The position numbers and the translations under genes were made by a program. DNA of 64,000 bases from Oceanobacillus sojae (GTDB lineage: Bacteria; Bacillota; Bacilli; Bacillales; Amphibacillaceae), in assembly GCF_900162665.1 (NCBI RefSeq), contig NZ_LT727812.1:1224177-1288176 (forward strand), given 5' to 3'. Below the pieces are notes generated by a model, which was not told the DNA's origin, made no database searches, and saw only the letters and a list, made by a program, of their open reading frames with translations. Position 1 is the stretch's first letter. Every line of letters starts with the position of its first letter. Positions 1 to 64,000 of this stretch are shown one piece after another.

Positions 1-209
1 CCTGCCCAAATTTGTCCCATGCCAATGGTAAAGATGATGGTTCCTGCTATAATTGTTGCGATAATTGGAATAAGATGTGTCCACAGCGCTTTTTTTGCAT
101 TTACTTTTGTTTCTTCGTCTCCGAGAATCCAAACCACAATTGGAAATAGAAATGGGGCAAAAAAGATACTAAAATAACATAATGATGATAATAATTTATT
201 TCCTTCCAT
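1..209 (-). CDS. DUF4870 domain membrane protein (3' part outside window)
   Basis: Reading the minus strand from ATG at 209 gives MEGNKLLSSLCYFSIFFAPF, then a hydrophobic stretch, WILGDEE, a short Lys-rich loop (KVNAKKALWTHL) and a second membrane segment. This pattern (a helix containing SYFSIFFAPFLFP, a polar loop with KxxAKKAL, a second helix) is the DUF4870 family of small 3-4 helix membrane proteins of unknown function. A GGAGGAG sequence lies about 12 bases upstream. The stop codon lies beyond the window edge, so only about 69 residues are visible. The next gene is divergent. Confidence 0.8.
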   Translation of the reverse strand, partial: MEGNKLLSSLCYFSIFFAPFLFPIVVWILGDEETKVNAKKALWTHLIPIIATIIAGTIIFTIGMGQIWA

Positions 210-383
210 TCCTCATACTCCTCCAATAATTCTTCCTGGAAAAAATATTTTACATGGTAATCAATTTAGTGTCCATGATAAAAGCTATTATTTTTCATAC
301 AGGTTTCTGTATAGTAAAACGTCGCTTTCCTTCGTAGAATTTTACGCCTCTCCACCATAGAAAAATCTTCATAATAAGCAAAA

Positions 384-421
384 AAATACCTCAGGGGATT
401 AACTTATCCCCTGAGGTATTT
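384..421. terminator. Perfect 16-bp stem hairpin, terminator-like
   Basis: The arms 384-399 and 406-421 are perfect complements (core ACCTCAGGGG) with a 6-base loop. There is a T run on both strands just outside the stem (TTTT at 419-422 on plus; six T on minus from 386-381). It sits between two divergent genes, so it has no obvious upstream gene to terminate. Confidence 0.6.
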
Positions 422-445
422 TACATTATATGTAAGTTCTGTTTT

Positions 446-473
446 TTGGCATGACTGTATTTAATAGTATACA
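446..473 (+). promoter_or_regulatory. Possible sigma-A promoter of helD
   Basis: TTGGCA (446-451), a 16-base spacer and TATACA (468-473) lie 80 bases upstream of the helD start and downstream of the hairpin at 384-421. The hexamers are near-consensus but the spacer is one base short, so this is only a candidate. Confidence 0.35.
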
Positions 474-553
474 TGAACGGAATATATAAGTCTATATTTT
501 TCTTTATTTCATTGCTAAAATGAACAAGACATTCAGTTAAGGAGGGTTTTGCC

Positions 554-2599
554 GTGCAATTTGAACAAGAAAAAGAAAGTTTATCCAAAGCGTTAGCAGT
601 TATCAACAAACAATATGATCGTTTAGCTGCCATACCAGAATATCTTGGCGATGATTTCACCGAAAAAGTACTGGAAGATAACCGGAGGAGATTAAGAGAA
701 TCTTTAACCATTGCCAAAAGAGAACCTTACTTCGCCCGGCTCGATTTTAAGGATGAAGAAAGCGAGGAAGTAAAAGCCACTTATATCGGAAAAGCAGGTG
801 TTTTTGATGAAAGTACCGGAGATGTACTGATTACTGACTGGCGCGCCCCGATTGCCAGCCTGTTCTATGGTTTCAGCGGGAGTGAAGATGACGTCTACTA
901 TCAATCTCCAGATGGCGTTGTGGAAGGTGAAATTTATTTAAAAAGAAATATTGTCACCTATGAACAGGTGCTGCAAAGGGTGGTAGACCGATATATTCGT
1001 GGAGAACAGGAATCATCAGGGGGAGATGAATTTTTATTATACAAACTGGAGGACCAAAAGGATAACAGGCTGCGTGACATTGTTGCCACTATCCAGGGAG
1101 AACAGAATGAAATCATCCGCTATCCCTTGAACAAGGCTGTTATTATCCAGGGAGTTGCCGGCAGCGGGAAAACAACAGTGGCGCTGCACCGGTTAGCCTA
1201 TCTGTTATATGAATACCGGGAACAATTAACAGCACATCGGATGATTATTTTTGCACCAAACACTATTTTCCTTGATTATATTTCACAGGTGCTGCCTGAA
1301 TTGGGTGTCGGAGATATTGTCCAGACAACCTTTCCAAAATGGGTTATGACCTCCATTATCGATGATCCAAAGTGTAAACTGGAATCTCTCAGTGAAAGAA
1401 GAAAAGCTTTTTTTGAATCAGATACAGCCAATCAGGATAACTGGAAAGGTTCGTTGGAATTTCAAAAGCAAATTAAAGAACAATTATCACAATTAGAAAA
1501 AGAATGGCTGCCTGAAGAAGATTTTATCCCCTGGGAAAATAAGCAGGGTGTTCCACTGGAAAAAATTAAAAACTGGATAGAAACAGATTTTAAAGATAAC
1601 CCTGTCACTAAGAAATATGACAGACTGAAAGCAAAGTTAACGCGCTGGGTGGAAATTGAAGCGAAGATGTATGAAGAGAAAAAAGAACAGGACCAAGCCA
1701 GTAAAGATGGCAAAAAGGAACTACGAAGATATTTACGGAAATGGAAAAGGAGAAAACCTTATGAGCTGTATGCTCAAATCTTAAAAAACATGGGAAGAAA
1801 AGATCTTCTGCCGCCGAAGGATAAAATAACTTTGGATGATCTGGCTCCCCTGCTCGATATTCATGATTATTGGTACGGAATGGACAGGGAAGAACGGTTT
1901 GACCATGTTGTCATTGATGAAGCTCAAGACTTCTCCCCTTATCAGGTAGCTGTATTAAATGCGCGCACCAAAACAGCTGCCTTTACCATATTAGGAGATC
2001 TAGCACAGGGTATCCATAGCAATGAAGGCATTGATGAGTGGGAGAATTTTATTGATTTGTTCGGTACATCCCGCGCAAAATTCTTCCAAATGACAAAAAG
2101 CTACCGCTCCACCTATGAAATCATTGCGTTTTCCAACACGATCCTCAGTCATCTGTCCAACCGTCCCGCCTATGCTGAACCGGTATTTCGAAGCGGCGAG
2201 GATGTGCATATTCAGCATGTAAAATCAGAAGAAAAATCAGCTAAAATCATAAACTGGGTTAACGAAATGAAGGATCAGGGTATGAAAACCATCTCAGTTA
2301 TTTTAAGAACAGAGGCAGAATGTAACGAGATTTATCCAAAATTAAAAGAAGAAATTCCCGGGCTGACAATGATTACAACTGAAGATAAATCGTACGAAGG
2401 TGGAATCTCCTTATTACCTGTGTATGTGTCAAAAGGGCTGGAATTTGATTCTGTTTTAATGGTTGACGTCGATGAAGAACATTATCCCGAGACAGAGCAG
2501 GCAACCAAATTGTTATATGTCGGCTGTACAAGAGCACTGCATCATTTATCTGTTATTTACAGCCGGGAAGCATCCAAGCTGATTTCTAAAGAATTTTGA
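554..2599 (+). CDS. helD: HelD-family UvrD-like ATPase, RNA polymerase recycling factor
   Basis: This is a 681-residue superfamily 1 helicase-like ATPase. The N-terminus is a charged coiled-coil region (about 1-60), followed by the HelD signature YIGKxGVxDE...DWRAPIASLFY (about 77-105). Walker A is GVAGSGKTT (200-208) and the DEAQ box (VVIDEAQDFS) is near residue 455. The C-terminal SF1 motif VSKGLEFDSV is also present. HelD proteins bind stalled RNA polymerase and release DNA and RNA using ATP. The length fits the shorter Bacillaceae HelD type. Translation starts at GTG 554, eight bases after AAGGAGGG. The gene appears monocistronic, ending near the hairpin at 2886-2940. Confidence 0.88.
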   Translation: MQFEQEKESLSKALAVINKQYDRLAAIPEYLGDDFTEKVLEDNRRRLRESLTIAKREPYFARLDFKDEESEEVKATYIGKAGVFDESTGDVLITDWRAPIASLFYGFSGSEDDVYYQSPDGVVEGEIYLKRNIVTYEQVLQRVVDRYIRGEQESSGGDEFLLYKLEDQKDNRLRDIVATIQGEQNEIIRYPLNKAVIIQGVAGSGKTTVALHRLAYLLYEYREQLTAHRMIIFAPNTIFLDYISQVLPELGVGDIVQTTFPKWVMTSIIDDPKCKLESLSERRKAFFESDTANQDNWKGSLEFQKQIKEQLSQLEKEWLPEEDFIPWENKQGVPLEKIKNWIETDFKDNPVTKKYDRLKAKLTRWVEIEAKMYEEKKEQDQASKDGKKELRRYLRKWKRRKPYELYAQILKNMGRKDLLPPKDKITLDDLAPLLDIHDYWYGMDREERFDHVVIDEAQDFSPYQVAVLNARTKTAAFTILGDLAQGIHSNEGIDEWENFIDLFGTSRAKFFQMTKSYRSTYEIIAFSNTILSHLSNRPAYAEPVFRSGEDVHIQHVKSEEKSAKIINWVNEMKDQGMKTISVILRTEAECNEIYPKLKEEIPGLTMITTEDKSYEGGISLLPVYVSKGLEFDSVLMVDVDEEHYPETEQATKLLYVGCTRALHHLSVIYSREASKLISKEF

Positions 2600-2694
2600 T
2601 TGTATAAAGCCCTTAAGCAAAATTATTCTAAATGGAAGGATAAAAAAACCAAAGCCTGCGGGTTGAATCGGTTTGCGGTGTTTAGCATAGAGGT

Positions 2695-2976
2695 ATGAGA
2701 AATAGAGGCACATACTTTCAAAATCTTATGGATAAACGCTTTAACAAATTTGAATCGGAATTAGCATCTGTAAAAAAGAGAGCAGATTTGACATATCAAG
2801 AGGTCTTATCCATACGTGAAGATATGACAATGAGTAAAGAAAAAGAGAATAAAATGAACAAGTATCACAACATTCTGCAACATACAAATCCACATATTCC
2901 GCAGATTTACATACTGCGGAATATGTGGATTTATTTTTTTAATACAGCTTATCAGCTTACAAACTCAACACCATAA
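2695..2976 (+). CDS. Doubtful small ORF, possible gene remnant
   Basis: Ninety-three codons; the first ~50 residues (DKRFNKFESELASVKKRAD and onward) look like a genuine charged coiled-coil segment. The last third is translated from the terminator hairpin at 2886-2932 and is unlikely to be protein-coding by design. There is no convincing ribosome binding site. It may be the stub of a lost gene that once ended at that terminator. No family recognised. Confidence 0.25.
   Translation: MRNRGTYFQNLMDKRFNKFESELASVKKRADLTYQEVLSIREDMTMSKEKENKMNKYHNILQHTNPHIPQIYILRNMWIYFFNTAYQLTNSTP
2886..2940 (+). terminator. Rho-independent terminator
   Basis: A 19-bp perfect stem (2886-2904 with 2914-2932, core CATATTCCGCAG) and a 9-base loop are followed by ATTTTTTT on the plus strand. 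It terminates rightward transcription (helD or the small ORF after it) and may also help the convergent gene ending at 2952. Confidence 0.85.
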
Positions 2977-3386
2977 TACGTTAGAACAGCAATAACAATA
3001 CCATAAATCAAAATACTGCCCCCAGCGGAGACGAATAACTTCAGCTTATTCATTCCAATTCCATTGGCAATGACCGCAACAGCCCAAGAACCAATGATAG
3101 GTGTAAGCAATACAACAACCAACGGTCCTTGCTTTTCTATACGATATTTATACTTGCTGTTTGCTAATTTATCCAGCCACTTCTTAATACGTTCAGATTT
3201 TGCAAGCAGCTGATAGAAAAAGGCTATCATCGGGACCGGAAGAAAATTTCCAAATCCTGACCAGATAATTGAAGAAACTGCATCTAATCCCATCACCATT
3301 GAGGCAGGTATTGCAACATATATCTCTAACATAGGAAAAAATCCCATGAACCATGCAGAAGCTGCCAGCCATAAATAATTCAACAT
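2952..3386 (-). CDS. Small multidrug export-like membrane protein (COG2426)
   Basis: The protein has 144 residues and four or so hydrophobic segments. The motifs FFPMLEIYVAIPASMVMGLD near the N-terminus, a central basic loop (KKWLDKLANSKYKYRIEKQG) and a TPIIGSWAVAVIA segment match the COG2426 'putative small multi-drug export protein' family. The function is poorly established despite the name. ATG at 3386 follows GAGGGG by nine bases. The gene is divergent from the MerR-type gene, a common arrangement for an effector-controlled membrane protein and its activator, so the MerR protein is the likely regulator (inference). Confidence 0.75.
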   Translation of the reverse strand: MLNYLWLAASAWFMGFFPMLEIYVAIPASMVMGLDAVSSIIWSGFGNFLPVPMIAFFYQLLAKSERIKKWLDKLANSKYKYRIEKQGPLVVVLLTPIIGSWAVAVIANGIGMNKLKLFVSAGGSILIYGIVIAVLTYYGVEFVS

Positions 3387-3435
3387 AAATATATTCCCCT
3401 CATTCTCTTACACTGTATGTTCTTATTTTCTATAG

Positions 3436-3462
3436 TATAATATAAAGTATATGGTTACCATA
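3436..3462 (+). promoter_or_regulatory. MerR promoter with 13-bp palindromic operator
   Basis: A TATAAT (3436-3441) is followed by the perfect palindrome TATGGTTACCATA (3450-3462). The palindrome is the best candidate binding site for the adjacent MerR protein. It also covers the first in-frame ATG (3451), which argues that translation really starts later, at 3490. Confidence 0.45.
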
Positions 3463-3489
3463 CACTCAAGTGAAAAGTTGGTGAAAAAT

Positions 3490-4313
3490 ATGAAATCCTC
3501 TAAAAAACTGATGACAACTGGAGAATTTGCGGATTTATGTGATGTAAAAAAGCAAACGCTTTTCCATTATGATGATATTGGTCTGCTAGAGCCTGAATAT
3601 AAAAACGAAAATGGATACCGCTATTACACCATTCAACAAGCTGAGGCATACAGCATGATTGATATGTTAAAAGAGATCGGAATGTCTTTAGCAGAAATCA
3701 AAGACTTTTTACAACCCAAAAACACGAAGAAAATTACTGACTTATTAACAGAAAAAGAAAAATTGGTGGACATAAAAATCCGGAAAATGGAGCGTATACA
3801 GCACCTCATTAAAAATCAAAAAAACAAATTGAAGAGGCATCACAGTTAGATCTTGAACGATTCACAATCGAGGATATGGCTGCGGAACAGATTGTACTAA
3901 GCGAAAACATTTTAAATTACTCTCATAAAGACATCACAAAAATGATCATATCATTTATGAAATATGTCAAGCAGGGAGATATCAAGGTGGAAAATTGGGG
4001 TTCCCTTATTCGCCAGGAACAGATAGAGACAGGAGATTATCTTAATTACTCTAATTTTTATTTGCGGGAGAACCAGCTTCATTTAACAGAAGCATTTACA
4101 AAAAAAGCCGGAAAATATGTGATTGGCTACCATAAAGAAAGCTACACCAATACGAATAAAACATATGAAAAAATAAAAGATTATTTGGAAAAAGAAGGAT
4201 ATCGTATTTGCGGTGACAGCTTTGAAGAATATCTATATCTAATGGATGGAATTAGCTCAAATATCGAAGCAAATTATGTAACAAAAATAATGATGGAAGT
4301 GGAAGAAAAATAA
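3490..4313 (+). pseudogene. MerR-family regulator split by a -1 frameshift at an A7 tract
   Basis: Two reading frames together make one MerR-family protein. The first (to the TAG at 3847-3849) encodes the winged-helix DNA-binding domain (TTGEFADLCDVKKQTLFHYD, then GYRYYTIQQAEAY) and the start of the linker helix. The second (through 4313) continues the linker as QIEEASQLDLERF and encodes a GyrI-like effector domain. The frames join at the A run 3818-3824, where a -1 shift restores about 275 residues, the normal size of BltR-like MerR activators. In the upstream frame the run reads A AAA AAC, a classic slippery heptamer. It is either a decayed gene, a phase-variable homopolymer or a programmed frameshift; I cannot tell which. 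The ATG at 3451 lacks a ribosome site and overlaps the operator, so 3490 is preferred. Confidence 0.75.
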
Positions 4314-4390
4314 AATGAAACTTTATTGAGTGAGAGTTTTGTCCTCCCTGCACCATATTGGCATACCCCTGAAAATATGATGTAAACAAC

Positions 4391-4433
4391 GGCCACAATA
4401 AAGTTGTGAACGAATCCGGTCTTTACTGTGGCC
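4391..4433. repeat. Imperfect inverted repeat between convergent genes
   Basis: GGCCACAATAAAG (4391-4403) pairs with CTTTACTGTGGCC (4421-4433) with one mismatch and a 17-base loop. It lies between the convergent merR and cyclase genes. There is no T run, so it may be a weak terminator or an unrelated relic. Confidence 0.4.
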
Positions 4434-4515
4434 CTGCTCTCACATAGAATGGTTCAAAGCTTCTCTATTCTTAAAGCTGGTGTTTTACAATCAGTTGTAC
4501 AACGAATAAAATATT

Positions 4516-5253
4516 TTATTCATTTGGTGCAACGGCAAAGCACCTTGAGGTAAATCCTGGCGCATCTACAACTGCCGGGAATGTACAAAAGATTAAGGAT
4601 CCCTTCGCCGGAAGCTGATCCAGATTACGCAGCATTTCCACCTGATACTTCTCCTGTTTCAAATAGTATAATTCAGCTGCCCAAAGTGCTGTTTTGGAGT
4701 TAACAGCCGGATCGGTATCTGGCGGCTCATGACCAATAGCTGCAACATTTCTTTCTTCACACAGATATTCTAAAGCAGGTTGTGTCCAGCCGGGATAATG
4801 AAGATCCCCCTTAGCATCTTTATTAAAAAATGCTTTCCCCTCACGCTTGTGCCAGTCGCTACGCATAGCAACAAAACAATTCTCTGGAATCACTCCATGC
4901 TGCGCTTCCCATCTTTTTATGTCTTCTACGCTCATGCCAAAATCATGATTTTCAGCGACTTCTCCCGAGACATCGATAACACAAAGTGGATAGACCATTT
5001 CTTTCACACTGATTTTATCTAATGTCTTTCCGTTTTTAATAAAGTGGAATGGAGGGTCTACATGGGTTCCAAATTGGCTGATCATTGTATATTCCCGGGC
5101 ACTTACCTTTTCTTTATCAAAAGTCATTATATCTTCAACCTGTAAATTACGAAAACCTTCATAATGCGGTGTTTTTTCATCAATTGTGTAGCTTAAATCC
5201 ACCCATTTATATTGATCAGATTTCATCTTCTCCAGCATTTTCCAAAGCTCCAT
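4516..5253 (-). CDS. Cyclase-family hydrolase (kynurenine formamidase-like)
   Basis: The 245-residue protein carries the cyclase-family signature SQFGTHVDPPFHF near residue 60, the metal-binding HxGTHxDxPxH-type motif of PF04199 in slightly altered form (the first position is Q-F instead of H-x). Members include kynurenine formamidase (KynB) and isatin hydrolase and hydrolyse amide or lactone bonds using Mn or Zn. ATG 5253 follows GGGGAGAGG. It starts 16 bases after the PLP enzyme gene, so the two form an operon. The substrate is unknown; tryptophan catabolism is possible but not shown. Confidence 0.78.
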   Translation of the reverse strand: MELWKMLEKMKSDQYKWVDLSYTIDEKTPHYEGFRNLQVEDIMTFDKEKVSAREYTMISQFGTHVDPPFHFIKNGKTLDKISVKEMVYPLCVIDVSGEVAENHDFGMSVEDIKRWEAQHGVIPENCFVAMRSDWHKREGKAFFNKDAKGDLHYPGWTQPALEYLCEERNVAAIGHEPPDTDPAVNSKTALWAAELYYLKQEKYQVEMLRNLDQLPAKGSLIFCTFPAVVDAPGFTSRCFAVAPNE

Positions 5254-5269
5254 ATACCTCTCCCCTTTC

Positions 5270-6511
5270 TCAGCCTTTTATTGTTTGAATAATTGCCTTT
5301 GTACCTTTTATGAACCTCATCACTTCTTCCTCTGTGTTATAAGGAGCAAGCCCTGCACGGATAAAAGAACCGCTGTTCCGGATTCCTAATCGTTCAGCCA
5401 GAATTTTTGCATAGAAATCGCCCTCAGCAATAAATATACTATGCTCTTCACACATGCGGATGCAGAATTCTTTTGGTGAAATACCTTCCACCCTGAACGC
5501 CACAGTAGGTGTTTTAGGAACAGAAGCATCTGCCTGGTACAGCTTCACTTTATCTATTTTGGCAAGCTCTGACCGCATTTTTTCAGCTAAATTATTCTCA
5601 TAAGCTTCTATAGCCTGATAGCCGGATTTTATTTGTTCCTGGAGGGTTTCTCCACTGCCCAGACTTGCTATAAATTGAACTGCGCTCGAAACAGTTGGTA
5701 TTCCTTCATGGTTTTGCGTTCCCATTTCAAGGCGGTCTGGTACATTTCCGGGGGCAGGAACAACCTTATAAACATCTAAGCTTTCAAATAAATCTCTGCG
5801 GATAATTGCCATTCCTACATGAGCAGCAAAAAATTTATAAGCAGAGGAAAAGAGCATATCAATATTTTGCTCTTCCATATCAACGTACATATGTGGAATA
5901 GCATGAACCGCATCAACCGCAACCAATGCACCAACTTTTTTTGCCTGCTCTGCGATTCTTTTTACATCAGTAATTGTACCAATACAATTAGAAGCGGATC
6001 CAACAGCCACCAGCTTTGTTTTAGAAGTTAATAATTCTGGTAACATTCCTAAGTCCAAAGTAAGTGTAGAAGGGTTAAAAGGAATATATTTTACGATAAC
6101 TCCTTTATCTTCAGCAGCTGTTCTCCAGGAATCAATATTAGAATGATGCTCTAATTCCGTCAGGATAATCTCGTCCCCTTCTTTCCAGGAACGTGCTAAT
6201 GCCCGGCTTACAGCAAACATCAAAGAAGTTGCATTAGGCCCAAAAGCTACTTCTGCTTTCTCAGCATTAAACAGTGATTTTATATCTTGCTTCGCTGTTG
6301 CAATTAGTTCTTCTGTTTCAAAACTTGTCGGAAAATTCCCGTGCAAATTTGCACCGCCGCGGGTAAGGTAGTTTGAGATTGCATCAATAGCACTCTGCAG
6401 TGTCTGCGCTCCACCAGGTCCATCAAAATAGGCCACTGTTTTATCATGATAGGCACGCTGCAGTGAAGGAAACTGTTTACGAATTTCTTCTATAGGATAA
6501 GCTGCATACAT
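5270..6511 (-). CDS. Class V aminotransferase, cysteine desulfurase-like (VC1184 subfamily)
   Basis: This fold-type I PLP enzyme of about 413 residues has YFDGPGGAQTL near the start, the phosphate-binding ELEHHSNIDSWR segment, VAVDAVHAIPHM containing the PLP-binding Asp, and the Schiff-base Lys in SSAYKFFAAHVG. These features fit the cysteine desulfurase-like VC1184 subfamily, which also resembles kynureninase. ATG 6511 follows AAGGAGG at seven bases and is preferred over the TTG at 6514. It is the first gene of an operon with the cyclase; the divergent GntR gene is the likely regulator. The reaction is not assigned. Confidence 0.8.
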   Translation of the reverse strand: MYAAYPIEEIRKQFPSLQRAYHDKTVAYFDGPGGAQTLQSAIDAISNYLTRGGANLHGNFPTSFETEELIATAKQDIKSLFNAEKAEVAFGPNATSLMFAVSRALARSWKEGDEIILTELEHHSNIDSWRTAAEDKGVIVKYIPFNPSTLTLDLGMLPELLTSKTKLVAVGSASNCIGTITDVKRIAEQAKKVGALVAVDAVHAIPHMYVDMEEQNIDMLFSSAYKFFAAHVGMAIIRRDLFESLDVYKVVPAPGNVPDRLEMGTQNHEGIPTVSSAVQFIASLGSGETLQEQIKSGYQAIEAYENNLAEKMRSELAKIDKVKLYQADASVPKTPTVAFRVEGISPKEFCIRMCEEHSIFIAEGDFYAKILAERLGIRNSGSFIRAGLAPYNTEEEVMRFIKGTKAIIQTIKG

Positions 6512-6551
6512 CAAATTCCTCCTTGGATCTGAAAATTTAGTTTATTCATCA

Positions 6552-6580
6552 TTGTCCAACACTTACCTACATGATATAAT
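6552..6580 (+). promoter_or_regulatory. Sigma-A promoter of the GntR gene
   Basis: TTGTCC (6552-6557), exactly 17 bases, then TATAAT (6575-6580), reading toward the GntR gene 140 bases downstream. It lies in the region shared with the divergent PLP-enzyme gene. Confidence 0.55.
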
Positions 6581-6719
6581 AACGTGTATATCCGTGTCAC
6601 AAAACAAACAGTTTTACGAATCTTCCTATTAATAGTATTTTAAACAATACAAAATCTGAAAATTTAAATATAAAATGATTTAAAAAAAGAACAAATGAAG
6701 AAATGAGGGAGCTGACATT

Positions 6720-7406
6720 GTGCCGAATAATTATCTGAAAGAAAAGCTGGAGAAAAACCCTTTTATTGTCTTAGGTAAAGAAGTATATAAAGTTTTATAT
6801 AATGATATTATCCAGCTGAATATTCTGCCTGGAACAAGATTAAGTGAATCAAAAATTGCTAAAGAATTCGGTACGAGCCGGACACCGGTTAAGAACGCAA
6901 TCGACCGCCTAAAGGAGGACGGTTTAGTAGTTTCCGAACAAGGGAAGCCATATGTAATTACTTTAAATAAAAGAGAAGGACGTCAGCTTTATGAAGCCAG
7001 ATTGGCTTTAGAGGGATATGCTGTTTTTCTGGCAGCAACCAGAATCAGTGACTCACAGCTGGAACGATTACATCAATTGGTCATTGATTATAATAATTCA
7101 GCGAATACGGAAGAATTTCTGAATCATGCCTACTATGATCATGAATTTCATAAAACAATCATGGAAGCGGCAGACAGCCCTTATATTATGCATTTATACG
7201 AAACTATTGAAAGCAGAATACTGCATTACCGGAATTCTTTGTTGATTAATATTCCATCTCACCGTTTTCGTACAATCCTTTCACGGGCGGGTAAGTGTCA
7301 TACAGCTATTTATAATGCTATACGATTAGGGTTTGCGGAAATTGCAAAAAATGAAATGGAACGGGATATTAACGGAATGATGGATGTATTTGTAGAATGG
7401 AATTAG
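6720..7406 (+). CDS. GntR-family transcriptional regulator, FCD type
   Basis: The 228-residue protein has an N-terminal winged helix-turn-helix (PGTRLSESKIAKEFGTSRTP followed by VKNAIDRLKEDGLV, about residues 38-72) and a helical FCD-type ligand domain. The latter includes EARLALEGYAVFLAA and metal-site histidines in YYDHEFHKTIMEAA. FadR/FCD regulators respond to carboxylates or amino acids. The start is GTG 6720, about eight bases after GAGGGAG. It is divergent from the PLP enzyme/cyclase operon, its most likely target (inference). Confidence 0.88.
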   Translation: MPNNYLKEKLEKNPFIVLGKEVYKVLYNDIIQLNILPGTRLSESKIAKEFGTSRTPVKNAIDRLKEDGLVVSEQGKPYVITLNKREGRQLYEARLALEGYAVFLAATRISDSQLERLHQLVIDYNNSANTEEFLNHAYYDHEFHKTIMEAADSPYIMHLYETIESRILHYRNSLLINIPSHRFRTILSRAGKCHTAIYNAIRLGFAEIAKNEMERDINGMMDVFVEWN

Positions 7407-7449
7407 ATAGTGACTTTCCACTTTTGAGCGAAAAGTCACTATCTTTTAT
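7406..7449 (+). terminator. Terminator of the GntR gene
   Basis: GATAGTGACTTT (7406-7417) pairs perfectly with AAAGTCACTATC (7432-7443), followed by TTTTATTT. The stem begins at the last base of the stop codon. The remaining ~170 bases up to the ArsR gene show no feature I can support. Confidence 0.75.
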
Positions 7450-7619
7450 TTACATCCTTCTAACCATGATCCCCTTTAATACATCACTTCTTGAATTCAT
7501 CCAACTGATCTCCATCTCTTCAACAAATTCAATCGCTTCTTACAGCTATATGCCTGTGACCTGGCTAATGTGGCTTGCTCCATATCTGATCAGATTAGTA
7601 TAAACTAATTAAAATCGGC

Positions 7620-7964
7620 TTACAGCTCTTCCTTCTTTTCTGTCATAACCTCCATGACATCATCCAATAAATTCCGCAATTTATTAATTTCCGACGCTGC
7701 ATTGGAAAGATAATAATAATTCTTCGTCCCCTCCCGGCGGATATCAACAATTCCTATTTGCTTTAAAATTTTTAAATGATGGGATACAGCCGGTCGTGAG
7801 AGCTCCGTCAAATCCGTTAAATCAATTACTCGCAGCCCTTTACAGGCATGGTCATTCAACAAAGCTATAATAATAATTTGCCGTTTTTCATCGCCTAAAG
7901 CGATAAGAAAATCTTTTACTTCTTCAAATCCATATTTTAATTTTTCCATTTTGTCCGTTTTCAT
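7620..7964 (-). CDS. ArsR/SmtB-family repressor
   Basis: This 114-residue winged-helix protein has the recognition region LTELSRPAVSHHLKILKQIG followed by a wing with GTKNYYYL. No Cys metal-binding motif is visible in the alpha-3 helix, so it is probably not a metal sensor. It is divergent from an NADP-dependent oxidoreductase gene, a frequent pairing in Bacillaceae, and the shared intergenic region has matched operator-like repeats. It probably represses both its own gene and the oxidoreductase. Confidence 0.85.
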   Translation of the reverse strand: MKTDKMEKLKYGFEEVKDFLIALGDEKRQIIIIALLNDHACKGLRVIDLTDLTELSRPAVSHHLKILKQIGIVDIRREGTKNYYYLSNAASEINKLRNLLDDVMEVMTEKKEEL

Positions 7965-8005
7965 ATAAATCCTCGATTCATCTAGTTGGTATAATCGTTC
8001 AAATT

Positions 8006-8050
8006 ATTAAACCATTAATTTTCAAACAAGTCAACGCTGCTGACTTGTTT
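8006..8050 (-). promoter_or_regulatory. Promoter and inverted repeat upstream of arsR-type gene
   Basis: On the minus strand TTGACT (8034-8029), 17 bases and TTTAAT (8011-8006) form a promoter toward the ArsR gene, followed directly by the TTTGAAC element. The -35 lies inside a 10-bp inverted repeat (AAACAAGTCA 8024-8033 / TGACTTGTTT 8041-8050). Confidence 0.5.
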
Positions 8051-8161
8051 AAAACTTTAAAATTACCTCTCTATCATCCCACCTATAAAGAAGTGGGCTT
8101 TCTCGTTCGGAAAATCTGTAATTAAAAGGTTACTTTTCAAGCTCTCTTTTATATTTTTCAG

Positions 8162-8223
8162 TTGACTTTTTTTAAAAATCCATCTATTATTCATTATTAG
8201 TTCAAAGGTTTAAATATTTGAAC
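8162..8223 (+). promoter_or_regulatory. Oxidoreductase promoter with ArsR-type operator
   Basis: TTGACT (8162-8167), 17 bases and TATTAT (8185-8190) make a good promoter. Immediately downstream, GTTCAAA (8200-8206) and TTTGAAC (8217-8223) form an inverted repeat. The same TTTGAAC element occurs on the minus strand just after the ArsR promoter, so it is a plausible ArsR operator. Confidence 0.55.
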
Positions 8224-8252
8224 CATATTATTTAAAAAGGGAGCTCTTTAAA

Positions 8253-9263
8253 ATGAAAAATAAAATGAAAGCAATGCTTATTCATAAATACGGACAAAAA
8301 AACCTTCAAATGGAAAATGTACCTATGCCGGAAGTATCCAGTAACGATGTATTGGTAGAAATTCACGCTGCCAGTATTAACCCAGTTGATTTCAAAATTA
8401 GAGACGGGAAATTAAGACCGCTTATCAGTTATAAGATGCCTTTGATTCTTGGAAATGATTTTTCCGGAACAGTTATCAAAACTGGAAAAAATATAACAAA
8501 ATTCAAAGCTGGGGATCCTGTCTACGGGCGTCCAAGAAAATCAAGAATCGGAACTTTTGCTGAATATATCGCTATTCACGAAGATGATATTGCATTAAAA
8601 CCAGAAAACTTAACATTTGAAGAAGCAGCCGCTGTACCATTAGTCGGCTTAACTACCTATCAGGCCTTTCATGACATATTAAACCTGCAGCCAAAAGACA
8701 AGATTTTGATTCAGGCAGGATCAGGCGGTATTGGAACCTTTGCAATCCAGCTTGCAAAGGAAATGGGAGCTTATGTCGCAACAACAGCTAGCAATGCCGG
8801 AAAAGATTTAGTAGAAAGCCTGGGTGCAGACAAGGTAATAAATTATCGGGAAGAAAAATTCGAGGAAAAATTAGCGGATTATGATTATGTATATGATACT
8901 TTGGGCGGCGATTCTTTAATCAATTCTTTTAAAATCCTTAAACCCGGCGGAAAAATTGTATCGATTTCTGATGTTCCAAATGCCCGCTTTGGAAAAGAAA
9001 ATAATTATCCTTTTTGGAAAACACTTGCTTTTAAGTTGATTTCAAGAAAGCTAACAAAGCTTGAAAAACAATACCAGGTCCAATATAACTTTTTATTTAT
9101 GAAGCCGAGCGGAGAGCAGTTAAATAAAATCAAAGAACTTATCGAGGCTGAGAAAATCAAACCACTGCTTGATCAGGTTTTTCCCTTTGAAGACACACAG
9201 AAAGCAATGGAATATTCAGAAACAGGAAGAGCAAAAGGAAAAATCATCGTTAAAATCAAGTAG
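8253..9263 (+). CDS. NADP-dependent quinone oxidoreductase-like MDR protein
   Basis: This 336-residue medium-chain dehydrogenase/reductase of the zinc-free quinone oxidoreductase type has AASINPVDFKIRDG, GNDFSGTV, the nucleotide-binding motif AGSGGIGTFAIQLAK (about residues 153-167) and a C-terminal GRAKGKIIVKI. No structural zinc cysteines are present. Family members reduce quinones or enones using NADPH and are often electrophile-induced. AAGGGAG precedes ATG 8253. It is divergent from, and likely repressed by, the ArsR protein. Confidence 0.85.
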   Translation: MKNKMKAMLIHKYGQKNLQMENVPMPEVSSNDVLVEIHAASINPVDFKIRDGKLRPLISYKMPLILGNDFSGTVIKTGKNITKFKAGDPVYGRPRKSRIGTFAEYIAIHEDDIALKPENLTFEEAAAVPLVGLTTYQAFHDILNLQPKDKILIQAGSGGIGTFAIQLAKEMGAYVATTASNAGKDLVESLGADKVINYREEKFEEKLADYDYVYDTLGGDSLINSFKILKPGGKIVSISDVPNARFGKENNYPFWKTLAFKLISRKLTKLEKQYQVQYNFLFMKPSGEQLNKIKELIEAEKIKPLLDQVFPFEDTQKAMEYSETGRAKGKIIVKIK

Positions 9264-9306
9264 AGCCTTTCTTTTTATGCAGATAAGACATGGGAATCAA
9301 AAAACG

Positions 9307-9355
9307 GTTATAGAATAGAAAAAAATGCCTATCCAGGTGTTTTCTATTCTATAAC
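9307..9355. repeat. 16-bp perfect inverted repeat after the oxidoreductase gene
   Basis: The arms 9307-9322 and 9340-9355 are perfect complements (core TATAGAATAGAAAA), with a 17-base loop. It is AT-rich and lacks a T run, so it is at best a weak terminator for either convergent gene. Confidence 0.45.
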
Positions 9356-9494
9356 ATAATTCATAATTAAACTCGATCATAAAGAAAATAAAATATGTCA
9401 CGACAATAGTTAAAAAAAACAATAAAATACAGAGAAATTACAACAAGCGGAAAAAACTACCCTTGCATTAGCAACATTTCCACTTTTTTCGACA

Positions 9495-11225
9495 TCATCC
9501 CGCATCCCCCACAGCATATTCTTTATATAAATCACGATAATAGGCATCATTATCTATAAGTTCATTATGGGAACCTTTTGCACGTATCTCTCCTTTATCT
9601 AAGACAATAATATAATCTGCCTGTTTAATCGTAGAAGCTTTATGAGCAATAACCAATGTCGTCCGCTCATTGTTAAAGTTTAATAATACTTCCTGAATTT
9701 GTTCTTCTGATTGATAATCTAACGCAGAAGTTGCTTCATCAAAAAGAAATATGGGTGCATCACGCAATATTGCCCGGGTAATGGATATTTTTTGCCGCTG
9801 TCCTCCGGATAAACCTGTTCCCCCTTCTCCTACTTCTGTAGCTAATCCATTCGGTAAATGATTTATCAGATCATCAAACTTTAAATTTTTTAATAATGTT
9901 TTTATCTCTGTTTCCGTAGCCTGTAAATTACCATAACGGATATTCTCCAAAACTGTGCCGGAGAATAAATATTGATCCTGACTGACAAAAGAAAAATATT
10001 GCATTAGCTCTCCATACGTCATCTCATTCGTGTTTTTATTATTAATCTTTATCATTCCAGAATAAGGGAAGAATCCCAGCAGAAGCTTAAAAATAGTTGA
10101 TTTTCCCGATCCATTATGACCGACAATCGCTACAAACTGATTTTCTTTCACTTCCAGACTAATATCATTCAATATTTTCCTGTTTCCTTCATCATAAGCA
10201 AAGCTGACCTTGTCCACAGAAATATGATTCATCTCCTGAGACGCAACTAATGCTTCTGGAAATGATGCAAATTGCGTTTTTTCTTTTAAAACACGAAATA
10301 TCCGTTCGCAGGCTGATAAGGATTCCTGTGTTGTTCCCCAAACCTGTGCTAATCCGGAAAATGGCCATACAACGTGGTTTAACAGTTGAATAAAGGCAAG
10401 CAGTGCTCCTACCGTAATTTCACCTATCAAGATAAAATAAGCACCCAAACCAAACGCAAGCAGAAAGGTTAAAAATCCAACTGCCTGTGACGAGCCTTGC
10501 AGAGCAGCTTGTACTTTTCCTTTCTGCAAATCATAATTAAAAATTTTCTTTGTTAAACCTCCAAATTTTTCAGCTACCAGATTTCCGATTAAATAAGTTC
10601 TTACAAAGGGCATATTATTCATTGTTTCCTGGATATAGCTTTGACTTTGTGACACCTGCTCCTGTAATTCACCGGAAATTTTTCTCATCGATGTACCAAA
10701 AAATTTTCCAATCAGAATAATCAGGGGACCAATCAGACCACATATTAATGCCAGCTGCCATTGGATATTGATTAAAAATATAAAGGCGGCTATTGCGACA
10801 AGAGGCCCTTGTATAAGACTAATGAACGTATTTCCCATCAAATCTCCTACAACGTTTACATCATTAATTATTCTTGAAGAATTTTCTCCGGATTTTGTTT
10901 TGCTGAAAAATTGCATTGGTAATTTCAAATAATGATCAAACAAACGTGAACGCAGGTTATTTCTAACAAATGAAGAAATGTAATTTTTAATCAGCACATC
11001 AAAATAATTTTGTGCAAATGTAAAAAATAGTATGAGAATACCAATGATTAATATAAAACGAAATTCTTTCGTATTACCACCTAAAGCTGAATCCGTAATG
11101 TTCATCATAAACCAGGGCAAAGCCAAATCTAAAAGTATTCCAGTGAATAAACATACCATAAGCAGTACATATGTAAATTTTTTCTTTTTTACATAAGCGA
11201 ATAATTCTGAGTAAATCCCCTTCAT
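9495..11225 (-). CDS. ABC exporter half-transporter (membrane domain fused to ATPase)
   Basis: The 576-residue MsbA/LmrA-type half transporter has six membrane helices in residues ~1-310, with the conserved SGENSSRIINDV coupling region. The nucleotide-binding domain shows Walker A VGHNGSGKST (about 370), a Q-loop in SFVSQDQYLFSG, the signature LSGGQRQK and Walker B IFLFDEATSALD. It should work as a homodimer exporting a drug, lipid or peptide; no peptidase domain is fused. The gene stands alone, with neither a partner half-transporter nor a peptide substrate gene beside it. ATG 11225 follows AAGGGG. Confidence 0.85.
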   Translation of the reverse strand: MKGIYSELFAYVKKKKFTYVLLMVCLFTGILLDLALPWFMMNITDSALGGNTKEFRFILIIGILILFFTFAQNYFDVLIKNYISSFVRNNLRSRLFDHYLKLPMQFFSKTKSGENSSRIINDVNVVGDLMGNTFISLIQGPLVAIAAFIFLINIQWQLALICGLIGPLIILIGKFFGTSMRKISGELQEQVSQSQSYIQETMNNMPFVRTYLIGNLVAEKFGGLTKKIFNYDLQKGKVQAALQGSSQAVGFLTFLLAFGLGAYFILIGEITVGALLAFIQLLNHVVWPFSGLAQVWGTTQESLSACERIFRVLKEKTQFASFPEALVASQEMNHISVDKVSFAYDEGNRKILNDISLEVKENQFVAIVGHNGSGKSTIFKLLLGFFPYSGMIKINNKNTNEMTYGELMQYFSFVSQDQYLFSGTVLENIRYGNLQATETEIKTLLKNLKFDDLINHLPNGLATEVGEGGTGLSGGQRQKISITRAILRDAPIFLFDEATSALDYQSEEQIQEVLLNFNNERTTLVIAHKASTIKQADYIIVLDKGEIRAKGSHNELIDNDAYYRDLYKEYAVGDAG

Positions 11226-11557
11226 CGTTCTGCATCCCCTTTTCTATTAAAGTGATAAAATATTCTGCAGCTGCTAATCAGCGAACTATATTAGAATTTG
11301 ACAGTTACATTTATGGCAATACCTTTAATAACAAAAGATAATAATATAATTTTTTGATTGCGCTTATATAATTAAATATTCCCTTTCTTTACAAACATTT
11401 CTATGTTAACAATTTAACATTATAACGTTATTATTTCTATATATTTTTCAAAAAGTTTATACAATTGGATTATTTATAAGAAATGTCCTTCACTATAGTA
11501 CTGCAATGTGAGATTTTAGGAACACAGTCAATATCATGATAAAAAAAATAACTGTTC
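11226..11557. other. Intergenic, AT-rich, no gene seen
   Basis: The region between the divergent ABC exporter and PadR genes is very AT-rich with many poly-A/T stretches. I find no open frame with a ribosome site and no strong hairpin. It presumably holds the exporter promoter. Confidence 0.5.
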
Positions 11558-11617
11558 TTTACTTTCTAAATAAATTCCTGTATTATATATCTTAATGATA
11601 CATATCAAAAAGATATA
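11558..11617 (+). promoter_or_regulatory. Promoter and operator-like repeat of the PadR gene
   Basis: TTTACT (11558-11563), 17 bases and TATTAT (11581-11586). Overlapping the -10 and start region is an inverted repeat, TATATCTT (11586-11593) and AAGATATA (11610-11617), suitable for autorepression by PadR. Confidence 0.45.
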
Positions 11618-11628
11618 AGGTGAGATAA

Positions 11629-12168
11629 ATGCAAAAATACAATGATACAACATACGCTATCCTCGGCATTTTAACAACTGACTGCCGTTCAGGTTATGAA
11701 ATAAAACAATTCATTGATAATAGTCTGAACCACTTTTGGAAAATCAGCTATGGACAGATTTATCCAACATTAAAACGGCTGGAAGAAGAAGGCTTGGCAA
11801 CTATACAGGCAACCTCTCAGGAAGGAAAGCCTGATCGTAAGGAATACTTTCTGACAGCAAAAGGAAAAGAAATATTAAAGGATTGGCTGGAAAAGCCGTT
11901 AAAGCAGTTGCCGGTGGAACGAAATGAAGTATTGCTGAAGCTGTTTTTTGGAAATCACCAGACAGAAGAACAAACCATTCGTCTATTGGAGGATTATAAA
12001 CAAAAATTAGAAAAAATTTATCAGACGTACGAAGGTATTGAAGCGGAAATAGCCAGCCATAACAGTCATCAAAGCGATGCGAAATATTGGCTGTTTACAT
12101 TGGATTACGGAAAGCGGACAACTGCAGCCGCAATGGAATGGTGTGACGCAACGTTAAAGGAAATTTAA
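11629..12168 (+). CDS. PadR-family transcriptional regulator
   Basis: The 179-residue protein has an N-terminal PadR winged helix (AILGILTTDCRSGYEIKQF, then GQIYPTLKRLEEEGLA) and a C-terminal helical dimerisation domain (Vir_C-like, about 95-179) ending in YGKRTTAAAMEWCD. PadR proteins repress detoxification or efflux genes in response to small phenolic or hydrophobic compounds. ATG 11629 follows AAGGTGAG. It is co-directional with, and 22 bases from, the DUF4188 gene, which is therefore its likely target. Confidence 0.88.
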   Translation: MQKYNDTTYAILGILTTDCRSGYEIKQFIDNSLNHFWKISYGQIYPTLKRLEEEGLATIQATSQEGKPDRKEYFLTAKGKEILKDWLEKPLKQLPVERNEVLLKLFFGNHQTEEQTIRLLEDYKQKLEKIYQTYEGIEAEIASHNSHQSDAKYWLFTLDYGKRTTAAAMEWCDATLKEI

Positions 12169-12190
12169 AATTTTAGAGGAGGAATCATTC

Positions 12191-12676
12191 ATGGGTAAAA
12201 AAATTTACACTGGCAGATACACGACAGAAAACGATCAGGATGTCGTTGTTTTTATCATTGGAATGCGAATCAATAAAAGACTTGCAGTTCGAAAATGGGG
12301 TCCCGTCTTCACAGCCATGCCCGGTATGATTAAAGAACTTTATGAAAATCAGGAGGAATTAGGATTTCTTTCCATGGAAAGCTATTTTGGCCTGCGCACC
12401 ACAATAATGGTTCAATACTGGCGTTCTACAGAAGATTTACTCGCTTATGCAAAAGGAAAAAAACATTTGACTGCATGGCAGAATTTCAACAAAAAGGTTG
12501 GAGAAAATGATGCTGTCGGATTCTACCATGAAACCTATCAAATAAAGGCCGGAAGCTATGAATCTGTCTATCGGAATATGCCATTATTTGGGATGGGAAA
12601 TGCAAAAAAACACATCCCCATCACCGCACAGCACAATTCTGCCCGCAAACGGCTCCAGGGTGTGAAGGTAAATTAA
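12191..12676 (+). CDS. DUF4188 family protein (monooxygenase-like fold)
   Basis: The 161-residue protein has VVVFIIGMRINKRLAVRKWG at the start and the VQYWRSTEDLLAYAKGKKHL segment near the middle. These are characteristic of DUF4188, an alpha-beta barrel family related to small heme-binding or antibiotic-biosynthesis monooxygenases and to phenylacetaldoxime dehydratase-like proteins. No experimentally settled function is known to me. GAGGAGG lies eight bases before ATG 12191. It forms a two-gene operon with the PadR regulator. Confidence 0.75.
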   Translation: MGKKIYTGRYTTENDQDVVVFIIGMRINKRLAVRKWGPVFTAMPGMIKELYENQEELGFLSMESYFGLRTTIMVQYWRSTEDLLAYAKGKKHLTAWQNFNKKVGENDAVGFYHETYQIKAGSYESVYRNMPLFGMGNAKKHIPITAQHNSARKRLQGVKVN

Positions 12677-12706
12677 GCTGGTTTCTATTTTATTATCCAC
12701 CTAAAC

Positions 12707-12747
12707 AAAATAAGCGCCAAAACCTGAATGCTTTTGGCGCTTATTTT
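12707..12747. terminator. Bidirectional terminator between DUF4188 gene and tatA
   Basis: AAAATAAGCGCCAAAA (12707-12722) pairs perfectly with TTTTGGCGCTTATTTT (12732-12747), with T runs on both strands. It serves two convergent genes. Confidence 0.9.
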
Positions 12748-12752
12748 TATGA

Positions 12753-12941
12753 TTAACTTTTATCTTTTTGTTCTGTGTTCTCTGTTTTATCCTCCATAAT
12801 ATCATTCGCTGTGCTTTTAAACTCCCGCAATGTTTCTCCAGCAGCCTTTCCAATCTCGGGTAACTTTTTCGGGCCAAAAATAATTAACGCCAGAACAACA
12901 ATAAGAATTAATCCGGGAATTCCTATGCTTGCCAATCCCAT
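12753..12941 (-). CDS. tatA: Twin-arginine translocase subunit TatA
   Basis: The 62-residue protein has one N-terminal membrane helix ([20 protein letters not shown]), the [20 protein letters not shown] amphipathic helix and an acidic tail, as in TatA/TatE pore subunits. It is the last gene of an operon whose first gene encodes a Tat-signal protein, so it is likely a dedicated TatA for export of that complex. No tatC lies in the window, so TatC must come from elsewhere. Confidence 0.93.
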
Positions 12942-12980
12942 CAGAAATCATCTCCAGCTCTCACTAAATTTTTTTATATA

Positions 12981-14720
12981 TTAAACCTGATTCTTTTGAC
13001 TCTTTGCTTCCACCAGCTGACCACCATTTTTCAGAAATTCAATCATTCCTTCTGTTGCACGATAGGTTAAAGCTGCAGCTGTAGTTGTCGGGTTGGTACA
13101 GCTGAAATGCGGGAAAGCACTTGCTCCGCATACAAATAAGTTATCTATATCCCACGTCTGCAAATAACTATTTACAGCGGATGTTTCAGGATCTTCTCCC
13201 ATAATTACCCCGCCGCTGTTATGCTGGAAGGCAAGCCCTCCGCTGAAATGCTCCGGCATTGGATAAGCCAGAATATGTGTTGCGCCCATCTCTTCTAAAA
13301 TCTCAATATGTTTTTCTTGAATAAATTCATGTATTGCTTTGTCATTATCTGAATAATCCCATGTGATTCGTATGAGTGGATCCCCATTGGCATCTGTATA
13401 GGTTGGATCCAGATCAAGATAATGCTCTCGATAAGGGAGTGTAGCCTTTTGACTGAATATCATTAGAAAACGGTTTGCATAAAATAAGGATTTCTCTTTA
13501 AATTCTTTCCCCCATTGCGGTGTACCCTCCGGCACTATATTATTCGCTACTGGAGCATTCCCGGTAATACGTGCTTCAATTTGACCGCCATGCAGAAAGT
13601 CTAAATCATGATGATCCAATAAATCTCCTGTATAATCTGTTATCGCCATTCCATATGCTCCGGTAGATATATAATTATTAAATTTTTCATTATCAAACAG
13701 CCCATGCGAAGATGTTACGCCATGATGATCTGTGAAGTTTTTACCGATTACACCTGTCCCATCTTCCGGGTTATATGGTTTACCAATTTCAGATAACAGC
13801 AGCAGCCGGACATTATTAAATACATAGCTTGTCAATACGACTAAATCTGCTGGCTGCTCAAATTCTTGTTCTGTTCTGGTATCTTCATATAAAACTCCTG
13901 CGGCTTTTCCGTTTTCATGTAACACTCGAATGACTCTTGCATGTGTTCTCAATTCAAAATTGCCGGTTTTTTGTGCTGTCGGGATAACTGTCATCACAGG
14001 ATCTGCTTTGGCTCCATATTCACAATAGTTACTGCCGCAAAATCCGCAATACTGGCAGGCATTTAATGTTTCTCCATCCGGATTTGTATATTGCTCTGAA
14101 AGTGTGCCGGCAGGAATAACAAACGGATTATACCCCATTTTTTTCACAGCCTCTTCAAACAGAAGCATTTGACGATTCTTTTTCAAAGGTGGTGTTGGAT
14201 AATCGTCCGAACGTTCCGGATAATTTGGATCCGGCTCGCCAGAAATACCTGCCATTTTTTCAAACTTATCATAATACGGTTCTAATTCATCATACGTAAT
14301 TCCCCAATCCTGTAAAGTCATATTCTCAGGGATTTTTTCTTCCCCATACTTTTCAATTGTTTTGGAACGAATCTCAAAATCATATGGGTAATAACGATGT
14401 GTTTGCGCTCCCCAGTGACTTCCTCCCCCACCGATACCTTCTCCTATAACAGCTGTTGATTTATCTCTAATCGGCCGGGCATCTTCTTCAAGTGTATTTC
14501 TGACTGTATAGGTTTCATTGGTTAATTTTTCGTAGCCTTCTCCCCTTACCGGATAACGTACTTCGTCATGTGTATGGAGATAATCTTTAATATCTTTCTC
14601 TTTTCCTTTATCAAGGCCTACCACCTTATAACCGGCCTTGGTAAGTTCTGCCGCAACAATTCCGCCCATCCAGCCGACACCGACAGTAACAACATCCACC
14701 TTATCTAATTTTTTCGCCAT
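12981..14720 (-). CDS. GMC-family FAD oxidoreductase (gluconate 2-dehydrogenase large subunit-like)
   Basis: The 579-residue flavoprotein has an N-terminal dinucleotide-binding VDVVTVGVGWMGGIVAAEL, GEGIGGGGSHWGAQ, a Cys cluster CQYCGFCGSNYCEYGAKAD (about residue 220) and a C-terminal GMC signature NTTTAAAL-like CTNPTTTAAALTYRATEG. It matches the catalytic subunit of membrane gluconate/sorbitol-type dehydrogenases, which oxidise a sugar or polyol outside the cell. It has no signal peptide, so it probably crosses the membrane by hitchhiking with the Tat-signal subunit encoded 20 bases upstream. The cytochrome c subunit found in proteobacterial enzymes is absent. The substrate is uncertain. Confidence 0.82.
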   Translation of the reverse strand: MAKKLDKVDVVTVGVGWMGGIVAAELTKAGYKVVGLDKGKEKDIKDYLHTHDEVRYPVRGEGYEKLTNETYTVRNTLEEDARPIRDKSTAVIGEGIGGGGSHWGAQTHRYYPYDFEIRSKTIEKYGEEKIPENMTLQDWGITYDELEPYYDKFEKMAGISGEPDPNYPERSDDYPTPPLKKNRQMLLFEEAVKKMGYNPFVIPAGTLSEQYTNPDGETLNACQYCGFCGSNYCEYGAKADPVMTVIPTAQKTGNFELRTHARVIRVLHENGKAAGVLYEDTRTEQEFEQPADLVVLTSYVFNNVRLLLLSEIGKPYNPEDGTGVIGKNFTDHHGVTSSHGLFDNEKFNNYISTGAYGMAITDYTGDLLDHHDLDFLHGGQIEARITGNAPVANNIVPEGTPQWGKEFKEKSLFYANRFLMIFSQKATLPYREHYLDLDPTYTDANGDPLIRITWDYSDNDKAIHEFIQEKHIEILEEMGATHILAYPMPEHFSGGLAFQHNSGGVIMGEDPETSAVNSYLQTWDIDNLFVCGASAFPHFSCTNPTTTAAALTYRATEGMIEFLKNGGQLVEAKSQKNQV

Positions 14721-14740
14721 ATTATCCCCCTTTTCTTACA

Positions 14741-15517
14741 TTACATATGGTCGCTTAAACTCATCGGTTCTTTTTTTACAAATTCTTTTGCTTCCACGGT
14801 ATCTACGTACGACATATACGCTCCGGGAAATTCTCTCATCCTCCAGCCTTCCATATCCTTATTACCGCCGTATAACGGATCAGCGTAACAGCCTTCCAAT
14901 ATCAGTTGTCTTAATAGTGCAAAAAATCCAGCCGAAGAAACCAGATTCATTTCGATTTCTCCTGCTTCGAAGCTTTGTAAAATTTCAATTTGTGCATCTT
15001 CCTCTAAATTATCGAAAATATCATTGTGTTTGGACTGGCTGACTTCATTTAATTTACGTAAACCTGTGAGCATTGTATCTCCGCGATTTAAAGGTGATTC
15101 CCCTGCAAGGAATGGGCGTTTCCGATAATCATCTGTATTTTTTCCCCATGGAGATGCTAATTGCTTATCAATGTAATAGGGTGCACCCAAAGCGATCGCT
15201 CCGGGACCATTTTCATCCTCAGGGAATATGATTTCTGTCGCTGCAGCGAGTGTCAATAAATCTTCACTTCTCGTAAAAAACTGCATCGCTTCTGTAAAAG
15301 TATTATGGCTGCCTGAACCATGATGATGACTATCCTCGGAGGCAGGCTCGTACTTCTCTGTTTTAAAAGGCTTACTTATAAAGCTTCCTAAAAGAATCCC
15401 GCCAACAATTCCTCCGGTTGTCATTCCGGCCGTCTTTATAAATTGCCGTTTCGATAGATCTACTTCCTCTTGATTATCACTTTCATTCTTTTGGTTGGCA
15501 TCCTTGTTTTCTGTCAT
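14741..15517 (-). CDS. Gluconate 2-dehydrogenase subunit 3-like protein with Tat signal
   Basis: The protein has 258 residues. After an acidic N-terminal stretch comes LSKRQFIKTAG followed by a Gly-rich hydrophobic segment (GGIVGGILLGSF), a Tat signal with a KR rather than RR pair. The body (LTLAAATEIIFPEDENGPGA, YIDKQLA) matches the gluconate 2-dehydrogenase subunit 3 family (PF13618). It is the first gene of the operon subunit 3 - GMC oxidoreductase - tatA, so it probably carries the flavoprotein across the membrane. Confidence 0.85.
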   Translation of the reverse strand: MTENKDANQKNESDNQEEVDLSKRQFIKTAGMTTGGIVGGILLGSFISKPFKTEKYEPASEDSHHHGSGSHNTFTEAMQFFTRSEDLLTLAAATEIIFPEDENGPGAIALGAPYYIDKQLASPWGKNTDDYRKRPFLAGESPLNRGDTMLTGLRKLNEVSQSKHNDIFDNLEEDAQIEILQSFEAGEIEMNLVSSAGFFALLRQLILEGCYADPLYGGNKDMEGWRMREFPGAYMSYVDTVEAKEFVKKEPMSLSDHM

Positions 15518-15957
15518 GTGATTTCCCCCTTTTTTTAAATCACAATTTTAGTACGTATCTTCTATTTTCAAGGTACCTCCTTTCACGTTAACGATGGAAA
15601 ACAGCTATTTATCTATATGAGGTGTTTCCTTAATCACGATAAAATATTATATTGGTATCCATCTACATTCATTTCTAATGAAAATATTCTATACACACTT
15701 TTTTATATTTATTCCCTTACGTCATGGTATAAATATGTATATGAATAATTTGTCTTATATATAACTGATGTTTCAATAAACATCTTTTCACTCTCTTTCC
15801 TCGTAAAAATATCAGATGATTTCACACCTCACTCGAAGCTATATTGGACTTCAGCCAAATAATAGAACCTGAAAAATCAGCTAAGAAAGGATTAATATTT
15901 ATCTTCACGGGTACGTTATAATATATAGGCTAAAAATAATACTATGGAGGTTTTTTT
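15518..15957. other. Intergenic region between divergent genes
   Basis: About 440 AT-rich bases. A TATAAT at 15917-15922 lies 35 bases upstream of the Cys-rich protein gene, but the -35 is poor (AATATT). No reading frame with a ribosome site and no strong hairpin was seen. Confidence 0.4.
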
Positions 15958-16284
15958 ATGTCACATAAACAACATCAGCATCTGATTGATGCATTGCAAA
16001 ACTGCATTGTTGCATGTAACCATTGCTATGATGCGTGTCTGAAAGAAGAAGATGTCCAAATGATGGCCGGGTGTATCCGCTTAGACCGGGAATGTGCGGA
16101 AATTTGCTCCTATCTCGCACAAGCTTTGTGCAGAGATACTCCTTTTGCTACGGAGCTGGCTTCTGTTTGTGCTGCTATCTGTGAAGCCTGTGGAAATGAA
16201 TGCAAACAGCACGATCATGAGCATTGTCAGAAATGTGCGGATGCATGTTTTCAGTGTGCGGAAGCTTGTAAAAGTATTGCTTGA
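15958..16284 (+). CDS. Cys-rich four-helix-bundle copper-binding protein (DUF326, Csp-like)
   Basis: The 108-residue protein is rich in Cys (about 17) placed in CxxxC spacing along predicted helices (CIVACNHCYDACL, CAEICSYLAQALC, CAAICEACGNEC, CQKCADACFQCAEAC), with an N-terminal His-rich HKQHQH and HDHEHC. This is the DUF326/copper storage protein (Csp) pattern, in which Cys lining the bundle bind many Cu(I) ions. There is no signal peptide, so it is a cytosolic Csp3-type. TGGAGG precedes ATG 15958. A copper efflux operon lies elsewhere in the window, at 46-50 kb. Confidence 0.88.
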   Translation: MSHKQHQHLIDALQNCIVACNHCYDACLKEEDVQMMAGCIRLDRECAEICSYLAQALCRDTPFATELASVCAAICEACGNECKQHDHEHCQKCADACFQCAEACKSIA

Positions 16285-16293
16285 ATATATAAA

Positions 16294-16329
16294 AGAGAAG
16301 CCGCTCTTTTTTAAAAGAACTGCTTCTCT
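16294..16329 (+). terminator. Terminator after the Cys-rich protein gene
   Basis: AGAGAAGC (16294-16301) pairs with GCTTCTCT (16322-16329), with an inner TCTTTT/AAAAGA pairing. It starts ten bases after the stop codon. Confidence 0.55.
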
Positions 16330-16375
16330 ATTTATACTATTCCGGTTCAATAGAACATCTCAAAAGAATGTTAAT

Positions 16376-16413
16376 TGAAAAAAACAGAACACCGCCATTT
16401 CTTACAGTGTTCT
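16376..16413 (-). terminator. Terminator of the SDR operon
   Basis: On the minus strand AGAACAC (16413-16407) and GTGTTCT (16392-16386) form a stem followed by seven or more T. Confidence 0.7.
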
Positions 16414-16447
16414 ACTTCTATATTCCTACTTAAAATATTCATCAACC

Positions 16448-17209
16448 TTATTCAGCCGTTTCTCCACCATCAACAGGCAAGTTTACACCTGTGATGTAAG
16501 ACGCTTTATCAGAACATAACCATACTGCTGCGTTTGCTTGTTCTTCCGGTGTCCCCATGCGGCCCATTGGAATATTCGCTTCATAAGCAGCTGCTTGTTC
16601 CACGGCTTCATTGCTCCAGGAAGCCACACTTTTCGTTTTGGTCATACCAGGACAAATCGAATTGACTCGTACTCCTTTTTTACCGAATTCAAGGGCAACT
16701 GTTTTGGTAAGACCATTTACACCCCATTTCGATGACGTATAAGTAGCCAACCCGGGTGTACCGGCCAATCCGCCTGTCGATGCAGTATTTACAATAGCAC
16801 CACCACCAGTTTCAATCATAGCTGGAATTTCATGCTTCAGGCAAAAGTACATGCCATCTAAATTCACACCCATTGCCCGTTTCCAATGTGCTGTATCCGT
16901 CTCTGTAACAGGAGCTGTCGGTGCACCAATTCCAGCGTTATTATGTGCCCAGTCTAACTGTCCATATCTTTCTATTGTTTGTTGCACTAGATTTTTAACA
17001 TCCGCTTCATCTGCAACGTTACACGGAATAAAGATTGCTTCTCCGCCTTTTTCTGTAATTAATTGTACCGTTTCTTTTCCTGCTTCTTCAGAGATATCGG
17101 AAACAACTACCTTTGCACCTTCTTCAGCAAATGCAAGCGCACTTGCTCTGCCAATACCATTACCAGCTGCAGTTACAATTCCTACTTTGTTTTCCATCAG
17201 TCTGCTCAT
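16448..17209 (-). CDS. Short-chain dehydrogenase/reductase (SDR)
   Basis: The 253-residue classical SDR has the NAD(P)-binding TAAGNGIG (about 14-21), Asp at VVSDIS (suggesting NAD preference), NNAG, catalytic Ser in NTASTGG and Tyr-Lys in YTSSK, and the C-terminal ITGVNLPVDGG. The substrate cannot be deduced. AAGGAG precedes ATG 17209. It is the last gene of a MarR - SDR remnant - SDR - SDR cluster on one strand; the tandem arrangement suggests gene duplication. Confidence 0.88.
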   Translation of the reverse strand: MSRLMENKVGIVTAAGNGIGRASALAFAEEGAKVVVSDISEEAGKETVQLITEKGGEAIFIPCNVADEADVKNLVQQTIERYGQLDWAHNNAGIGAPTAPVTETDTAHWKRAMGVNLDGMYFCLKHEIPAMIETGGGAIVNTASTGGLAGTPGLATYTSSKWGVNGLTKTVALEFGKKGVRVNSICPGMTKTKSVASWSNEAVEQAAAYEANIPMGRMGTPEEQANAAVWLCSDKASYITGVNLPVDGGETAE

Positions 17210-17253
17210 AAGAGGACACTCCTTGTTCTTATTTCATATTAATTTATTTGAAA

Positions 17254-17988
17254 TTATAATGCTGTAATTCCGCCGTCAATTACAAATTCAGAACCTGTTG
17301 AATAGCTTGCTTCATCTGAAATCAAAAAGACAACCATATCCGAAACTTCCTCCGGCTGTGCAACACGGCGCATCGGAATAGCTTTTTTCATTTGTTCGAT
17401 AGCAGCTTTTGCATCTTCTCTATCCAGCATCGGTGTCTGGATAACACCCGGATGGACAGAATTCACACGAATATTATATGGTGATAATTCACGACTGGCA
17501 GCCTTGGTCATACCGCGAACAGCAAACTTTGTATCTGTATAACCGATAGCACCGCCGACGATACCATTCATGGAAGAAATATTAACAATAGATCCAGCTT
17601 CTTGTTTTCTCATAATAGGAGCAATCCATTTCATTCCTAAAAATACCGACACCTGATTAATATTTACGATTTTCAGGTAGTTCTCTAACGATAATTCGTC
17701 AAGCGGTGTGTTAAATGTAATTCCCGCGTTGTTTACCAGTCCATCTACACGGCCCCATTTTGTCATTACAGCATCGATTACATTTTTCCAATCCGCTTCG
17801 CTGGAAACATCATGCTTCAGAAAAATGACCCCGCCGCCTAATTCTTTTTCTGTCTGACGTCCTCCATCTTCATTCACATCGGTAATTGCGACCTTGGCGC
17901 CTTCCTCCAATGCTCTTTTCGCATGTAATTTCCCCATACCTTGTGCTCCGCCTGTAATAATCACTACTTTATCTTGTAATCTGTTCAT
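17254..17988 (-). CDS. Short-chain dehydrogenase/reductase (SDR)
   Basis: The 244-residue classical SDR has TGGAQGMG (12-19), Asp in ITDVNE (NAD type), NNAG, the catalytic ISSMNG and YTDTK, and STGSEFVIDGG at the C-terminus. It resembles the 3-alpha/20-beta-hydroxysteroid dehydrogenase and cyclopentanol dehydrogenase group, which act on secondary alcohols. Its ATG overlaps the stop of an upstream SDR remnant (ATGA), showing that the remnant was once the preceding gene in the operon. ATG 17988 follows AAGGGGATG. Confidence 0.88.
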   Translation of the reverse strand: MNRLQDKVVIITGGAQGMGKLHAKRALEEGAKVAITDVNEDGGRQTEKELGGGVIFLKHDVSSEADWKNVIDAVMTKWGRVDGLVNNAGITFNTPLDELSLENYLKIVNINQVSVFLGMKWIAPIMRKQEAGSIVNISSMNGIVGGAIGYTDTKFAVRGMTKAASRELSPYNIRVNSVHPGVIQTPMLDREDAKAAIEQMKKAIPMRRVAQPEEVSDMVVFLISDEASYSTGSEFVIDGGITAL

Positions 17989-18143
17989 GAAAAAACATCC
18001 CCTTTAAAGTCAATAAATTTTAATACTTCCCCCATCAATGTTTTACCAGTCATATATTTTGAATCTTCACTGGTTAAAAACACGGCAACCAGTCCAATAT
18101 CTTTTTCTAGTCCCTCAGTTGTACACAAGAAATTTAAGCTTTC
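17985..18143 (-). pseudogene. C-terminal stub of a third SDR
   Basis: An open stretch of 53 codons on the minus strand reads EKDIGLVAVFLTSEDSKYMT then GKTLMG. This matches the conserved SDR C-terminal region (ExIgxxavFLaSdDSxYmTGqtl) in register. The rest of the gene is absent, the VDGG motif is altered, and an in-frame stop precedes it at 18144-18146. It ends by overlapping the start of the next SDR. It is interpreted as a deletion remnant of an operon member. Confidence 0.6.
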
Positions 18144-18218
18144 TTATCTTTATTTCACAAGCATTATGAAGTTTTGAACCAGATGCGTTTTCATCCTAAG
18201 AGAGATTCACTGGTCCGG

Positions 18219-18650
18219 CTATTCCAGCAATTGAACATGATGAATTAATTTCTTTTGAAGCCGCAGTAATTGCGAAATTTCTTCCTCACTCAAAACTGCA
18301 TATACTTCATTAAAAACATTTTGTCCCTGTAGCTGAGCCTCATGCAATAATTCTTTTCCCTTTTCTGTAATCGCAATTAAAATAACACGGCGGTCATTTT
18401 CCAGAGATTTTCTTTCTATATATCCATCCTTCACAAGCTTGCTTGTTATTCCAGTAATTGCTCCTGGCGTATAACCTATTTCTTTCGCCATTACAGAAAG
18501 CTGCTCTGACCCTTTTTCATGTAGTTTCCATAAAAATACGATTTGTGAAATATTGATGTTTTTATTGAATTTTTTCATAAATAAAGTCATCACTTTATCA
18601 TTAAAAAGCTCCGTATTATGAATCAATTCAAAAAATGATGTCTCTTTCAT
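18219..18650 (-). CDS. MarR-family transcriptional regulator
   Basis: The 143-residue winged-helix protein has the recognition helix in LSVMAKEIGYTPGAITGITS, a wing with ERKSLENDRRVILIAITEKG and C-terminal dimerisation helices. MarR proteins are ligand-released repressors, often of oxidoreductase or efflux genes. AAGGAG precedes ATG 18650. It lies upstream of the SDR cluster on the same strand and probably controls it (inference). Confidence 0.88.
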   Translation of the reverse strand: MKETSFFELIHNTELFNDKVMTLFMKKFNKNINISQIVFLWKLHEKGSEQLSVMAKEIGYTPGAITGITSKLVKDGYIERKSLENDRRVILIAITEKGKELLHEAQLQGQNVFNEVYAVLSEEEISQLLRLQKKLIHHVQLLE

Positions 18651-18747
18651 AGCATCTCCTTTCCTGCTGATAATAATAGTTTAAAATTTATATTTATATA
18701 TTTATTTTACATCTAAACTATTTTGAAGTAAAATATTTGAATTACAT

Positions 18748-18795
18748 AAAAAATACTTGCAGAGAGATCCATTCATTTTCTCTCTGCAAGTATTT
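18748..18795 (-). terminator. Terminator of ppc
   Basis: A 17-bp perfect stem (18751-18767 with 18779-18795, core TTGCAGAGAGA) is followed on the minus strand by six T. Confidence 0.9.
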
Positions 18796-18833
18796 AAAAG
18801 TCTGTTAAATCTATTGTATTATCTATCTTGTAA

Positions 18834-21584
18834 TCAGCCTGTATTCACTAATCCTGCCGCTACACCATTAATCGTCAGTAACACCTCGGTCACCAAATCT
18901 TCAGGCGGATTTTCTGCTTCTCTTAACTTTTGAATTAAATCCACCTGCAGGAAATTAAGCGGATCAACATACGGGTTGCGAAGATGAACAGATCCTTTTA
19001 TATTCGGCGTATGACTGAGCAGTTCTTCATTACCCGAGATTTGAAGAAGCGCCTTTTTGGTCCGCTCGTATTCATCGGCGATATCTTTATATATCCGTTT
19101 CGCTACATCAGCGTCCTCGACTAATTCCAGATACTCTTTAGCAGTTTTCATATCTGCTTTCATCAATGCCATTTGTAAATTATTAATGGTCACTTTGAAG
19201 AAAGGCCATTCTTTATACATCTTTTGTAAAGTTTCCAAATTACCCGTATCTTTTTCAATGAAAGATTGCAGACCTGTACCTGCAGCATACCAGGCAGGCA
19301 GCATATATCTAGATTGCGTCCACGCAAATACCCATGGGATAGCTCTTAAGTCTTCAAAACGCTGACTGTTCTTTCTGCTCATCGGTCTCGAACCAATATT
19401 TAAAGCACCTAATTCTGTCAAAGGAGTCGCCTGATTAAAAAACGTCAGGAAATCCGGATCGCCAAATACCAGTGATTGATATTTTTTCAATGATTTTTTT
19501 GAAATGGATTCCATGATGGCTTCCCATTCTTTTTGGCGCAATTCTTCTTGAGCGGGGGTATTTGATACTCTGGCAGATCTTGTAAATAAAGCAGAGGCTG
19601 CCTGCTCCAAATTTCGGTACGCAATATCTTCGAGCAGATATCTGGAAGATAGCACTTCTCCCTGCTCTGTAATTTTCACACCGTCCTCCAGAGTCTCTGC
19701 CGGCTGAGAAAGAATACTGGTACTCAACGAACCGCCTCCACGCCCAAGTGAACCGCCGCGGCCATGGAAAAATTTCAACCGGATATGGTATTGTCTTGCT
19801 ATATTATGGATTTCCTCCTGGGCTTTAAACAGATTCCAGTTTGCACTTAATGTACCGCCATCTTTACTTCCGTCCGAATAACCCAGCATAATTTCCTGGT
19901 GTTCCCCGCGTGCTTTTAATTGTTTACGATAAACATCTGTTTCAAATAACGTCTTCATAATATCCGGACCTGCAATCAAGTCATCAATTGTTTCCAGTAA
20001 TGGTGCAACATCAAGATCGCTTTCCACTGTTCCATCTGGGTATAAACGATAAATTCCGGTTTCTTTGGCAAGTAATAATACTTCCAAAAGATCGCTCGGT
20101 GATTCTGACATACTGATTAAATAGACTTCGATAGCCCGTTTTCCAAATTCCTCGTGCGCTTTTTTAATTGTTCTGAAGACTTTCAAAATATTCTGCGTCT
20201 CTTTAGAATAACCGCCATCAAAAAGCAGCAATGGTCTCGGATCATTCAAAACCTCACATAATACTTTTTGTTTATCTTCTTCCGTAAGCGAAGCATAATC
20301 ATCTGTAACATGAACGGCTGTTAGAATCTCATGTACAGCTGTTTCATGTTCTCCGCTATGGTTTCGTACATCCAATGTCGCTAAGTGAAAGCCAAACAGC
20401 TCTGCTTGCCGGATAACCTTTCGAATTGCTTTCAGTTTTTTCGTTTTCGGTAAGTGTGCTTCGGCACTTTCCTTAATTTCTTTGAGGTCACGAACCAGCT
20501 CTTCTGGATAGCGGTAACCTTGTGACGTCTTCCCTGTTTCACGCAACCGGGTTAGAATAATGGCAAATTTACGGCGATATACTTCCGATTTAATTGGCCA
20601 TCTATCGTTCTCCGTTAAATAGCTGTTCTCTTCTTTTTCCATTCTGTCAATAAACTGCTGATTAATAGATATACGTTCACTGGATTGACTGAACCGTCTC
20701 ATCAGCTCAACGATGGAGGCTTCATATTTCTTCAATATTAATTTCCGCTGCATTTCCAATGTTTCCCAAGTAATCTCTGGAGTGACATTTGGGTTTCCGT
20801 CCCGGTCTCCTCCAATCCAGGAACCAAAATGGATGAAATTTGGTACTTCCCAGTTTCCTTCTGGAATTTGCTTCTGCAGCTGTAGTTCCATTTCTTGAAA
20901 GACATCGGGTAATGTTTCAAATAATGTCTGATCAAAATAATAAAGTCCATTTTTCACTTCGTCCAATACTCCCGGCTTCTTTTGCCGCAGTTCATTGGTA
21001 TGCCATAAAGCAGTGATTTCATTAAACAGACTTTCTTCCACATCTGTCTTCTCTCTTTGTGAGGTCTGTGGATTATCGAGTGTCCGCAGATGTGCTGAGA
21101 TACGCTTCTGTATTTCCAGCACAGTCCTTTTTGTTGCCTCTGTCGGGTGCGCTGTCATTATCAGTTCAATGGACAAATCATTCAGCACCTCTTGAATCCC
21201 GTCATTTGTAAGACTGCTTTCTTTCACTTTCGAGACTGCTTTTTCAATAGAAAAAGGCTGACTGGCTTCTTCGTCCATCAGATACTGGCGTTGGCGCCTG
21301 ATCCGGTGATTTTGCTCTGCAATATTAATTAAATGAAAATAGATAGAAAAAGCACGGATCACTTGCTGACGTAAAGGCGGCTTTAAATTGCTTATTTCCG
21401 TTTTTAAGGTATGATATGTATCTTTATCAAACTCACTTCGGATACTTTTCGTCATTTCCCGAATCGACTCAACCTTATCAAATAACTCTGTACCTCCATG
21501 CAACTTCAATACTTCCCCTAAAATATTGCCAAGCATATTGACATCATTCCGCAATGAGGCATTTTTATCGATTGTTTCTGCCAT
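18834..21584 (-). CDS. ppc: Phosphoenolpyruvate carboxylase
   Basis: The 916-residue enzyme carboxylates PEP to oxaloacetate, replenishing the TCA cycle. Diagnostic motifs are present: [12 protein letters not shown] (catalytic His, about 139), [26 protein letters not shown], the catalytic [13 protein letters not shown], and the C-terminal [10 protein letters not shown] carrying the allosteric/active-site tail. The length is full. GGAGGG precedes ATG 21584. It is monocistronic with its own terminator; Bacillus subtilis itself uses pyruvate carboxylase, but many other Bacillaceae carry ppc. Confidence 0.97.
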
Positions 21585-21886
21585 GTTGTTCCCTCCTATT
21601 GTTCAATTAGCGTAAAAATATCATAACATTTTTCGAAAAAAAAAGATAAATTCCCGGCACTCAAGGGGTTATTTACCATTCCAAAACATTATCTGTTTAA
21701 GAAGCTGCTCCAGGTTTCCCTTTATATCATTGTTGATGCGGATACTTTGAATTTTGGTTAATCATTCTTTTCCCTCTTATAGGAAAATTAAAACATGTTC
21801 ACTCTGAATCTTAAATATTTAAAGCAGCTTACTGTATCCATATGTGTTATCCTTTAACGGGTAAATAACAGAATACCACGTATCAT
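21585..21886. other. Intergenic, nothing supported
   Basis: About 300 bases between ppc and the truncated WYL gene. A minus-strand run of about 30 codons near 21,680-21,770 (ending QLLKQIMFWNGK) looks protein-like, but no family or start is recognisable, so no gene is claimed. Confidence 0.4.
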
Positions 21887-22309
21887 CTATTTTTTCACAT
21901 TTTCTCTTCCTAACAGCTCCAGAAATTGATCAATAATTACCTTATTGACAGGTAACGTAACTGGAACTTTATCCTTTTCCATCCAGTCCCCGCCATTATA
22001 AGAAATTGGATGGTAATCTCTTCTAGAAAAAGGCTCTCCTATATTTAGGTTGGATATTCTTGCAAGCTTGTAGACATTGAAGCTTTCTTTCAAATAGCAA
22101 TAAGCATCCATATACCAGCTTCTGTCCTTAAAAACAACGCGATACGGCTCTGTTGTTTTATTTAATTTTAAGATAGCGTTAAAAGCCGCATTGTCATGAA
22201 GCACCTGCATCCTGCTTTTTAAGCTGGTTTCGATAGACATTAATTCTGTTTTTGATAAAGGCGGCTTATTCCTTTCAACCACCTCCATTAAATAGGAGAC
22301 GATCCCCAT
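21887..22309 (-). pseudogene. WYL-domain regulator lacking its DNA-binding N-terminus
   Basis: The 140 residues correspond to the WYL domain of YafY/DeoR-type regulators (TEPYRVVFKDRSWYMDAYCY, FNVYKLARISNL, then RRDYHP). A complete member is about 300 residues and begins with a helix-turn-helix, which is missing. The first codon has no ribosome binding site, and no helix-turn-helix is encoded upstream in any frame I can see. It is most likely a 5'-truncated relic. Confidence 0.65.
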
Positions 22310-22410
22310 ATGTCTATCTATTTTAATGGAGACTCATCGAATACAAAAGTGGAATTATGGGTTCCTGTGACAAATAGATAAAAAGGTGACTGATGTAAAA
22401 TATTAAACTG

Positions 22411-22455
22411 GATAATTCCCCAAAAAGAAATCATATTTCCTTTTGGGGAATTATC
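22411..22455. terminator. Hairpin after the membrane-protein gene
   Basis: GATAATTCCCCAAAA (22411-22425) pairs perfectly with TTTTGGGGAATTATC (22441-22455). It lies 27 bases beyond the stop of the minus-strand gene at 22482, without a clear T run. Confidence 0.55.
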
Positions 22456-22481
22456 ATACAACATCTATTTTCTTATCCTTC

Positions 22482-22901
22482 TCAGCTTTCATTTGTCTTT
22501 TTTCGCAAACGATAGACATAAATACACGGGACGAATCCACATACAAAAATAATTGCACCTACTAACACACCATTTATTGCTGGAATTCCTTCACTTAATG
22601 ATGTCAGGATTCCAATAACAACAGCTATAAACACTGTTACAGCTAGAGAGACAGCTAATCCTTTTTTAGGAGATTTATCACTGGATTCATGATCTACGCT
22701 AATACCCATAGATAAATATGCAGAAACAATAGCGGTAACCATAAAAACAAACCACAGTGGATTATCTGTCATTCCGTTTATTCCTTTTGTGACAAAATCA
22801 TACCCTAATATCCCCACAATACCAATGGTTTGAATCAGAAACAGCACTCTAATATCCTTTAAATTTTTTAATTTTAACCGTTCATCTTTAATTATTTTCA
22901 T
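22482..22901 (-). CDS. Four-helix membrane protein of unknown function
   Basis: The 139-residue protein has a basic N-terminus and four predicted membrane segments (around 18-35, 48-67, 82-102 and 108-130) ending in a basic YVYRLRKKTNES tail. No enzyme motif is seen. AAGGAG precedes ATG 22901. The start is six bases after the stop of an XRE regulator gene, so the pair is co-transcribed; XRE plus small membrane protein pairs are common in Firmicutes, but I cannot assign a role. Confidence 0.7.
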   Translation of the reverse strand: MKIIKDERLKLKNLKDIRVLFLIQTIGIVGILGYDFVTKGINGMTDNPLWFVFMVTAIVSAYLSMGISVDHESSDKSPKKGLAVSLAVTVFIAVVIGILTSLSEGIPAINGVLVGAIIFVCGFVPCIYVYRLRKKTNES

Positions 22902-22907
22902 TTGATA

Positions 22908-23105
22908 TCACTCCTTTCCCCTCCAAAAGACTTCGTCTAAGGTTTTATTCACTGCATAACAAATCTCAAGACAGAGGTTTAAGGTTGGATTGTAATTTCC
23001 CTTTTCAATTAAGCTGATTGTTTGCCGGGTGACCCCTGTTTTTTCAGCCAGCTGCTGCTGTGTCAGATCTACTTGGATGCGGGCTACTTTGAGATTGTTT
23101 TTCAC
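22908..23105 (-). CDS. Small XRE-family DNA-binding protein
   Basis: The protein is about 65 residues, essentially one helix-turn-helix: LTQQQLAEKTGVTRQTISLI, then EKGNYNPTLNLCLEICYAVN, ending in TLDEVFW, as in YozG-like stand-alone XRE proteins. The GTG at 23117 overlaps the AAGGAG ribosome site, so GTG 23105 (VKNNLKVARIQ) is the better start. It precedes a membrane-protein gene. Its promoter region contains two 17-bp direct repeats that could be its operator. Confidence 0.8.
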   Translation of the reverse strand: MKNNLKVARIQVDLTQQQLAEKTGVTRQTISLIEKGNYNPTLNLCLEICYAVNKTLDEVFWRGKE

Positions 23106-23135
23106 AATTCCTATCACTCCTTTTTATTCGCCATT

Positions 23136-23194
23136 CAATTTATATATTACATAATACCATATATACATTACATTATGCAATTTATATATTACAT
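23136..23194. repeat. Two 17-bp perfect direct repeats upstream of the XRE gene
   Basis: CAATTTATATATTACAT occurs at 23136-23152 and 23178-23194, 42 bases apart (four helical turns), with further ATTACAT-like units between. The copies lie in the promoter region of the XRE gene. Confidence 0.7.
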
Positions 23195-23231
23195 TTCCAG
23201 CTTTTACTGACTACAAAGTATATATCACCAT

Positions 23232-23280
23232 AAAAAAATAACATGATAATTCATTAGCAGAATTATCATGTTATTTTTTT
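23232..23280. terminator. Bidirectional 21-bp terminator hairpin
   Basis: The arms 23232-23252 and 23260-23280 are perfect complements (core AACATGATAATTC) with seven T on each strand. It terminates the minus-strand spore protein gene. Confidence 0.88.
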
Positions 23281-23299
23281 GGTTTTTGCTGTACTATTA

Positions 23300-23509
23300 T
23301 TATTTGCTGTTTTTCTGAGATTGCTGATTCTGCGCACTTACATCTTCAAAGTCGGTATCACTGTATATTTCCGTACCATGTCCTCCTGTTGTTTTAGCTA
23401 TGAATTCCTTGGCCTCATTATAAGACATTCCCGAGTTTTTATTTGCCTTTTTCACAGCCTCTATATCTGTCCCTGCAGCTGTAAAATTATTATCCTTATT
23501 TTCCTGCAT
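23300..23509 (-). CDS. Probable gamma-type small acid-soluble spore protein
   Basis: The 69-residue hydrophilic protein lacks Trp and Cys. It has the pattern AGTDIEAVKKANKNS, a SYNEAKEFIAKTTGGHGTEI segment and DTDFEDVSAQNQQS. The repeated TD..EV/DV..qNqqS units and the GTEx element resemble gamma-type SASPs of Bacillaceae, spore-core amino acid reserves degraded at germination. AGGAGGGG precedes ATG 23509. It is assigned from pattern only; an alternative is an unrelated small hydrophilic protein. Confidence 0.6.
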   Translation of the reverse strand: MQENKDNNFTAAGTDIEAVKKANKNSGMSYNEAKEFIAKTTGGHGTEIYSDTDFEDVSAQNQQSQKNSK

Positions 23510-23584
23510 TTACACCCCTCCTGCTTTGTTTCTTTTATGTTATCCATTAGGGAGGATTTTAGCCAAAATGAATTCATTTAATAC

Positions 23585-24778
23585 TTATTGCTTCTTAGGA
23601 TAATAAGAAAATCCTGGATATTTCACAACAGGTGATTTTTTCTTGCGCAGTGACTCCATGAATTCGGAACCCACGTTTAAATTACTTTGGACCAGTTCTT
23701 CTGGCGTTAATGCCAGCCATTGGTTCAACGACACATCAGCAAAACGACTGCTTTTGAACATTTCTAAAAACCATAATGTTTCATTACCTGTATTTTGAAT
23801 ATAATGCCCATTTGCAAAGGGAACATATCCGACATCACCGGCACGATAATCAAATGTACGCGCAGCTCCCTCTCCGTTAAATACTGTCATTCGCCCTTGT
23901 CCGGCAAGGTAATATTGCCATTCATCCTGATTAGGATGCCAATGAAGCTCTCTCATTCCTCCCGGTTCTACCTCCACGAGTGCCGCTGCGATTGTTTTGG
24001 AAACAGGGAAATTAGAACTATCCACAATACGTACACTTCCACCGGGCGTTTTAATTGGCGTTTGCTTCAAAAGCTCGTGCTTAAAGGTTAGAGGGACTTC
24101 TCCATAAGGGGACTGGACTTCCTGACTTTCCACTGAACCGGGTACTTTTCCTTGATAGATATAAAGCTCATCAGAAGGAATATCTTGAAAAGCACTCTCT
24201 GGCACACCAAAATTAGCCGATAAAACATCTTTTGGGGTATGCGCAAACCAATTAGAAAGAGATAAGGTATTTTGATCAGAAAAATTGCCATCATCAAAAA
24301 CAAGCAGAAATTCACAATGCTCCAAGCCTTGAATGGAATGCGGAACCCCCGGAGGAAAGTACCAAAGATCTCCAGGACCAACATCTGCAATGAAATTCTT
24401 TCCATTCTGGTCAACAGCCGTTATGCGTGCACTCCCTAATAGCATATAAGACCATTCAGCTTCTTGATGCCAGTGAAGCTCGCGTACACCGCCGGCAGTT
24501 AAACTCATATTCACCCCGGCAAGTGTAGTCGCAACCGGAAGCTCTCTCGCAGTAACCTCCCGGGACCAGCCCCCTTTTTTTAATTTCATGGAGGTATCAG
24601 AGAACGAGAATTTTAAGTTAGGAAGCAGGCCTGTATCCGTAGATGGCGGAACAAGCATATCCGGATTTTGTATATCCCGTATAATATTACGCGGTCCCGC
24701 GTCAATTGCCCCGGCTCCGTCACTCCGAATAGGCTGGGGCACATTTCCATTCCATTGATTAACATTTCGATTTTCCAT
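23585..24778 (-). CDS. Bicupin of the oxalate decarboxylase family
   Basis: The protein is about 397 residues with two cupin domains. Each has the Mn site: [11 protein letters not shown] with H102, H104, E108 and H147; and [12 protein letters not shown] with H279, H281, E286 and H325. The C-terminal Glu (E339 in FLEMF) and the arginines beside each HxH are conserved. The family converts oxalate to formate and CO2. The N-terminal lid loop, SENST in B. subtilis OxdC with the catalytic Glu, reads SDQNT here (167-171), so the general acid is Asp and the loop differs. ATG 24778 follows AGAGGTG; the 16 preceding codons of the longer frame are discarded. Confidence 0.85.
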
Positions 24779-24826
24779 CAAAAGCACCTCTTTTATTGGT
24801 TTGTACAGGAAAAACCCTTCTAACAT

Positions 24827-25270
24827 AGACTTATGTCTAACCTTTCCTGTATGTGCCTATGGATAAAGCAATGGAAGCTGGCTAATTTTAATAACGCTTT
24901 AAACTACAATGTGATTTTTAAAGAAATAACAATCCCCCTTCTATTTTTTTATAACTTCCTGAGAAACACTTACTGTAGACTGCGGGTTTTGAACTGTAAT
25001 GAACTTCCCGGCAGTTCCAAAATAAGAAACTGTGAACATGTTCCGCATCTGAAGCTTTGAAAGAATTATTTCATGGTAGGACTCCAATGCTGAGCCAGCT
25101 GAGAGTATAATTTCTTTCCTCTTTCCGCAGGTATCATTTTCCTCGCTGCTCTGGAAAATACGCTGCAACTTTACCCAATAGACTTACAATTGATTTAAAT
25201 TCGTCACACTTCCTACATATATTGCTCATTATTTCACAAATACTTCACGAAGTTACATCACATTCCATGA
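24827..25270. other. Intergenic between bicupin and lipoprotein genes
   Basis: About 440 bases. A 75-codon minus-strand frame (24941-25168) lacks a ribosome site and any recognisable family. Overlapping it, ATG at about 25,135 after CGAGGAAA opens a 23-codon minus-strand frame, also unrecognised. Neither is claimed as a gene. Confidence 0.4.
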
Positions 25271-25296
25271 TATAATTATTGTGAAATAGATCACAA
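25271..25296 (+). promoter_or_regulatory. Lipoprotein promoter -10 with Rex/Fnr-like operator
   Basis: TATAAT (25271-25276) is followed at once by TTGTGAAATAGATCACAA (25279-25296), a near-perfect palindrome. It differs from the Rex consensus TTGTGAA-N4-TTCACAA at one base and fully matches the Fnr/Crp form TGTGA-N6-TCACA. Its position over the presumed start site suits repression. Confidence 0.65.
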
Positions 25297-25318
25297 GAAT
25301 ATATTAGGAGGTTTTATA

Positions 25319-25888
25319 ATGAGATTTAAGCTGATATTAATGTCTTTTTTATCCCTGTTACTGGTAGGTTTTTTGGCTGCATGCGGCTCGAATGAAGAGG
25401 ATCAGGCCGATGAAAATGCAGCAAACGATACGGAAGAGACAGAAGGTACAGATGAAACAGAAGAAGATGTGGTAACAACAGCCTCATTGGTTAATGAGCC
25501 AGACGCCTTTGTCAATGCTGTCAGCGAAGATGGAACATGGATTATTGCTGCACTTGATGATATCACAATAGATGAGGATGTAGTGGTCGCCGGTCAGTTC
25601 TACGATAAGGATGACGAATCTGGTGATATTTATCGTAAAATTGCACCATATACACAAGACGAAGATCATAATATTACAGATTCATTTACCATTACTGTTC
25701 CAAGCCTAACTGTACAGAGTGAAAACTTGAATTTCCAAGGTGGTACATTACAGGGTGATGTGATTGTCGAAGCAAATGGTTTTATGCTTGATGAAACAGC
25801 TACCATTGACGGAAATTTAAAATTTGCTAATAAAGAAGCAGAAAGCTCAGCTACTATTGATGGCGAAGTTACAGGCGAAATCGAATAA
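25319..25888 (+). CDS. Secreted lipoprotein next to the EET locus, no FMN-attachment motif
   Basis: The 189-residue protein has a lipoprotein signal (LAAC, Cys22), then a 30-residue Asp/Glu/Thr-rich linker, then a folded part with beta-strand repeats (ITIDEDVVVAGQFYD, LQGDVIVEANGFML, TIDGNLKFANK, TIDGEVTGEIE) resembling a bactofilin-like polymer-forming fold. In Listeria-type EET loci a lipoprotein (PplA) carries FMN on Thr within D-x-x-[GS]-[AS]-[ST]-type ApbE motifs; I see no such motif here. It may be a surface protein of another role, or it may replace PplA. AGGAGG lies eight bases before ATG 25319. It is convergent with the ecfT end of the locus. Confidence 0.7.
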   Translation: MRFKLILMSFLSLLLVGFLAACGSNEEDQADENAANDTEETEGTDETEEDVVTTASLVNEPDAFVNAVSEDGTWIIAALDDITIDEDVVVAGQFYDKDDESGDIYRKIAPYTQDEDHNITDSFTITVPSLTVQSENLNFQGGTLQGDVIVEANGFMLDETATIDGNLKFANKEAESSATIDGEVTGEIE

Positions 25889-25964
25889 TAACAGAAAGTT
25901 TATTATTAATTGAGCCTTGGCTCCATCCCCGCTTCAAATCGAATTTATTTATACCACGCTATTA

Positions 25965-25992
25965 AAGCGGGCAGGCCAAAGCTTGTCCGCTT
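25965..25992 (+). terminator. Candidate terminator of the lipoprotein gene
   Basis: AAGCGGGCA (25965-25973) pairs with TGTCCGCTT (25984-25992) with one G-U pair. There is only a short, weak T-rich tail (CATTTAT). Confidence 0.4.
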
Positions 25993-26029
25993 CATTTATG
26001 TACAATCCGCTCTCATCAAATACTCTCCT

Positions 26030-26088
26030 ATTACATGACGGGGTCCCATCTCCATTCCACAACCAGAGATGAGACCCCGCCATGTAAT
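26030..26088. terminator. Long GC-rich hairpin between convergent transcripts
   Basis: A 23-base stem (26030-26052 with 26066-26088, core CGGGGTC) with two mismatches and a 13-base loop. CTTATTTT follows on the plus strand. It separates the lipoprotein gene from the end of ecfT. Confidence 0.65.
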
Positions 26089-26119
26089 CTTATTTTCCCT
26101 TTAGTCCCTTCTCCTGCAA

Positions 26120-26932
26120 TCAATGAAAGTGATGACCCTCTGTCCGCAGTATAAATAAGGTAACTGCCAGCAGCACCATAGCAATAAGAGCGGCTATATC
26201 TGTTTTCTGCCAATGCAAGCGGCGAAAGGACGACCTTGGATTGTTGGACTGGTAACCTCTTACCTCCATTGCATTAGCCATATCTTCTGCTCTTATCAGG
26301 GAACTGACGAATAAAGGAACAAAGATAGGAACAATTTTCTTTATCTGCTGAGGCAGTGATCCTTCTCCAAACACAGTGCCTCTTGCACGTTGTGCGTCCA
26401 TTACCTTCTGTGTTTCATCCAGTATAATCGGAATAAAACGCAGCGCTATGGACAGCATGAGCGATATTTCATCAACTGGCAGCTTCAGCCGTTTTAATGG
26501 CTGAAGCAGATAATTAATTGCATCCGTTAAATCAATCGGTTTTGTTGTTAAGGTTACTACGGTTGAGACAAAAATAATCATGGTAAAGCGGCTGAAGATA
26601 TACATCCCATTGATTAATCCAAATGATGAAATTGTAATCGGTCCCCAATCAATATAAATTTTGCCGCCCGCAGTAAACAGCACCTGCAGTGATACTGTAA
26701 ACAAGATCAACCATATTAATGGCCTGACACCCCGGAGATATATACGGATGGATACACCGGATAGCTTCATCATCGTAAAGGTAAAAAGCCAAAGCACCAG
26801 ATATGTTATCCAATTATTGGCGATAAATAAGATAAAAATAAATGAAATCCCTGCCAGTAATTTAGCTCTCGGATCAATACGATGAAGAAGCGAATCCCCC
26901 GGAAAATAACGTCCTAAGATTAATTTGTTCAT
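26120..26932 (-). CDS. ECF transporter transmembrane subunit EcfT (EET-associated)
   Basis: The roughly 270-residue membrane protein has HRIDPRAKLLAGI at the N-terminus, about five helices, and the two coupling motifs ARG in the form DAQRARGT and the C-terminal RAEDMANAMEVRGY. These identify the EcfT scaffold that joins two EcfA ATPases to a substrate-binding S component. ATG 26932 overlaps the ecfA2 stop (ATGA); the longer upstream frame lies inside ecfA2 and is discarded. In Listeria an EET-specific EcfT/EcfA module handles flavin for the extracytosolic flavoproteins, and the operon here implies the same. Confidence 0.9.
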   Translation of the reverse strand: MNKLILGRYFPGDSLLHRIDPRAKLLAGISFIFILFIANNWITYLVLWLFTFTMMKLSGVSIRIYLRGVRPLIWLILFTVSLQVLFTAGGKIYIDWGPITISSFGLINGMYIFSRFTMIIFVSTVVTLTTKPIDLTDAINYLLQPLKRLKLPVDEISLMLSIALRFIPIILDETQKVMDAQRARGTVFGEGSLPQQIKKIVPIFVPLFVSSLIRAEDMANAMEVRGYQSNNPRSSFRRLHWQKTDIAALIAMVLLAVTLFILRTEGHHFH

Positions 26933-27786
26933 GCCAATCCCGCCTCTATTAAAGCAGCTGCCAGCTGATCCCGTGTCAGACAGATTTGTGATAAGGTTAC
27001 ATTCGCTTCCTGCTCTATCCTTATTTGCAGTTTTCTGGCCTGCGGCAAATCCAGACCCCATTGATGAATCGCTTCTACATCAGCAAATAATCTCTCCGGT
27101 TCATCCTGAAAAACAATTCTGCCGCTGTCCATTACGATGACTTCATCAGCGTATAAGGCCACATCATCCATATCATGAGTAACCAGTAAGATAGTTAACC
27201 CGCGTTCTTTATGCCAGGCATGAAGAAGATCCATCACTTCTTTTTTCCCTTTTGGGTCAAGCCCGGCACCAGGTTCATCCAAAACAAGAATATCTGGACG
27301 CATCGCCAATATTCCTGCCATTGCCACATATCTTTTTTGACCGCCAGATAGAGAAAATGGCGACTTGGATAATAGAGAAGCCTCTAAACCGACACGCTCA
27401 ATCACTTCCAGAGCAATCTCTTTTGCTTCTGCTTCCGGTACACCAAAATTCATCGGGCCGAACATAATATCTTTTTCAACTGTTTCAGCAAATAATTGCG
27501 ACTCCGGGAATTGAAATACCATTCCCACTTTTTGACGCACTTCCTTTACTGACTGCTTTGCGTTTTCTGATGTAATCGTTATATCTCCAACTGACACGCT
27601 TCCTTTTACCGGAATAAGCAATCCATTCATCAGCTTCAGCAAACTTGATTTCCCGGAACCTGTCTTTCCCACTACCGCCGTAAAAGATCCTGACTTTACT
27701 GTTGTACTGATTGATTTTAATATCTCTGGACTTCTAATCGGTCCCGCCTGGTAATCTGCCGTTACTTGCTGAAGATTTATCTGCAT
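26929..27786 (-). CDS. ECF transporter ATPase EcfA2-type
   Basis: The roughly 285-residue ATP-binding subunit has Walker A GKTGSGKSS, Q-loop FQFPESQLF, signature LSGGQKRYVAMAG, Walker B ILVLDEPGAGLDP and the switch His in LLVTHDMDD. FQFPE and GAGLDP are typical of EcfA2 (CbiO-type) partners. The ATG at 27786 overlaps the end of ecfA1 (ATGCAGATAA). It energises transport with ecfA1 and ecfT. The substrate is likely a flavin, by context. Confidence 0.9.
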   Translation of the reverse strand: MQINLQQVTADYQAGPIRSPEILKSISTTVKSGSFTAVVGKTGSGKSSLLKLMNGLLIPVKGSVSVGDITITSENAKQSVKEVRQKVGMVFQFPESQLFAETVEKDIMFGPMNFGVPEAEAKEIALEVIERVGLEASLLSKSPFSLSGGQKRYVAMAGILAMRPDILVLDEPGAGLDPKGKKEVMDLLHAWHKERGLTILLVTHDMDDVALYADEVIVMDSGRIVFQDEPERLFADVEAIHQWGLDLPQARKLQIRIEQEANVTLSQICLTRDQLAAALIEAGLA

Positions 27787-28589
27787 AGCCACCACACCAT
27801 TTCATCTTCTGTCATATACTTATCAGGTATGGTACTTCCCTGTTCTTTTAATTTTCTTCTCAACGCTTCGATGAATGGAACATCTTCACGCTCTTCCCTT
27901 TGAAAAATCTGGGCCGGCTTGCCCGTTTCTATCACTTTTCCTTTTTTTAAAACTAATATTCTATCAGCTGCCGCCGCCTCATTCATATCATGTGTAATCG
28001 AAATAATGGTCAGCTGATGCTGTTTCCGCAATTCATCTAAGAGGGTCATGAAATCCTGTCTGCTTTTGGGATCAAGCATAACCATCGCCTCGTCTAGTAC
28101 GATAATGGCAGGATGTAACGCTAAGAGCCCGGCGATTGCCACGCGCTGCTTCTGTCCTCCTGATAATCGGGACGGATCATAATCCGCATAGCCGGTCATA
28201 CCAACCATTGCTAACGCTCTATCAACCCGCTGCTTCATTTCATCATAGGGCATGTTCTGATTTTCTAAAGCAAATGCCACATCATCTTTTACAGTCGTTC
28301 CAATAAATTGATTTTCCGGATTTTGAAATACCAGTCCTATCTGACTTCGCAGCTTCCATTTCGTTTCCTCCTTCAGCTCCATACCATTAATATAGATTCT
28401 TCCAGTGGATGGCATACGCAGACCAACTAGTAAACTGGCTAATGTCGACTTTCCGGAACCGTTATGTCCCACAACAGCCAGCCATTCTCCACGCTGGGCT
28501 GTAAAGGAAAAATCTGTAATGGTATGCTCCCGTTTTTTCAGATTATAATGAAAGGTTACATTTTCTGCTTTGATACAAGGTATTGACAT
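27777..28589 (-). CDS. ECF transporter ATPase EcfA1-type
   Basis: The 270-residue ATP-binding subunit has Walker A GHNGSGKST, Q-loop FQNPENQFIG, signature LSGGQKQRVAIAG and Walker B IIVLDEAMVMLDP (AMVMLD in place of the more usual ATSMLD), with the switch His in ISITHDMNE. FQNPENQ is typical of EcfA1. ATG 28589 is chosen; the longer frame overlaps dmkA. It starts 22 bases after the prenyltransferase gene. Confidence 0.9.
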   Translation of the reverse strand: MSIPCIKAENVTFHYNLKKREHTITDFSFTAQRGEWLAVVGHNGSGKSTLASLLVGLRMPSTGRIYINGMELKEETKWKLRSQIGLVFQNPENQFIGTTVKDDVAFALENQNMPYDEMKQRVDRALAMVGMTGYADYDPSRLSGGQKQRVAIAGLLALHPAIIVLDEAMVMLDPKSRQDFMTLLDELRKQHQLTIISITHDMNEAAAADRILVLKKGKVIETGKPAQIFQREEREDVPFIEALRRKLKEQGSTIPDKYMTEDEMVWWLCR

Positions 28590-28611
28590 TTCCCCACCCC
28601 TCTCTCCAATA

Positions 28612-29550
28612 TTACAGAATGACGGATATAAGCAAAGTAATAGCCATCGTTCCATTTACAAGCATCATATTTTTCAAAGATAATGGAAAAGTTTCCAGTT
28701 TACTTTGTTTTTGCTGGAATTGTCTGATGCTTTTTATAATCGGAATCAGAACCAGACAGACAAGTAAGACATAAACAGGAAGCACCTGAAGCAGCACAGC
28801 ACTTACAATCGCTGCAAACGAAAGCAGGTAAAGCAGCTGAAATAGCATTAGTGCATTTTTTTTGCCAATATAGTAAGGAAGAGTAAAGCGTTGATTGGCA
28901 ATATCCTCTTCCAGGTCACAGATATTATTTGCCAACATAATATTAGCAATGGTCATCATACACGGAAGGGAAACAAGAAAAATCTCCAGCAGCAAAAGGA
29001 CATTCATTTCAAAAGTAATCATGTATCCGCTAAAGCCTAAATGCGCAATTCCTTGATCAGCGGCGTTTACATAGATAGCCAGGAAGGTAATTCCTAACCC
29101 CATTGTTACACCAGAAAATACTTCTCCAAGAGGCATGCGGGACAGCGGAATAGGTCCGAATGTATAAAAAATACCGACTGCAAAGCAAAGCATACCGATA
29201 ATCAGTACAAATAAATCCGTACGAAATACGAGCCAGATTCCTAACATAGAAGCTATCGCCAACATAGTAATAATCGTTGTCACAACTCTCTTTTCAGGGA
29301 TATTCTTTTGTCCGATAATATTGGACTGTCTGCGATAGTCATCACTCAGCGCCTTCTTATAATCCATGTAATTATTAATTGCTGTTGTTGTTAAATCAAA
29401 CAGCAGCATGGCACTAAAGAAGATAACCGTATTCAGCGGTTCAAATACATCATAACGATAAATTACAAATAATAGTCCAATTAGAAATGGAAACAAACTT
29501 GCTAGTTTAGTACGGATTTCTACCAGCTTCAAAAACGTAGGCAGTGTCAT
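28612..29550 (-). CDS. dmkA: UbiA-type prenyltransferase, DmkA-like (demethylmenaquinone for EET)
   Basis: The roughly 312-residue membrane enzyme has eight or nine helices. The two Asp-rich prenyl-diphosphate/Mg motifs are NNYMDYKKALSDDY and NNICDLEEDI. It belongs to the MenA-like DHNA polyprenyltransferase family; in Listeria a second MenA paralogue, DmkA, supplies the demethylmenaquinone used by EET. Its position between apbE and the ECF genes, with a polyprenyl synthetase (DmkB-like) in the opposite arm, supports DmkA rather than housekeeping MenA. ATG 29550 (or GTG 29553) follows GAGGGAG; it starts 20 bases after apbE. Confidence 0.85.
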   Translation of the reverse strand: MTLPTFLKLVEIRTKLASLFPFLIGLLFVIYRYDVFEPLNTVIFFSAMLLFDLTTTAINNYMDYKKALSDDYRRQSNIIGQKNIPEKRVVTTIITMLAIASMLGIWLVFRTDLFVLIIGMLCFAVGIFYTFGPIPLSRMPLGEVFSGVTMGLGITFLAIYVNAADQGIAHLGFSGYMITFEMNVLLLLEIFLVSLPCMMTIANIMLANNICDLEEDIANQRFTLPYYIGKKNALMLFQLLYLLSFAAIVSAVLLQVLPVYVLLVCLVLIPIIKSIRQFQQKQSKLETFPLSLKNMMLVNGTMAITLLISVIL

Positions 29551-29570
29551 CACAGCCAGCTCCCTCTCAT

Positions 29571-30623
29571 TTATTCTATTAATCTAAAATCCTCATCTGT
29601 CAGTTCGAAATTATCAACTAATCCATCCGTGATATATACGCTTTTATCCTCCATCACGAAGATAGCTTCTGCACCGTCGAAGTCCTGCATAAATTCAATA
29701 CCTTCCTGCAGTCCCTTTGAAAACAACAGTGTAGAAAGTCCATCTCCATCAACCGAACGTTCACTGACAACAGAAACACTGGCAAGTTCACCTTCAAATG
29801 GATATCCCGTCTTTGGATTCAATAAGTGATGGTATATTTCACCATCCACTTCTAAATAACGCTCATAAATGCCTGAAGTAACGATAGACTGATCTGCTGC
29901 AGTTAATCTGCCGACAGTCTCCCCTTTTCCCGAGAACGGATTTTGGACTCCAACTACCCATGGATCACCGGATGTTTGATTGCCCATCACATAAATATTC
30001 CCTCCTAAATCAATCACAGCTGTTGTGACGCCTTCCTTCTCTAACAGCTCCACTATTTCATCAGCAATATAGCCTTTGGCAATCGCTCCCATATCTAACC
30101 GCATTCCTGAATCCTTCAGCATAACCGCTTGCTCCGCTTCATCCAGCTCAATTCTTTCATAATCAATCAGCGGCAGTATATCATCGATTTCATCCTGGGA
30201 CGGTTTCCGGGCATCCTCCATGCCGATATTCCAAAGACTGGTTAACGGTCCGACAGCAATATCAAATGAACCCTCAGCCATTCCACTGTAATCCTTGCCT
30301 TGATTAATAACCTGCCACACATCCTCCGACACATGAACAGGTGCTATCCCTGCCTGTTCATTAATTTCAGCAACCTCTGAACCACTTTCATTCGCAGTCA
30401 TTTGCTGTTCCAGCTCTTCAATTCGATCAAAGACCTTATCTAATACCGGTTCCTTCCCCTCATCATAGATTTTGATCGTTACAACCGTTCCTAATAAGAA
30501 TTCTGTTTCGCTATATGGATTATTGCTTAATGGTGATTCATCATCTGCTGAATCAGCACTTGTAGAACAGCCTGCGGTGACCAGTATAATCAGCATCATC
30601 ATAGTACAAATTTGTTTCTTCAT
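29571..30623 (-). CDS. fmnB: FAD:protein FMN transferase lipoprotein (ApbE/FmnB)
   Basis: The 350-residue protein has a lipoprotein signal ending VTAGC (Cys19), so it acts on the outer face of the membrane. ApbE motifs are present: FLLGTVVTIKIY, LDMGAIAKGYIADEI, TAVIDLGGNIYVMG, HHLLNPKTGYPFEG and SVVSERSVDGDGLST with the Mg ligands. It transfers FMN from FAD to Thr of exported proteins. The start is ATG 30623, seven bases from GGGAGG; earlier in-frame codons lack a site. It is the first gene of the minus-strand arm; two Rex/Fnr-like palindromes lie upstream. Confidence 0.9.
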   Translation of the reverse strand: MKKQICTMMMLIILVTAGCSTSADSADDESPLSNNPYSETEFLLGTVVTIKIYDEGKEPVLDKVFDRIEELEQQMTANESGSEVAEINEQAGIAPVHVSEDVWQVINQGKDYSGMAEGSFDIAVGPLTSLWNIGMEDARKPSQDEIDDILPLIDYERIELDEAEQAVMLKDSGMRLDMGAIAKGYIADEIVELLEKEGVTTAVIDLGGNIYVMGNQTSGDPWVVGVQNPFSGKGETVGRLTAADQSIVTSGIYERYLEVDGEIYHHLLNPKTGYPFEGELASVSVVSERSVDGDGLSTLLFSKGLQEGIEFMQDFDGAEAIFVMEDKSVYITDGLVDNFELTDEDFRLIE

Positions 30624-30672
30624 TGTCATGCCTCCCTGATTCTTATAAGTTGCCATTAACATGATAAACATC

Positions 30673-30733
30673 ATTATATTTGTGAAATAAATCACATTAA
30701 TTCAACTCATTTTAAATGTGAATCATTTCACAA
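30673..30733 (-). promoter_or_regulatory. apbE promoter with two Rex/Fnr-like palindromes
   Basis: On the minus strand the -10 TATAAT is 30678-30673. TTGTGAAATAAATCACAT (30680-30697) abuts it and covers the -35 region; ATGTGAATCATTTCACAA (30716-30733) lies 36 bases further upstream (centre to centre). Both contain perfect TGTGA-N6-TCACA dyads and are one or two bases from the Rex consensus. Confidence 0.65.
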
Positions 30734-30811
30734 TATTACATGTCAATTGTATAATTTATATCGTATCATGTCTATAAAAAACACAAATAAATCTCTTAAT
30801 ACCATTGACTT

Positions 30812-30827
30812 TGTCATTAAAATGACA
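30812..30827. promoter_or_regulatory. Perfect 16-bp palindrome between apbE and ndh2
   Basis: TGTCATTAAAATGACA is a perfect dyad lying midway between the two divergent EET arms. The protein that might bind it is unknown. Confidence 0.5.
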
Positions 30828-30858
30828 CAGCTTAATAATTAAAAATATATTTTTAATT

Positions 30859-30908
30859 TGTGAACTATTTATCAAATGTATGGACATTATTTCTTTATAT
30901 GTTAGAAT
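30859..30908 (+). promoter_or_regulatory. ndh2 promoter with degenerate Fnr/Rex-like half-site
   Basis: TGGACA (30881-30886), 16 bases and TAGAAT (30903-30908) form a candidate promoter. TGTGAACTATTTATCA (30859-30874) upstream keeps one perfect TGTGA half and a degenerate second half. Confidence 0.35.
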
Positions 30909-30964
30909 AAAATTGTTCAGTTGTTCACAAAGTTAACATTATAGATTACAAAGGAGTGAATACA

Positions 30965-32839
30965 ATGGCGGAGAAGAATATTGTTATTATTGGTGCTGGC
31001 TACGCCGGTGTGCATGCAGCTAAAAAGCTTGCAAAAAAATACAAACGTGACGATTCTGTTTCCATTACTCTTATAGATCGGCATTCCTATCATACAATGA
31101 TGACAGAATTACACGAAGTTGCTGCACACCGTGTAGAGCCTTCTGCTATTCAATTTGATTTACGGAAATTATTCAATCGTACGAAAGTGAAGCTTATCAC
31201 AGACAATGTCACTAATGTCGATCATGCGGCGCAGACTGTTACAACAGAGCATGGTGAGTTTGCTTACGACTACCTGATTCTGGGGATGGGCGGTGAAGCA
31301 AACGACTTCGGCACACCAGGAGTAAAGGAGCATGGTTTTACCCTCTGGTCCTGGGAGGACGCTGTTCGAATCCGGCACCATTTAGAAGATGTTGTCAAAC
31401 GCGCTTCCTTAGAACGTGATCCTGAAAAACGCCGAGCAATGCTTACCTTTACAGTTTGTGGTTCCGGCTTTACCGGTATTGAAATGATTGGGGAACTCAT
31501 CGAATGGAAGTATCGTTTAGCAAAGGAAAACAAACTGGATGAAGAAGAAATCGGGCTGTATGTTGTGGAAGCAGCAGCATCTATTTTAAATATGCTGGAC
31601 CGGAAAAGTGCGGATAAAGCAGAGAAATATTTAAATAAAAAAGGCGTTAAATTGCTTAAGAATTCGCCGATTGTCGAGGTAAAGGAAGATGGCGTAGTAT
31701 TAAAATCCGGTGAAACACTTCCTACCCACACGCTGATTTGGACTGCCGGAGTGAAGGCAAATTCTGATACGAAGGATTATGGTGTTCCAGCTGCAAGAGC
31801 AGGACGTCTGAAAGTAAATGAATTTATGGAAGCAGAAAATTTAGAGAATGTCTATGTTATTGGCGATCTGGCTTATTTTGAAGAAGAGGAAGGAAAACCG
31901 GCTCCGCAAATTGTAGAAGCTGCTGAACAAACAGGTGTAACAGCAGCAAAATCCATTATTGCAGAAATAGATAACGGTCAAAAAGAAGCTTTTGAAGGGA
32001 AATACCACGGCACCATGGTTTCTATCGGCGCCAGATATGGTGTTGCGAATTTAATGGGGCTCCGCTTAAGCGGCTGGCTGGCTAATCTGATGAAGCATCT
32101 GGTTAATCTGTATTATTTTTTCGGAATAAGAAGCGGCTATTATATGTTTCATTATATTATGCATGAATTTTTCCAGACAAAAGATAAGCGCAATATTTTC
32201 AGAGATACGCTTACCAGATATGGCAATGTTTTATGGAGCTTACCTTTACGGCTGTTTGTCGGCGGTTTTTGGCTTGAGGAAGCAGCTTCTAAAATTTGGG
32301 GTGAATCTGTCTGGAGTGAAGTCACCTCTGGCTCTGCGGGAATCTCACGGTTATTTCAAGGAATCGGAGAAGACTCCTGGCTGACTGGAAATACGGTAAA
32401 CATGCCGTTTGAATGGCTGCAAACAACGACCAGTGGTGCCAGTGAAGCGGTTGATGGCGGTGCTGAGTGGGCTACACCACTTTTAAGTAAAATGCCAGGT
32501 ATTTTTGAGTGGTTTATGCAAATTATGCTACCGACACCGGAAGTAGCTATCTTTATGCAGAAGGTTATGACCTTTATTGAATTATTTATCGGGCTCGCTA
32601 TTGTATTTGGCTTATTCACCTGGCTTGCCAGTGCTGCAAGTGCCGGATTCCTGGTGATGTTTACTTTATCCGCGATGCTGGGCTGGGATCAAATCTGGGC
32701 TCTTCCTGCTTCCATCGCCTTAATGAATGGTTCCGGACGTTCCATTGGTTTAGATTACTGGGTCGTGCCATGGCTGCAAAGAAAATCAGGTCTGATTTGG
32801 TACGGAAAAGAACGTGCTATTTATAAAGACCGGGAATAA
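30965..32839 (+). CDS. ndh2: Type II NADH dehydrogenase with C-terminal membrane domain (EET Ndh2)
   Basis: The 624-residue protein has a FAD-binding GAGYAGVHAAKKL (10-22), a second nucleotide-binding CGSGFTGIEMIGEL (about residue 161) and VYVIGDLAYF, as in NDH-2. Unlike housekeeping NDH-2 (about 400 residues) it continues into a domain of about 200 residues with several membrane helices (FYMFHYIMH-like region, FIELFIGLAIVFGLFTW, GFLVMFTLSAMLGW), the architecture of the EET-dedicated Ndh2 of Listeria. It passes electrons from NADH to the demethylmenaquinone pool. ATG 30965 lies eight bases after AAGGAG and is preferred over GTG 30956. It heads the plus-strand arm. Confidence 0.92.
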   Translation: MAEKNIVIIGAGYAGVHAAKKLAKKYKRDDSVSITLIDRHSYHTMMTELHEVAAHRVEPSAIQFDLRKLFNRTKVKLITDNVTNVDHAAQTVTTEHGEFAYDYLILGMGGEANDFGTPGVKEHGFTLWSWEDAVRIRHHLEDVVKRASLERDPEKRRAMLTFTVCGSGFTGIEMIGELIEWKYRLAKENKLDEEEIGLYVVEAAASILNMLDRKSADKAEKYLNKKGVKLLKNSPIVEVKEDGVVLKSGETLPTHTLIWTAGVKANSDTKDYGVPAARAGRLKVNEFMEAENLENVYVIGDLAYFEEEEGKPAPQIVEAAEQTGVTAAKSIIAEIDNGQKEAFEGKYHGTMVSIGARYGVANLMGLRLSGWLANLMKHLVNLYYFFGIRSGYYMFHYIMHEFFQTKDKRNIFRDTLTRYGNVLWSLPLRLFVGGFWLEEAASKIWGESVWSEVTSGSAGISRLFQGIGEDSWLTGNTVNMPFEWLQTTTSGASEAVDGGAEWATPLLSKMPGIFEWFMQIMLPTPEVAIFMQKVMTFIELFIGLAIVFGLFTWLASAASAGFLVMFTLSAMLGWDQIWALPASIALMNGSGRSIGLDYWVVPWLQRKSGLIWYGKERAIYKDRE

Positions 32840-32869
32840 ACTCCAGTCATGCTTGCCTTAGAAAACAAA

Positions 32870-32906
32870 CAAGGAAACTGTCCGCAAACTTTGGCTGGTT
32901 TCCTTG
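32870..32906 (+). other. Hairpin between ndh2 and eetA
   Basis: CAAGGAAAC (32870-32878) and GTTTCCTTG (32898-32906) form a 9-bp stem in the 158-base gap between ndh2 and eetA. There is no T run; it may mark an mRNA processing or attenuation site. Confidence 0.4.
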
Positions 32907-32997
32907 AACCATTTCTTTCATGAGACGAAATCCAGAATATATATTTTATAGATTACTATGAAGGCTTACAAGTTAAGCTGTCAGGGGGTGAGTGGGA

Positions 32998-33414
32998 ATG
33001 AAGGATATCTTTCATATGATGAAACCATGGGATGTTATCTTAACTGTCCTGCTAGTGCTTCTATCTTTTCTTCCTATCGCCATCTTTGTTTCTCAGCAGT
33101 CTCAGTATGCCGGAGAGGATTCAGTAAATATTGCAGTGATTACAGTAGATAATGAAGTTGTAGAAGAAATCCAACTGACTGATAATATGGAAACCAGAGA
33201 AATAGAGATTGCGATATCCGATCATGACAATAATATCATCGAGGTAGACAATGACCGTATTCATATAAAAAGTGCTACCTGTCCTGACCAGATATGTGTC
33301 CGTACAGGATATATCTCAAGACCTGGTCAGACAATTGTCTGTTTGCCGCATAAGCTCGTGGTAGAGATTCAATCTGACAGCGGGGAGGCAGATGATATCA
33401 TTATCAGCTCGTAA
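32998..33414 (+). CDS. eetA: NusG domain II protein, EetA-like
   Basis: The 138-residue protein has one N-terminal membrane helix (WDVILTVLLVLLSFLPIAIF) and an outside NusG domain II-type beta domain carrying the conserved CPDQICVRTGYISRPGQTIV and CLPHKLVVEI. This is the EetA family, needed with EetB for flavinylated lipoprotein function in Listeria EET. AGGGGGTG is seven bases before ATG 32998; the GTG at 32992 is less likely. It is followed after 53 bases by eetB. Confidence 0.9.
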   Translation: MKDIFHMMKPWDVILTVLLVLLSFLPIAIFVSQQSQYAGEDSVNIAVITVDNEVVEEIQLTDNMETREIEIAISDHDNNIIEVDNDRIHIKSATCPDQICVRTGYISRPGQTIVCLPHKLVVEIQSDSGEADDIIISS

Positions 33415-33467
33415 TCCTGCTTATGAAAATTTATTAACGTCCCATAAACAGATAGGAAGGGTCTGCA

Positions 33468-34022
33468 ATGACAAATAATCAGCGTCTAGTATATATCGCA
33501 TTGTTAGCTGCTCAGGCGGTCATTATCAGTTTAATAGAAAGAGCTATTCCCTCTCCCTTCGCCATCGCTCCAGGCGCAAAGCTTGGTTTAGCAAATATTA
33601 TTACATGTATGGCATTATATACACTGCCTGTAAAAGACGCATCCAAGGTTGTCATGATACGGATTATCCTTGCTACACTCTTGGGCGGTACAATTTCATC
33701 ATTCATGTATAGTGCCTCCGGAGCTGCTTTAAGTTTTATTGGGATGTGCAGCGTAAAAAAGCTCGGTCCATCCCGCATCAGCTTAATTGGCGTCAGTGTC
33801 GCCGGAGCCATCCTGCATAATATCGGACAGTTAACAATCGCCAGCTGGGTTGCCCAAACATGGACCGTTCTGCTCTATCTTCCCGTTCTATCTTTTTTCG
33901 GTATTCTATCCGGTATTGCTATGGGAATGGTTGCTAATTATTTATTAAATCACGTGGAACAGCTTCACTATTATCGAAGTCTGCAGGAAATGAAATATAC
34001 ACCGCTCAATCAAGTGTCTTAG
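33468..34022 (+). CDS. eetB: Gx transporter family membrane protein, EetB-like
   Basis: The 184-residue membrane protein has about five helices. LIERAIPSPFAIAPGAKLGL then ANIITCMALY near the N-terminus and GGTISSFMYSASGAALSF are the Gx transporter (heptaprenyl diphosphate synthase component I) signature. In EET loci this is EetB, thought to work with EetA in delivering flavin or a related cofactor across the membrane. GGAAGGG precedes ATG 33468. Confidence 0.9.
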   Translation: MTNNQRLVYIALLAAQAVIISLIERAIPSPFAIAPGAKLGLANIITCMALYTLPVKDASKVVMIRIILATLLGGTISSFMYSASGAALSFIGMCSVKKLGPSRISLIGVSVAGAILHNIGQLTIASWVAQTWTVLLYLPVLSFFGILSGIAMGMVANYLLNHVEQLHYYRSLQEMKYTPLNQVS

Positions 34023-34065
34023 TGTAAAACAAAATCCCTATGTTCGTTAAATGGAGGTTATAGCC

Positions 34066-35058
34066 ATGGCTATCCCAGTTCACCCGATGTGGGGGCCTTA
34101 CCCCCGCTTACAATCTGATTTACAATCTGTCTTGCAGGTGATTGAATCTCACCTGCAAATCCATGATAAGCGTATTGAAGCCACGATTAAAGAATTAGTC
34201 TATTCCGGCGGGAAATTACTGCGTCCGGCCTATACGCTTTTATGTGCTCAGATTGGCGATGCATCAAACCATGATAAAGAAAGGTCCATAGCCGTTGCTG
34301 CAGCACTGGAAACATTGCATATGGCAACGCTGATTCATGATGATGTCATTGATGAAGCAGACTTCCGTCATGGAGCCCCCACTATTCATACACAGCAGGG
34401 TAACCAATTTGCCATCTATTCCGGTGATTATTTATTTTGTGTCTGCTTTACCATTTTGTCCAAGTATGCCCGTACATTAGCACATCTTGAATTTAATGCA
34501 CGCAGTATGGAAAAAATTTTAACAGGTGAACTGGATCAGCTCCATGCACGTTATCAAATAGGTACCAGTATCAAAGACTATTTAGCCCGTATTTCTGGTA
34601 AAACCGCACAGCTGTTTGCCGTCAGCTGCTATTCAGGTGCCATTACCAGCCAGGCAACACGAAGACAGACGATGCTTGCCTGGAGTATGGGACACTATAT
34701 CGGCATGGCCTTCCAGATTATAGATGATGTGTTAGATTTTAAAGGGGATTTTAACACTGTGAGAAAACCAACCCTGGCAGATATTCGTCAGGGCATCTAC
34801 ACGCTTCCGCTGATTTATGCCTTACGTGAACAGCCGGAGAAATTGTCTCCTTATCTAAATAAAAAAGCGGATTTGACTGATGATGAGTTAATGGAGGTAC
34901 TTGCTATTGTTGAACAGACGAAAGGGATAGAGAAATCAAAACGGCTTGCCCGAAAGTATATAGACAAAGCATTAAAATCCCTTAGCAAACTGCCGGACGG
35001 GGACTATAAGGAGACTTTGTATGAATTGACTACCATGCTGCTGGATCGAAAAATGTAA
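34066..35058 (+). CDS. dmkB: Polyprenyl diphosphate synthase, DmkB-like
   Basis: The 330-residue trans-prenyltransferase has the first Asp-rich motif HDDVIDEADFRHG with ETLHMATLI before it, GGKLLRPAY (substrate binding) and the second Asp-rich motif FQIIDDVLDFKGD. It makes the polyprenyl diphosphate (probably C30-C35) used by DmkA for the EET quinone. GGAGG lies eight bases before ATG 34066, favoured over ATG 34051. Last gene of the arm; a strong terminator follows. Confidence 0.9.
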   Translation: MAIPVHPMWGPYPRLQSDLQSVLQVIESHLQIHDKRIEATIKELVYSGGKLLRPAYTLLCAQIGDASNHDKERSIAVAAALETLHMATLIHDDVIDEADFRHGAPTIHTQQGNQFAIYSGDYLFCVCFTILSKYARTLAHLEFNARSMEKILTGELDQLHARYQIGTSIKDYLARISGKTAQLFAVSCYSGAITSQATRRQTMLAWSMGHYIGMAFQIIDDVLDFKGDFNTVRKPTLADIRQGIYTLPLIYALREQPEKLSPYLNKKADLTDDELMEVLAIVEQTKGIEKSKRLARKYIDKALKSLSKLPDGDYKETLYELTTMLLDRKM

Positions 35059-35070
35059 CTATGTCATCTG

Positions 35071-35117
35071 AAGAATCCATTTGAAATCATCAGTATATCA
35101 AATGGATTCTTTTTTTT
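35071..35117 (+). terminator. Terminator of the ndh2-eetA-eetB-dmkB operon
   Basis: AAGAATCCATTTGA (35071-35084) pairs perfectly with TCAAATGGATTCTT (35098-35111), followed by eight T in total. Confidence 0.92.
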
Positions 35118-35179
35118 AATACTAATTGCTGCCTTTTATCATTCTAAACTCGTATCTTACCTGCGATATCCCCTTTTAT

Positions 35180-35926
35180 TCAAGGCAAACTAAGCTTGGC
35201 CATTCTGCCTCCGTCCACTGTATAGACCTGCCCAGTGATAAATGCTGCCTCATCGGCGGCAAGAAAGGCAACAAGTGCTGCTACTTCTTCCGGAGAACCT
35301 GTACGGGCAACAGGGTGAATACGTGCGATGTCGTTTCGGAATGCCTCTGCATCAGATGTGTTTTCAATAAAGTTAAGGTTTAGCTCCGTATCAATCCAGC
35401 CAGGAGCCACTGCATTACAGCGGATTCCTTCATGGCCATGATCTACAGCTACCGCACGCGTCAGCCCATGCAATCCCGCTTTTGAAGCACTATATGCCGC
35501 ATGTCCAGGATTAGCGGCCAAGCCCTCCACTGAACCAGTATTTACGATACTGCCCTGTGTTTTACGCAGGTAGGGAAGCGCTGCCTTGATCAGGAGAAAG
35601 GGTGTAGTCAGGTTCACATTAAGGTTACGTTCCCAATCCTCTAGGCTCGTTTCTTCAACTCCAGCCTCTTGCATCATACCTGCATTATTAACCAGCACAT
35701 CCAGCCTTCCAGCACGGGTAATAACCTCTTCAATAACACGATTCGGTGTTTGTGAATCAGAAAAATCCGCCTCTATCCAGTCAAATTCTTCGTCCTTCCT
35801 GCGTTGTGCAGTGATCACAGTCGCTCCTTCATCATGCAGCCTGTGGGCGATGGCATGACCAATCCCTGAGCGCCCTCCTGTCACCAGTGCAACTTTGTTT
35901 TCAAAACGCTTCATTTGTTTTGTCAT
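35180..35926 (-). CDS. Short-chain dehydrogenase/reductase (SDR)
   Basis: The 248-residue classical SDR has TGGRSGIG (about 16-23), NNAG, catalytic Ser in NTGSVEG and YSASK, and FITGQVYTVDGG. The cofactor-binding loop after strand 2 reads TAQRRKDEEF, whose arginines suggest NADP preference. The substrate is unknown. GGAGGAATAG precedes ATG 35926. It stands alone, convergent with the EET arm; no functional link is implied. Confidence 0.88.
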   Translation of the reverse strand: MTKQMKRFENKVALVTGGRSGIGHAIAHRLHDEGATVITAQRRKDEEFDWIEADFSDSQTPNRVIEEVITRAGRLDVLVNNAGMMQEAGVEETSLEDWERNLNVNLTTPFLLIKAALPYLRKTQGSIVNTGSVEGLAANPGHAAYSASKAGLHGLTRAVAVDHGHEGIRCNAVAPGWIDTELNLNFIENTSDAEAFRNDIARIHPVARTGSPEEVAALVAFLAADEAAFITGQVYTVDGGRMAKLSLP

Positions 35927-36197
35927 TATCCTATTCCTCCTTATTACGGTATATAGTTGCTGATCCCTACATCTAATACTGCTTCAAAGGCAAAGTTATT
36001 ATATATGGATTTATTTTAGTGTAACATGTTCTTTTAGACTGTTTCAGATTATTTCTTTTTTGGATAATTAATTTTCTCTTTTGATTTACGTATTGTTCCC
36101 GTGTAAGAAACACGTATCATTTTTGAAAAAAATATTTCTGTCATATAATATAGAGAAAATAAATGAATTGATGTTTATTTATACGAGGAGGACCACT
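35927..36197. other. Intergenic region with a promoter-like -10
   Basis: AT-rich; TATAAT at 36144-36149 is about 50 bases upstream of the thioredoxin-like gene's GAGGAGG site, and CGTGT/ACACG form a short dyad near 36,100. No gene seen. Confidence 0.4.
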
Positions 36198-36218
36198 ATG
36201 AAAAAGTACATGAACTGA
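36198..36218 (+). other. Six-codon leader ORF (MKKYMN) using the strong ribosome site
   Basis: GAGGAGG places initiation at ATG 36198, which reads only six codons before TGA 36216-36218. The downstream thioredoxin frame is open back through this same position in a different register, as TAT GAA AAA GTA CAT. One extra G after the ATG would join the ribosome site to that frame. Confidence 0.5.
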
Positions 36219-36229
36219 CCACCATAAAA

Positions 36230-36532
36230 ATGACTGAAGAATTTTTGCAAAATCATGCGTTAAGCTTCCTTTTCGTATCCAGACCGGATTGCAGTGTATG
36301 TCATGCAGTATTACCAAAGTTAAGAGAGCTGCTGGATAACTATCCTCAGATCCATCTTGGACATATTGATGCTTCCAAGGTAGAAGAAGTAGCAGAAAAG
36401 TTCCTGATTTTCACTGTTCCCATCATGCTTTTGATGATAGAGGGCAAGGAATATATCCGTGAGGACCGCTTCGTCCGTTTTGATCAATTAGAAGAGAAGC
36501 TGGATCAGATATATGGAATGTATACGGAGTAA
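36230..36532 (+). CDS. Thioredoxin-like protein with disturbed start
   Basis: A 100-residue thioredoxin fold: LSFLFVSRPDCSVCHAVLPK holds the redox pair CSVC, then HLGHIDASKVEEVAEKFLIF and cis-Pro FTVPIMLLMIEGKE. Such proteins reduce disulfides or monitor cytosolic thiols. The ATG at 36230 has no ribosome site; the good site belongs to a six-codon ORF 32 bases upstream. The open frame extends upstream as EKVHELTTIK, suggesting the native start was M-E-K-V-H and was lost by a one-base deletion. It may still be made by re-initiation 11 bases after the leader stop. Confidence 0.75.
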   Translation: MTEEFLQNHALSFLFVSRPDCSVCHAVLPKLRELLDNYPQIHLGHIDASKVEEVAEKFLIFTVPIMLLMIEGKEYIREDRFVRFDQLEEKLDQIYGMYTE

Positions 36533-36553
36533 ACTATACTTCCAAGCTGGACA

Positions 36554-36600
36554 GGAAAACCACAGTAATACGGTAATGGCAGTTGTTTCCGTGGTTTTCC
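36554..36600. terminator. Inverted repeat between convergent genes
   Basis: GGAAAACCAC (36554-36563) pairs perfectly with GTGGTTTTCC (36591-36600), loop 27 bases, no T run. It lies between the thioredoxin-like and MFS genes. Confidence 0.4.
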
Positions 36601-36666
36601 CACAATCCCGTCATTGCTGCTGGATTTGAATGACCTTTTATATTAAAAGATTGAACAGCAAAGCAT

Positions 36667-37791
36667 CTAATTTATTTTTGGTTTAAATACCAAGGTTAGA
36701 TAACCAACGATAGAAGCACTGACAAAAAGAGTATAGTATCCTGATACACCAGCTATCTGACCGGAAATAATTGCTCCTGCCGCCTGCCCGAATGCCAGTA
36801 ATAAGAACGGCACTCCCAGCCCGAATGCTGGCGTAATCCTAAATACAGAAATTCCCCATACGATTAAAACTCCTGTCATAAAAATATAAGAACTCCCAAA
36901 AAGTACTGGTGAAAGAAATCCCAAGATATTATTTCCTGGAGAGATTCCCAAAAACAAGGATGAAGTCGAAAGAACCAGCACAGAAATTCTATACGCATTC
37001 ACTAAGCCAAAACGATTTATATATACACCGGCTGTTCCGCCTAATAAACCTGCTGCTCCTATAATTACCCAAAACCACTCTTTCAAGTATGGCGGAACAT
37101 TTTCTAAATTTATCATAAAATCTCTGGAAAATGTCCAATAGGCAGAGCAGGATATACCAATAAGTAACGAAGCAAAAATTAGCTGGACAGAACGTATCCA
37201 CTCTTTTCCAGAGAAATTAGCCGCCACTTTCTTTTCTGTAATATTGTTTTTGGGCAGTGCTCTATAATTGACAAAAAGCACTAAAAGGGCAATAAGCGCA
37301 AAGATTAAATACGTTTTCCTCCAGCTGTCAGCCATACCAAGAGCAACAGCTCCAGTAAAAGCTGTGCCAATACTTGTACCAGAATTAATCCATGAATTGG
37401 TCTGATTCTGTAATTTCATCTCTACTTTCCTGCTGACAATATCAGCATATGGCGGCGAAGAAAATCCTGTACTTAACCCTGCCAGAAATATTCCTAAACC
37501 GAGTACCGCAACATTAGGCGAGACAGCGATGATACTCAAACCGATAATAGATGATAACCCCGCTATGATAAGAATAGATTTTGGGGAAATCTTATTTGAA
37601 CATACCATTGCGAATATAATGGCGAGACAATAAGCGATATAGGATAAAGATGAAATAAAGCCGCTGACAGATGGCTCCATGTTAAGTGTTTCATTAATAT
37701 ATGGAAGCATTAAACCATAACTGAACCGGGACAGCCCATAAGTAACGGCTATCATCGGCAATCCCACTGCTATTAACTTCTTTCCATTCAC
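36667..37791 (-). CDS. MFS transporter, YbfB/YjiJ-like
   Basis: The 374-residue protein has about 12 membrane helices, with YGLSRFSYGLMLPYINETLN in the first helix-loop, typical of the YbfB/YjiJ branch of the major facilitator superfamily, and PYADIVSRKVEM in the central loop. The substrate is unknown; the TetR gene upstream on the same strand suggests inducible efflux. A TetR-type operator lies just before its start, at 37808-37828. Confidence 0.82.
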   Translation of the reverse strand: MNGKKLIAVGLPMIAVTYGLSRFSYGLMLPYINETLNMEPSVSGFISSLSYIAYCLAIIFAMVCSNKISPKSILIIAGLSSIIGLSIIAVSPNVAVLGLGIFLAGLSTGFSSPPYADIVSRKVEMKLQNQTNSWINSGTSIGTAFTGAVALGMADSWRKTYLIFALIALLVLFVNYRALPKNNITEKKVAANFSGKEWIRSVQLIFASLLIGISCSAYWTFSRDFMINLENVPPYLKEWFWVIIGAAGLLGGTAGVYINRFGLVNAYRISVLVLSTSSLFLGISPGNNILGFLSPVLFGSSYIFMTGVLIVWGISVFRITPAFGLGVPFLLLAFGQAAGAIISGQIAGVSGYYTLFVSASIVGYLTLVFKPKIN

Positions 37792-37807
37792 ATAACTCCC
37801 ACCCTTT

Positions 37808-37828
37808 TATATATAACGTTCATTATAA
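37808..37828. promoter_or_regulatory. TetR-type operator before the MFS gene
   Basis: The element centred on AACGTTCATTATAA is identical at 19 of 21 positions to the element before the TetR gene at 38471-38491. Confidence 0.5.
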
Positions 37829-37903
37829 TAAAATCAAAAAATATATAGGGTATAATATGAGATTTTAAAATCCCTATTCTTTCCCCTATATTTATCAAAT
37901 ATA

Positions 37904-38455
37904 TCATTCAGTAGCTTCGAGACTTCTTGCCAAATCCATTGCAATATCTTTTAATTTATCCAGACCGAGTATTTGGTCCATTGATGTTAATCCCTCTAAT
38001 ATAATAGAGATTTGTATACTAAGGGATGGGGCAGCCTGAAGATGTTTCATATCATTGTCAATTTTATTTAATAGTTTCTTTTTATGGTCTCTGCTCAGCA
38101 AAGCAATTTCGTCATTTACACCTTCGTACTCCTGTTTTGCTCTTAGAAATAAACATCCATTAAAACCAGCAGCACTCAACCAATCAATGTGTGCATGAAT
38201 TAATGACCGGATATATGCATTAGCACCGTTTTCCTTATTCAATTTATCTTCCAGCAATTGAAAATACCGCTCTTCTCTCTGCATTAATATTTCTTTGATC
38301 ATTTCTTCTTTGGATTGAAAATGATAATACATTGTCATCGGTGCTACACCGGCTTGCTCCAATATACTTTTCACACCGACTGCATGAAACCCATGTTCAT
38401 AAAATAATTCTTCAGCTGTCTGCATAATGGCTGCTTTTTTCTGAGATTTCCTCAT
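37904..38455 (-). CDS. TetR-family repressor
   Basis: The 183-residue protein has an N-terminal TetR helix-turn-helix (MQTAEELFYEHGFHAVGVKS, then ILEQAGVAPMTMYYHFQSKE) and a helical ligand domain with HAHIDWLSAAGFNGCLFLRA. AAAAGGAG precedes ATG 38455. It sits directly upstream of the MFS gene, and both have near-identical operator-like elements at their starts, so it very likely represses itself and the transporter. Confidence 0.88.
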   Translation of the reverse strand: MRKSQKKAAIMQTAEELFYEHGFHAVGVKSILEQAGVAPMTMYYHFQSKEEMIKEILMQREERYFQLLEDKLNKENGANAYIRSLIHAHIDWLSAAGFNGCLFLRAKQEYEGVNDEIALLSRDHKKKLLNKIDNDMKHLQAAPSLSIQISIILEGLTSMDQILGLDKLKDIAMDLARSLEATE

Positions 38456-38470
38456 ATCATAACTCCTTTT

Positions 38471-38491
38471 TATATAGAACGGTCATTATAA
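38471..38491. promoter_or_regulatory. TetR-type operator before the TetR gene
   Basis: TATATAGAACGGTCATTATA. It shares 19 of 21 positions with the MFS operator, and TAGAACG(G/A)TCATT with the element before the USP/sigma-factor operon. Confidence 0.5.
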
Positions 38492-38601
38492 ATTTAACAT
38501 ATCAGCTATTAGATAACAACAAGCTTGTATAGAGGAATCTAAATAAAGATGACTGTTCCAAAAGGATTTTCACAAGCAATAAACCTATTATGTTTTATTA
38601 A

Positions 38602-38645
38602 TATATTATCGCTCCACCTGTAAAAAATGACGGAGCGATAATATA
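38602..38645 (-). terminator. Hairpin after the sigma-factor gene
   Basis: TATATTATCGCTCC (38602-38615) pairs perfectly with GGAGCGATAATATA (38632-38645). It lies 30 bases beyond the sigma-factor stop codon; the T-rich tail is weak. Confidence 0.65.
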
Positions 38646-38674
38646 GCATTCTATTCAGGTAACCTGATTATTAA

Positions 38675-39775
38675 TCACCTTTCCAAAAAATCCTGCAATT
38701 TTTTGCTGCGTCTCGGATGCCTTAATTTACGCAATGCTTTCGCTTCAATTTGACGGACACGCTCTCTGGTTACACCGAATACTTTCCCCAGTTCTTCCAA
38801 TGTTCTTGTTTTGCCGTCATCTAGGCCAAACCGGAGACGGAGAATGCTTTCTTCCCGGACAGGGAGCGTACTCATCACATCCTCCAATTGTTCTTTTAGT
38901 AACTGGTTTGCAGCATAGTTGTAAGGAGATTCTGCTTCCTCATCCTCAATAAAATCACCCAAATATGAACTTTCTTCATCACCTATAGGCGTTTCCAGAG
39001 ATATGGTGTCTTGAGCAATTTTTAGAATATATCTCACTTTATCCGGTTTTAGCCCCATTTCTTCTCCTATTTCCTCCGGGGCTGGTTCACGGCCTAAATC
39101 TTGGAGTAAAGAACGTTGAATACGGATTAATTTATTAACGGTTTCAACCATGTGTACCGGAATTCGGATGGTACGCGCCTGATCTGCTATTGAACGGGTA
39201 ATTGACTGTCTAATCCACCAGGTTGCGTAGGTGCTGAATTTAAAACCTTTTCGGTAATCGTACTTTTCAGCAGCTTTGAATAATCCCATATTCCCTTCTT
39301 GAATTAAATCTAAGAAAAGCATCCCCCTTCCAACATAGCGTTTGGCTATACTAACTACGAGACGGAGATTCGCTTCTATTAATCTTCTTTTTGCCTCCAT
39401 ATCCCCCTCTTCAATACGAAAAGCAAGTTCAATTTCCTCTTCCTTAGACAGTAAATCCACGTTGCCGATTTCTCTTAAATACATCCGGACAGAATCACCT
39501 TGCTTGTTTCCTATTGGAACATTAGTTTCAGTGAAATTCATTTCCTCTATTTCATGCGTATCGTCCGGACCATCAACTACATGAACCGTCTGCTTTTCCA
39601 GGTATTCGTAAACCTCATCTATTTTTTCAGATTTTATATCGAATTCAGATAAAATAACAGCCACTTTTTCATGCGTAAGCACATCTTGTTTCTTACTTAT
39701 TTCCATTAATTTATCTTTAGCTTTCTCTAAGCTCTCTGCTGATTCTATTGTATGGGAAGATTTTTGTACAATCAT
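38675..39775 (-). CDS. Primary-type sigma-70 factor, RpoD/SigA paralogue
   Basis: The 366-residue protein has region 1.2 ([20 protein letters not shown]), region 2 ([36 protein letters not shown]), region 3 and region 4.2 ([20 protein letters not shown]), as in SigA. Housekeeping sigA normally follows dnaG; here the upstream partner is a USP-like gene and no dnaG is present, so this is probably a second, conditionally used copy. ATG 39775 follows AAGGAG by eight bases, better than ATG 39799. It starts 42 bases after the USP-like gene, hence co-transcribed. Confidence 0.85.
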
Positions 39776-39817
39776 GGTTACCGCTCCTTCCAAATTCATC
39801 TATTAAAAGTCTACTTA

Positions 39818-40516
39818 CTATTGCAAAGCATGTTTTAGCTGCAACGCGCCCTCTGTGCTATCACCAATTTTTCCATGGTATATATAAACATATCTCACCC
39901 TTCCTCTGCGGATAAAAACAAAAATGCCGGTACGTTCATCCGTATCCTTTTTCTGAAAAAAGAGTCCGGAAGTATCTGTCGCTCTAAAAGGTCTATCCCG
40001 AAGAAAATAAGCAATTGGATGATTGCTTTTCTTTACCAGGAATGCTTGTTTTCCATTTCTGTACTCTCCTTTTTCAAAAGGATTATATTCAAGGTGATTA
40101 ATCAAAACAAGAATGATATCTGGTAGATGGTTCAAAATATAGTTGTATTTATCACAGAAAAATATTCTTCTCCACAGCGATGCTTTCAAGTTACTTTTTG
40201 GCTGTACTCCTGACATAATAATTTCTTTCGCATTATTATTCTTTGCAGTTTCTACTAATTCTCTTGCAGTATCTCGTTCATCTTTTACCCGCTTAACAAT
40301 AAATCTGACAGCTCCTAATTCTTCACTTAATTTTTTGCTCTCTGCTAAATTTAATAAGTGAAACATTGTATATTCGCTTTCCATAGAACAGAAAAATAAA
40401 ACTTCAAAGGTATAACCATATTTCCTCGCCAATGAAGCCCCTCTTAAGAGAACTCTGCGGCTATAATTCTTTTCTTCTAAACAAACCAATACATGATGTC
40501 TTATTTTTAGTGTCAT
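39818..40516 (-). CDS. USP/KdpD-type universal stress domain protein with unknown C-terminal part
   Basis: The 232-residue protein's first ~140 residues (HHVLVCLEEKNYSRRVLLRG, LARKYGYTFEVLFF, then LGAVRFIVKRVKDERDTARE and AKEIIMSGVQPKSN) resemble the universal-stress-like cytoplasmic domain of the KdpD sensor kinase. The remaining ~90 residues, basic and aromatic (AYFLRDRPFRATDTSG, RRGRVRYVYIYHG), match nothing I recognise. No kinase domain or membrane helix is present. AAGGAGG precedes ATG 40516; the longer frame covers the leader hairpin and is discarded. It is in an operon with the sigma factor, so possibly a stress-signal input. Confidence 0.65.
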   Translation of the reverse strand: MTLKIRHHVLVCLEEKNYSRRVLLRGASLARKYGYTFEVLFFCSMESEYTMFHLLNLAESKKLSEELGAVRFIVKRVKDERDTARELVETAKNNNAKEIIMSGVQPKSNLKASLWRRIFFCDKYNYILNHLPDIILVLINHLEYNPFEKGEYRNGKQAFLVKKSNHPIAYFLRDRPFRATDTSGLFFQKKDTDERTGIFVFIRRGRVRYVYIYHGKIGDSTEGALQLKHALQ

Positions 40517-40566
40517 TTTTCCTCCTTGCGCACTCTGTTTACACACTTTATCCATCAGGAAGATAT

Positions 40567-40651
40567 TCGAAAACAGAGCTGCATTTTTCGAAGGGTTAAG
40601 GATATACGTCTTTGCCCTTGCTCCAAAGATAAACACGTATATCCTTAACCC
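40567..40651 (-). promoter_or_regulatory. Leader hairpins upstream of the USP/sigma operon
   Basis: A 17-bp perfect stem (40593-40609 with 40635-40651, core TTAAGGATATACGT) overlaps the stop of the leader ORF. It is followed by a smaller hairpin (TTCGAAA 40567-40573 with TTTCGAA 40586-40592). Both lie in the untranslated leader between the small ORF and ATG 40516. Confidence 0.65.
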
Positions 40652-40692
40652 GGAATTTTATTAAAATTGGGGTCAGAATCTGAATCAGTCAC
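40645..40692 (-). CDS. 15-codon leader peptide VTDSDSDPNFNKIPG
   Basis: GTG 40692 lies eight bases after GGGAGG, a ribosome site as strong as any in the window. The frame ends at TAA 40645-40647 inside the stem of the 17-bp hairpin. A ribosome at the stop would block that hairpin, so leader translation could control readthrough into the USP/sigma operon. The codon content (three Asp, two Ser) does not indicate classical amino-acid attenuation. Confidence 0.5.
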   Translation of the reverse strand: MTDSDSDPNFNKIPG

Positions 40693-40722
40693 ACTCTTCA
40701 CCTCCCTTTCACTTTAATTTCT

Positions 40723-40766
40723 ATTATATTTCTGAATAAAACTGAATGATCGTTCTAAAATAATCT
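40723..40766 (-). promoter_or_regulatory. Promoter and TetR-type operator of the USP/sigma operon
   Basis: The minus-strand -10 TATAAT is 40728-40723. A 26-base element at 40741-40766, containing TAGAACGATCATTCAGT on the minus strand, covers the -35 region. It is 22/26 identical to the element at 41159-41184. Confidence 0.5.
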
Positions 40767-40924
40767 AAAAAAATAGACCCTATTTTATCAAATCTGATAA
40801 ATCATAGGAATCAACTGCTGTAAAACTTTGCTGTGATTTCTTGGTTCTGCTCTATATGAGGTTCTTTCACGCATAAAAATCAGAAAAAGCTGTCTTTAAT
40901 TTCTTATCCGTCACTAAAACGATA

Positions 40925-41137
40925 TTAGGTTTCCTGTTCCGGATCCAAAAGCCGGGATAAAATTTTAGCTTCGTTTGAGTCCAATAAGGCCGATCCAGTC
41001 TTTTCCTGCCCGTTCTGAAAAAAGATTTCGTACATTCCATCTAAATGCTGAGTCACCTGAAAAGAATCACCAAAAGTCGTATTTAACGCATATTCAAAGC
41101 CTAATCCTTTTAGTTCTTTTTTATAAATAATATACAT
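40925..41137 (-). CDS. Small protein resembling the N-terminal domain of KhtT
   Basis: The 70-residue protein has KELKGLGFEYALNTTFGDSF then HLDGMYEIFFQNG and LLDSNEAKILSRLLDPEQ. The order LxGxGxxxxxxTxxGDxF...DGxxEIY...LxDxEAxxxxxLL recalls the N-terminal domain of KhtT, the regulatory subunit of the KhtU K+/H+ antiporter, but the TrkA-C domain and an antiporter gene are absent. GGGGAGGGG precedes ATG 41137; the upstream in-frame ATG lacks a site. It may be a stand-alone stress sensor; assignment is tentative. Confidence 0.45.
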   Translation of the reverse strand: MYIIYKKELKGLGFEYALNTTFGDSFQVTQHLDGMYEIFFQNGQEKTGSALLDSNEAKILSRLLDPEQET

Positions 41138-41158
41138 AATCCCCTCCCCAATCACATA

Positions 41159-41184
41159 ACTGAACGTTCGTTCTAAAATGATAT
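41159..41184. promoter_or_regulatory. TetR-type operator before the KhtT-like gene
   Basis: On the minus strand the element holds TTTTAGAACGAACGTTCAGT, adjoining a TATGAT -10. It is 22/26 identical to the element upstream of the USP/sigma operon. Confidence 0.5.
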
Positions 41185-41385
41185 CATACAGTTTTCGAGC
41201 AGTCAATGGATAAATCCTCCAGTTAAATACTACTTGTCTCCATATCTTAATTATGATAAATTTAGAACAATTGGTCAGTAACCATTAAAAGTAAGTTGGA
41301 GTATTAAATCTGTGGACAATTATCCTTAACAAAAGCTAAAATAACTCAAAAATCAAAGGTTAGAAATATATAGGGAGTGAGCTTT

Positions 41386-42000
41386 TTGAATAAAAAGCAG
41401 ACGAAAAGTATGTTAACCAAAAAGAAGATTGCTGATGCCGCAAAGCACCTCTTCATTCAAAAAGGCTATACAGCAACGTCCATTGAAAATATATCGGATG
41501 CTACCGGGGTAAGCAAAGGAAATATTTATTATCATTTTGAAAGTAAAGAAGGTCTTTTTATTTACGTTTTAGACGAATGGGAAAAGGAATGGATGGAGCA
41601 ATGGGAAGAACAGAGAAAACAATATACCTCTACAACGGAACAGCTGCATGGCATTGCAAAGCATTTTGTTATCAACGATTACAATCACCCTCTGACAAAT
41701 GTTGCAGATGAATTTTTCAGTCATGAAAATTCCAATACTTTAATACAAAACCAGCTCTATAAAACGATTAATACCAGAATATCCTACAGTCAAAAACTCC
41801 TGTCAGAAGGAATAGCCTCCGGCGAGTTTAAATCAGATGATTCTCTATTATTAGCAAAGATTTTTGATACCTTACTATACGGACTAAACAATATTTGCAG
41901 GGACTTAAACATGAAAGAAACACTTGACCTTTATGCAAAAGCGATCGATACCTTCCTCTATGGAATTGCTTCTGACGACTCAGCTCATTCCCATGATTAA
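41386..42000 (+). CDS. TetR-family repressor
   Basis: The roughly 204-residue protein has a TetR helix-turn-helix (LFIQKGYTATSIENISDATG then VSKGNIYYHFESKE) and a C-terminal helical domain. TTG 41386 lies eight bases after AGGGAG; the GTG at 41377 overlaps that site. A TGGT-N5-ACCA dyad lies upstream near 41,273. The gene directly downstream on the same strand is a decayed EamA transporter, its probable former target. Confidence 0.85.
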   Translation: MNKKQTKSMLTKKKIADAAKHLFIQKGYTATSIENISDATGVSKGNIYYHFESKEGLFIYVLDEWEKEWMEQWEEQRKQYTSTTEQLHGIAKHFVINDYNHPLTNVADEFFSHENSNTLIQNQLYKTINTRISYSQKLLSEGIASGEFKSDDSLLLAKIFDTLLYGLNNICRDLNMKETLDLYAKAIDTFLYGIASDDSAHSHD

Positions 42001-42106
42001 CGGCGAAACTAATCAGTTTATGATAGATAAGTTCGGAGAGATTTTATTACTATAGGGTTTTAAAATAATCTGCTGGTGCGGATTTATTTTAGGAAGGAAG
42101 ATAGTC

Positions 42107-42750
42107 TTGAATCGTAATCATTCATCCTTTCTGGGAGTTATATTTGGTATGGTTGCAGGAGCAGCTTGGGGATTGGCTTTTCTGATTCCGAATATGCTTT
42201 CTGCTTTTTCATCATTGGAAATTACATTAGGGCGTTATTTGATGTATGGTTTGTACTCTCTTCTTCTATTTATAGTATTTAGAAAACATACCGGGCATAT
42301 CCCGTTAAGAATCTGGTCAAGAGCACTGCTTTATGCTTTTACCGGAAATGTCGGGTACTTCTTTTTTCTACACTGGTTGGTATCCAAACATTAACACTGG
42401 TTATATTTGTTTTACTGATAAGCAGCCTGACAAACCAGCAAGTCTTAACTAACCTTCTGGCTAAAGAAAATCTGACCCAGTATGTAATCGGGATTATTGT
42501 CTTAGGTGTTATCGCTTCATGGATAGCGACATGGGCCTGGAACCAGACCTCTATCCGGCTGACCGTCTCTATGGCTGGAATGATGATTGTTTTTGAAACA
42601 CTTTTTGGATTACTTTATTCTTTTATTTATAACGGGATGCTTCCTTCCATTTTAGAATGGATAAGCATTTTATTTATTCTTGTGGGAGTTACCTTTGGAA
42701 TTTGGCGGATTAATGCATTTAAGTACTCTAACTACAAACAGATAAAATAA
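42107..42750 (+). pseudogene. EamA/DMT transporter with internal deletion and frameshift
   Basis: The N-terminal frame (42107 to the stop near 42394) encodes three helices of an EamA-type transporter (GMVAGAAWGLAFLIPNMLSA, LGRYLMYGLYSLLL, ALLYAFTGNVGYFFFL). A different frame then encodes the last four or so helices (LVIFVLLISSLTNQ, GIIVLGVIASWIATWAW, VSMAGMMIVFETLFGLLYSF, then LFILVGVTFGIW), ending at TAA 42748-42750. A full protein is about 300 residues; some 70-90 in the middle are missing at the junction near 42,385. Non-functional unless mis-assembled. Confidence 0.8.
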
Positions 42751-42846
42751 TGACTTTTACCTTCAGCAGCTTAAACTGATTGTTATTAGTCATGCGTTAA
42801 ACTTTATGATTCGATCGAAACATTTAAAGGAGGAATTTTATTAGAA

Positions 42847-44202
42847 ATGGAAAATTTTACAATTTGGTCATTAATGATAGATATCAGCATTATTTCAGGA
42901 TTACTTTTAGCAGGAACCATCCTGCGGGCGAAAGTAAGATGGATCCAATCCTTATTTCTGCCGGCGAGCATGATTGCCGGTTTTCTTGGGCTCGCATTTG
43001 GCCCCAGCGGAGTGGGCATTCTTCCCTTTTCTGAACAATTCAGCAGCTATCCTACTTTGTTAATTGCGGTTATTTTTGGAGCAATTCCAATTGGCGCTAC
43101 CAAAGTGCAGTTATCGGAGGTATTCCATCGCGTCCGTGATATGTTCTCTTATTCCATCATACTGACTTTATCTATGTGGGGAGCAGGCGTCCTGTTTGCT
43201 TTACTTATTTTAAACCCGATTTTCAAGGATTTACCTAATGGATTTGGACTTATTCTGGGAGCAGGATTTCTAGGCGGACACGGAACTGCAGCTGCTATTG
43301 GAGAAGGATTGGCTCACGCCGGCTGGGAGGAAGCGATGGACCTTGGTATGACCTCTGCCACAGTAGGGATTCTGGTTGCTGTTTTAGGAGGACTATTCCT
43401 TATCAAACGCAGTACTGAAAATGGTCATACAAAGTTTATTTCAAGCTTTAAAGATCTTCCTTCTGAACTGAAATCCGGATTAATGCCGCCATCCAAGCGA
43501 TCAGCAATGGGACAAGAAACAGTCTCATCCAATTCAATTGATCCGCTTGTTCTGCATTTAGCTATTATTGCTTTCTTAATCGGCATATCCTATTGGGTCA
43601 CAAATATGTTAACGGAATTAATACCTGCCGTATCTATACCGCTGTTCAGTGTTGCTTTTATTCTAGGTTTAGCCTTTCAAGGAATCAGCCGTAAATTAAA
43701 AGCGGATAAATACATTGATGGACGTGTTATGGAGCGTATCGGCGGGACAGCCACTGATTTTCTGGTTGCTTTTGGTATTGCTTCGATTAATATTACTGTT
43801 GTTATGGATTACGCACTGCCGCTGCTCCTATTATTTGCATTCGGAACACTATGGGCATATATTCTGTTCCGTTTCGTCGGCCCAAATGTATTCAGAGATT
43901 TCTGGCTGGAAAAATCTATCTTCGGATGGGGCTGGAGTACAGGGACTGTCGCTATGGGGCTTGCGCTCTTACGAATTGTTGACCCTGAATTAAAAAGCCG
44001 GACCCCGGAAGATTATGCACTGGGTTATGTAGGTGTTGCACCTGTTGATATTATTATTGTTACCTTTGCCCCAATTCTTTTCGCACTTGGATTCACGTGG
44101 GTGATTCCAGTAGTACTTCTTCTTGGCGCTGCAGTTGTTATTGTTATTTACAAAAAAGCAGGCTGGTGGGGACAGGGGAATAAGGAAAATACACCGAGCT
44201 GA
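42847..44202 (+). CDS. Sodium/glutamate symporter-like protein (GltS/ESS family)
   Basis: The 451-residue protein has about 11 membrane helices in two inverted halves. The first half has GAGFLGGHGTAAAIGEGLAH with the re-entrant loop; the second has GWGWSTGTVAMGLALLRIVD, the paired Gly-rich motif of the GltS (ESS) family of Na+/glutamate symporters. Between them is a cytosolic loop of about 60 residues. AGGAGG is 13 bases before ATG 42847, a rather long spacing. Monocistronic; its terminator coincides with the end of an IS remnant. Confidence 0.85.
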   Translation: MENFTIWSLMIDISIISGLLLAGTILRAKVRWIQSLFLPASMIAGFLGLAFGPSGVGILPFSEQFSSYPTLLIAVIFGAIPIGATKVQLSEVFHRVRDMFSYSIILTLSMWGAGVLFALLILNPIFKDLPNGFGLILGAGFLGGHGTAAAIGEGLAHAGWEEAMDLGMTSATVGILVAVLGGLFLIKRSTENGHTKFISSFKDLPSELKSGLMPPSKRSAMGQETVSSNSIDPLVLHLAIIAFLIGISYWVTNMLTELIPAVSIPLFSVAFILGLAFQGISRKLKADKYIDGRVMERIGGTATDFLVAFGIASINITVVMDYALPLLLLFAFGTLWAYILFRFVGPNVFRDFWLEKSIFGWGWSTGTVAMGLALLRIVDPELKSRTPEDYALGYVGVAPVDIIIVTFAPILFALGFTWVIPVVLLLGAAVVIVIYKKAGWWGQGNKENTPS

Positions 44203-44210
44203 TGGCTTGG

Positions 44211-44346
44211 TGTGCACCCCTAGAGTTAGACCAAAAATCTAATTCTAGGGGTGTTTTATATGGCAAAATACGATTTAGCATTTAAATTAGCAGCCGTAAA
44301 CGCTTATTTATCACGAAGAAGCGTTCGCAAAGCTCCCGCTGAGTGA
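44211..44346 (+). mobile_element. IS3-family insertion sequence remnant (left end and start of orfA)
   Basis: TGTGCACCCCTAGAGTTAGA begins a hairpin (44215-44230 with 44238-44253). It is followed by ATG 44260, reading MAKYDLAFKLAAVNAYLSRR then SVRKAPAE and a stop at 44344-44346. The peptide matches the helix-turn-helix N-terminus of IS150-type OrfA, and TG plus hairpin plus GTGTTTTATATGG resembles the left end of such elements. The remainder is gone. The hairpin with GTGTTTTAT probably also terminates the symporter gene. Confidence 0.65.
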
Positions 44347-44355
44347 AGTTTCATT

Positions 44356-44976
44356 TTATATATTTACCAATTGATCCTTCCCGATTCTTCTCCAGAATTT
44401 AAAGAAAGACTCTCTTTTCTTGCCAAACTGTGAATAGTTATCAATGATTCTCTCTACAATTTCGTATAATTCTTCCGGCTCTAGATTCTCTTTCAAAAGC
44501 ATCCCCACTTCTGCATCAAAACCCTTGCCTTTTCCACCTACATATAAATTGTATTGATCCTTGAATTTCATCACGCCTATATCACTGATCATTGGTTCTC
44601 CACAGCCGATTGGGCAGCCTGTATAAGCCATCTTTAATGTAAAAGGAACTTGTTTGCCGGCAAACCGTTTATTGAGTTCTTTTGCTACAGGCATCCCTTC
44701 CCGTTCTTCCCCTTTACAAAAATTACAGGTTCTCAGGCTCTTAACATAACTTCCGACTGGATAACAAGCTAATCCAACACTTTCAAATTCCTTTATAATC
44801 TCTTCTTTTTTGTTTTCTGGAATTTCAATATAAAGCTGTTGAAAAGTAGTTAATTCCAGCTCCTCATTTTCATCCATATACTTAGAAATGGTCACCAGCT
44901 GCTTGGCATTTAGTTTGGATCCAAATCCAATTCCTCCATTGACAGCTATTTTTATCTTTTTATCATCACGTTCCAT
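44356..44976 (-). CDS. Small nitrite/sulfite reductase-like siroheme protein
   Basis: The 206-residue protein corresponds to one half of a nitrite/sulfite reductase: a ferredoxin-like N-terminal part (IAVNGGIGFGSKLNAKQLVT, TTFQQLYIEI) and a hemoprotein part with TGCPIGCGEP (C121, C125). The first cluster motif reads TCNFCKG (C84, C87), C-x2-C instead of the usual C-x5-C. It may bind siroheme-[4Fe-4S] or only a cluster. There is no flavoprotein partner adjacent. It follows a glutaredoxin-like gene on the same strand, with a terminator hairpin between them, so it is probably transcribed separately. Confidence 0.7.
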   Translation of the reverse strand: MERDDKKIKIAVNGGIGFGSKLNAKQLVTISKYMDENEELELTTFQQLYIEIPENKKEEIIKEFESVGLACYPVGSYVKSLRTCNFCKGEEREGMPVAKELNKRFAGKQVPFTLKMAYTGCPIGCGEPMISDIGVMKFKDQYNLYVGGKGKGFDAEVGMLLKENLEPEELYEIVERIIDNYSQFGKKRESFFKFWRRIGKDQLVNI

Positions 44977-45054
44977 ATGGAGTCCCCCTATTTCTACTTT
45001 TTATCATTTTTATACAATACGTCTGTAAGGTATTTATAATGATAAAAAATAATT

Positions 45055-45102
45055 AGATTCCATAAAGAAATAAAATAATCTTCCAATCTCTTTATGGAAT
45101 CT
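45055..45102. terminator. Bidirectional terminator after the glutaredoxin-like gene
   Basis: AGATTCCATAAAGA (45055-45068) pairs perfectly with TCTTTATGGAATCT (45089-45102). T-rich tails occur on both strands. Confidence 0.75.
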
Positions 45103-45113
45103 GTATATTTTTA

Positions 45114-45392
45114 TCAGCTGACTTCTAACAGCTTTTTAATTTCTTGTTTATTTTGTTCAAATCCAGTCATACTCTTCACTTTTTTCCTTAAACCCAGCAT
45201 AGAAGATCGAGAAAAAACGATGCCGGGAACGATTCTGTTTCCTGTTATCTTTTTTAATTCTTTCTCTTTTTCAGGCTGCTTTGCTAAGTCGTATTGTTTA
45301 TGCGGGATTTGATGTTCTTCTAAGAAATTTTTCAAGTCCTGGCAATCTGAGCAAGTCGGTCTTGTATAGATTTCTAAATGATATTCAGCCAT
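45114..45392 (-). CDS. Glutaredoxin-like protein
   Basis: The 92-residue thioredoxin-fold protein has IYTRPTCSDCQDLKNFLEEH with redox motif CSDC, the cis-Pro region RIVPGIVF and a basic C-terminal half (LGLRKKVKS). The glutathione-binding TVP is replaced by IVP. It probably reduces disulfides using bacillithiol or thioredoxin-type partners, as Bacillaceae lack glutathione (established). GGGAGGG precedes ATG 45392. The neighbouring genes concern copper and siroheme proteins. Confidence 0.8.
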   Translation of the reverse strand: MAEYHLEIYTRPTCSDCQDLKNFLEEHQIPHKQYDLAKQPEKEKELKKITGNRIVPGIVFSRSSMLGLRKKVKSMTGFEQNKQEIKKLLEVS

Positions 45393-45428
45393 CTGTTAAC
45401 TTCCCTCCCCCAGGTATGATGTGATTAC

Positions 45429-46100
45429 TTATTTACTTACTTCAATAATAAATGAATAAGTGTGCACCTTATCACCAAATTGAAATTCTGCCCAAATTTT
45501 ATACATTCCCTGCTTCGGAAAATGAGCATGGAATGTTGTTGTGTCATCTGAATCCGGATGAACATGAATATATTGTTCTACTGCTTGATCTACAATGACC
45601 ACATGACCTAAAGCCCCAAGATGCGGCTCAGGAGTTTCTCCGTGCATATTAAAATTTAAAGGAACTGCTTTACCAGTCTCTGCTTTGACATTCTCTAACG
45701 TAACAGTTTTTCCATCCACTTCTTTGGTCCAATTATCGTCAGGCTTTAAGGCAGCTTTACCTGTTTCATTCGTTCCGACCTGAACCGTATTTGGAGCTGC
45801 CTGATATGCTTTTTCCTTAGGCGTAATATCAACAAAGGCTTGATACGTACCATCATTTAAAGGGTGGTTAATCGTATAAAGTCCTTCCTGTTCTTTTTCT
45901 GGATGCAAATGATAATAATGCTCCAAATCATTGGATACCATAATAAAATGCATTTCTTTTTCATGTGCCAAGGCCAGTTCCGGCGCTTTTCCAGTATTAT
46001 CTTCTAAGGCGATAGATATTTTTCCATCCTTATACGTTACCTTTGCTTTTACCTCTGACTCACCTGAATGATGATGGTGATGATGATGACTATGATCCAT
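45429..46100 (-). CDS. His-rich cytosolic protein with natural polyhistidine N-terminus
   Basis: The 223-residue protein starts MDHSHHHHHHHSGESEVKAK, with seven consecutive His. The rest is two beta-rich halves with further His pairs (HYYHLHPEKEQ, YIHVHPDSDDTTTFHAHFPK) and a closing KIWAEFQFGDKVHTYSFIIE strand pair. It has no signal peptide. The distribution of His suggests Cu, Ni or Zn binding. I do not recognise a named family. AGGAGG precedes ATG 46100. It lies 73 bases after the ydhK-like gene at the end of the copper operon, probably part of it. Confidence 0.6.
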   Translation of the reverse strand: MDHSHHHHHHHSGESEVKAKVTYKDGKISIALEDNTGKAPELALAHEKEMHFIMVSNDLEHYYHLHPEKEQEGLYTINHPLNDGTYQAFVDITPKEKAYQAAPNTVQVGTNETGKAALKPDDNWTKEVDGKTVTLENVKAETGKAVPLNFNMHGETPEPHLGALGHVVIVDQAVEQYIHVHPDSDDTTTFHAHFPKQGMYKIWAEFQFGDKVHTYSFIIEVSK

Positions 46101-46173
46101 ACTATCTTCCTCCTTTGATTTTCTTTCATATCTTGAAACAGAAATCTTGCGGCTAGTTACACGGCGATAAAAC

Positions 46174-46761
46174 TTAATCTGCCGGTGATAACTCTTCCTC
46201 TGTTACCCATTTATGATTTTGGACTTTTTCACCAGTATCTGTTGTTTCAAAATCAACCATATAGACAGTGGTTTCGTCCGCCGAATCAATTTCTGCAGTA
46301 GCGCCATTCATCCCTTCCATATGGTCTGTATTCAATACCACTTCTGTTCCAGGATCCAGTGGTGCAGCATCTGGATTTTCTAATTCTTCATGGATAACCC
46401 ACTTATGATTTTCGATTTCCTGGCCACCATCTGTCGTATAAGATACGGTATAAACAGTGGTATCAAACGCACCGGAGATTTTCGCAACAGCACCGTCCAT
46501 TCCTGGCATATGATCGGCACTGATTATTGCTTCGCTGCCAACTTCAAATGTCGGGTCCGAAGCTTTTTTAAGACCTGCCGGGATTTCTCCGGAACTGGAC
46601 ATTTCTTCAGCTGAATGATCCATTTCTTCATGTTCACCTGTGTGTTCATTATGTTCCATTTCTCCACTTGCCAGCGGATTTTGCCCGGTAGCAATAGCAA
46701 AAACCGCGAAAACAGCTGCTACATAGATAATTCCTAAGGAAACCCATTTCTTAATGGACAT
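46174..46761 (-). CDS. YdhK family protein (two DUF1541 repeats)
   Basis: The 195-residue protein has an N-terminal signal/anchor (WVSLGIIYVAAVFAVFAIA), a His/Met/Glu-rich segment (MEHNEHTGEHEEMDHSAEEM) and two DUF1541 repeats, each with ADHMPGM or TDHMEGM followed by the closing NHKWVxxEEL. The HM..M elements suggest binding of Cu(I) outside the membrane. GGAGG precedes ATG 46761, which is one base from the copA stop, so it is translated with copA. It probably scavenges or hands over copper at the cell surface (inference). Confidence 0.85.
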   Translation of the reverse strand: MSIKKWVSLGIIYVAAVFAVFAIATGQNPLASGEMEHNEHTGEHEEMDHSAEEMSSSGEIPAGLKKASDPTFEVGSEAIISADHMPGMDGAVAKISGAFDTTVYTVSYTTDGGQEIENHKWVIHEELENPDAAPLDPGTEVVLNTDHMEGMNGATAEIDSADETTVYMVDFETTDTGEKVQNHKWVTEEELSPAD

Positions 46762-46762
46762 A

Positions 46763-49189
46763 TTATTGGCCTCCTTTCAGCTTTAAACGTTGTAATCGTA
46801 ATGCGTTTAGTACCACAGATACAGAACTGAACGCCATTGCTGCTCCGGCAACCCATGGAGCGAGCAGTCCAATTGCAGCAACCGGAATGGAAGCTGAATT
46901 ATAGAAGAAGGCAAAGAACAGGTTTTGTTTGATATTACGCATTGTTTTCGCACTAATTTCTACACTGTCTGCCACACTATTCAAATCGCCGCGCATCAGT
47001 GTAATATCAGCCGCTTCAATCGCTACATCTGTTCCTGTACCAATCGCCATTCCGATATCTGCTACAGCTAATGCCGGTGCATCATTAACACCGTCACCTA
47101 CCATAGCTACTTTTTTACCTTCCAGTTGAAGATTTTTTATTTCATCTGCTTTTTGTTCCGGTACTACTTCTGCGATTACACGATCAATTCCTACCTGTTT
47201 TCCGATTGCGTTGGCAGTCCTTTGATTATCCCCGGTCAGCATAATGACTTCCAGCCCTTGCTCGTGCATTCTCTGAATAGCCGCTTTAGATGTCTCTTTT
47301 ACGGTATCTGCCACTGCAATGACCCCGGCCAATTGATTTTCCAGACCGATTAACATTGCTGTTTTCCCATCTGATTCAAGCTTCGCCATGTTATCTTCTA
47401 CAGAAGAAACATCAATATTCTCCCGTTTCATCAGTTTCCTTGTACCGACAAAAATCATTTTTCCATCTACAGAAGCTTGGATACCGTATCCCGGTATTGC
47501 TTCAAAAGAATCGGTTTCTTTAATCTGAACGCCTTTTGCTTTTGCACCTTTTACAATTGCTTCTGCCAATGGATGTTCAGAATTATTTTCAGCAGAAGCC
47601 ACTAAGGCAAGCACTTCTTCTTCTGAAAAACCTTGTTCTGGCAGAACGTCTGTTAGTTCAGGCTCCCCTTTGGTTACCGTTCCCGTTTTATCTAAAACAA
47701 TTGTGTTCAGATTACGCGTATTTTCTAAATACTCTCCGCCTTTAAACAATACTCCAAGCTCGGCTGCTCTTCCTGAACCAGCCATCACAGATGTCGGAGT
47801 TGCCAGACCAAGCGCACAAGGGCAGGCAATAACCAATACTGTAATCGCAGGGACTAAAGCAGAACGTAAATCACCAGGTGCTACGAAGAAATACCATACA
47901 AGCCCGGTCACCAGTGCTATTCCTACAACAATGGGAACAAATACGCCAGATACGCGGTCAGCAACGCGCTGAATATCAGCTTTACTTCCCTGTGCTTCTT
48001 CAACAACCTTTACAATTTGAGAAAGGGCCGTATCCTTACCAACCTTTGTAGCCTCAATGGTTAACAATCCATTCTTATTGATAGTGGAACCAATAGCTGC
48101 ATCGCCTGTCTTCTTATCAACAGGGATACTTTCTCCAGTAATCATCGATTCATCAACTGCGGATTCTCCCTTAATGATTTGGCCATCCACAGGAATTTTC
48201 TCACCAGGACGAACCATAACAGTATCGCCAACGATTACTTCTTCAATTGCAATTTCCTGTTCTTCGCCGTTTCTAATTACTCGGGCAGTTTTTGCCTGCA
48301 TTCCGAGCAATTTCTGTATCGCCTGACCGGTTCTTCCTTTGGCACGAACTTCAAATAGTTTTCCAAGCAGGATTAAAGTGATAATTACTGCGGAAGCTTC
48401 GAAATAAAGCTCTGGCATACCAGCCTGACCTTGTATTTGCCACTCAATCCCTAAGAAAATACTATAAATGAAAGCAACCGATGTACCTAATGCGACAAGG
48501 ACATCCATATTAGCGCTGCCGTTTTTCAGTGCTTTATATGCAGATTTATAAAATTGTGCCCCGACAATAAATTGCACAGGTGCAGCTAAAGCTAATTGTA
48601 CCCACGGATTCATTAACATATCCGGGGAATAGATAAACGACGTAAACTCAAAGTGTGTTACCATCGTCCATAATAAAGGAAGTGATAGAATAGCTGAAAA
48701 GATAAATTTCCCTGTCTGATGACGAATTTCTTCCTCTTTATTATTTGCAGTTTCCTCTTTAGATGCCTGCACTTTTAAGCTGTAGCCTAATTTTTTTACT
48801 GCTTCCATCATTTCGTTGACAGTAACCTGACCCTGGTCATAATCTACTGTCACATTTTCTAATGCAAAGTTAACAGAAGCATTAGAGACGCCTTCCATTT
48901 TATTTAAACGTTTTTCAATTTTATTAGCACATGCAGCACAGGTCATACCCGAAATATCGAATGTTTGTTTATCGTGTGCAACGTGATAGCCTAATTTCTC
49001 AATTTTATCTTCAAAATCCTGTACATTTGTTTTGTCAGAATCATAAACAACTTTTGTTTTTTCAATAGCAAAGTTGACATTTGCATTTTCCACGCCGTCT
49101 ATTTTATTGAGACCTTTTTCAATTCTATTGGCACATGCAGCACAAGTCATCCCTTGTATTTGTAAGTTTACTTCCTTTTGTGCTCCCAT
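46763..49189 (-). CDS. copA: Copper-exporting P-type ATPase CopA
   Basis: The 808-residue P1B-1 ATPase has two N-terminal HMA domains, each with MTCAACAN (first Cys pair C16, C19). It has eight membrane helices with the Cu(I) motif CPC in [15 protein letters not shown], phosphorylation [14 protein letters not shown], and [10 protein letters not shown]. It pumps cytosolic Cu(I) out. ATG 49189 follows AGAGGTG; the 15 extra codons of the longer frame overlap the CsoR operator and are discarded. Operon csoR-copZ-copA-ydhK-like, with an additional operator just before copA. Confidence 0.96.
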
Positions 49190-49206
49190 TGTTCTCACCT
49201 CTCTAT

Positions 49207-49223
49207 ATACCGCATAGGGGTAT
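49207..49223. promoter_or_regulatory. CsoR operator before copA
   Basis: ATACCGCATAGGGGTAT, a GC-centred dyad of the CsoR type, located 18 bases upstream of the copA start. Confidence 0.75.
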
Positions 49224-49275
49224 TTAAATTTCAAAAAGGTAATCGTGCTGAAGCAGCACGATTACTCCCTTTTAT

Positions 49276-49482
49276 TTAAGCAACATCATAGCCTTGTTCT
49301 TCTATTACTTCTGTAATATCTTTTAATTCTACTTTATCAGCATTGTATGTTACATCTACTTTTCCATCTTCTAAATGCACTTTTACTGATTCAACTCCAT
49401 CTAATTCTCCTACGTTTCCTTCAATAGAATTGACGCAATGGCCACATGACATTCCTTGTACATTAAGTGTTATATTTTCCAT
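49276..49482 (-). CDS. copZ: Copper chaperone CopZ
   Basis: The 68-residue single HMA domain has MSCGHC (Cys pair 12/15 region) and the ferredoxin-like betaalphabeta fold ending IEEQGYDVA. It delivers Cu(I) to the HMA domains of CopA. AGGAGG precedes ATG 49482. It lies between csoR and copA, with its own upstream CsoR-type operator. Confidence 0.95.
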   Translation of the reverse strand: MENITLNVQGMSCGHCVNSIEGNVGELDGVESVKVHLEDGKVDVTYNADKVELKDITEVIEEQGYDVA

Positions 49483-49522
49483 GTAAATTACCTCCTAATT
49501 TTAAATCCACTTTCATATTACC

Positions 49523-49539
49523 ATACCCTAGATAGGTAT
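49523..49539. promoter_or_regulatory. CsoR operator before copZ
   Basis: ATACCCTAGATAGGTAT, dyad of the CsoR type, 41 bases upstream of copZ and just after csoR. Confidence 0.75.
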
Positions 49540-49557
49540 TGTCAATAATAAAATTTT

Positions 49558-49905
49558 TTATTTCATTATTTTTGAGATAGTTGTCATAAGTTCTGTTACG
49601 ATTTCAGGATCTTTATTCTCTAACCTTTCAATGACACAGGTATTTATATGACTTTCCAGAAGCAGACGTGAAACAGAATGCAGCGCAGATTGTACTGCCG
49701 ACATTTGTGTTAAAATATCATCACAGTATACATTCCGGTCAATCATTCGTTTTACGCCTTTGACCTGTCCTTCAATCCGGCTCATGCGATTCATTAAATT
49801 TCGTTGAAGCTCATCCGGCATATGCGTGCCGGACTCTTCTCCTTTTTCCACACAACACATTTTCTTCTGATCTATCGGATTCATTTGTTCCGCTGTTTTT
49901 CCCAT
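49558..49905 (-). CDS. csoR: Copper-sensing repressor CsoR
   Basis: The 115-residue four-helix DUF156 protein has MSRIEGQVKGVKRMIDRN, the Cu(I) ligands Cys in NVYCDDI and His/Cys in LLLESHINTCV (the C-H-C set of CsoR). An extra N-terminal KKMCCVEKG adds two Cys. It represses cop genes and releases DNA on Cu(I) binding. GGGGAG precedes ATG 49905. Heads the cop cluster with an operator in its promoter. Confidence 0.95.
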   Translation of the reverse strand: MGKTAEQMNPIDQKKMCCVEKGEESGTHMPDELQRNLMNRMSRIEGQVKGVKRMIDRNVYCDDILTQMSAVQSALHSVSRLLLESHINTCVIERLENKDPEIVTELMTTISKIMK

Positions 49906-49969
49906 ATCTATTCTCCCCTCTTATTTCAAGGATTAGTTAAGATTAATTTGTTTATAAATCCATCATACT

Positions 49970-49986
49970 ATACCCCTATAAGGTAT
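49970..49986. promoter_or_regulatory. CsoR operator before csoR
   Basis: ATACCCCTATAAGGTAT, whose reverse complement matches the copA operator at 15 of 17 positions. Confidence 0.8.
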
Positions 49987-50101
49987 GTCAAATTATTATT
50001 ATTTGTCTAAAAAACAAAAAAGATTTATATACCAGCAGATAGTATATATATAATACTGTATAATGAAGGATATAAAAAAAGCAGATAGCGGAGGAATTCT
50101 T

Positions 50102-50794
50102 ATGAAAACAATTGGCCTGATAGGTGGAATGAGTTGGGAATCTTCAGCTGAATATTATCGAATTATCAATGAAAAAGTTAAAAGTGAGTTAGGCGGATTA
50201 CACTCTGCTAAATGTCTGTTATACAGCGTTGATTTTGAAGAAATTGAACGATTCCAGGCAGAAGGCAGATGGGGCGAAGCAGGGAAACGATTAGGAGATG
50301 CAGCCTATTCATTAGAAAAAGCAGGAGCAGATTTTATCGTTATTTGTACGAACACCATGCATAAAGTAGTGAAGGATATAGAAGCAAAAATTAATATTCC
50401 TGTCCTTCATATTGCAGATGCGACCGCCAATCAAATAACAAAGTCCAATCTGCATACAGTTGGATTGCTGGGCACCAAATACACAATGGAACAGGATTTT
50501 TATAAAGCACGGATCAAGTCAAATGGGATAAATATTTTAATACCTGACCAATCGGAAAGAGAAATGATTAATAAGGTTATCTTTGAAGAGCTGTGTTTGG
50601 GTAATATTAAACAATCATCCAGAAACGATTACAAAGAAGTTATCAACCACTTAATTAATCAAGGTGCAGAAGGAATTATTCTCGGATGTACGGAAATTGG
50701 GATGCTAGTTAAGCAGGAGGATTCAGAAGTGCCCTTATTTGATACTGCTGAAATACATGCAATGGAAGCTGTTCGTAAAGCATTGGGAATTTAA
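50102..50794 (+). CDS. Aspartate/glutamate racemase family protein
   Basis: The 230-residue protein has KTIGLIGGMSWESSAEYYRI at the N-terminus and the two catalytic Cys regions CTNTMHKV (about 83) and GCTEIGML (about 196), as in PLP-independent amino acid racemases (YgeA/RacD-like). It interconverts L- and D-aspartate or glutamate, or a related amino acid. GGAGG is nine bases before ATG 50102; the upstream in-frame ATG 50063 lacks a site. Monocistronic. Confidence 0.88.
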   Translation: MKTIGLIGGMSWESSAEYYRIINEKVKSELGGLHSAKCLLYSVDFEEIERFQAEGRWGEAGKRLGDAAYSLEKAGADFIVICTNTMHKVVKDIEAKINIPVLHIADATANQITKSNLHTVGLLGTKYTMEQDFYKARIKSNGINILIPDQSEREMINKVIFEELCLGNIKQSSRNDYKEVINHLINQGAEGIILGCTEIGMLVKQEDSEVPLFDTAEIHAMEAVRKALGI

Positions 50795-50846
50795 TCACAT
50801 TTAATAGCTTGGGATTATATGGTGAAACAGCTTCAGCTGTCACCCT

Positions 50847-50884
50847 AAAACAGCGGGCCTCTTCTTCGTGGCCCACTGTTTTTA
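50847..50884 (+). terminator. Terminator of the racemase gene
   Basis: AAAACAGCGGGCC (50847-50859) pairs with GGCCCACTGTTTT (50870-50882) with one mismatch, followed by T. It is also positioned to end the convergent chrA transcript. Confidence 0.85.
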
Positions 50885-50893
50885 GAATTCACT

Positions 50894-52087
50894 TTATAAC
50901 ATGGATAGAAACGTACCTCCAAGAGCCCCAGTCACGACAATGATCCAAGGGGGCAGCTTGAAGTAAACCAGCATACTAAAAAGAATGGCAGCAAAAGCAA
51001 AATCAATCGGCTCAAGAATTGCACTCGTCCAAATAGGATGATAGAAAGCGGAAATTAATATCCCTACTACAGCAGCATTTACACCCATAAGCACACCTTT
51101 CATTTTATGATTGCTTCTTATTTGATTCCAAAAAGGCAGTGCACCTAAAATAAGCAGAAATGCCGGTAAAAAAATAGCCACAGTTGCTACTAATCCACCC
51201 TTCCACCCGCTGATAACGGCACCGATATAGGCCGCAAATGTAAACAATGGTCCGGGAACTGCCTGTGTGGCCCCGTAGCCAGCTAAAAACGAAGCTTCGT
51301 CCATCCAGCCTGTTGGGACAAATTCACGCTCCAGCAACGGCAAAACAACATGTCCCCCACCAAAAACAAGAGATCCAGAGCGATAAAAACTATCAAACAT
51401 AGCAATCCAATTCAGGGCGGTCATCTCTCTTAAAATAGGAAGAAAAACAAGCAATCCAAAAAATAACGATAAACAGATGAGCCCCAGCTTTTTAGAAATT
51501 GGAAAAACAAAATCTGCTTTCTCATTATCAGCATGATTTTTATACACTATATAGCCAATCAGTCCTGCTAATAAAATAACACCAACTTGTATAAAGGCTA
51601 TTTGCCATAATAAGGTTATTATTAAAGCAAACAATGCAATCGATTTGCGTTTTAAATCCGGTGTCAATTTTGAGGCCATTCCCAAAATCGCATGCGCCAC
51701 TACAGCTACTGCAACAATTTTTAGTCCTTGAATCCAACCGGCTCCTTCCATAGATGAGCCTTGTAAAAACAAAGCAAATATAATTAATGCCAATACAGAA
51801 GGAAGTGTAAAGCCGATAAAAGCAAGAATTCCTCCAGGTACCCCTCCCCGCATAACGCCGATTCCTATGCCGACTTGACTGCTGGCAGGGCCCGGTAAAA
51901 ACTGACACAGGGCAACCAGGTCGCTGTAACTTCTCTCATCCATCCATTTTCTTTTCCGGACATATTCTTCATGAAAATATCCAAGATGTGCTATCGGTCC
52001 GCCGAAGGATGTCAGCCCCAGCTGTGCAGAAACAAGCAGGATTTCTATTAGAATCTTTAATTTTCCTTTTTCTTCATTATGCTTCAT
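50894..52087 (-). CDS. chrA: Chromate transporter ChrA (two-domain)
   Basis: The 397-residue membrane protein has two homologous CHR halves. The first has LGLTSFGGPIAHLGYFHEEY and CQFLPGPASSQVGIGIG; the second has RSGSLVFGGGHVVLPLLERE and YGATQAVPGPLFTFAAYIG. It exports chromate from the cytosol. AAAGGGCG precedes ATG 52087. A truncated PadR gene lies directly upstream on the same strand, matching the common padR-chrA arrangement; the repressor here is broken, so chrA may be constitutive. Confidence 0.92.
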   Translation of the reverse strand: MKHNEEKGKLKILIEILLVSAQLGLTSFGGPIAHLGYFHEEYVRKRKWMDERSYSDLVALCQFLPGPASSQVGIGIGVMRGGVPGGILAFIGFTLPSVLALIIFALFLQGSSMEGAGWIQGLKIVAVAVVAHAILGMASKLTPDLKRKSIALFALIITLLWQIAFIQVGVILLAGLIGYIVYKNHADNEKADFVFPISKKLGLICLSLFFGLLVFLPILREMTALNWIAMFDSFYRSGSLVFGGGHVVLPLLEREFVPTGWMDEASFLAGYGATQAVPGPLFTFAAYIGAVISGWKGGLVATVAIFLPAFLLILGALPFWNQIRSNHKMKGVLMGVNAAVVGILISAFYHPIWTSAILEPIDFAFAAILFSMLVYFKLPPWIIVVTGALGGTFLSML

Positions 52088-52113
52088 TTTACACGCCCTT
52101 TTCTATCAATCTA

Positions 52114-52251
52114 TTATTTTTTTAAACAGTTCATATGTCTTCTCAACTCATCCAGCATCCATGCACCAAAAACAGATTCTTCTATTGCATGATACAGAAT
52201 AGGTATTTGCATAAATCCTAAAAATAACTTTCTTAATAATTTATCTTCCAA
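52114..52251 (-). pseudogene. N-terminal fragment of a PadR-family regulator
   Basis: From TTG 52251 (nine bases after CAGGAG) the frame reads 45 codons: (M)EDKLLRKLFLGFMQIPILYH then AIEESVFGAWMLDELRRH. This matches the beginning of the PadR winged helix as found beside chrA. It stops after MNCLKK, so the recognition helix, wing and dimerisation domain are missing. The original regulator was cut by a deletion that brought its start to 26 bases from chrA. Confidence 0.65.
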
Positions 52252-52458
52252 CGGAATTGTCTCCTGCACTATCAATATCGAAACTTGATATCAGATTTCG
52301 TTATTAACTTATCATCGGTACATATCCCTTTCAACCCATTACAATAAGACTTTACATAAACTTTACAAAAGAATCGAATATAAAAAAGCCAATCCGCTCC
52401 ATATATATATGGATCAAATTGACTTTGAATATTTAAACAAATATTTACTTACTCAGGG

Positions 52459-54072
52459 TTAAGCTCCCTCTATCATATCCCGTCTGTTATAGCCGAGATA
52501 ACCAACAACCATCAGAACGATACTGATTACGGTAATTGTAATAAACACAGGCGCATCAAAGCTGTCCATCGGCATTTGCGGAATCCAGCTTTGTACAGCT
52601 GTTTTTAAAAACCACTCCGGTAAATCTAAAATACCGTCAAAGTAATTTAAAATAAAGGAATAACCGAGATAGGCATAAACAACCTTCCCGAGCTTCGGAG
52701 CCCAGCCAAGTGCTAAAGCTGCGAGTGCCGTAAAGAATAAAACCGATGGAAGGAAGTTATAGCCCGCTGCCAGAAAATCACTGATATCCATTGCAGCACT
52801 GTCTCCCATTACGGAAATAGCTGTACCGCCAAGTCCTCCCGCAGCTAGCAGCGTTCCAATTAATCCGGCAATAACAGCTAAACCGATTGTCGTCCAGTAA
52901 AATTGGCCCCTGGTGACTTTGGCAGCGTGAAGCTGACTTAAATGCTGACGGCTTTCTTCAGCGAAAAGCTTATTCACAATCACAATCGGCAGAATTGAAA
53001 CTAGCACCATCATCACCATCATAATCGTGCCAGTAAAGGATTCTTCAATGGATACGCCAGATTGGGCAAACATTTGCTTCATCATCTCATTACTTTCCAG
53101 AAAGGTTTGCATATCTCCGTAAATGGAACCATAAGCAGCACCCATTACACCAAAACCGATCAGCCAGCCGATAGTAACTCCTTTATTCAGCTTGATAAAT
53201 AATCCCCGAACAGATAATAGTGAGCGCTTTGCATTTTCCCGTCCTTCTCTTTCCGGCAGATAACCAGCGCCCATATCACGACCGCCCTCCAGCGCAAAAG
53301 CAAGGATTAGCATCACAACACTGAAAATCAAGGCAAACATAATCGGCAGCCAGCTGTTATCTGTAAATGGATAGGTCAAATATGTCCATCCAAGCGGGTT
53401 AAACATAGAAAAGTCCACATTGGAAACATCCGTGCCGGCACGTATAATATAAAGCAGACCGACGATTCCCAGTGCAGAACCAGTTGCACTGGAGGAAGCC
53501 GGCATAATTTGCGCCATTACCAGGCCGATTACCGCTCCAATGACACCAGCCATTCCAATAGATGCTCCAAATAAAAAGGAGCCCTGGACTGAAATCGTAT
53601 CAACATTAAAAACGATAAGCAGAGCGCTAATGAAAAGCGCTAATATGATATTAATAACAACAACCTCTGCCATTGCCGCAAGTGAGTTCGCCTGCCGCCC
53701 AATTTGAAACGAGCGTACCAGCTCTGTCAATCCGAGATCTTCTTCCTTACGTGTATGTCCAATCACGTGTAAAACAGCCATAATCATTGCAAACAAACCG
53801 CAGAACAATAACATTTCATGCGCATACATCGCGCCTATTGTATAATCAGCCGCTGTTTCAACCGGGGTCGGACCAACCATGGAAACCATCGCCGGGTTTT
53901 GCAATGTCTCAAACATCCCTATCAAACCCTGCCCTTTTGCTATTTCTTCAAAAGCAGGCACAAATCCTCCTGAAAATAAGCCAATTCCGAGAATCCAAAA
54001 AATTATTTTTTTCCAATCACGCTTCAGATATTGCAAAAACAGTATATCCCAGCGTGCAAATTTTTCTTTCAT
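52459..54072 (-). CDS. ABC-2 type permease (polyketide/tetronasin-exporter-like)
   Basis: The 537-residue membrane protein has about 12 helices in two halves, each starting with a polar N-terminal helix (RWDILFLQYLKRDWKKIIFW; LFIKLNKGVTIGWLIGFG) and a long extracytoplasmic loop. The EEDLGLTELVRSFQIGR segment is the coupling region seen in the tetronasin/polyketide exporter permeases. The partner ATPase gene starts the operon 24 bases upstream. Its role is probably drug or antibiotic efflux under a divergent TetR. Confidence 0.85.
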   Translation of the reverse strand: MKEKFARWDILFLQYLKRDWKKIIFWILGIGLFSGGFVPAFEEIAKGQGLIGMFETLQNPAMVSMVGPTPVETAADYTIGAMYAHEMLLFCGLFAMIMAVLHVIGHTRKEEDLGLTELVRSFQIGRQANSLAAMAEVVVINIILALFISALLIVFNVDTISVQGSFLFGASIGMAGVIGAVIGLVMAQIMPASSSATGSALGIVGLLYIIRAGTDVSNVDFSMFNPLGWTYLTYPFTDNSWLPIMFALIFSVVMLILAFALEGGRDMGAGYLPEREGRENAKRSLLSVRGLFIKLNKGVTIGWLIGFGVMGAAYGSIYGDMQTFLESNEMMKQMFAQSGVSIEESFTGTIMMVMMVLVSILPIVIVNKLFAEESRQHLSQLHAAKVTRGQFYWTTIGLAVIAGLIGTLLAAGGLGGTAISVMGDSAAMDISDFLAAGYNFLPSVLFFTALAALALGWAPKLGKVVYAYLGYSFILNYFDGILDLPEWFLKTAVQSWIPQMPMDSFDAPVFITITVISIVLMVVGYLGYNRRDMIEGA

Positions 54073-54096
54073 TTTCTTTCACCTCTCCATCAGCGC

Positions 54097-54978
54097 TTAT
54101 CCCTCATAATGACGCATAAATAAATCCTCCAGTGTCGGCGGAACAGCTTCAAATTTCTTCACACCCAGCTTGGTTGCTTCCACTAAAATATCATTGATAT
54201 GCTTGTTGTCGGCAGAAAAGGTTGCTTGATTATCTTTTTGCATAAAATCATGCACACCTTCTACAGTCTCCATTTTCGAAACGTCTTCTTCCGTTACTAA
54301 AGTTACAGCAGAGCGGGTCAAATGCCTTAATTCATCCAATGTCCCCGATTCTACAATCTCCCCCTGACGAATAATAACAACCCTGTCAGCTAAACGCTCT
54401 ACCTCGCTCAAAATATGAGAAGACAGCAAAATGGATTTCCCTGCTTCTTTGATTTTTTCTACCTCCTCCTGAAAAACTGCTTCCATTAAAGGATCAAGCC
54501 CGGAAGTCGGCTCATCAAAAATATATAAATCAGAATTCACGGACAATGCTGCAATTAACCCAACCTTTTGACGGTTCCCTTTCGAGTACCCTTTCGCTTT
54601 TTTCTTCGGATCCAATTCAAAGCGTTTAATTAAATAATCACGTTTTTGCTTATCTCCACCGCCATGCAGCTTCATAAACAAGTCAATAATTTCTCCGCCT
54701 GTCAGACTCCCCCAAAGTGCAACATCTCCCGGAACATACGAAATACGTTTATGAATTTCCAAGCTATCCTTCCAGACGTCCTTTCCAAAAATCTCTGCTT
54801 TCCCGGCATCACGCTTGATAATTCCTAATAAAACACGGATTGTTGTTGATTTACCAGCTCCATTGGGACCGATAAAACCGACAACTTCTCCAGCACCAAC
54901 TGTGAATGTCACATCACTTAACGCCTGAAATTTACCAAACTTCTTTTGCAGGCCTTTTATCTTCACAATTTCTGTCAT
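54097..54978 (-). CDS. ABC transporter ATPase of a two-gene exporter
   Basis: The 293-residue ATPase has Walker A GPNGAGKST, Q-loop YVPGD, the signature YSKGNRQKVGL (SKGNRQ in place of LSGGQ, as is common in this branch), Walker B LYIFDEPTSGLDP and LLSSHILSE. The C-terminal ~80 residues are a regulatory extension. ATG 54978 (or 54981) follows GGAGAG. First gene of the operon with the permease; divergent from a TetR gene. Confidence 0.9.
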   Translation of the reverse strand: MTEIVKIKGLQKKFGKFQALSDVTFTVGAGEVVGFIGPNGAGKSTTIRVLLGIIKRDAGKAEIFGKDVWKDSLEIHKRISYVPGDVALWGSLTGGEIIDLFMKLHGGGDKQKRDYLIKRFELDPKKKAKGYSKGNRQKVGLIAALSVNSDLYIFDEPTSGLDPLMEAVFQEEVEKIKEAGKSILLSSHILSEVERLADRVVIIRQGEIVESGTLDELRHLTRSAVTLVTEEDVSKMETVEGVHDFMQKDNQATFSADNKHINDILVEATKLGVKKFEAVPPTLEDLFMRHYEG

Positions 54979-55285
54979 CATGCTGACTCTCCTTCTTTCT
55001 GCAATTTAATGTCTTGTTTTAACTTACTTTTTCATTTAAGAAGGTAATACCTCTGAATAAAACTATTAATATGATTTCAGTTCATTTTAATGCATGAAAA
55101 ATATAATTTTAAACCAAAAACATATTTAATAGTTCAATATTATTCCTTTTTATTTGTTTAGTCAATAAGATAAATACTATTTTTTATTTGCCAGTTCATA
55201 ATTAGATATATATAATAAATAGGAAGAAATACGCTTTTTTGAAGAAATTTTTTGATGAATGCGCAATAGAAGGCAGGTAATAAAT

Positions 55286-55885
55286 TTGAACGGTTTTGAA
55301 AAAAGAACAGAAGAAAAGAAAAAGAATATTTTAGAAGCAGCATTTGAGCTGATGAATAGAAATGAGGAAGGCAAAAATATAACCATGGATAAAATTGCTA
55401 AACATGCCAATGTAGGGAAAGCCACCCTCTTTAAGTATTTTGGCAGCAAAGACAACCTTATTCATGAGGTTTTTCAACACGTTATAAATCAATTGATCGA
55501 TTCGGCAAAAGAAATTATGGCAGAAAATAAGCCTTTTGAAGAAACGATGATTACATTAAGCCAAAATAAAATTAGTTTACTAGATAAAATCAGTCAGCCA
55601 TTTTATATGAAAATGATGGATTTTTTTACAGAAAAGGACGAAGACGGCTTATCTTTGATGATGCAAAAATTTAATGAAGTAAACTATGGGATGTTACTGG
55701 ATTTATTTCATCGCGGGCGTAAAGAAGGAAAAGTGGATTTAAAATATTCAGATGAATTTCTGCTGCTGTATTTTCAAGCGATTGTAGAAGGCATTTCCAG
55801 TCCGCAGATATATGAAAAAATTGCTCCTTATACAGAGGAATGGACAGAAATATTCATTAAAGGAATTGCCCCGAGAAAGGATTGA
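55286..55885 (+). CDS. TetR-family repressor, likely controlling the ABC exporter
   Basis: The 199-residue protein has an N-terminal helix-turn-helix (ITMDKIAKHANVGKATLFKY, then FGSKDNLI) and a C-terminal helical domain with FYMKMMDFFTEK. TTG 55286 is eight bases after AGGCAGG; ATG 55259 has no site. It is divergent from the exporter operon, the usual place for its repressor. Confidence 0.85.
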   Translation: MNGFEKRTEEKKKNILEAAFELMNRNEEGKNITMDKIAKHANVGKATLFKYFGSKDNLIHEVFQHVINQLIDSAKEIMAENKPFEETMITLSQNKISLLDKISQPFYMKMMDFFTEKDEDGLSLMMQKFNEVNYGMLLDLFHRGRKEGKVDLKYSDEFLLLYFQAIVEGISSPQIYEKIAPYTEEWTEIFIKGIAPRKD

Positions 55886-55973
55886 TAATGCTCAGTGCTC
55901 CCTATTTTTTCCTCTTTCTATCAACTTCAAACATGAATTTCATCGTTCTTCTAAAAAAATTGCCCTAATAAAA

Positions 55974-56003
55974 AAGCTGGGAGTCGCCCAGCTTCTTTTA
56001 TTT
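55974..56003 (+). terminator. Terminator of the TetR gene
   Basis: AAGCTGGG (55974-55981) and CCCAGCTT (55987-55994) with a 5-base loop, followed by CTTTTATTTT. Confidence 0.85.
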
Positions 56004-56115
56004 TCGCTCCAATAGGAACGAAAGAAACGTCTTTTGTATCTACATTTTTACACTAATCCATAGTGAAATTTTATCAACATGGCATTTTAGCTCTATTAAA
56101 AGGGTTTCCTTCACC

Positions 56116-56475
56116 CTAATATCCCACTTCAACTACAGCATTAACAATATACATTAAATCATTTTTATCCTCCTGATCACTTAAATAAATACCGCTTGTA
56201 GTAGCTAATCCGCCCTCTAATTTCTCCACCGTCACTGTTCCATATGGTACTAATTTTTTGATTTTTTCCTCATCCAAATGCTCTATATCCCTGGGAAGAC
56301 CTAATTTCACATTTACCTTCATATTATTTAGATCCTGATCAGGTAGGCTGTTCTGAATACCCGGCATCGAATTAGTATAAATCGCGTTGATAACAGCACG
56401 CTCTGCTGCCTGATTGACATCCTGCCCATGTAAATCTACTCCTGTACCCGTCTGAATAAATATCATTTGTTCCAT
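56116..56475 (-). CDS. Lin0512 family protein
   Basis: The 119-residue protein has MIFIQTGTGVDLHGQDVNQA, AAERAVINAIYTNSMPGIQ and LPRDIEHLDEEKIKKLVPYG, features of the Lin0512 (PF09585) family, small proteins of unknown function widespread in bacteria. GGAGAG precedes ATG 56475. Monocistronic. Confidence 0.8.
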   Translation of the reverse strand: MEQMIFIQTGTGVDLHGQDVNQAAERAVINAIYTNSMPGIQNSLPDQDLNNMKVNVKLGLPRDIEHLDEEKIKKLVPYGTVTVEKLEGGLATTSGIYLSDQEDKNDLMYIVNAVVEVGY

Positions 56476-56610
56476 CTTTTTTCTCTCCTTCTTGATTTTT
56501 CAATATTTCTTTATAACACATGATTGACTTGTTTCTATATATACCCGTTTTTTGAAAAAGCAAAAACTATAATTTCTCCGCCCTCGCTTATACACATATA
56601 ATGAAAAAAA

Positions 56611-56667
56611 GACAGCATTACGTACAATTTAGTACGAACGCTGCCTCCCCAGCCTAAACGAAGGCTG
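56611..56667 (-). terminator. Two adjacent hairpins after sda
   Basis: On the minus strand the arms 56645-56632 and 56625-56611 (core GCAGCGTTCGTAC) form an imperfect stem followed by seven T. A second short hairpin (CCAGCCT/AGGCTGG, 56648-56667) lies between it and sda. Confidence 0.6.
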
Positions 56668-56673
56668 GTAGAA

Positions 56674-56976
56674 TTCTACTTCCGATTTTAGCAATTATTG
56701 ATCATCAAGCAATGAAACTATAAATACTCTACCGCTATTACCATTCAAAAGTAGTCGTTATGTCCATTGCTTTCGTGTTACCTTTTTGGCTCCTCTCTTC
56801 ACGTTTTTTGATTTCATTTTTTAATGCCGTGCAAAAATTTGGTTCCAGTTTTAATTCGGTTGCATTTCTCAAAGACTCTTTTAAGAGTTCATCTGACAAA
56901 TGCCTGAGACTGTTCATGGATATTCCTCCCACGTTTGCATTTTGAACTCTTTGATTTTAAATTATCGGAAGTAGAA
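56674..56976. repeat. 13-bp inverted repeat flanking sda
   Basis: TTCTACTTCCGAT (56674-56686) and its exact reverse complement ATCGGAAGTAGAA (56964-56976) bracket a 303-base segment containing sda and little else. The arrangement resembles the ends of a small mobile or miniature element. Confidence 0.5.
56738..56917 (-). CDS. sda: Sporulation inhibitor Sda
   Basis: The 59-residue protein reads LRHLSDELLKESLRNATELK followed by NFCTALKNEIKKREE, matching the helical hairpin of Sda (LSDELLxESYxKAtEmnL...F..LxxNEIKRR). Sda blocks the sporulation histidine kinases when DNA replication is disturbed. It carries a C-terminal extension of about 15 residues compared with the ~46-52 residue B. subtilis protein. 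GGGAGG precedes ATG 56917; the longer frame is discarded. Confidence 0.88.
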   Translation of the reverse strand: MNSLRHLSDELLKESLRNATELKLEPNFCTALKNEIKKREERSQKGNTKAMDITTTFEW

Positions 56977-57123
56977 CCTATCTAAATTATTACAAAGTAA
57001 GACAAAAAGGGGCAAAATATTTCGACAATAAATAGGAAGAATTATATTATTCGAAGTTTATTTCTTCATTTTTCAGCGGTTGTTTTCCTTATTATCAGAA
57101 ACAGAGAAAATAAAATCCCGTAA

Positions 57124-57165
57124 AAAAAAGGATTTTCGCATATTTCGATACGAAAATCCTTTTTT
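57124..57165. terminator. Bidirectional terminator downstream of the phn-ptp operon
   Basis: AAAAAAGGATTTTCG (57124-57138) pairs perfectly with CGAAAATCCTTTTTT (57151-57165). It lies 59 bases after the last stop of the minus-strand operon. Confidence 0.9.
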
Positions 57166-57223
57166 CATTAAAATATCTATCCCAAAATCATTCGATCAGT
57201 ACGGTGTTTCCATAAGTACAATG

Positions 57224-57985
57224 CTATTTCCATTCAACAACAGGAGCTGTACCAGCTTCTTGTCCAAGCCTTCCTTTTACCCGATCCAAAACATCCTGCT
57301 CCACGCCTTTTGCTAATAAGTATTTTTCAACATCCCCATATATTTCCACAAGATAATCATAAGCACGGATTATATACTCTCTGCTGGAATATAGGAATTC
57401 TTTAGGTACCTCAAAAGGAGTTGTACCACCTTTATCAAATTGATGAAAGGATACCAAATTGGTATATGTCACTTCATAATTAGAAATGATATCTTTTTTC
57501 TCCACACCGGCCAGCCCAAGCAGCAGCATAGCCAAAACACCCGTACGATCCTTCCCGGCTACACAGTGGAAAAGAAAGCCACCGTCTGCTGACTGGTCAA
57601 TAATATTAAAGACAACCTGTACATAAGGACTTTCTTCAAGCATTTTCACATAAAAATCGCCCATAGTCAGATCCTTCAAAGCGTCGGCCTCCAGTATCGG
57701 CTGCCCGGCAAACGGAATGTTGTGATAGTCGCAGAAATCAGCTTCAGCGAGCGGATTCGGGTGCTCTTCCACCTCATCTGTCCCACGTAAATCAATGACT
57801 GTTTTTACACCGTATGCTTCTAAAAAGGAGCTGTCATCCTCCGTTAATTTATGCATATCGCTTGACCTTAGGAATGCATGCCATTTTACCTGTTCGCCTC
57901 TTTCTGTACTGTACCCGCCTAATTCACGGCAGTTTTCTACTCCTTCCAGCGGTAAACGAACCCAATTTAATGCTGCATTTTTCAT
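57224..57985 (-). CDS. Tyrosine/dual-specificity phosphatase (Y_phosphatase3-type)
   Basis: The 253-residue protein has NCRELGGYST near the N-terminus, VIDLRGTDEVEEHPNP, and the catalytic P-loop HCVAGKDRTGV (Cys141, Arg147). This is the bacterial tyrosine/lipid phosphatase family (PF13350). It is the last gene of phnD-C-E-E, 40 bases after the second permease, with GGAGAGG before ATG 57985. The pairing suggests hydrolysis of a phosphate ester brought in by the transporter rather than protein-tyrosine signalling (inference). Confidence 0.88.
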   Translation of the reverse strand: MKNAALNWVRLPLEGVENCRELGGYSTERGEQVKWHAFLRSSDMHKLTEDDSSFLEAYGVKTVIDLRGTDEVEEHPNPLAEADFCDYHNIPFAGQPILEADALKDLTMGDFYVKMLEESPYVQVVFNIIDQSADGGFLFHCVAGKDRTGVLAMLLLGLAGVEKKDIISNYEVTYTNLVSFHQFDKGGTTPFEVPKEFLYSSREYIIRAYDYLVEIYGDVEKYLLAKGVEQDVLDRVKGRLGQEAGTAPVVEWK

Positions 57986-58025
57986 AGAATATCCTCTCCT
58001 CAGCTATCATTTTTTTATCAATCCA

Positions 58026-58826
58026 TTATCTGCTGCCATGTGTTATTTTGCTTTTGATTCGCGTCATTAAAAATTCAATGATAAGCATGAAACTGCAGAT
58101 AATGATAACAATTGTTGTTGTTTGTGCATAATTGTATGTTCCTATTGCCTGGGTAAGCAGCAGTCCAATTCCACCTACACCAATGATTCCCAGACTGATT
58201 GATTCGGAAATATTCCCTTCAAACCGGACTGTGATCCATGCAACGAAGGAAGTAATGCAAAGCGGCAATAACCCATGGTAAACGATGCTGAACCAGGAAG
58301 CCCCAGTAGAACGCATCGCTTCAATGACATCGTACCCGGCATCTTCAATACTTCCCGTAAACATTTTCACCAGGTAGCCAATCGCAGAAAATAACATCGC
58401 AATGAAGCCAGAGGTATTTCCAAAGCCCAGGCTGGCAATAACCATTAAACCCCAAACCAGCGATGGAATAGAACGGATTATTGCGAAGAAGCCTTTAATG
58501 AAACTGGATAAAAAGTTATTTGGTGTGATATTTGATGCTGCTAAGAAACTCAGAATCATCGCTAAACATACACCAACAACTAAAGCTAAAAAGGCTAAAG
58601 ATAAACTCGTCACAAGCTCTAATAATGCAGCTGGAATAATAGAAGCGTCAATCGCCATCATACTATTCAAAACACCCGGAACATTTTCCAGCCGCGCGAA
58701 AAATTGTTCCAAATTAAGATTTATCAGTGTTGCAGCTATCACAAATATCGATATAAGTGCAATAATCAAAAGTATCATCTTCCAGACGGAGCCTTTCGAT
58801 GTTACACGAATATAATTCATTTCCAT
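58026..58826 (-). CDS. phnE: Phosphonate-type ABC permease PhnE (second copy)
   Basis: The 266-residue permease has about six helices with the EAA coupling loop IEAMRSTGASWFSIVYHGLL and GIIGVGGIGLLL in the C-terminal half. It pairs with the other PhnE to form the membrane pore for phosphonate or phosphite/phosphate-ester import. GGGAG precedes ATG 58826. Start 18 bases after the preceding phnE stop. Confidence 0.88.
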   Translation of the reverse strand: MEMNYIRVTSKGSVWKMILLIIALISIFVIAATLINLNLEQFFARLENVPGVLNSMMAIDASIIPAALLELVTSLSLAFLALVVGVCLAMILSFLAASNITPNNFLSSFIKGFFAIIRSIPSLVWGLMVIASLGFGNTSGFIAMLFSAIGYLVKMFTGSIEDAGYDVIEAMRSTGASWFSIVYHGLLPLCITSFVAWITVRFEGNISESISLGIIGVGGIGLLLTQAIGTYNYAQTTTIVIIICSFMLIIEFLMTRIKSKITHGSR

Positions 58827-58844
58827 AGAGAATCACTCCCTTCT

Positions 58845-59639
58845 TTATACCAATTTTTTACGCAGCGTATTCGTCACAAACTCCGTTAATAGAATGATTG
58901 AAACAATCACTATAATAATTCCCAATGCTTCCCCATAATTGAATAAATTAATATTTGTATCTATCAGGACACCGATTCCACCGGATCCGACAAGGCCTAA
59001 TACGACTGATGCACGGACATTAATTTCAAATGAAAATAATGTCCAGTTTATCCATGAAGGCACAAATTGCGGCAATACTCCATGTAATAAAATCTGAAAA
59101 TAGGATGAGCCGTTTGCCCGCAGCGCCTCTAATTTCTCACCGGATATTTCATCAATAGATTCGGCATAGCTTTTCCCTAAAAATCCGATAGTGACGAGAA
59201 TAAGTGCCAGCACGCCAACGATACCGCCTAACCCAAATATGTAGACAAGTAATGCTCCCCAGATAACAAAGGGAATATTACGCAGTATAGAGACAAATGC
59301 GCGGCAAATCACGCGGATACTTTTAACCTTATTCGTATTTTCTGAGATAAGAATTCCCAGAATCAGCGCTAAAATACTTGATAGAAAGGTAGCAATCACA
59401 GCATAGCCAATCGTATCCAGAACCGCCGGAATGTATTGCTGGACATTTTCTAAACTTGGCGGAAAGAAATTCTGGAAGAAAAAGAGAATAAAATTCGGCA
59501 GCCCCATCACCATATCGACAATAGAAATCTTAAGATAAATAACGGCAAATAAAAAGGTGGCACAGAGTAAAGCTGCAATCAACAAAGGCTTTTTCGAATC
59601 CCGCTGATCGAGCATTATTTTTGGGTTAAGATTACTCAT
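58845..59639 (-). CDS. phnE: Phosphonate-type ABC permease PhnE (first copy)
   Basis: The 264-residue permease has about six helices, coupling loop LEALRANGSSYFQILLHGVL then PQFVPSW, and LGLVGSGGIGVLID. Its ATG 59639 overlaps the phnC stop (ATGA), with GGAGG upstream. Heteromeric with the second PhnE. Confidence 0.88.
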   Translation of the reverse strand: MSNLNPKIMLDQRDSKKPLLIAALLCATFLFAVIYLKISIVDMVMGLPNFILFFFQNFFPPSLENVQQYIPAVLDTIGYAVIATFLSSILALILGILISENTNKVKSIRVICRAFVSILRNIPFVIWGALLVYIFGLGGIVGVLALILVTIGFLGKSYAESIDEISGEKLEALRANGSSYFQILLHGVLPQFVPSWINWTLFSFEINVRASVVLGLVGSGGIGVLIDTNINLFNYGEALGIIIVIVSIILLTEFVTNTLRKKLV

Positions 59640-60481
59640 GCCTTCTGTCCTCCAGTTAGTTGTAACGCCGGTTCTCCCTTAACTTCTGTCTGCATGTCCG
59701 TTTGAATCACATCATTTTGCAGCGTTATTTGTGATTCTTTTCCTTCATAAATTGAACGGACCATTTCATCCGTTAATTCAACTGGTTTACCATCAAATAC
59801 AACCTTCCCGTTCTTAATGCCGACGATCCGGCTTGCAAACTTCTTCGCATAATCCACCTGATGCAGATTAACGATACATGTCAGCTGCTTCTCCTTTGAA
59901 ATATCATGCAGCTGCTCCATCACAATATTAGCGGACATCGGGTCAAGGGACGCAATTGGCTCATCTGCAAGCAGCAGCTTCGGTCTTTGCAGCAGTGCCC
60001 GGCATATACCCACACGCTGCATTTGCCCGCCAGACAGCTCATTGGCCCGTTTATAAATTTGATCTTTTAGACCTACTTTTTCTAAAATCTCCACTGCTTC
60101 CTTTTTATCTTCATGCTTGAACAGCCCGAAAATACTTTTATACAACGGTGTATCATGCAGTCTGCCATGCAGCACATTTTTAATCACATTTGTTCTGCCA
60201 ATTAAATTATAATGCTGGAAAATCATCCCTATTTTCGAACGTTCTTTTCTCAGCTTACCTCCACTTGCTTTTTCCAGATTGTCTCCATCAAAAATCAGAT
60301 TCCCTTCCGTTGGATCAATCAGACGATTAATACAGCGGATAAAGGTAGATTTCCCAGCCCCTGACGGACCGATAACCACAATAAATTCTCCAGGATAAAA
60401 ATCAATTGAAATACCATTTAAAGCACGTGTTGATTTTCCATATACCTTCACTAAATCTTTAATGGATAATAATGGTTCCAT
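59636..60481 (-). CDS. phnC: Phosphonate-type ABC ATPase PhnC
   Basis: The 281-residue ATPase has Walker A GPSGAGKST, Q-loop FQHYNLIGRT, signature LSGGQMQRVGICRAL, Walker B LLLADEPIASLDP and switch His in NLHQVDYA, typical of PhnC (RTNVIKNVLHGRL is also characteristic). A 30-residue C-terminal tail follows. It powers import by the two PhnE subunits. GAGGGGG overlaps the end of phnD upstream. Confidence 0.92.
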   Translation of the reverse strand: MEPLLSIKDLVKVYGKSTRALNGISIDFYPGEFIVVIGPSGAGKSTFIRCINRLIDPTEGNLIFDGDNLEKASGGKLRKERSKIGMIFQHYNLIGRTNVIKNVLHGRLHDTPLYKSIFGLFKHEDKKEAVEILEKVGLKDQIYKRANELSGGQMQRVGICRALLQRPKLLLADEPIASLDPMSANIVMEQLHDISKEKQLTCIVNLHQVDYAKKFASRIVGIKNGKVVFDGKPVELTDEMVRSIYEGKESQITLQNDVIQTDMQTEVKGEPALQLTGGQKA

Positions 60482-60484
60482 TTA

Positions 60485-61411
60485 TTATTCAGCCCCCTCT
60501 AATGCATTAATCGTTTCTAACATTTTAATCGTTTCCTCATAGTAATCATCTTCTGTTGGATAAAAGCGTGCATTCGGCGTCTGGTGCAGCGCTTCAAAAT
60601 ATTCTTCATCCTCAAAGCTGACAAACGCATCTTCAATAGCTTGCTTTAAGTCTTCCGGCATATCGCCACGGATGATATAGGATGCATCTGGGATACTTTG
60701 CGTACGGCCAATTATTTTGATATCATCCGGATCGAGATCTGCCGCTTCCAGCATCTGATCAATTTGTCCATTAACAACTGCTGCTGCATCAAAGTCTTCC
60801 ATGGCTACACCCATCAGGCTGTTTGGATGAGATTCTGTAAACGTTACATTTTCGAAAAAGTAACCGGATTGCTCAATTAATGCGGGGTCAAGATCTAATT
60901 CCTGAACAAGGGTTCCCTTTGGATATAGATAACCAGAGGAGGAAGCTGCATTTACAAAAGCGAAATTCTTGCCTTCTAAATCTTCTATACTATTAATCTC
61001 ATCATTATCACCCTGTGTAATAAAGGAAGTATAATATTCCGGGATATCATCTGCCTGTGGTGTTACGAGCAGCTCTGCACCTGCCTTTTTCTGTGCCTGA
61101 TAATAACTCATCGGACTTGCAAGCATCACATCAATATTCCCGCTCGCCATTGCTTCAATCCCCACAGCATAGCTTCCTCCCTGATACTCCACTACATCAA
61201 TACCGACTTCTTCTGCAATATGCTCTCTGAGCTGTGTATGAAGCGTTGGTGAATTAGGGTTATCTTCATTTGGCATTTGAACGATGGCTATTTCTTCCGG
61301 CCAATCGCCATTTTCTCCTTTTCCGGAGGATGCTTCTCCAGTCTTACCGCAAGCTGCCAAAAAAAGAATCAATCCAATCAGTATGAAGCCTTTAAATAAG
61401 TATTTATGCAT
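60485..61411 (-). CDS. phnD: Phosphonate-type substrate-binding lipoprotein PhnD
   Basis: The 308-residue protein has a lipoprotein signal (LAAC, Cys21). The mature domain is a two-lobe binding protein: IAIVQMPNEDNPN, LREHIAEEVGIDVV, VMLASPMSYYQAQKKAGAEL, then FAFVNAASSSGYLYPKGTL with the ligand-binding SSSGYLYP. The SSSG[YF]LxP element is the phosphonate/phosphite-binding loop of PhnD/PtxB. AAGGAG precedes ATG 61411. First gene of the operon, preceded by Pho-box-like repeats. No C-P lyase genes follow, so the ligand may be phosphite, a phosphate ester or a phosphonate degraded elsewhere. Confidence 0.9.
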   Translation of the reverse strand: MHKYLFKGFILIGLILFLAACGKTGEASSGKGENGDWPEEIAIVQMPNEDNPNSPTLHTQLREHIAEEVGIDVVEYQGGSYAVGIEAMASGNIDVMLASPMSYYQAQKKAGAELLVTPQADDIPEYYTSFITQGDNDEINSIEDLEGKNFAFVNAASSSGYLYPKGTLVQELDLDPALIEQSGYFFENVTFTESHPNSLMGVAMEDFDAAAVVNGQIDQMLEAADLDPDDIKIIGRTQSIPDASYIIRGDMPEDLKQAIEDAFVSFEDEEYFEALHQTPNARFYPTEDDYYEETIKMLETINALEGAE

Positions 61412-61567
61412 TGTTCATTCTCCTTCAATGTGAATTGTAGTATTTTTTCATGTGATTATGCCGTGAGACCCTTCCAAATAGATATTTATGATTTCTGGCG
61501 TCTGCAAAAAATGGCATCAATTGTCCCCCTCCTGCATTTTCAATGGTTCTCTGTGCTTACAACTCTT

Positions 61568-61632
61568 AATATACTTACTGTTTATTAAGATAATTCACTA
61601 CTTTTGTAAACTTATTGTAAGGTTATTAAAAA
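61568..61632 (-). promoter_or_regulatory. Pho-box-like repeats and -10 of the phn operon
   Basis: On the minus strand TTTTTA (61632-61627), CTTACA (61621-61616), TTTACA (61610-61605) and TTAATA (61588-61583) keep an 11- or 22-base phase. Two match TT-H-A-Y-A exactly and two have one mismatch. TATATT (61573-61568) follows as a -10. This is the arrangement of PhoP-activated promoters in Bacillus. Confidence 0.45.
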
Positions 61633-61651
61633 CTGCAATGATATTTTCAAT

Positions 61652-61686
61652 CAAAAAAAGCTTTGAATGCTATTAACACTCAAAGC
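61652..61686 (-). terminator. Terminator of the P-type ATPase gene
   Basis: On the minus strand GCTTTGA (61686-61680) and TCAAAGC (61666-61660) form a stem followed by seven T. Confidence 0.75.
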
Positions 61687-61724
61687 CTTTACCTGTTCTC
61701 TCTATTCTTATCATCATCAATTTT

Positions 61725-63614
61725 TTAATCTCCCTTTAACATTCGCAATCCATTAAGAATAACAAGAATGGTGCTTCCCTCATGACCAATTACCCCCAGC
61801 GGCATATTGATTACTTGCAGAAAATTGCTGGCAATCAAAACGGTTATGACAGCAAGTGAAAAAACGATATTTTGCTTCACAATCGTATTCATTTTTTTAG
61901 AAATACGAATCGCATTTACCATTTTTCCCAAATTATTTTTCATCAGCACAACATTGGCTGTTTCCAAAGCAATATCGCTGCCTGCTCCCATGGCAACCCC
62001 AATATTTGCTGTAGCCAAAGCAGGCGCATCATTGATACCATCGCCAACCATGGCAGTCACCTGATTTTGCTTCCGTAACTGCTTCAGATAATTTACTTTA
62101 TCTTCAGGTAAACAGTTTGCATGGAACTCCGTTATTCCAGCTTCCTGAGCAATGCTCTTCGCGGTCGCCTGGTTGTCTCCTGTCAGCATAATAGCCCTCA
62201 AGCCAAGATGATGGAGCTCCTGAATTGCTGCAATCGCATCTTGCCGGAGAGTGTCCTTCAGCATGAATACAGCAATAATCTTTGCAGCTTTTCTCATAAA
62301 AATATTCGTTGTTGCCTGTTCCTGTATATTAAAAGCCTTCAGGAATTGCTCTGCATCCTGTGTTCCGACCAGCTCTGCGTTCCCAATCAGCCAGGAAACA
62401 TCATCTATCTCCGCTGATAATCCTTTGCCATTATGATGCTGCACAGATACGGATAATTCTGCCTGTTCTTTTTGATATGTTCCCGCCCACTCCTTCATCG
62501 CATTGGCAAGCGGATGAATGGACTCACTTTCCATGGTATAGATGATACTTGCCAGGTATTTCGTGTCTTGCCGGGGATCGATAAAAAAATCCACGACCGC
62601 TGGTTCTCCTTTAGTTAACGTGCCCGTTTTATCCAAAGCTACAGCATCTAATTTTGCTAGAGATTCTACATAAACACCACCTTTAAACAGAATCCCCTGA
62701 CGTGCACCATTGGAAATAGCTGATAAGGTTGCAGGCATAATTGAAGCAACTAAGGCACACGGTGAAGCAACAACCAGTAAAATCATTGCCCGGTAAATCG
62801 TATCTGTCCAGGTCCAGCCGAATAGATAATGAGGAAGAACCATCATTACCGCAACTGTTAGAAGTACAATTTTGACATATAATCCTTCAAATCTTTCTAT
62901 AAATTGCTGAGAGGGCGAACGCTCTTCATGTGCGTTTTGAACCAATTCAATAATCTTTTGAAACATTGTCTCTGTCGGCAATGTATTTATTTCGATATGA
63001 AGACCGCCGCTGAGATTAACTGTTCCAGCAAACACTTCATCACCTATTGCCTTGATAATTGGAATCGATTCGCCTGATAACGCACTCTCGTCAACTGTGG
63101 TATCCCCTTTGATAATCACTCCATCAGCCGGGATTCTTTCTCCTGTTTTCACCATAATCTGATCACCAGGCTTCAATTGATCAATAGCTGTCACTTCACC
63201 GTTTAGCAATGTAGCTGTTTCCGGCTGCAGCTTCATCAGGTTTTCCAGCTCATTTTTATTTTTATTTTCCGTATAGCTTTCTAAAGCACCAGACAGGGAA
63301 AAGATAAAAATTAAGATAGCTCCTTCCGCCCAGTATCCTATGGAAGCTGCTCCTACAGCTGCAATAATCATTAATAATTCTACGTTTAATTGTCCCGTCT
63401 TATATGTTTCAGTGATTCCTTCCTTTGCTTTTGCAAAACCTCCAATCAGAAAAGAAGCAACTAACAAACTGATCCATAAAGAATTCTCTATATGCCCAGA
63501 TAGTATCCAGGCTGTCAAAATAAGTATTCCGCTTATAGCTGCGGCAATTATTTCTCCATGTACTTTGAGATTGGTTATAAAAAAAGAATGTTGATTTGCT
63601 TTTATGTCTTCCAT
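61725..63614 (-). CDS. P1B-4-type metal-exporting ATPase, PfeT/ZosA-like
   Basis: The 629-residue heavy-metal ATPase has no N-terminal HMA domain. It has the SPC motif VVASPCALVASIMPATLS (in place of CPC), DKTGTLTKGEP, SIHPLANAM, GDGINDAPAL and, near the C-terminus, GVIGHEGSTILVILNGLRML; SPC plus HEGST mark the P1B-4 group. B. subtilis PfeT (formerly ZosA) of this type exports Fe(II) and is PerR-repressed. AAGGGGG precedes ATG 63614. A PerR box and a weak Fur-like box lie upstream. Confidence 0.87.
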   Translation of the reverse strand: MEDIKANQHSFFITNLKVHGEIIAAAISGILILTAWILSGHIENSLWISLLVASFLIGGFAKAKEGITETYKTGQLNVELLMIIAAVGAASIGYWAEGAILIFIFSLSGALESYTENKNKNELENLMKLQPETATLLNGEVTAIDQLKPGDQIMVKTGERIPADGVIIKGDTTVDESALSGESIPIIKAIGDEVFAGTVNLSGGLHIEINTLPTETMFQKIIELVQNAHEERSPSQQFIERFEGLYVKIVLLTVAVMMVLPHYLFGWTWTDTIYRAMILLVVASPCALVASIMPATLSAISNGARQGILFKGGVYVESLAKLDAVALDKTGTLTKGEPAVVDFFIDPRQDTKYLASIIYTMESESIHPLANAMKEWAGTYQKEQAELSVSVQHHNGKGLSAEIDDVSWLIGNAELVGTQDAEQFLKAFNIQEQATTNIFMRKAAKIIAVFMLKDTLRQDAIAAIQELHHLGLRAIMLTGDNQATAKSIAQEAGITEFHANCLPEDKVNYLKQLRKQNQVTAMVGDGINDAPALATANIGVAMGAGSDIALETANVVLMKNNLGKMVNAIRISKKMNTIVKQNIVFSLAVITVLIASNFLQVINMPLGVIGHEGSTILVILNGLRMLKGD

Positions 63615-63653
63615 TCTGCAGACCCCCTTTGACGCAATTTATATTTCTGATAT

Positions 63654-63668
63654 TGACTCTCATTCTCA
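63654..63668. promoter_or_regulatory. Weak Fur-like 7-1-7 element
   Basis: TGACTCTCATTCTCA keeps 10 of 14 positions of the 7-1-7 Fur box TGATAAT-N-ATTATCA. It lies between the PerR box and the ATPase start. Confidence 0.3.
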
Positions 63669-63690
63669 ATTATTTATAACTAATATTAGA

Positions 63691-63705
63691 TTATAATTAC
63701 TATAA
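63691..63705. promoter_or_regulatory. PerR box
   Basis: TTATAATTACTATAA matches the PerR/Bacillus consensus TTATAAT-N-ATTATAA at 13 of 14 defined positions. It lies about 80 bases before the P-type ATPase start. Confidence 0.65.
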
Positions 63706-63845
63706 ATAGTATAGCATACTTTCTTTATATTTGTTTGTAGAAATGGTGACAAATTTATTTAAAAAGATTGTCTATATAAGTTGAATTAGATAATTTTCCA
63801 TTGACCTAATATATGCTCTTGATCCATTTACGCAGTAAGCAACGC

Positions 63846-63898
63846 TAATGAACGAAAAAATGCCTGAGACAAATTCTCAGGCATTTTTTCGTTCATTA
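63846..63898. terminator. 24-bp perfect terminator hairpin
   Basis: The arms 63846-63869 and 63875-63898 are perfect complements (core AAAAAATGCCTGAGA) with a 5-base loop and T runs within the stem. It ends the minus-strand gene that stops at 63910. Confidence 0.9.
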
Positions 63899-63909
63899 AT
63901 TAGTCATTT

Positions 63910-64000
63910 TTATTCTCTGAATTTCCGTTCTTCTTCCAGCACTTTTTTTCTATTGTTTATTTGAGTTAATCCGTAGCCAAATAAGCATAGGATGAGTACT
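63910..64000 (-). CDS. C-terminal end of a small membrane protein (5' part outside window)
   Basis: The last 29 codons read VLILCLFGYGLTQINNRKKV then LEEERKFRE and TAA (63912-63910): one membrane helix followed by a charged cytosolic tail. The rest lies beyond the window. No family can be assigned from this piece. The strong terminator 12 bases downstream supports a real gene end. Confidence 0.5.
   Translation of the reverse strand, partial: VLILCLFGYGLTQINNRKKVLEEERKFRE

What the first reader, a model, noticed from the sequence alone, without database searches (positions are those of the whole stretch)
25271..35117. Complete flavin-based extracellular electron transfer locus, split into divergent arms and marked by Rex/Fnr-type palindromes
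The window shows apbE-dmkA-ecfA1-ecfA2-ecfT facing away from ndh2-eetA-eetB-dmkB, the full gene set known for EET in Listeria, here in a Bacillaceae chromosome. Three TTGTGAA-like dyads sit at the lipoprotein promoter (25279-25296) and the apbE promoter (30680-30697, 30716-30733), with a degenerate one before ndh2 (30859-30874). Two overlap the core promoter, which suits a repressor such as Rex (released at high NADH). The same dyads also satisfy the Fnr/Crp consensus. NADH-gated expression of an NADH-consuming export path for electrons would be a neat circuit.
Basis: partly seen in the sequence, partly recalled or inferred. Interest (0 to 1): 0.75.

Follow-up and report, generated by a model that had tools for sequence, protein, structure and literature searches.

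The report
Rex-marked electron-export locus lacking PplA
A salt-loving bacterium carries a gene cluster for pushing electrons out of the cell; its usual flavin-carrying surface protein is missing, an unnamed surface lipoprotein travels with the cluster, and the NADH-oxidising enzyme itself appears to carry a flavin attachment site on its outer face, which could explain how such bacteria hand electrons to iron.

Summary
The locus is real: an Oceanobacillus flavin-based EET cluster, ecfT-ecfA2-ecfA1-dmkA-apbE facing away from ndh2-eetA-eetB-dmkB. It is not complete in the Listeria sense: PplA is absent, and no FMN_bind protein was found in the genome. The dyads are real (3 of 13 exact TGTGA-N6-TCACA places in 4.8 Mb) and recur in 24 of 28 orthologous apbE-ndh2 gaps. 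Rex fits best: it is encoded, and the same operator precedes ldh, pflB, adhE and nirB. No Bacillus-type Fnr was seen.

(1) The lipoprotein at 25319-25888 is an unnamed beta-solenoid family that tracks EET Ndh2: 27 of 28 EET genomes in the family sample, 0 of 119 others; the exception carries PplA. (2) Ndh2 has an ApbE-type flavinylation motif (window: SGAS) in a variable loop inferred to face outside: 67 of 68 distinct sequences, 11 of 12 clusters against 0.6 expected. The lipoprotein has a relaxed form (DVVTTAS). If ApbE flavinylates Ndh2, PplA-independent iron reduction has a candidate carrier. Flavinylation and Rex binding are inferred, not shown.

The parts
25279..25296 (.). Rex-type operator just downstream of the lipoprotein -10 (TGATATAAT, 25268-25276, my reading)
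   Evidence: sequence; 1 mismatch to TTGTGAAN4TTCACAA; footprint in relatives; TGTGA-N6-TCACA within 85 nt of the start in 10 of 27 lipoprotein genes
25319..25888 (+). EET-linked beta-solenoid lipoprotein, unnamed family; lipobox LAAC, acidic linker, folded domain from about residue 52
   Evidence: (no Pfam; only a sub-cutoff NCBIfam hit)
25466..25486 (+). codons of D50-V-V-T-T-A-S56, relaxed ApbE-type motif at the linker/domain boundary
   Evidence: D50, A55, S56 invariant in 20 sequences; motif in 24 of 27 cluster representatives against 0.29 expected
26120..27061 (-). ecfT (FmnA-like ECF transmembrane subunit)
   Evidence: PF02361
26929..27795 (-). ecfA2, ECF ATPase
   Evidence: TIGR04521 over cutoff
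27777..28655 (-). ecfA1, ECF ATPase
   Evidence: TIGR04520 over cutoff
28612..29553 (-). dmkA, DHNA prenyltransferase
   Evidence: NF009926 over cutoff
29571..30623 (-). apbE (FmnB-like FAD:protein FMN transferase lipoprotein, LVTAGC lipobox)
   Evidence: PF02424 E 1e-87; best solved relative 7esa and same-sequence entries, E 1e-124
30680..30697 (.). Rex-type operator next to a TATAAT on the - strand (30678-30673, my reading) of apbE
30716..30733 (.). second apbE operator; also overlaps the first hexamer of an 11-of-12 promoter-like site toward ndh2 (30727-30755)
30858..30875 (.). degenerate Rex-type site upstream of the ndh2 promoter
   Evidence: 2 mismatches
   Evidence: TTGTTCAN4TTCACA in 24 of 28 orthologous gaps
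30965..32839 (+). ndh2, EET-type NDH-2 with C-terminal DoxX-like membrane part
   Evidence: PF07992 and PF07681
32303..32503 (+). codons of Ndh2 loop residues 447-513, inferred outside the cell
32432..32443 (+). codons of S490-G-A-S493, ApbE-type flavinylation motif in the Ndh2 loop
   Evidence: 67 of 68 distinct Ndh2 loops hold [ST][GAS]A[ST]; 11 of 12 clusters against 0.6 expected; A492 invariant in 30 sequences
32992..33414 (+). eetA (NusG_II domain)
   Evidence: PF07009
33468..34022 (+). eetB (ECF S-component-like, FAD export)
   Evidence: PF07456; function of the Listeria protein from PMC9973259
34051..35058 (+). dmkB, polyprenyl diphosphate synthase
   Evidence: PF00348

Best explanation
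This is a flavin-based extracellular electron transfer (EET) locus of an Oceanobacillus, and a variant of the Listeria type. Shown by sequence: the EET gene set without PplA; Rex-type operators at the lipoprotein, apbE and ndh2 promoters; near-perfect co-occurrence of the lipoprotein with EET Ndh2 in the family sample; a conserved ApbE-type motif in the Ndh2 loop. Inferred mechanism: when NADH is high, Rex leaves the operators and both arms plus the lipoprotein are expressed, together with ldh, adhE and other NADH-consuming genes. EcfT-EcfA1-EcfA2-EetB exports FAD. ApbE, outside the membrane, transfers FMN from it. Ndh2 oxidises NADH inside and reduces the quinone made with DmkA and DmkB. ApbE attaches FMN to S493 in the outside loop of Ndh2 itself, and perhaps to S56 of the beta-solenoid lipoprotein. 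These covalent flavins, instead of PplA, take electrons from quinol and pass them to ferric iron or shuttles. Confidence by step: EET locus 0.93; Rex control 0.8; lipoprotein part of EET 0.85; Ndh2 flavinylated 0.55; lipoprotein flavinylated 0.4.
For: Gene set. No FMN_bind protein in the genome. Operators and canonical Rex targets; Rex gene; conservation. Lipoprotein with EET Ndh2: 27 of 28 against 0 of 119 genomes; class sample 18 of 38 against 0 of 360. Of the 42 named lipoprotein loci, 21 have an EET-type ndh2 in the locus; of the other 21 genomes, 19 have one elsewhere (in one, G167, the tail match is on another contig; 7 of the 21 are genomes of the family sample again). Gene links far away: Halanaerobacter ndh2, a UbiA-like gene (by eye) and the lipoprotein in a row; Eubacteriaceae lipoprotein-ndh2-dmkB-dmkA; Sporosalibacterium dmkA-lipoprotein. 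The one family EET genome without it has a two-domain FMN_bind lipoprotein between apbE and ndh2. Ndh2 loop motif. Canonical motif at the homologous lipoprotein position in 3 of 82 domains, DAVTGAT, DVVTGAT, DAVSGAS. Literature: E. faecalis reduces iron without PplA but needs Ndh3 and EetB, route from quinol 'not known' (PMC9864754, passages); L. plantarum without PplA still reduces iron with riboflavin but needs Ndh2 and EetA/B (PMC9888254, passages).
Against: No experiment. In the lipoprotein the glycine of the ApbE motif is T, A or S in 74 of 77 motif-bearing domains, and 5 of 82 domains lack the motif; the review says G to A keeps about 50% and the passages I saw are silent on T. The window's Ndh2 lacks the aspartate of D-x-x-[ST]-G-A-[ST] (the review calls the effect of losing it minor). 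The relaxed motif [ST][GAS]A[ST] also occurs after the loop in 27 of 68 distinct Ndh2s (strict form 1 of 68). PplA and the lipoprotein coexist in G547 and Sporosalibacterium; 16 of the 18 lipoprotein genomes of the class sample also have FMN_bind proteins somewhere, and 7 of 8 loci L266-L273 have a weak PplA-like neighbour of ndh2 (21-27% identity). So 'instead of PplA' holds for the window's family, not everywhere. Other ApbE substrates (NqrB/RnfD, DUF2271, Flavodoxin_4) were not searched for in this genome. The L. plantarum papers differ on when PplA is needed. Loop topology is argued from charge, not measured; the Ndh2 fold was never predicted.
Confidence: 0.62

Rival explanations
1. The locus is an ordinary EET cluster whose electrons leave by diffusible quinols or free flavins; the lipoprotein is a structural or wall-spanning beta-solenoid and carries no flavin; the Ndh2 loop motif is a structural turn.
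Against: The Ndh2 loop is hardly alignable yet keeps the motif in 11 of 12 clusters. EetB, whose Listeria counterpart feeds FAD to FmnB, is needed for iron reduction in E. faecalis where PplA is not. The homologous lipoprotein site is canonical in three domains.
Confidence: 0.3
2. The dyads are sites of a Crp/Fnr-family regulator, not Rex.
For: All three satisfy TGTGA-N6-TCACA, and two CRP-family genes exist. The lipoprotein and proximal apbE operators have A instead of T at the inner right position.
Against: Inner A/T, which Crp/Fnr sites do not need (recalled), is kept in 21 of 26 half-sites genome-wide. Several targets are classic Rex genes. Neither CRP-family protein ends in a Cys cluster, and one is YeiL-like below cutoff.
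Confidence: 0.12
3. TTGTGAA half-sites serve the two-component activator ResD, with Rex secondary.
For: Conserved TATTTCACAAA upstream of the lipoprotein promoter (window about 25228-25250), kept in relatives; the ResD half-site TTTGTGAAT is recalled only (a paper search returned 0).
Against: The promoter-core sites are palindromes of Rex geometry; ResD was not searched for in the genome.
Confidence: 0.15

Closest known systems
Listeria monocytogenes FLEET locus (ndh2, eetA, eetB, dmkA, dmkB, fmnA, fmnB, pplA)
   Same: Counterparts of the listed genes but pplA; FAD-exporting ECF module with EetB; ApbE most like Listeria FmnB among solved structures.
   Different: No PplA; an unrelated beta-solenoid lipoprotein; dedicated ecfA1/ecfA2 in the locus; divergent arms with Rex-type operators.
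PplA (FMN_bind lipoprotein with SGAT/TGAT sites)
   Same: Surface lipoprotein tied to apbE and ndh2, tandem-domain forms, D-x-x-[ST]-x-A-[ST] motif per domain.
   Different: No FMN_bind domain; beta-solenoid fold; canonical Gly rare (3 of 77 motif-bearing domains).
Rex regulon of Bacilli (TTGTGAAW4TTCACAA in S. aureus, abstract of PMC2883068)
   Same: Operator geometry, Rex protein, ldh/pflB/adhE targets.
   Different: EET genes and a second flavinylation operon are added; EET operators are degenerate in one half.
ApbE substrate classes of Huang et al. 2024 (FMN-bind, NqrB/RnfD, DUF2271, Flavodoxin_4, FMN_red; PMC11334425, passages)
   Same: Motif-based prediction of covalent FMN near apbE.
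   Different: Neither EET Ndh2 nor this lipoprotein is among the classes named in the passages I read.

Membership tests
Flavin-based EET (FLEET) locus | ndh2, eetB, dmkA, dmkB, apbE/fmnB and ECF-T fmnA together | tested here: met
   ecfT-ecfA2-ecfA1-dmkA-apbE/ndh2 order in 27 of 27 relatives, eetB-dmkB in 26 of 27 (L091 shows neither), eetA matched in 16 of 27
Flavin-based EET (FLEET) locus | pplA, FMN_bind lipoprotein | tested here: not met
   PF04205 has no hit in the genome
Flavin-based EET (FLEET) locus | ferric or electrode reduction dependent on the locus | not testable with these tools
   no culture
Rex regulon | Rex encoded | tested here: met
Rex regulon | operator TTGTGAAN4TTCACAA at the core promoter, shared with ldh/pflB/adhE | tested here: met
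   EET sites have 1-2 mismatches
Rex regulon | NADH-released binding | not testable with these tools
   needs gel shift
Bacillus Fnr regulon | Fnr with C-terminal cysteine cluster (recalled) | tested here: not met
   two PF00027 proteins found, neither with terminal Cys
PplA / FMN_bind family (for the lipoprotein) | FMN_bind domain | tested here: not met
   no Pfam hit
ApbE substrates (Ndh2 loop) | D-x-x-[ST]-G-A-[ST] on the outside of the membrane | tested here: inconclusive
   window TTTSGAS: Asp absent; [ST]GA[ST] in 37 of 68 and D..[ST][GAST]A[ST] in 41 of 68 distinct loops; side of membrane inferred
ApbE substrates (lipoprotein) | D-x-x-[ST]-G-A-[ST] | tested here: inconclusive
   window DVVTTAS; strict form in 3 of 82 domains
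ApbE substrates | covalent FMN found | not testable with these tools
   needs mass spectrometry

The most novel reading that the evidence does not exclude
EET-type Ndh2 is itself an ApbE substrate: a single enzyme that oxidises NADH inside and carries a covalent FMN on a loop outside. It would then be the missing PplA-independent donor to iron in Gram-positive EET, with the beta-solenoid lipoprotein as a further flavinylated carrier of a fold not yet known among ApbE substrates.
Probability: 0.45. Interest if true: 0.88.

Novelty: new variant of a known kind. Interest (0 to 1): 0.72.

Why it matters
A 2022 paper on E. [quoted passage not shown] the L. plantarum authors suggest an unknown oxidoreductase or route (PMC9888254, passages). 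A conserved ApbE motif in the loop of Ndh2 turns this open question into one point mutation and one peptide to look for. The lipoprotein gives a marker gene for EET in halophiles where pplA searches fail. The operators place EET among the NADH-disposal genes under Rex, a link I did not find in print (searches; the passages of the Listeria Rex paper PMC8389512 do not name ndh2 or EET, and its supplement was not seen).

Tried and rejected
Rejected: the lipoprotein as a PplA homologue (no FMN_bind). Strict PplA/lipoprotein exclusion: false, since G547 and Sporosalibacterium hold both. Fnr as regulator. Wide conservation of Rex sites at EET loci: 52 loci gave 25 sites with 2 or fewer mismatches against 1 control; 18 lie in the 10 loci L177-L186 (7 of these are family-sample genomes again), 7 in the other 42. 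EetA, EetB and ApbE as ApbE substrates: no motif.

Led nowhere: profile search of the lipoprotein in PDB sequences (4 hits, best E 0.27); ResD motif in papers (0 papers); Ndh2 structure prediction (queue full); Foldseek search of the lipoprotein model, so only the VIA second look was read. Light 2018 and 2019 are not held, so a report of Ndh2 flavinylation there cannot be excluded.

Dropped before counts: weak lipoprotein hits, most of them to the signal peptide and linker (per-genome best E of the 27 counted genomes is 1.7e-45 or better, the next genome 6.9e-9; 3.6e-44 and 8.6e-6). Ndh2 loop set: 75 sequences hold 7 repeats of the same genome, so recounts 68; not in it are the fragment L194, the interrupted G075 copy, and 8 of the 38 class hits for which one search gave no locus.
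Full report
What is there. The organism is an Oceanobacillus: O. neutriphilus and O. sojae carry the same locus with 90-100% identical EET proteins (records of the window's own genome may be left out there). ApbE starts at 30623 rather than 30695 (ribosome-binding site and lipobox, read). Its best solved relative is the FAD:protein FMN transferase of 7esa and four same-sequence entries (E 1e-124), one of which, 7f39, a review lists as the Listeria enzyme. The gene set is not complete in the Listeria sense: there is no PplA, and no FMN_bind hit in the genome.

The dyads. All three coordinates are exact. Genome-wide there are 13 exact TGTGA-N6-TCACA places against 2 for the reversed control; three lie here. 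The others stand by ldh, pflB, adhE, nirB (two), a DASS transporter, an SSF transporter/YtnP pair, a DoxX/PadR pair, an epimerase and an FMN_red-apbE operon (ldh, pflB, adhE and PadR named by eye from the sequences). Of the 26 half-sites, 21 keep the inner A/T typical of Rex. Rex is encoded. With up to 2 mismatches to TTGTGAAN4TTCACAA the genome has 56 places against 33 for the control, so 2-mismatch sites alone mean little; the ndh2 sites rest on conservation. In 28 orthologous apbE-ndh2 gaps (27 relatives and the window) 25 have at least one site with 2 or fewer mismatches, 53 sites against 1 control, and 24 of 28 have TTGTTCAN4TTCACA. Upstream of 27 lipoprotein genes (250 nt) 16 have such a site, control 0; an exact TGTGA-N6-TCACA near the start is in 10 of 27. 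Alignment of six close gaps shows the operators as conserved blocks. By reading, the lipoprotein site begins at the third base after an extended -10 (25268-25276), one apbE site lies beside a TATAAT on the minus strand (30678-30673), and the ndh2 site starts at the fifth base after the -10. The scanner finds the ndh2 promoter but not the lipoprotein or apbE ones, so those two are my reading.

The Ndh2 loop. Between the first two membrane segments of the DoxX-like tail (window residues 447-513) EET Ndh2s have a loop of variable length and sequence (27 to 79 residues among the 12 cluster representatives). [ST][GAS]A[ST] is in 67 of 68 distinct sequences (74 of 75 with repeats); the miss, L190, reads AGAS. 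In 12 clusters at 65% identity it is in 11 (0.6 expected from shuffled loops); strict [ST]GA[ST] in 6 (0.2 expected); D..[ST][GAST]A[ST] in 8 (0.0 expected). A492 is invariant across 30 sequences. Elsewhere in the protein the strict form occurs in 1 of 68 and the relaxed form after the loop in 27 of 68. The chain enters the membrane from the cytosolic NDH-2 domain after a KDKR stretch, so the loop is inferred to face outside. Ordinary NDH-2s lack this tail: of the other hits listed (a capped list) most end between residues 377 and 400, a few run to 437. No paper that I found reports flavinylation of this enzyme (searches; passages only), but Light 2018 and 2019 could not be read, and of the 11 papers listed I opened passages of 6.

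Why it fits. In E. faecalis iron reduction needs Ndh3 and EetB but not PplA, and the donor is unknown. In L. plantarum riboflavin-supported iron reduction needs Ndh2 and EetA/B but not PplA, although PplA is needed under other conditions. EetB exports FAD for FmnB in Listeria. A second ApbE substrate would explain the need for EetB, and of the five locus proteins checked (EetA, EetB, ApbE, Ndh2, lipoprotein) only Ndh2 has a strict [ST]GA[ST]. This is inference; whether ApbE is needed in those PplA-free cases I did not find.

Limits. Rex sites are few in distant EET loci, so Rex control looks like a feature of this lineage.

Noticed in passing
L023:5055-7991 (own genome C18:460554 on): A second flavinylation operon behind a Rex-type operator: FMN_red, FMN_red-PAS ending in DAVSGAT...DTVSGAT, and an ApbE without an evident signal peptide; resembles the FMN_red class of PMC11334425.
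   Followed up: partly
window 30913-30930 and orthologous gaps: The ndh2 operator keeps the same asymmetric form TTGTTCA-N4-TTCACA in 24 of 28 gaps; why one half is degenerate there is unexplained.
   Followed up: partly
L116, L118, L119, L120, L121, L123, L125, L127 upstream of the lipoprotein: In 8 of 27 relatives the Rex-type operator of the lipoprotein is replaced near the same place by TTGTACA-N4-TGTACAA-like palindromes: a possible change of regulator.
   Followed up: partly
window about 25228-25250: Conserved TATTTCACAAA element upstream of the lipoprotein promoter; similar TTTCACAAA stretches also stand before several relatives without the downstream operator; perhaps an activator site.
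   Followed up: no
family sample: Patchy distribution: EET Ndh2 in 3 of 16 genomes of the own genus and 1 of 17 in genus g4 (86% identity to the window's), with two different surface-lipoprotein types in one genus; suggests horizontal transfer.
   Followed up: no
L213-L226 (Ndh2 loops): Ndh2 loops of the large-genome family f19 often hold two motif copies, e.g. DAASAAS and DAQSAAS in L215.
   Followed up: no
G002:C3, G007:C2, G037:C17, G021:C11 and others: Unlinked, more divergent paralogues of the lipoprotein (45-52% identity), some with tandem domains.
   Followed up: no
L174-L176 (Halanaerobiales MAGs): Family members with a signal peptide but no lipobox, motif DTVSSAS.
   Followed up: no
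window 30727-30755: Promoter-like TTCACA-17-TATAAT (11 of 12) reading toward ndh2, whose first hexamer lies in the apbE operator 30716-30733: one operator could serve both arms.
   Followed up: no
own genome C14:38473 (L033): A 1-mismatch Rex-type site upstream of a terminal oxidase operon, qoxA-like by eye.
   Followed up: no
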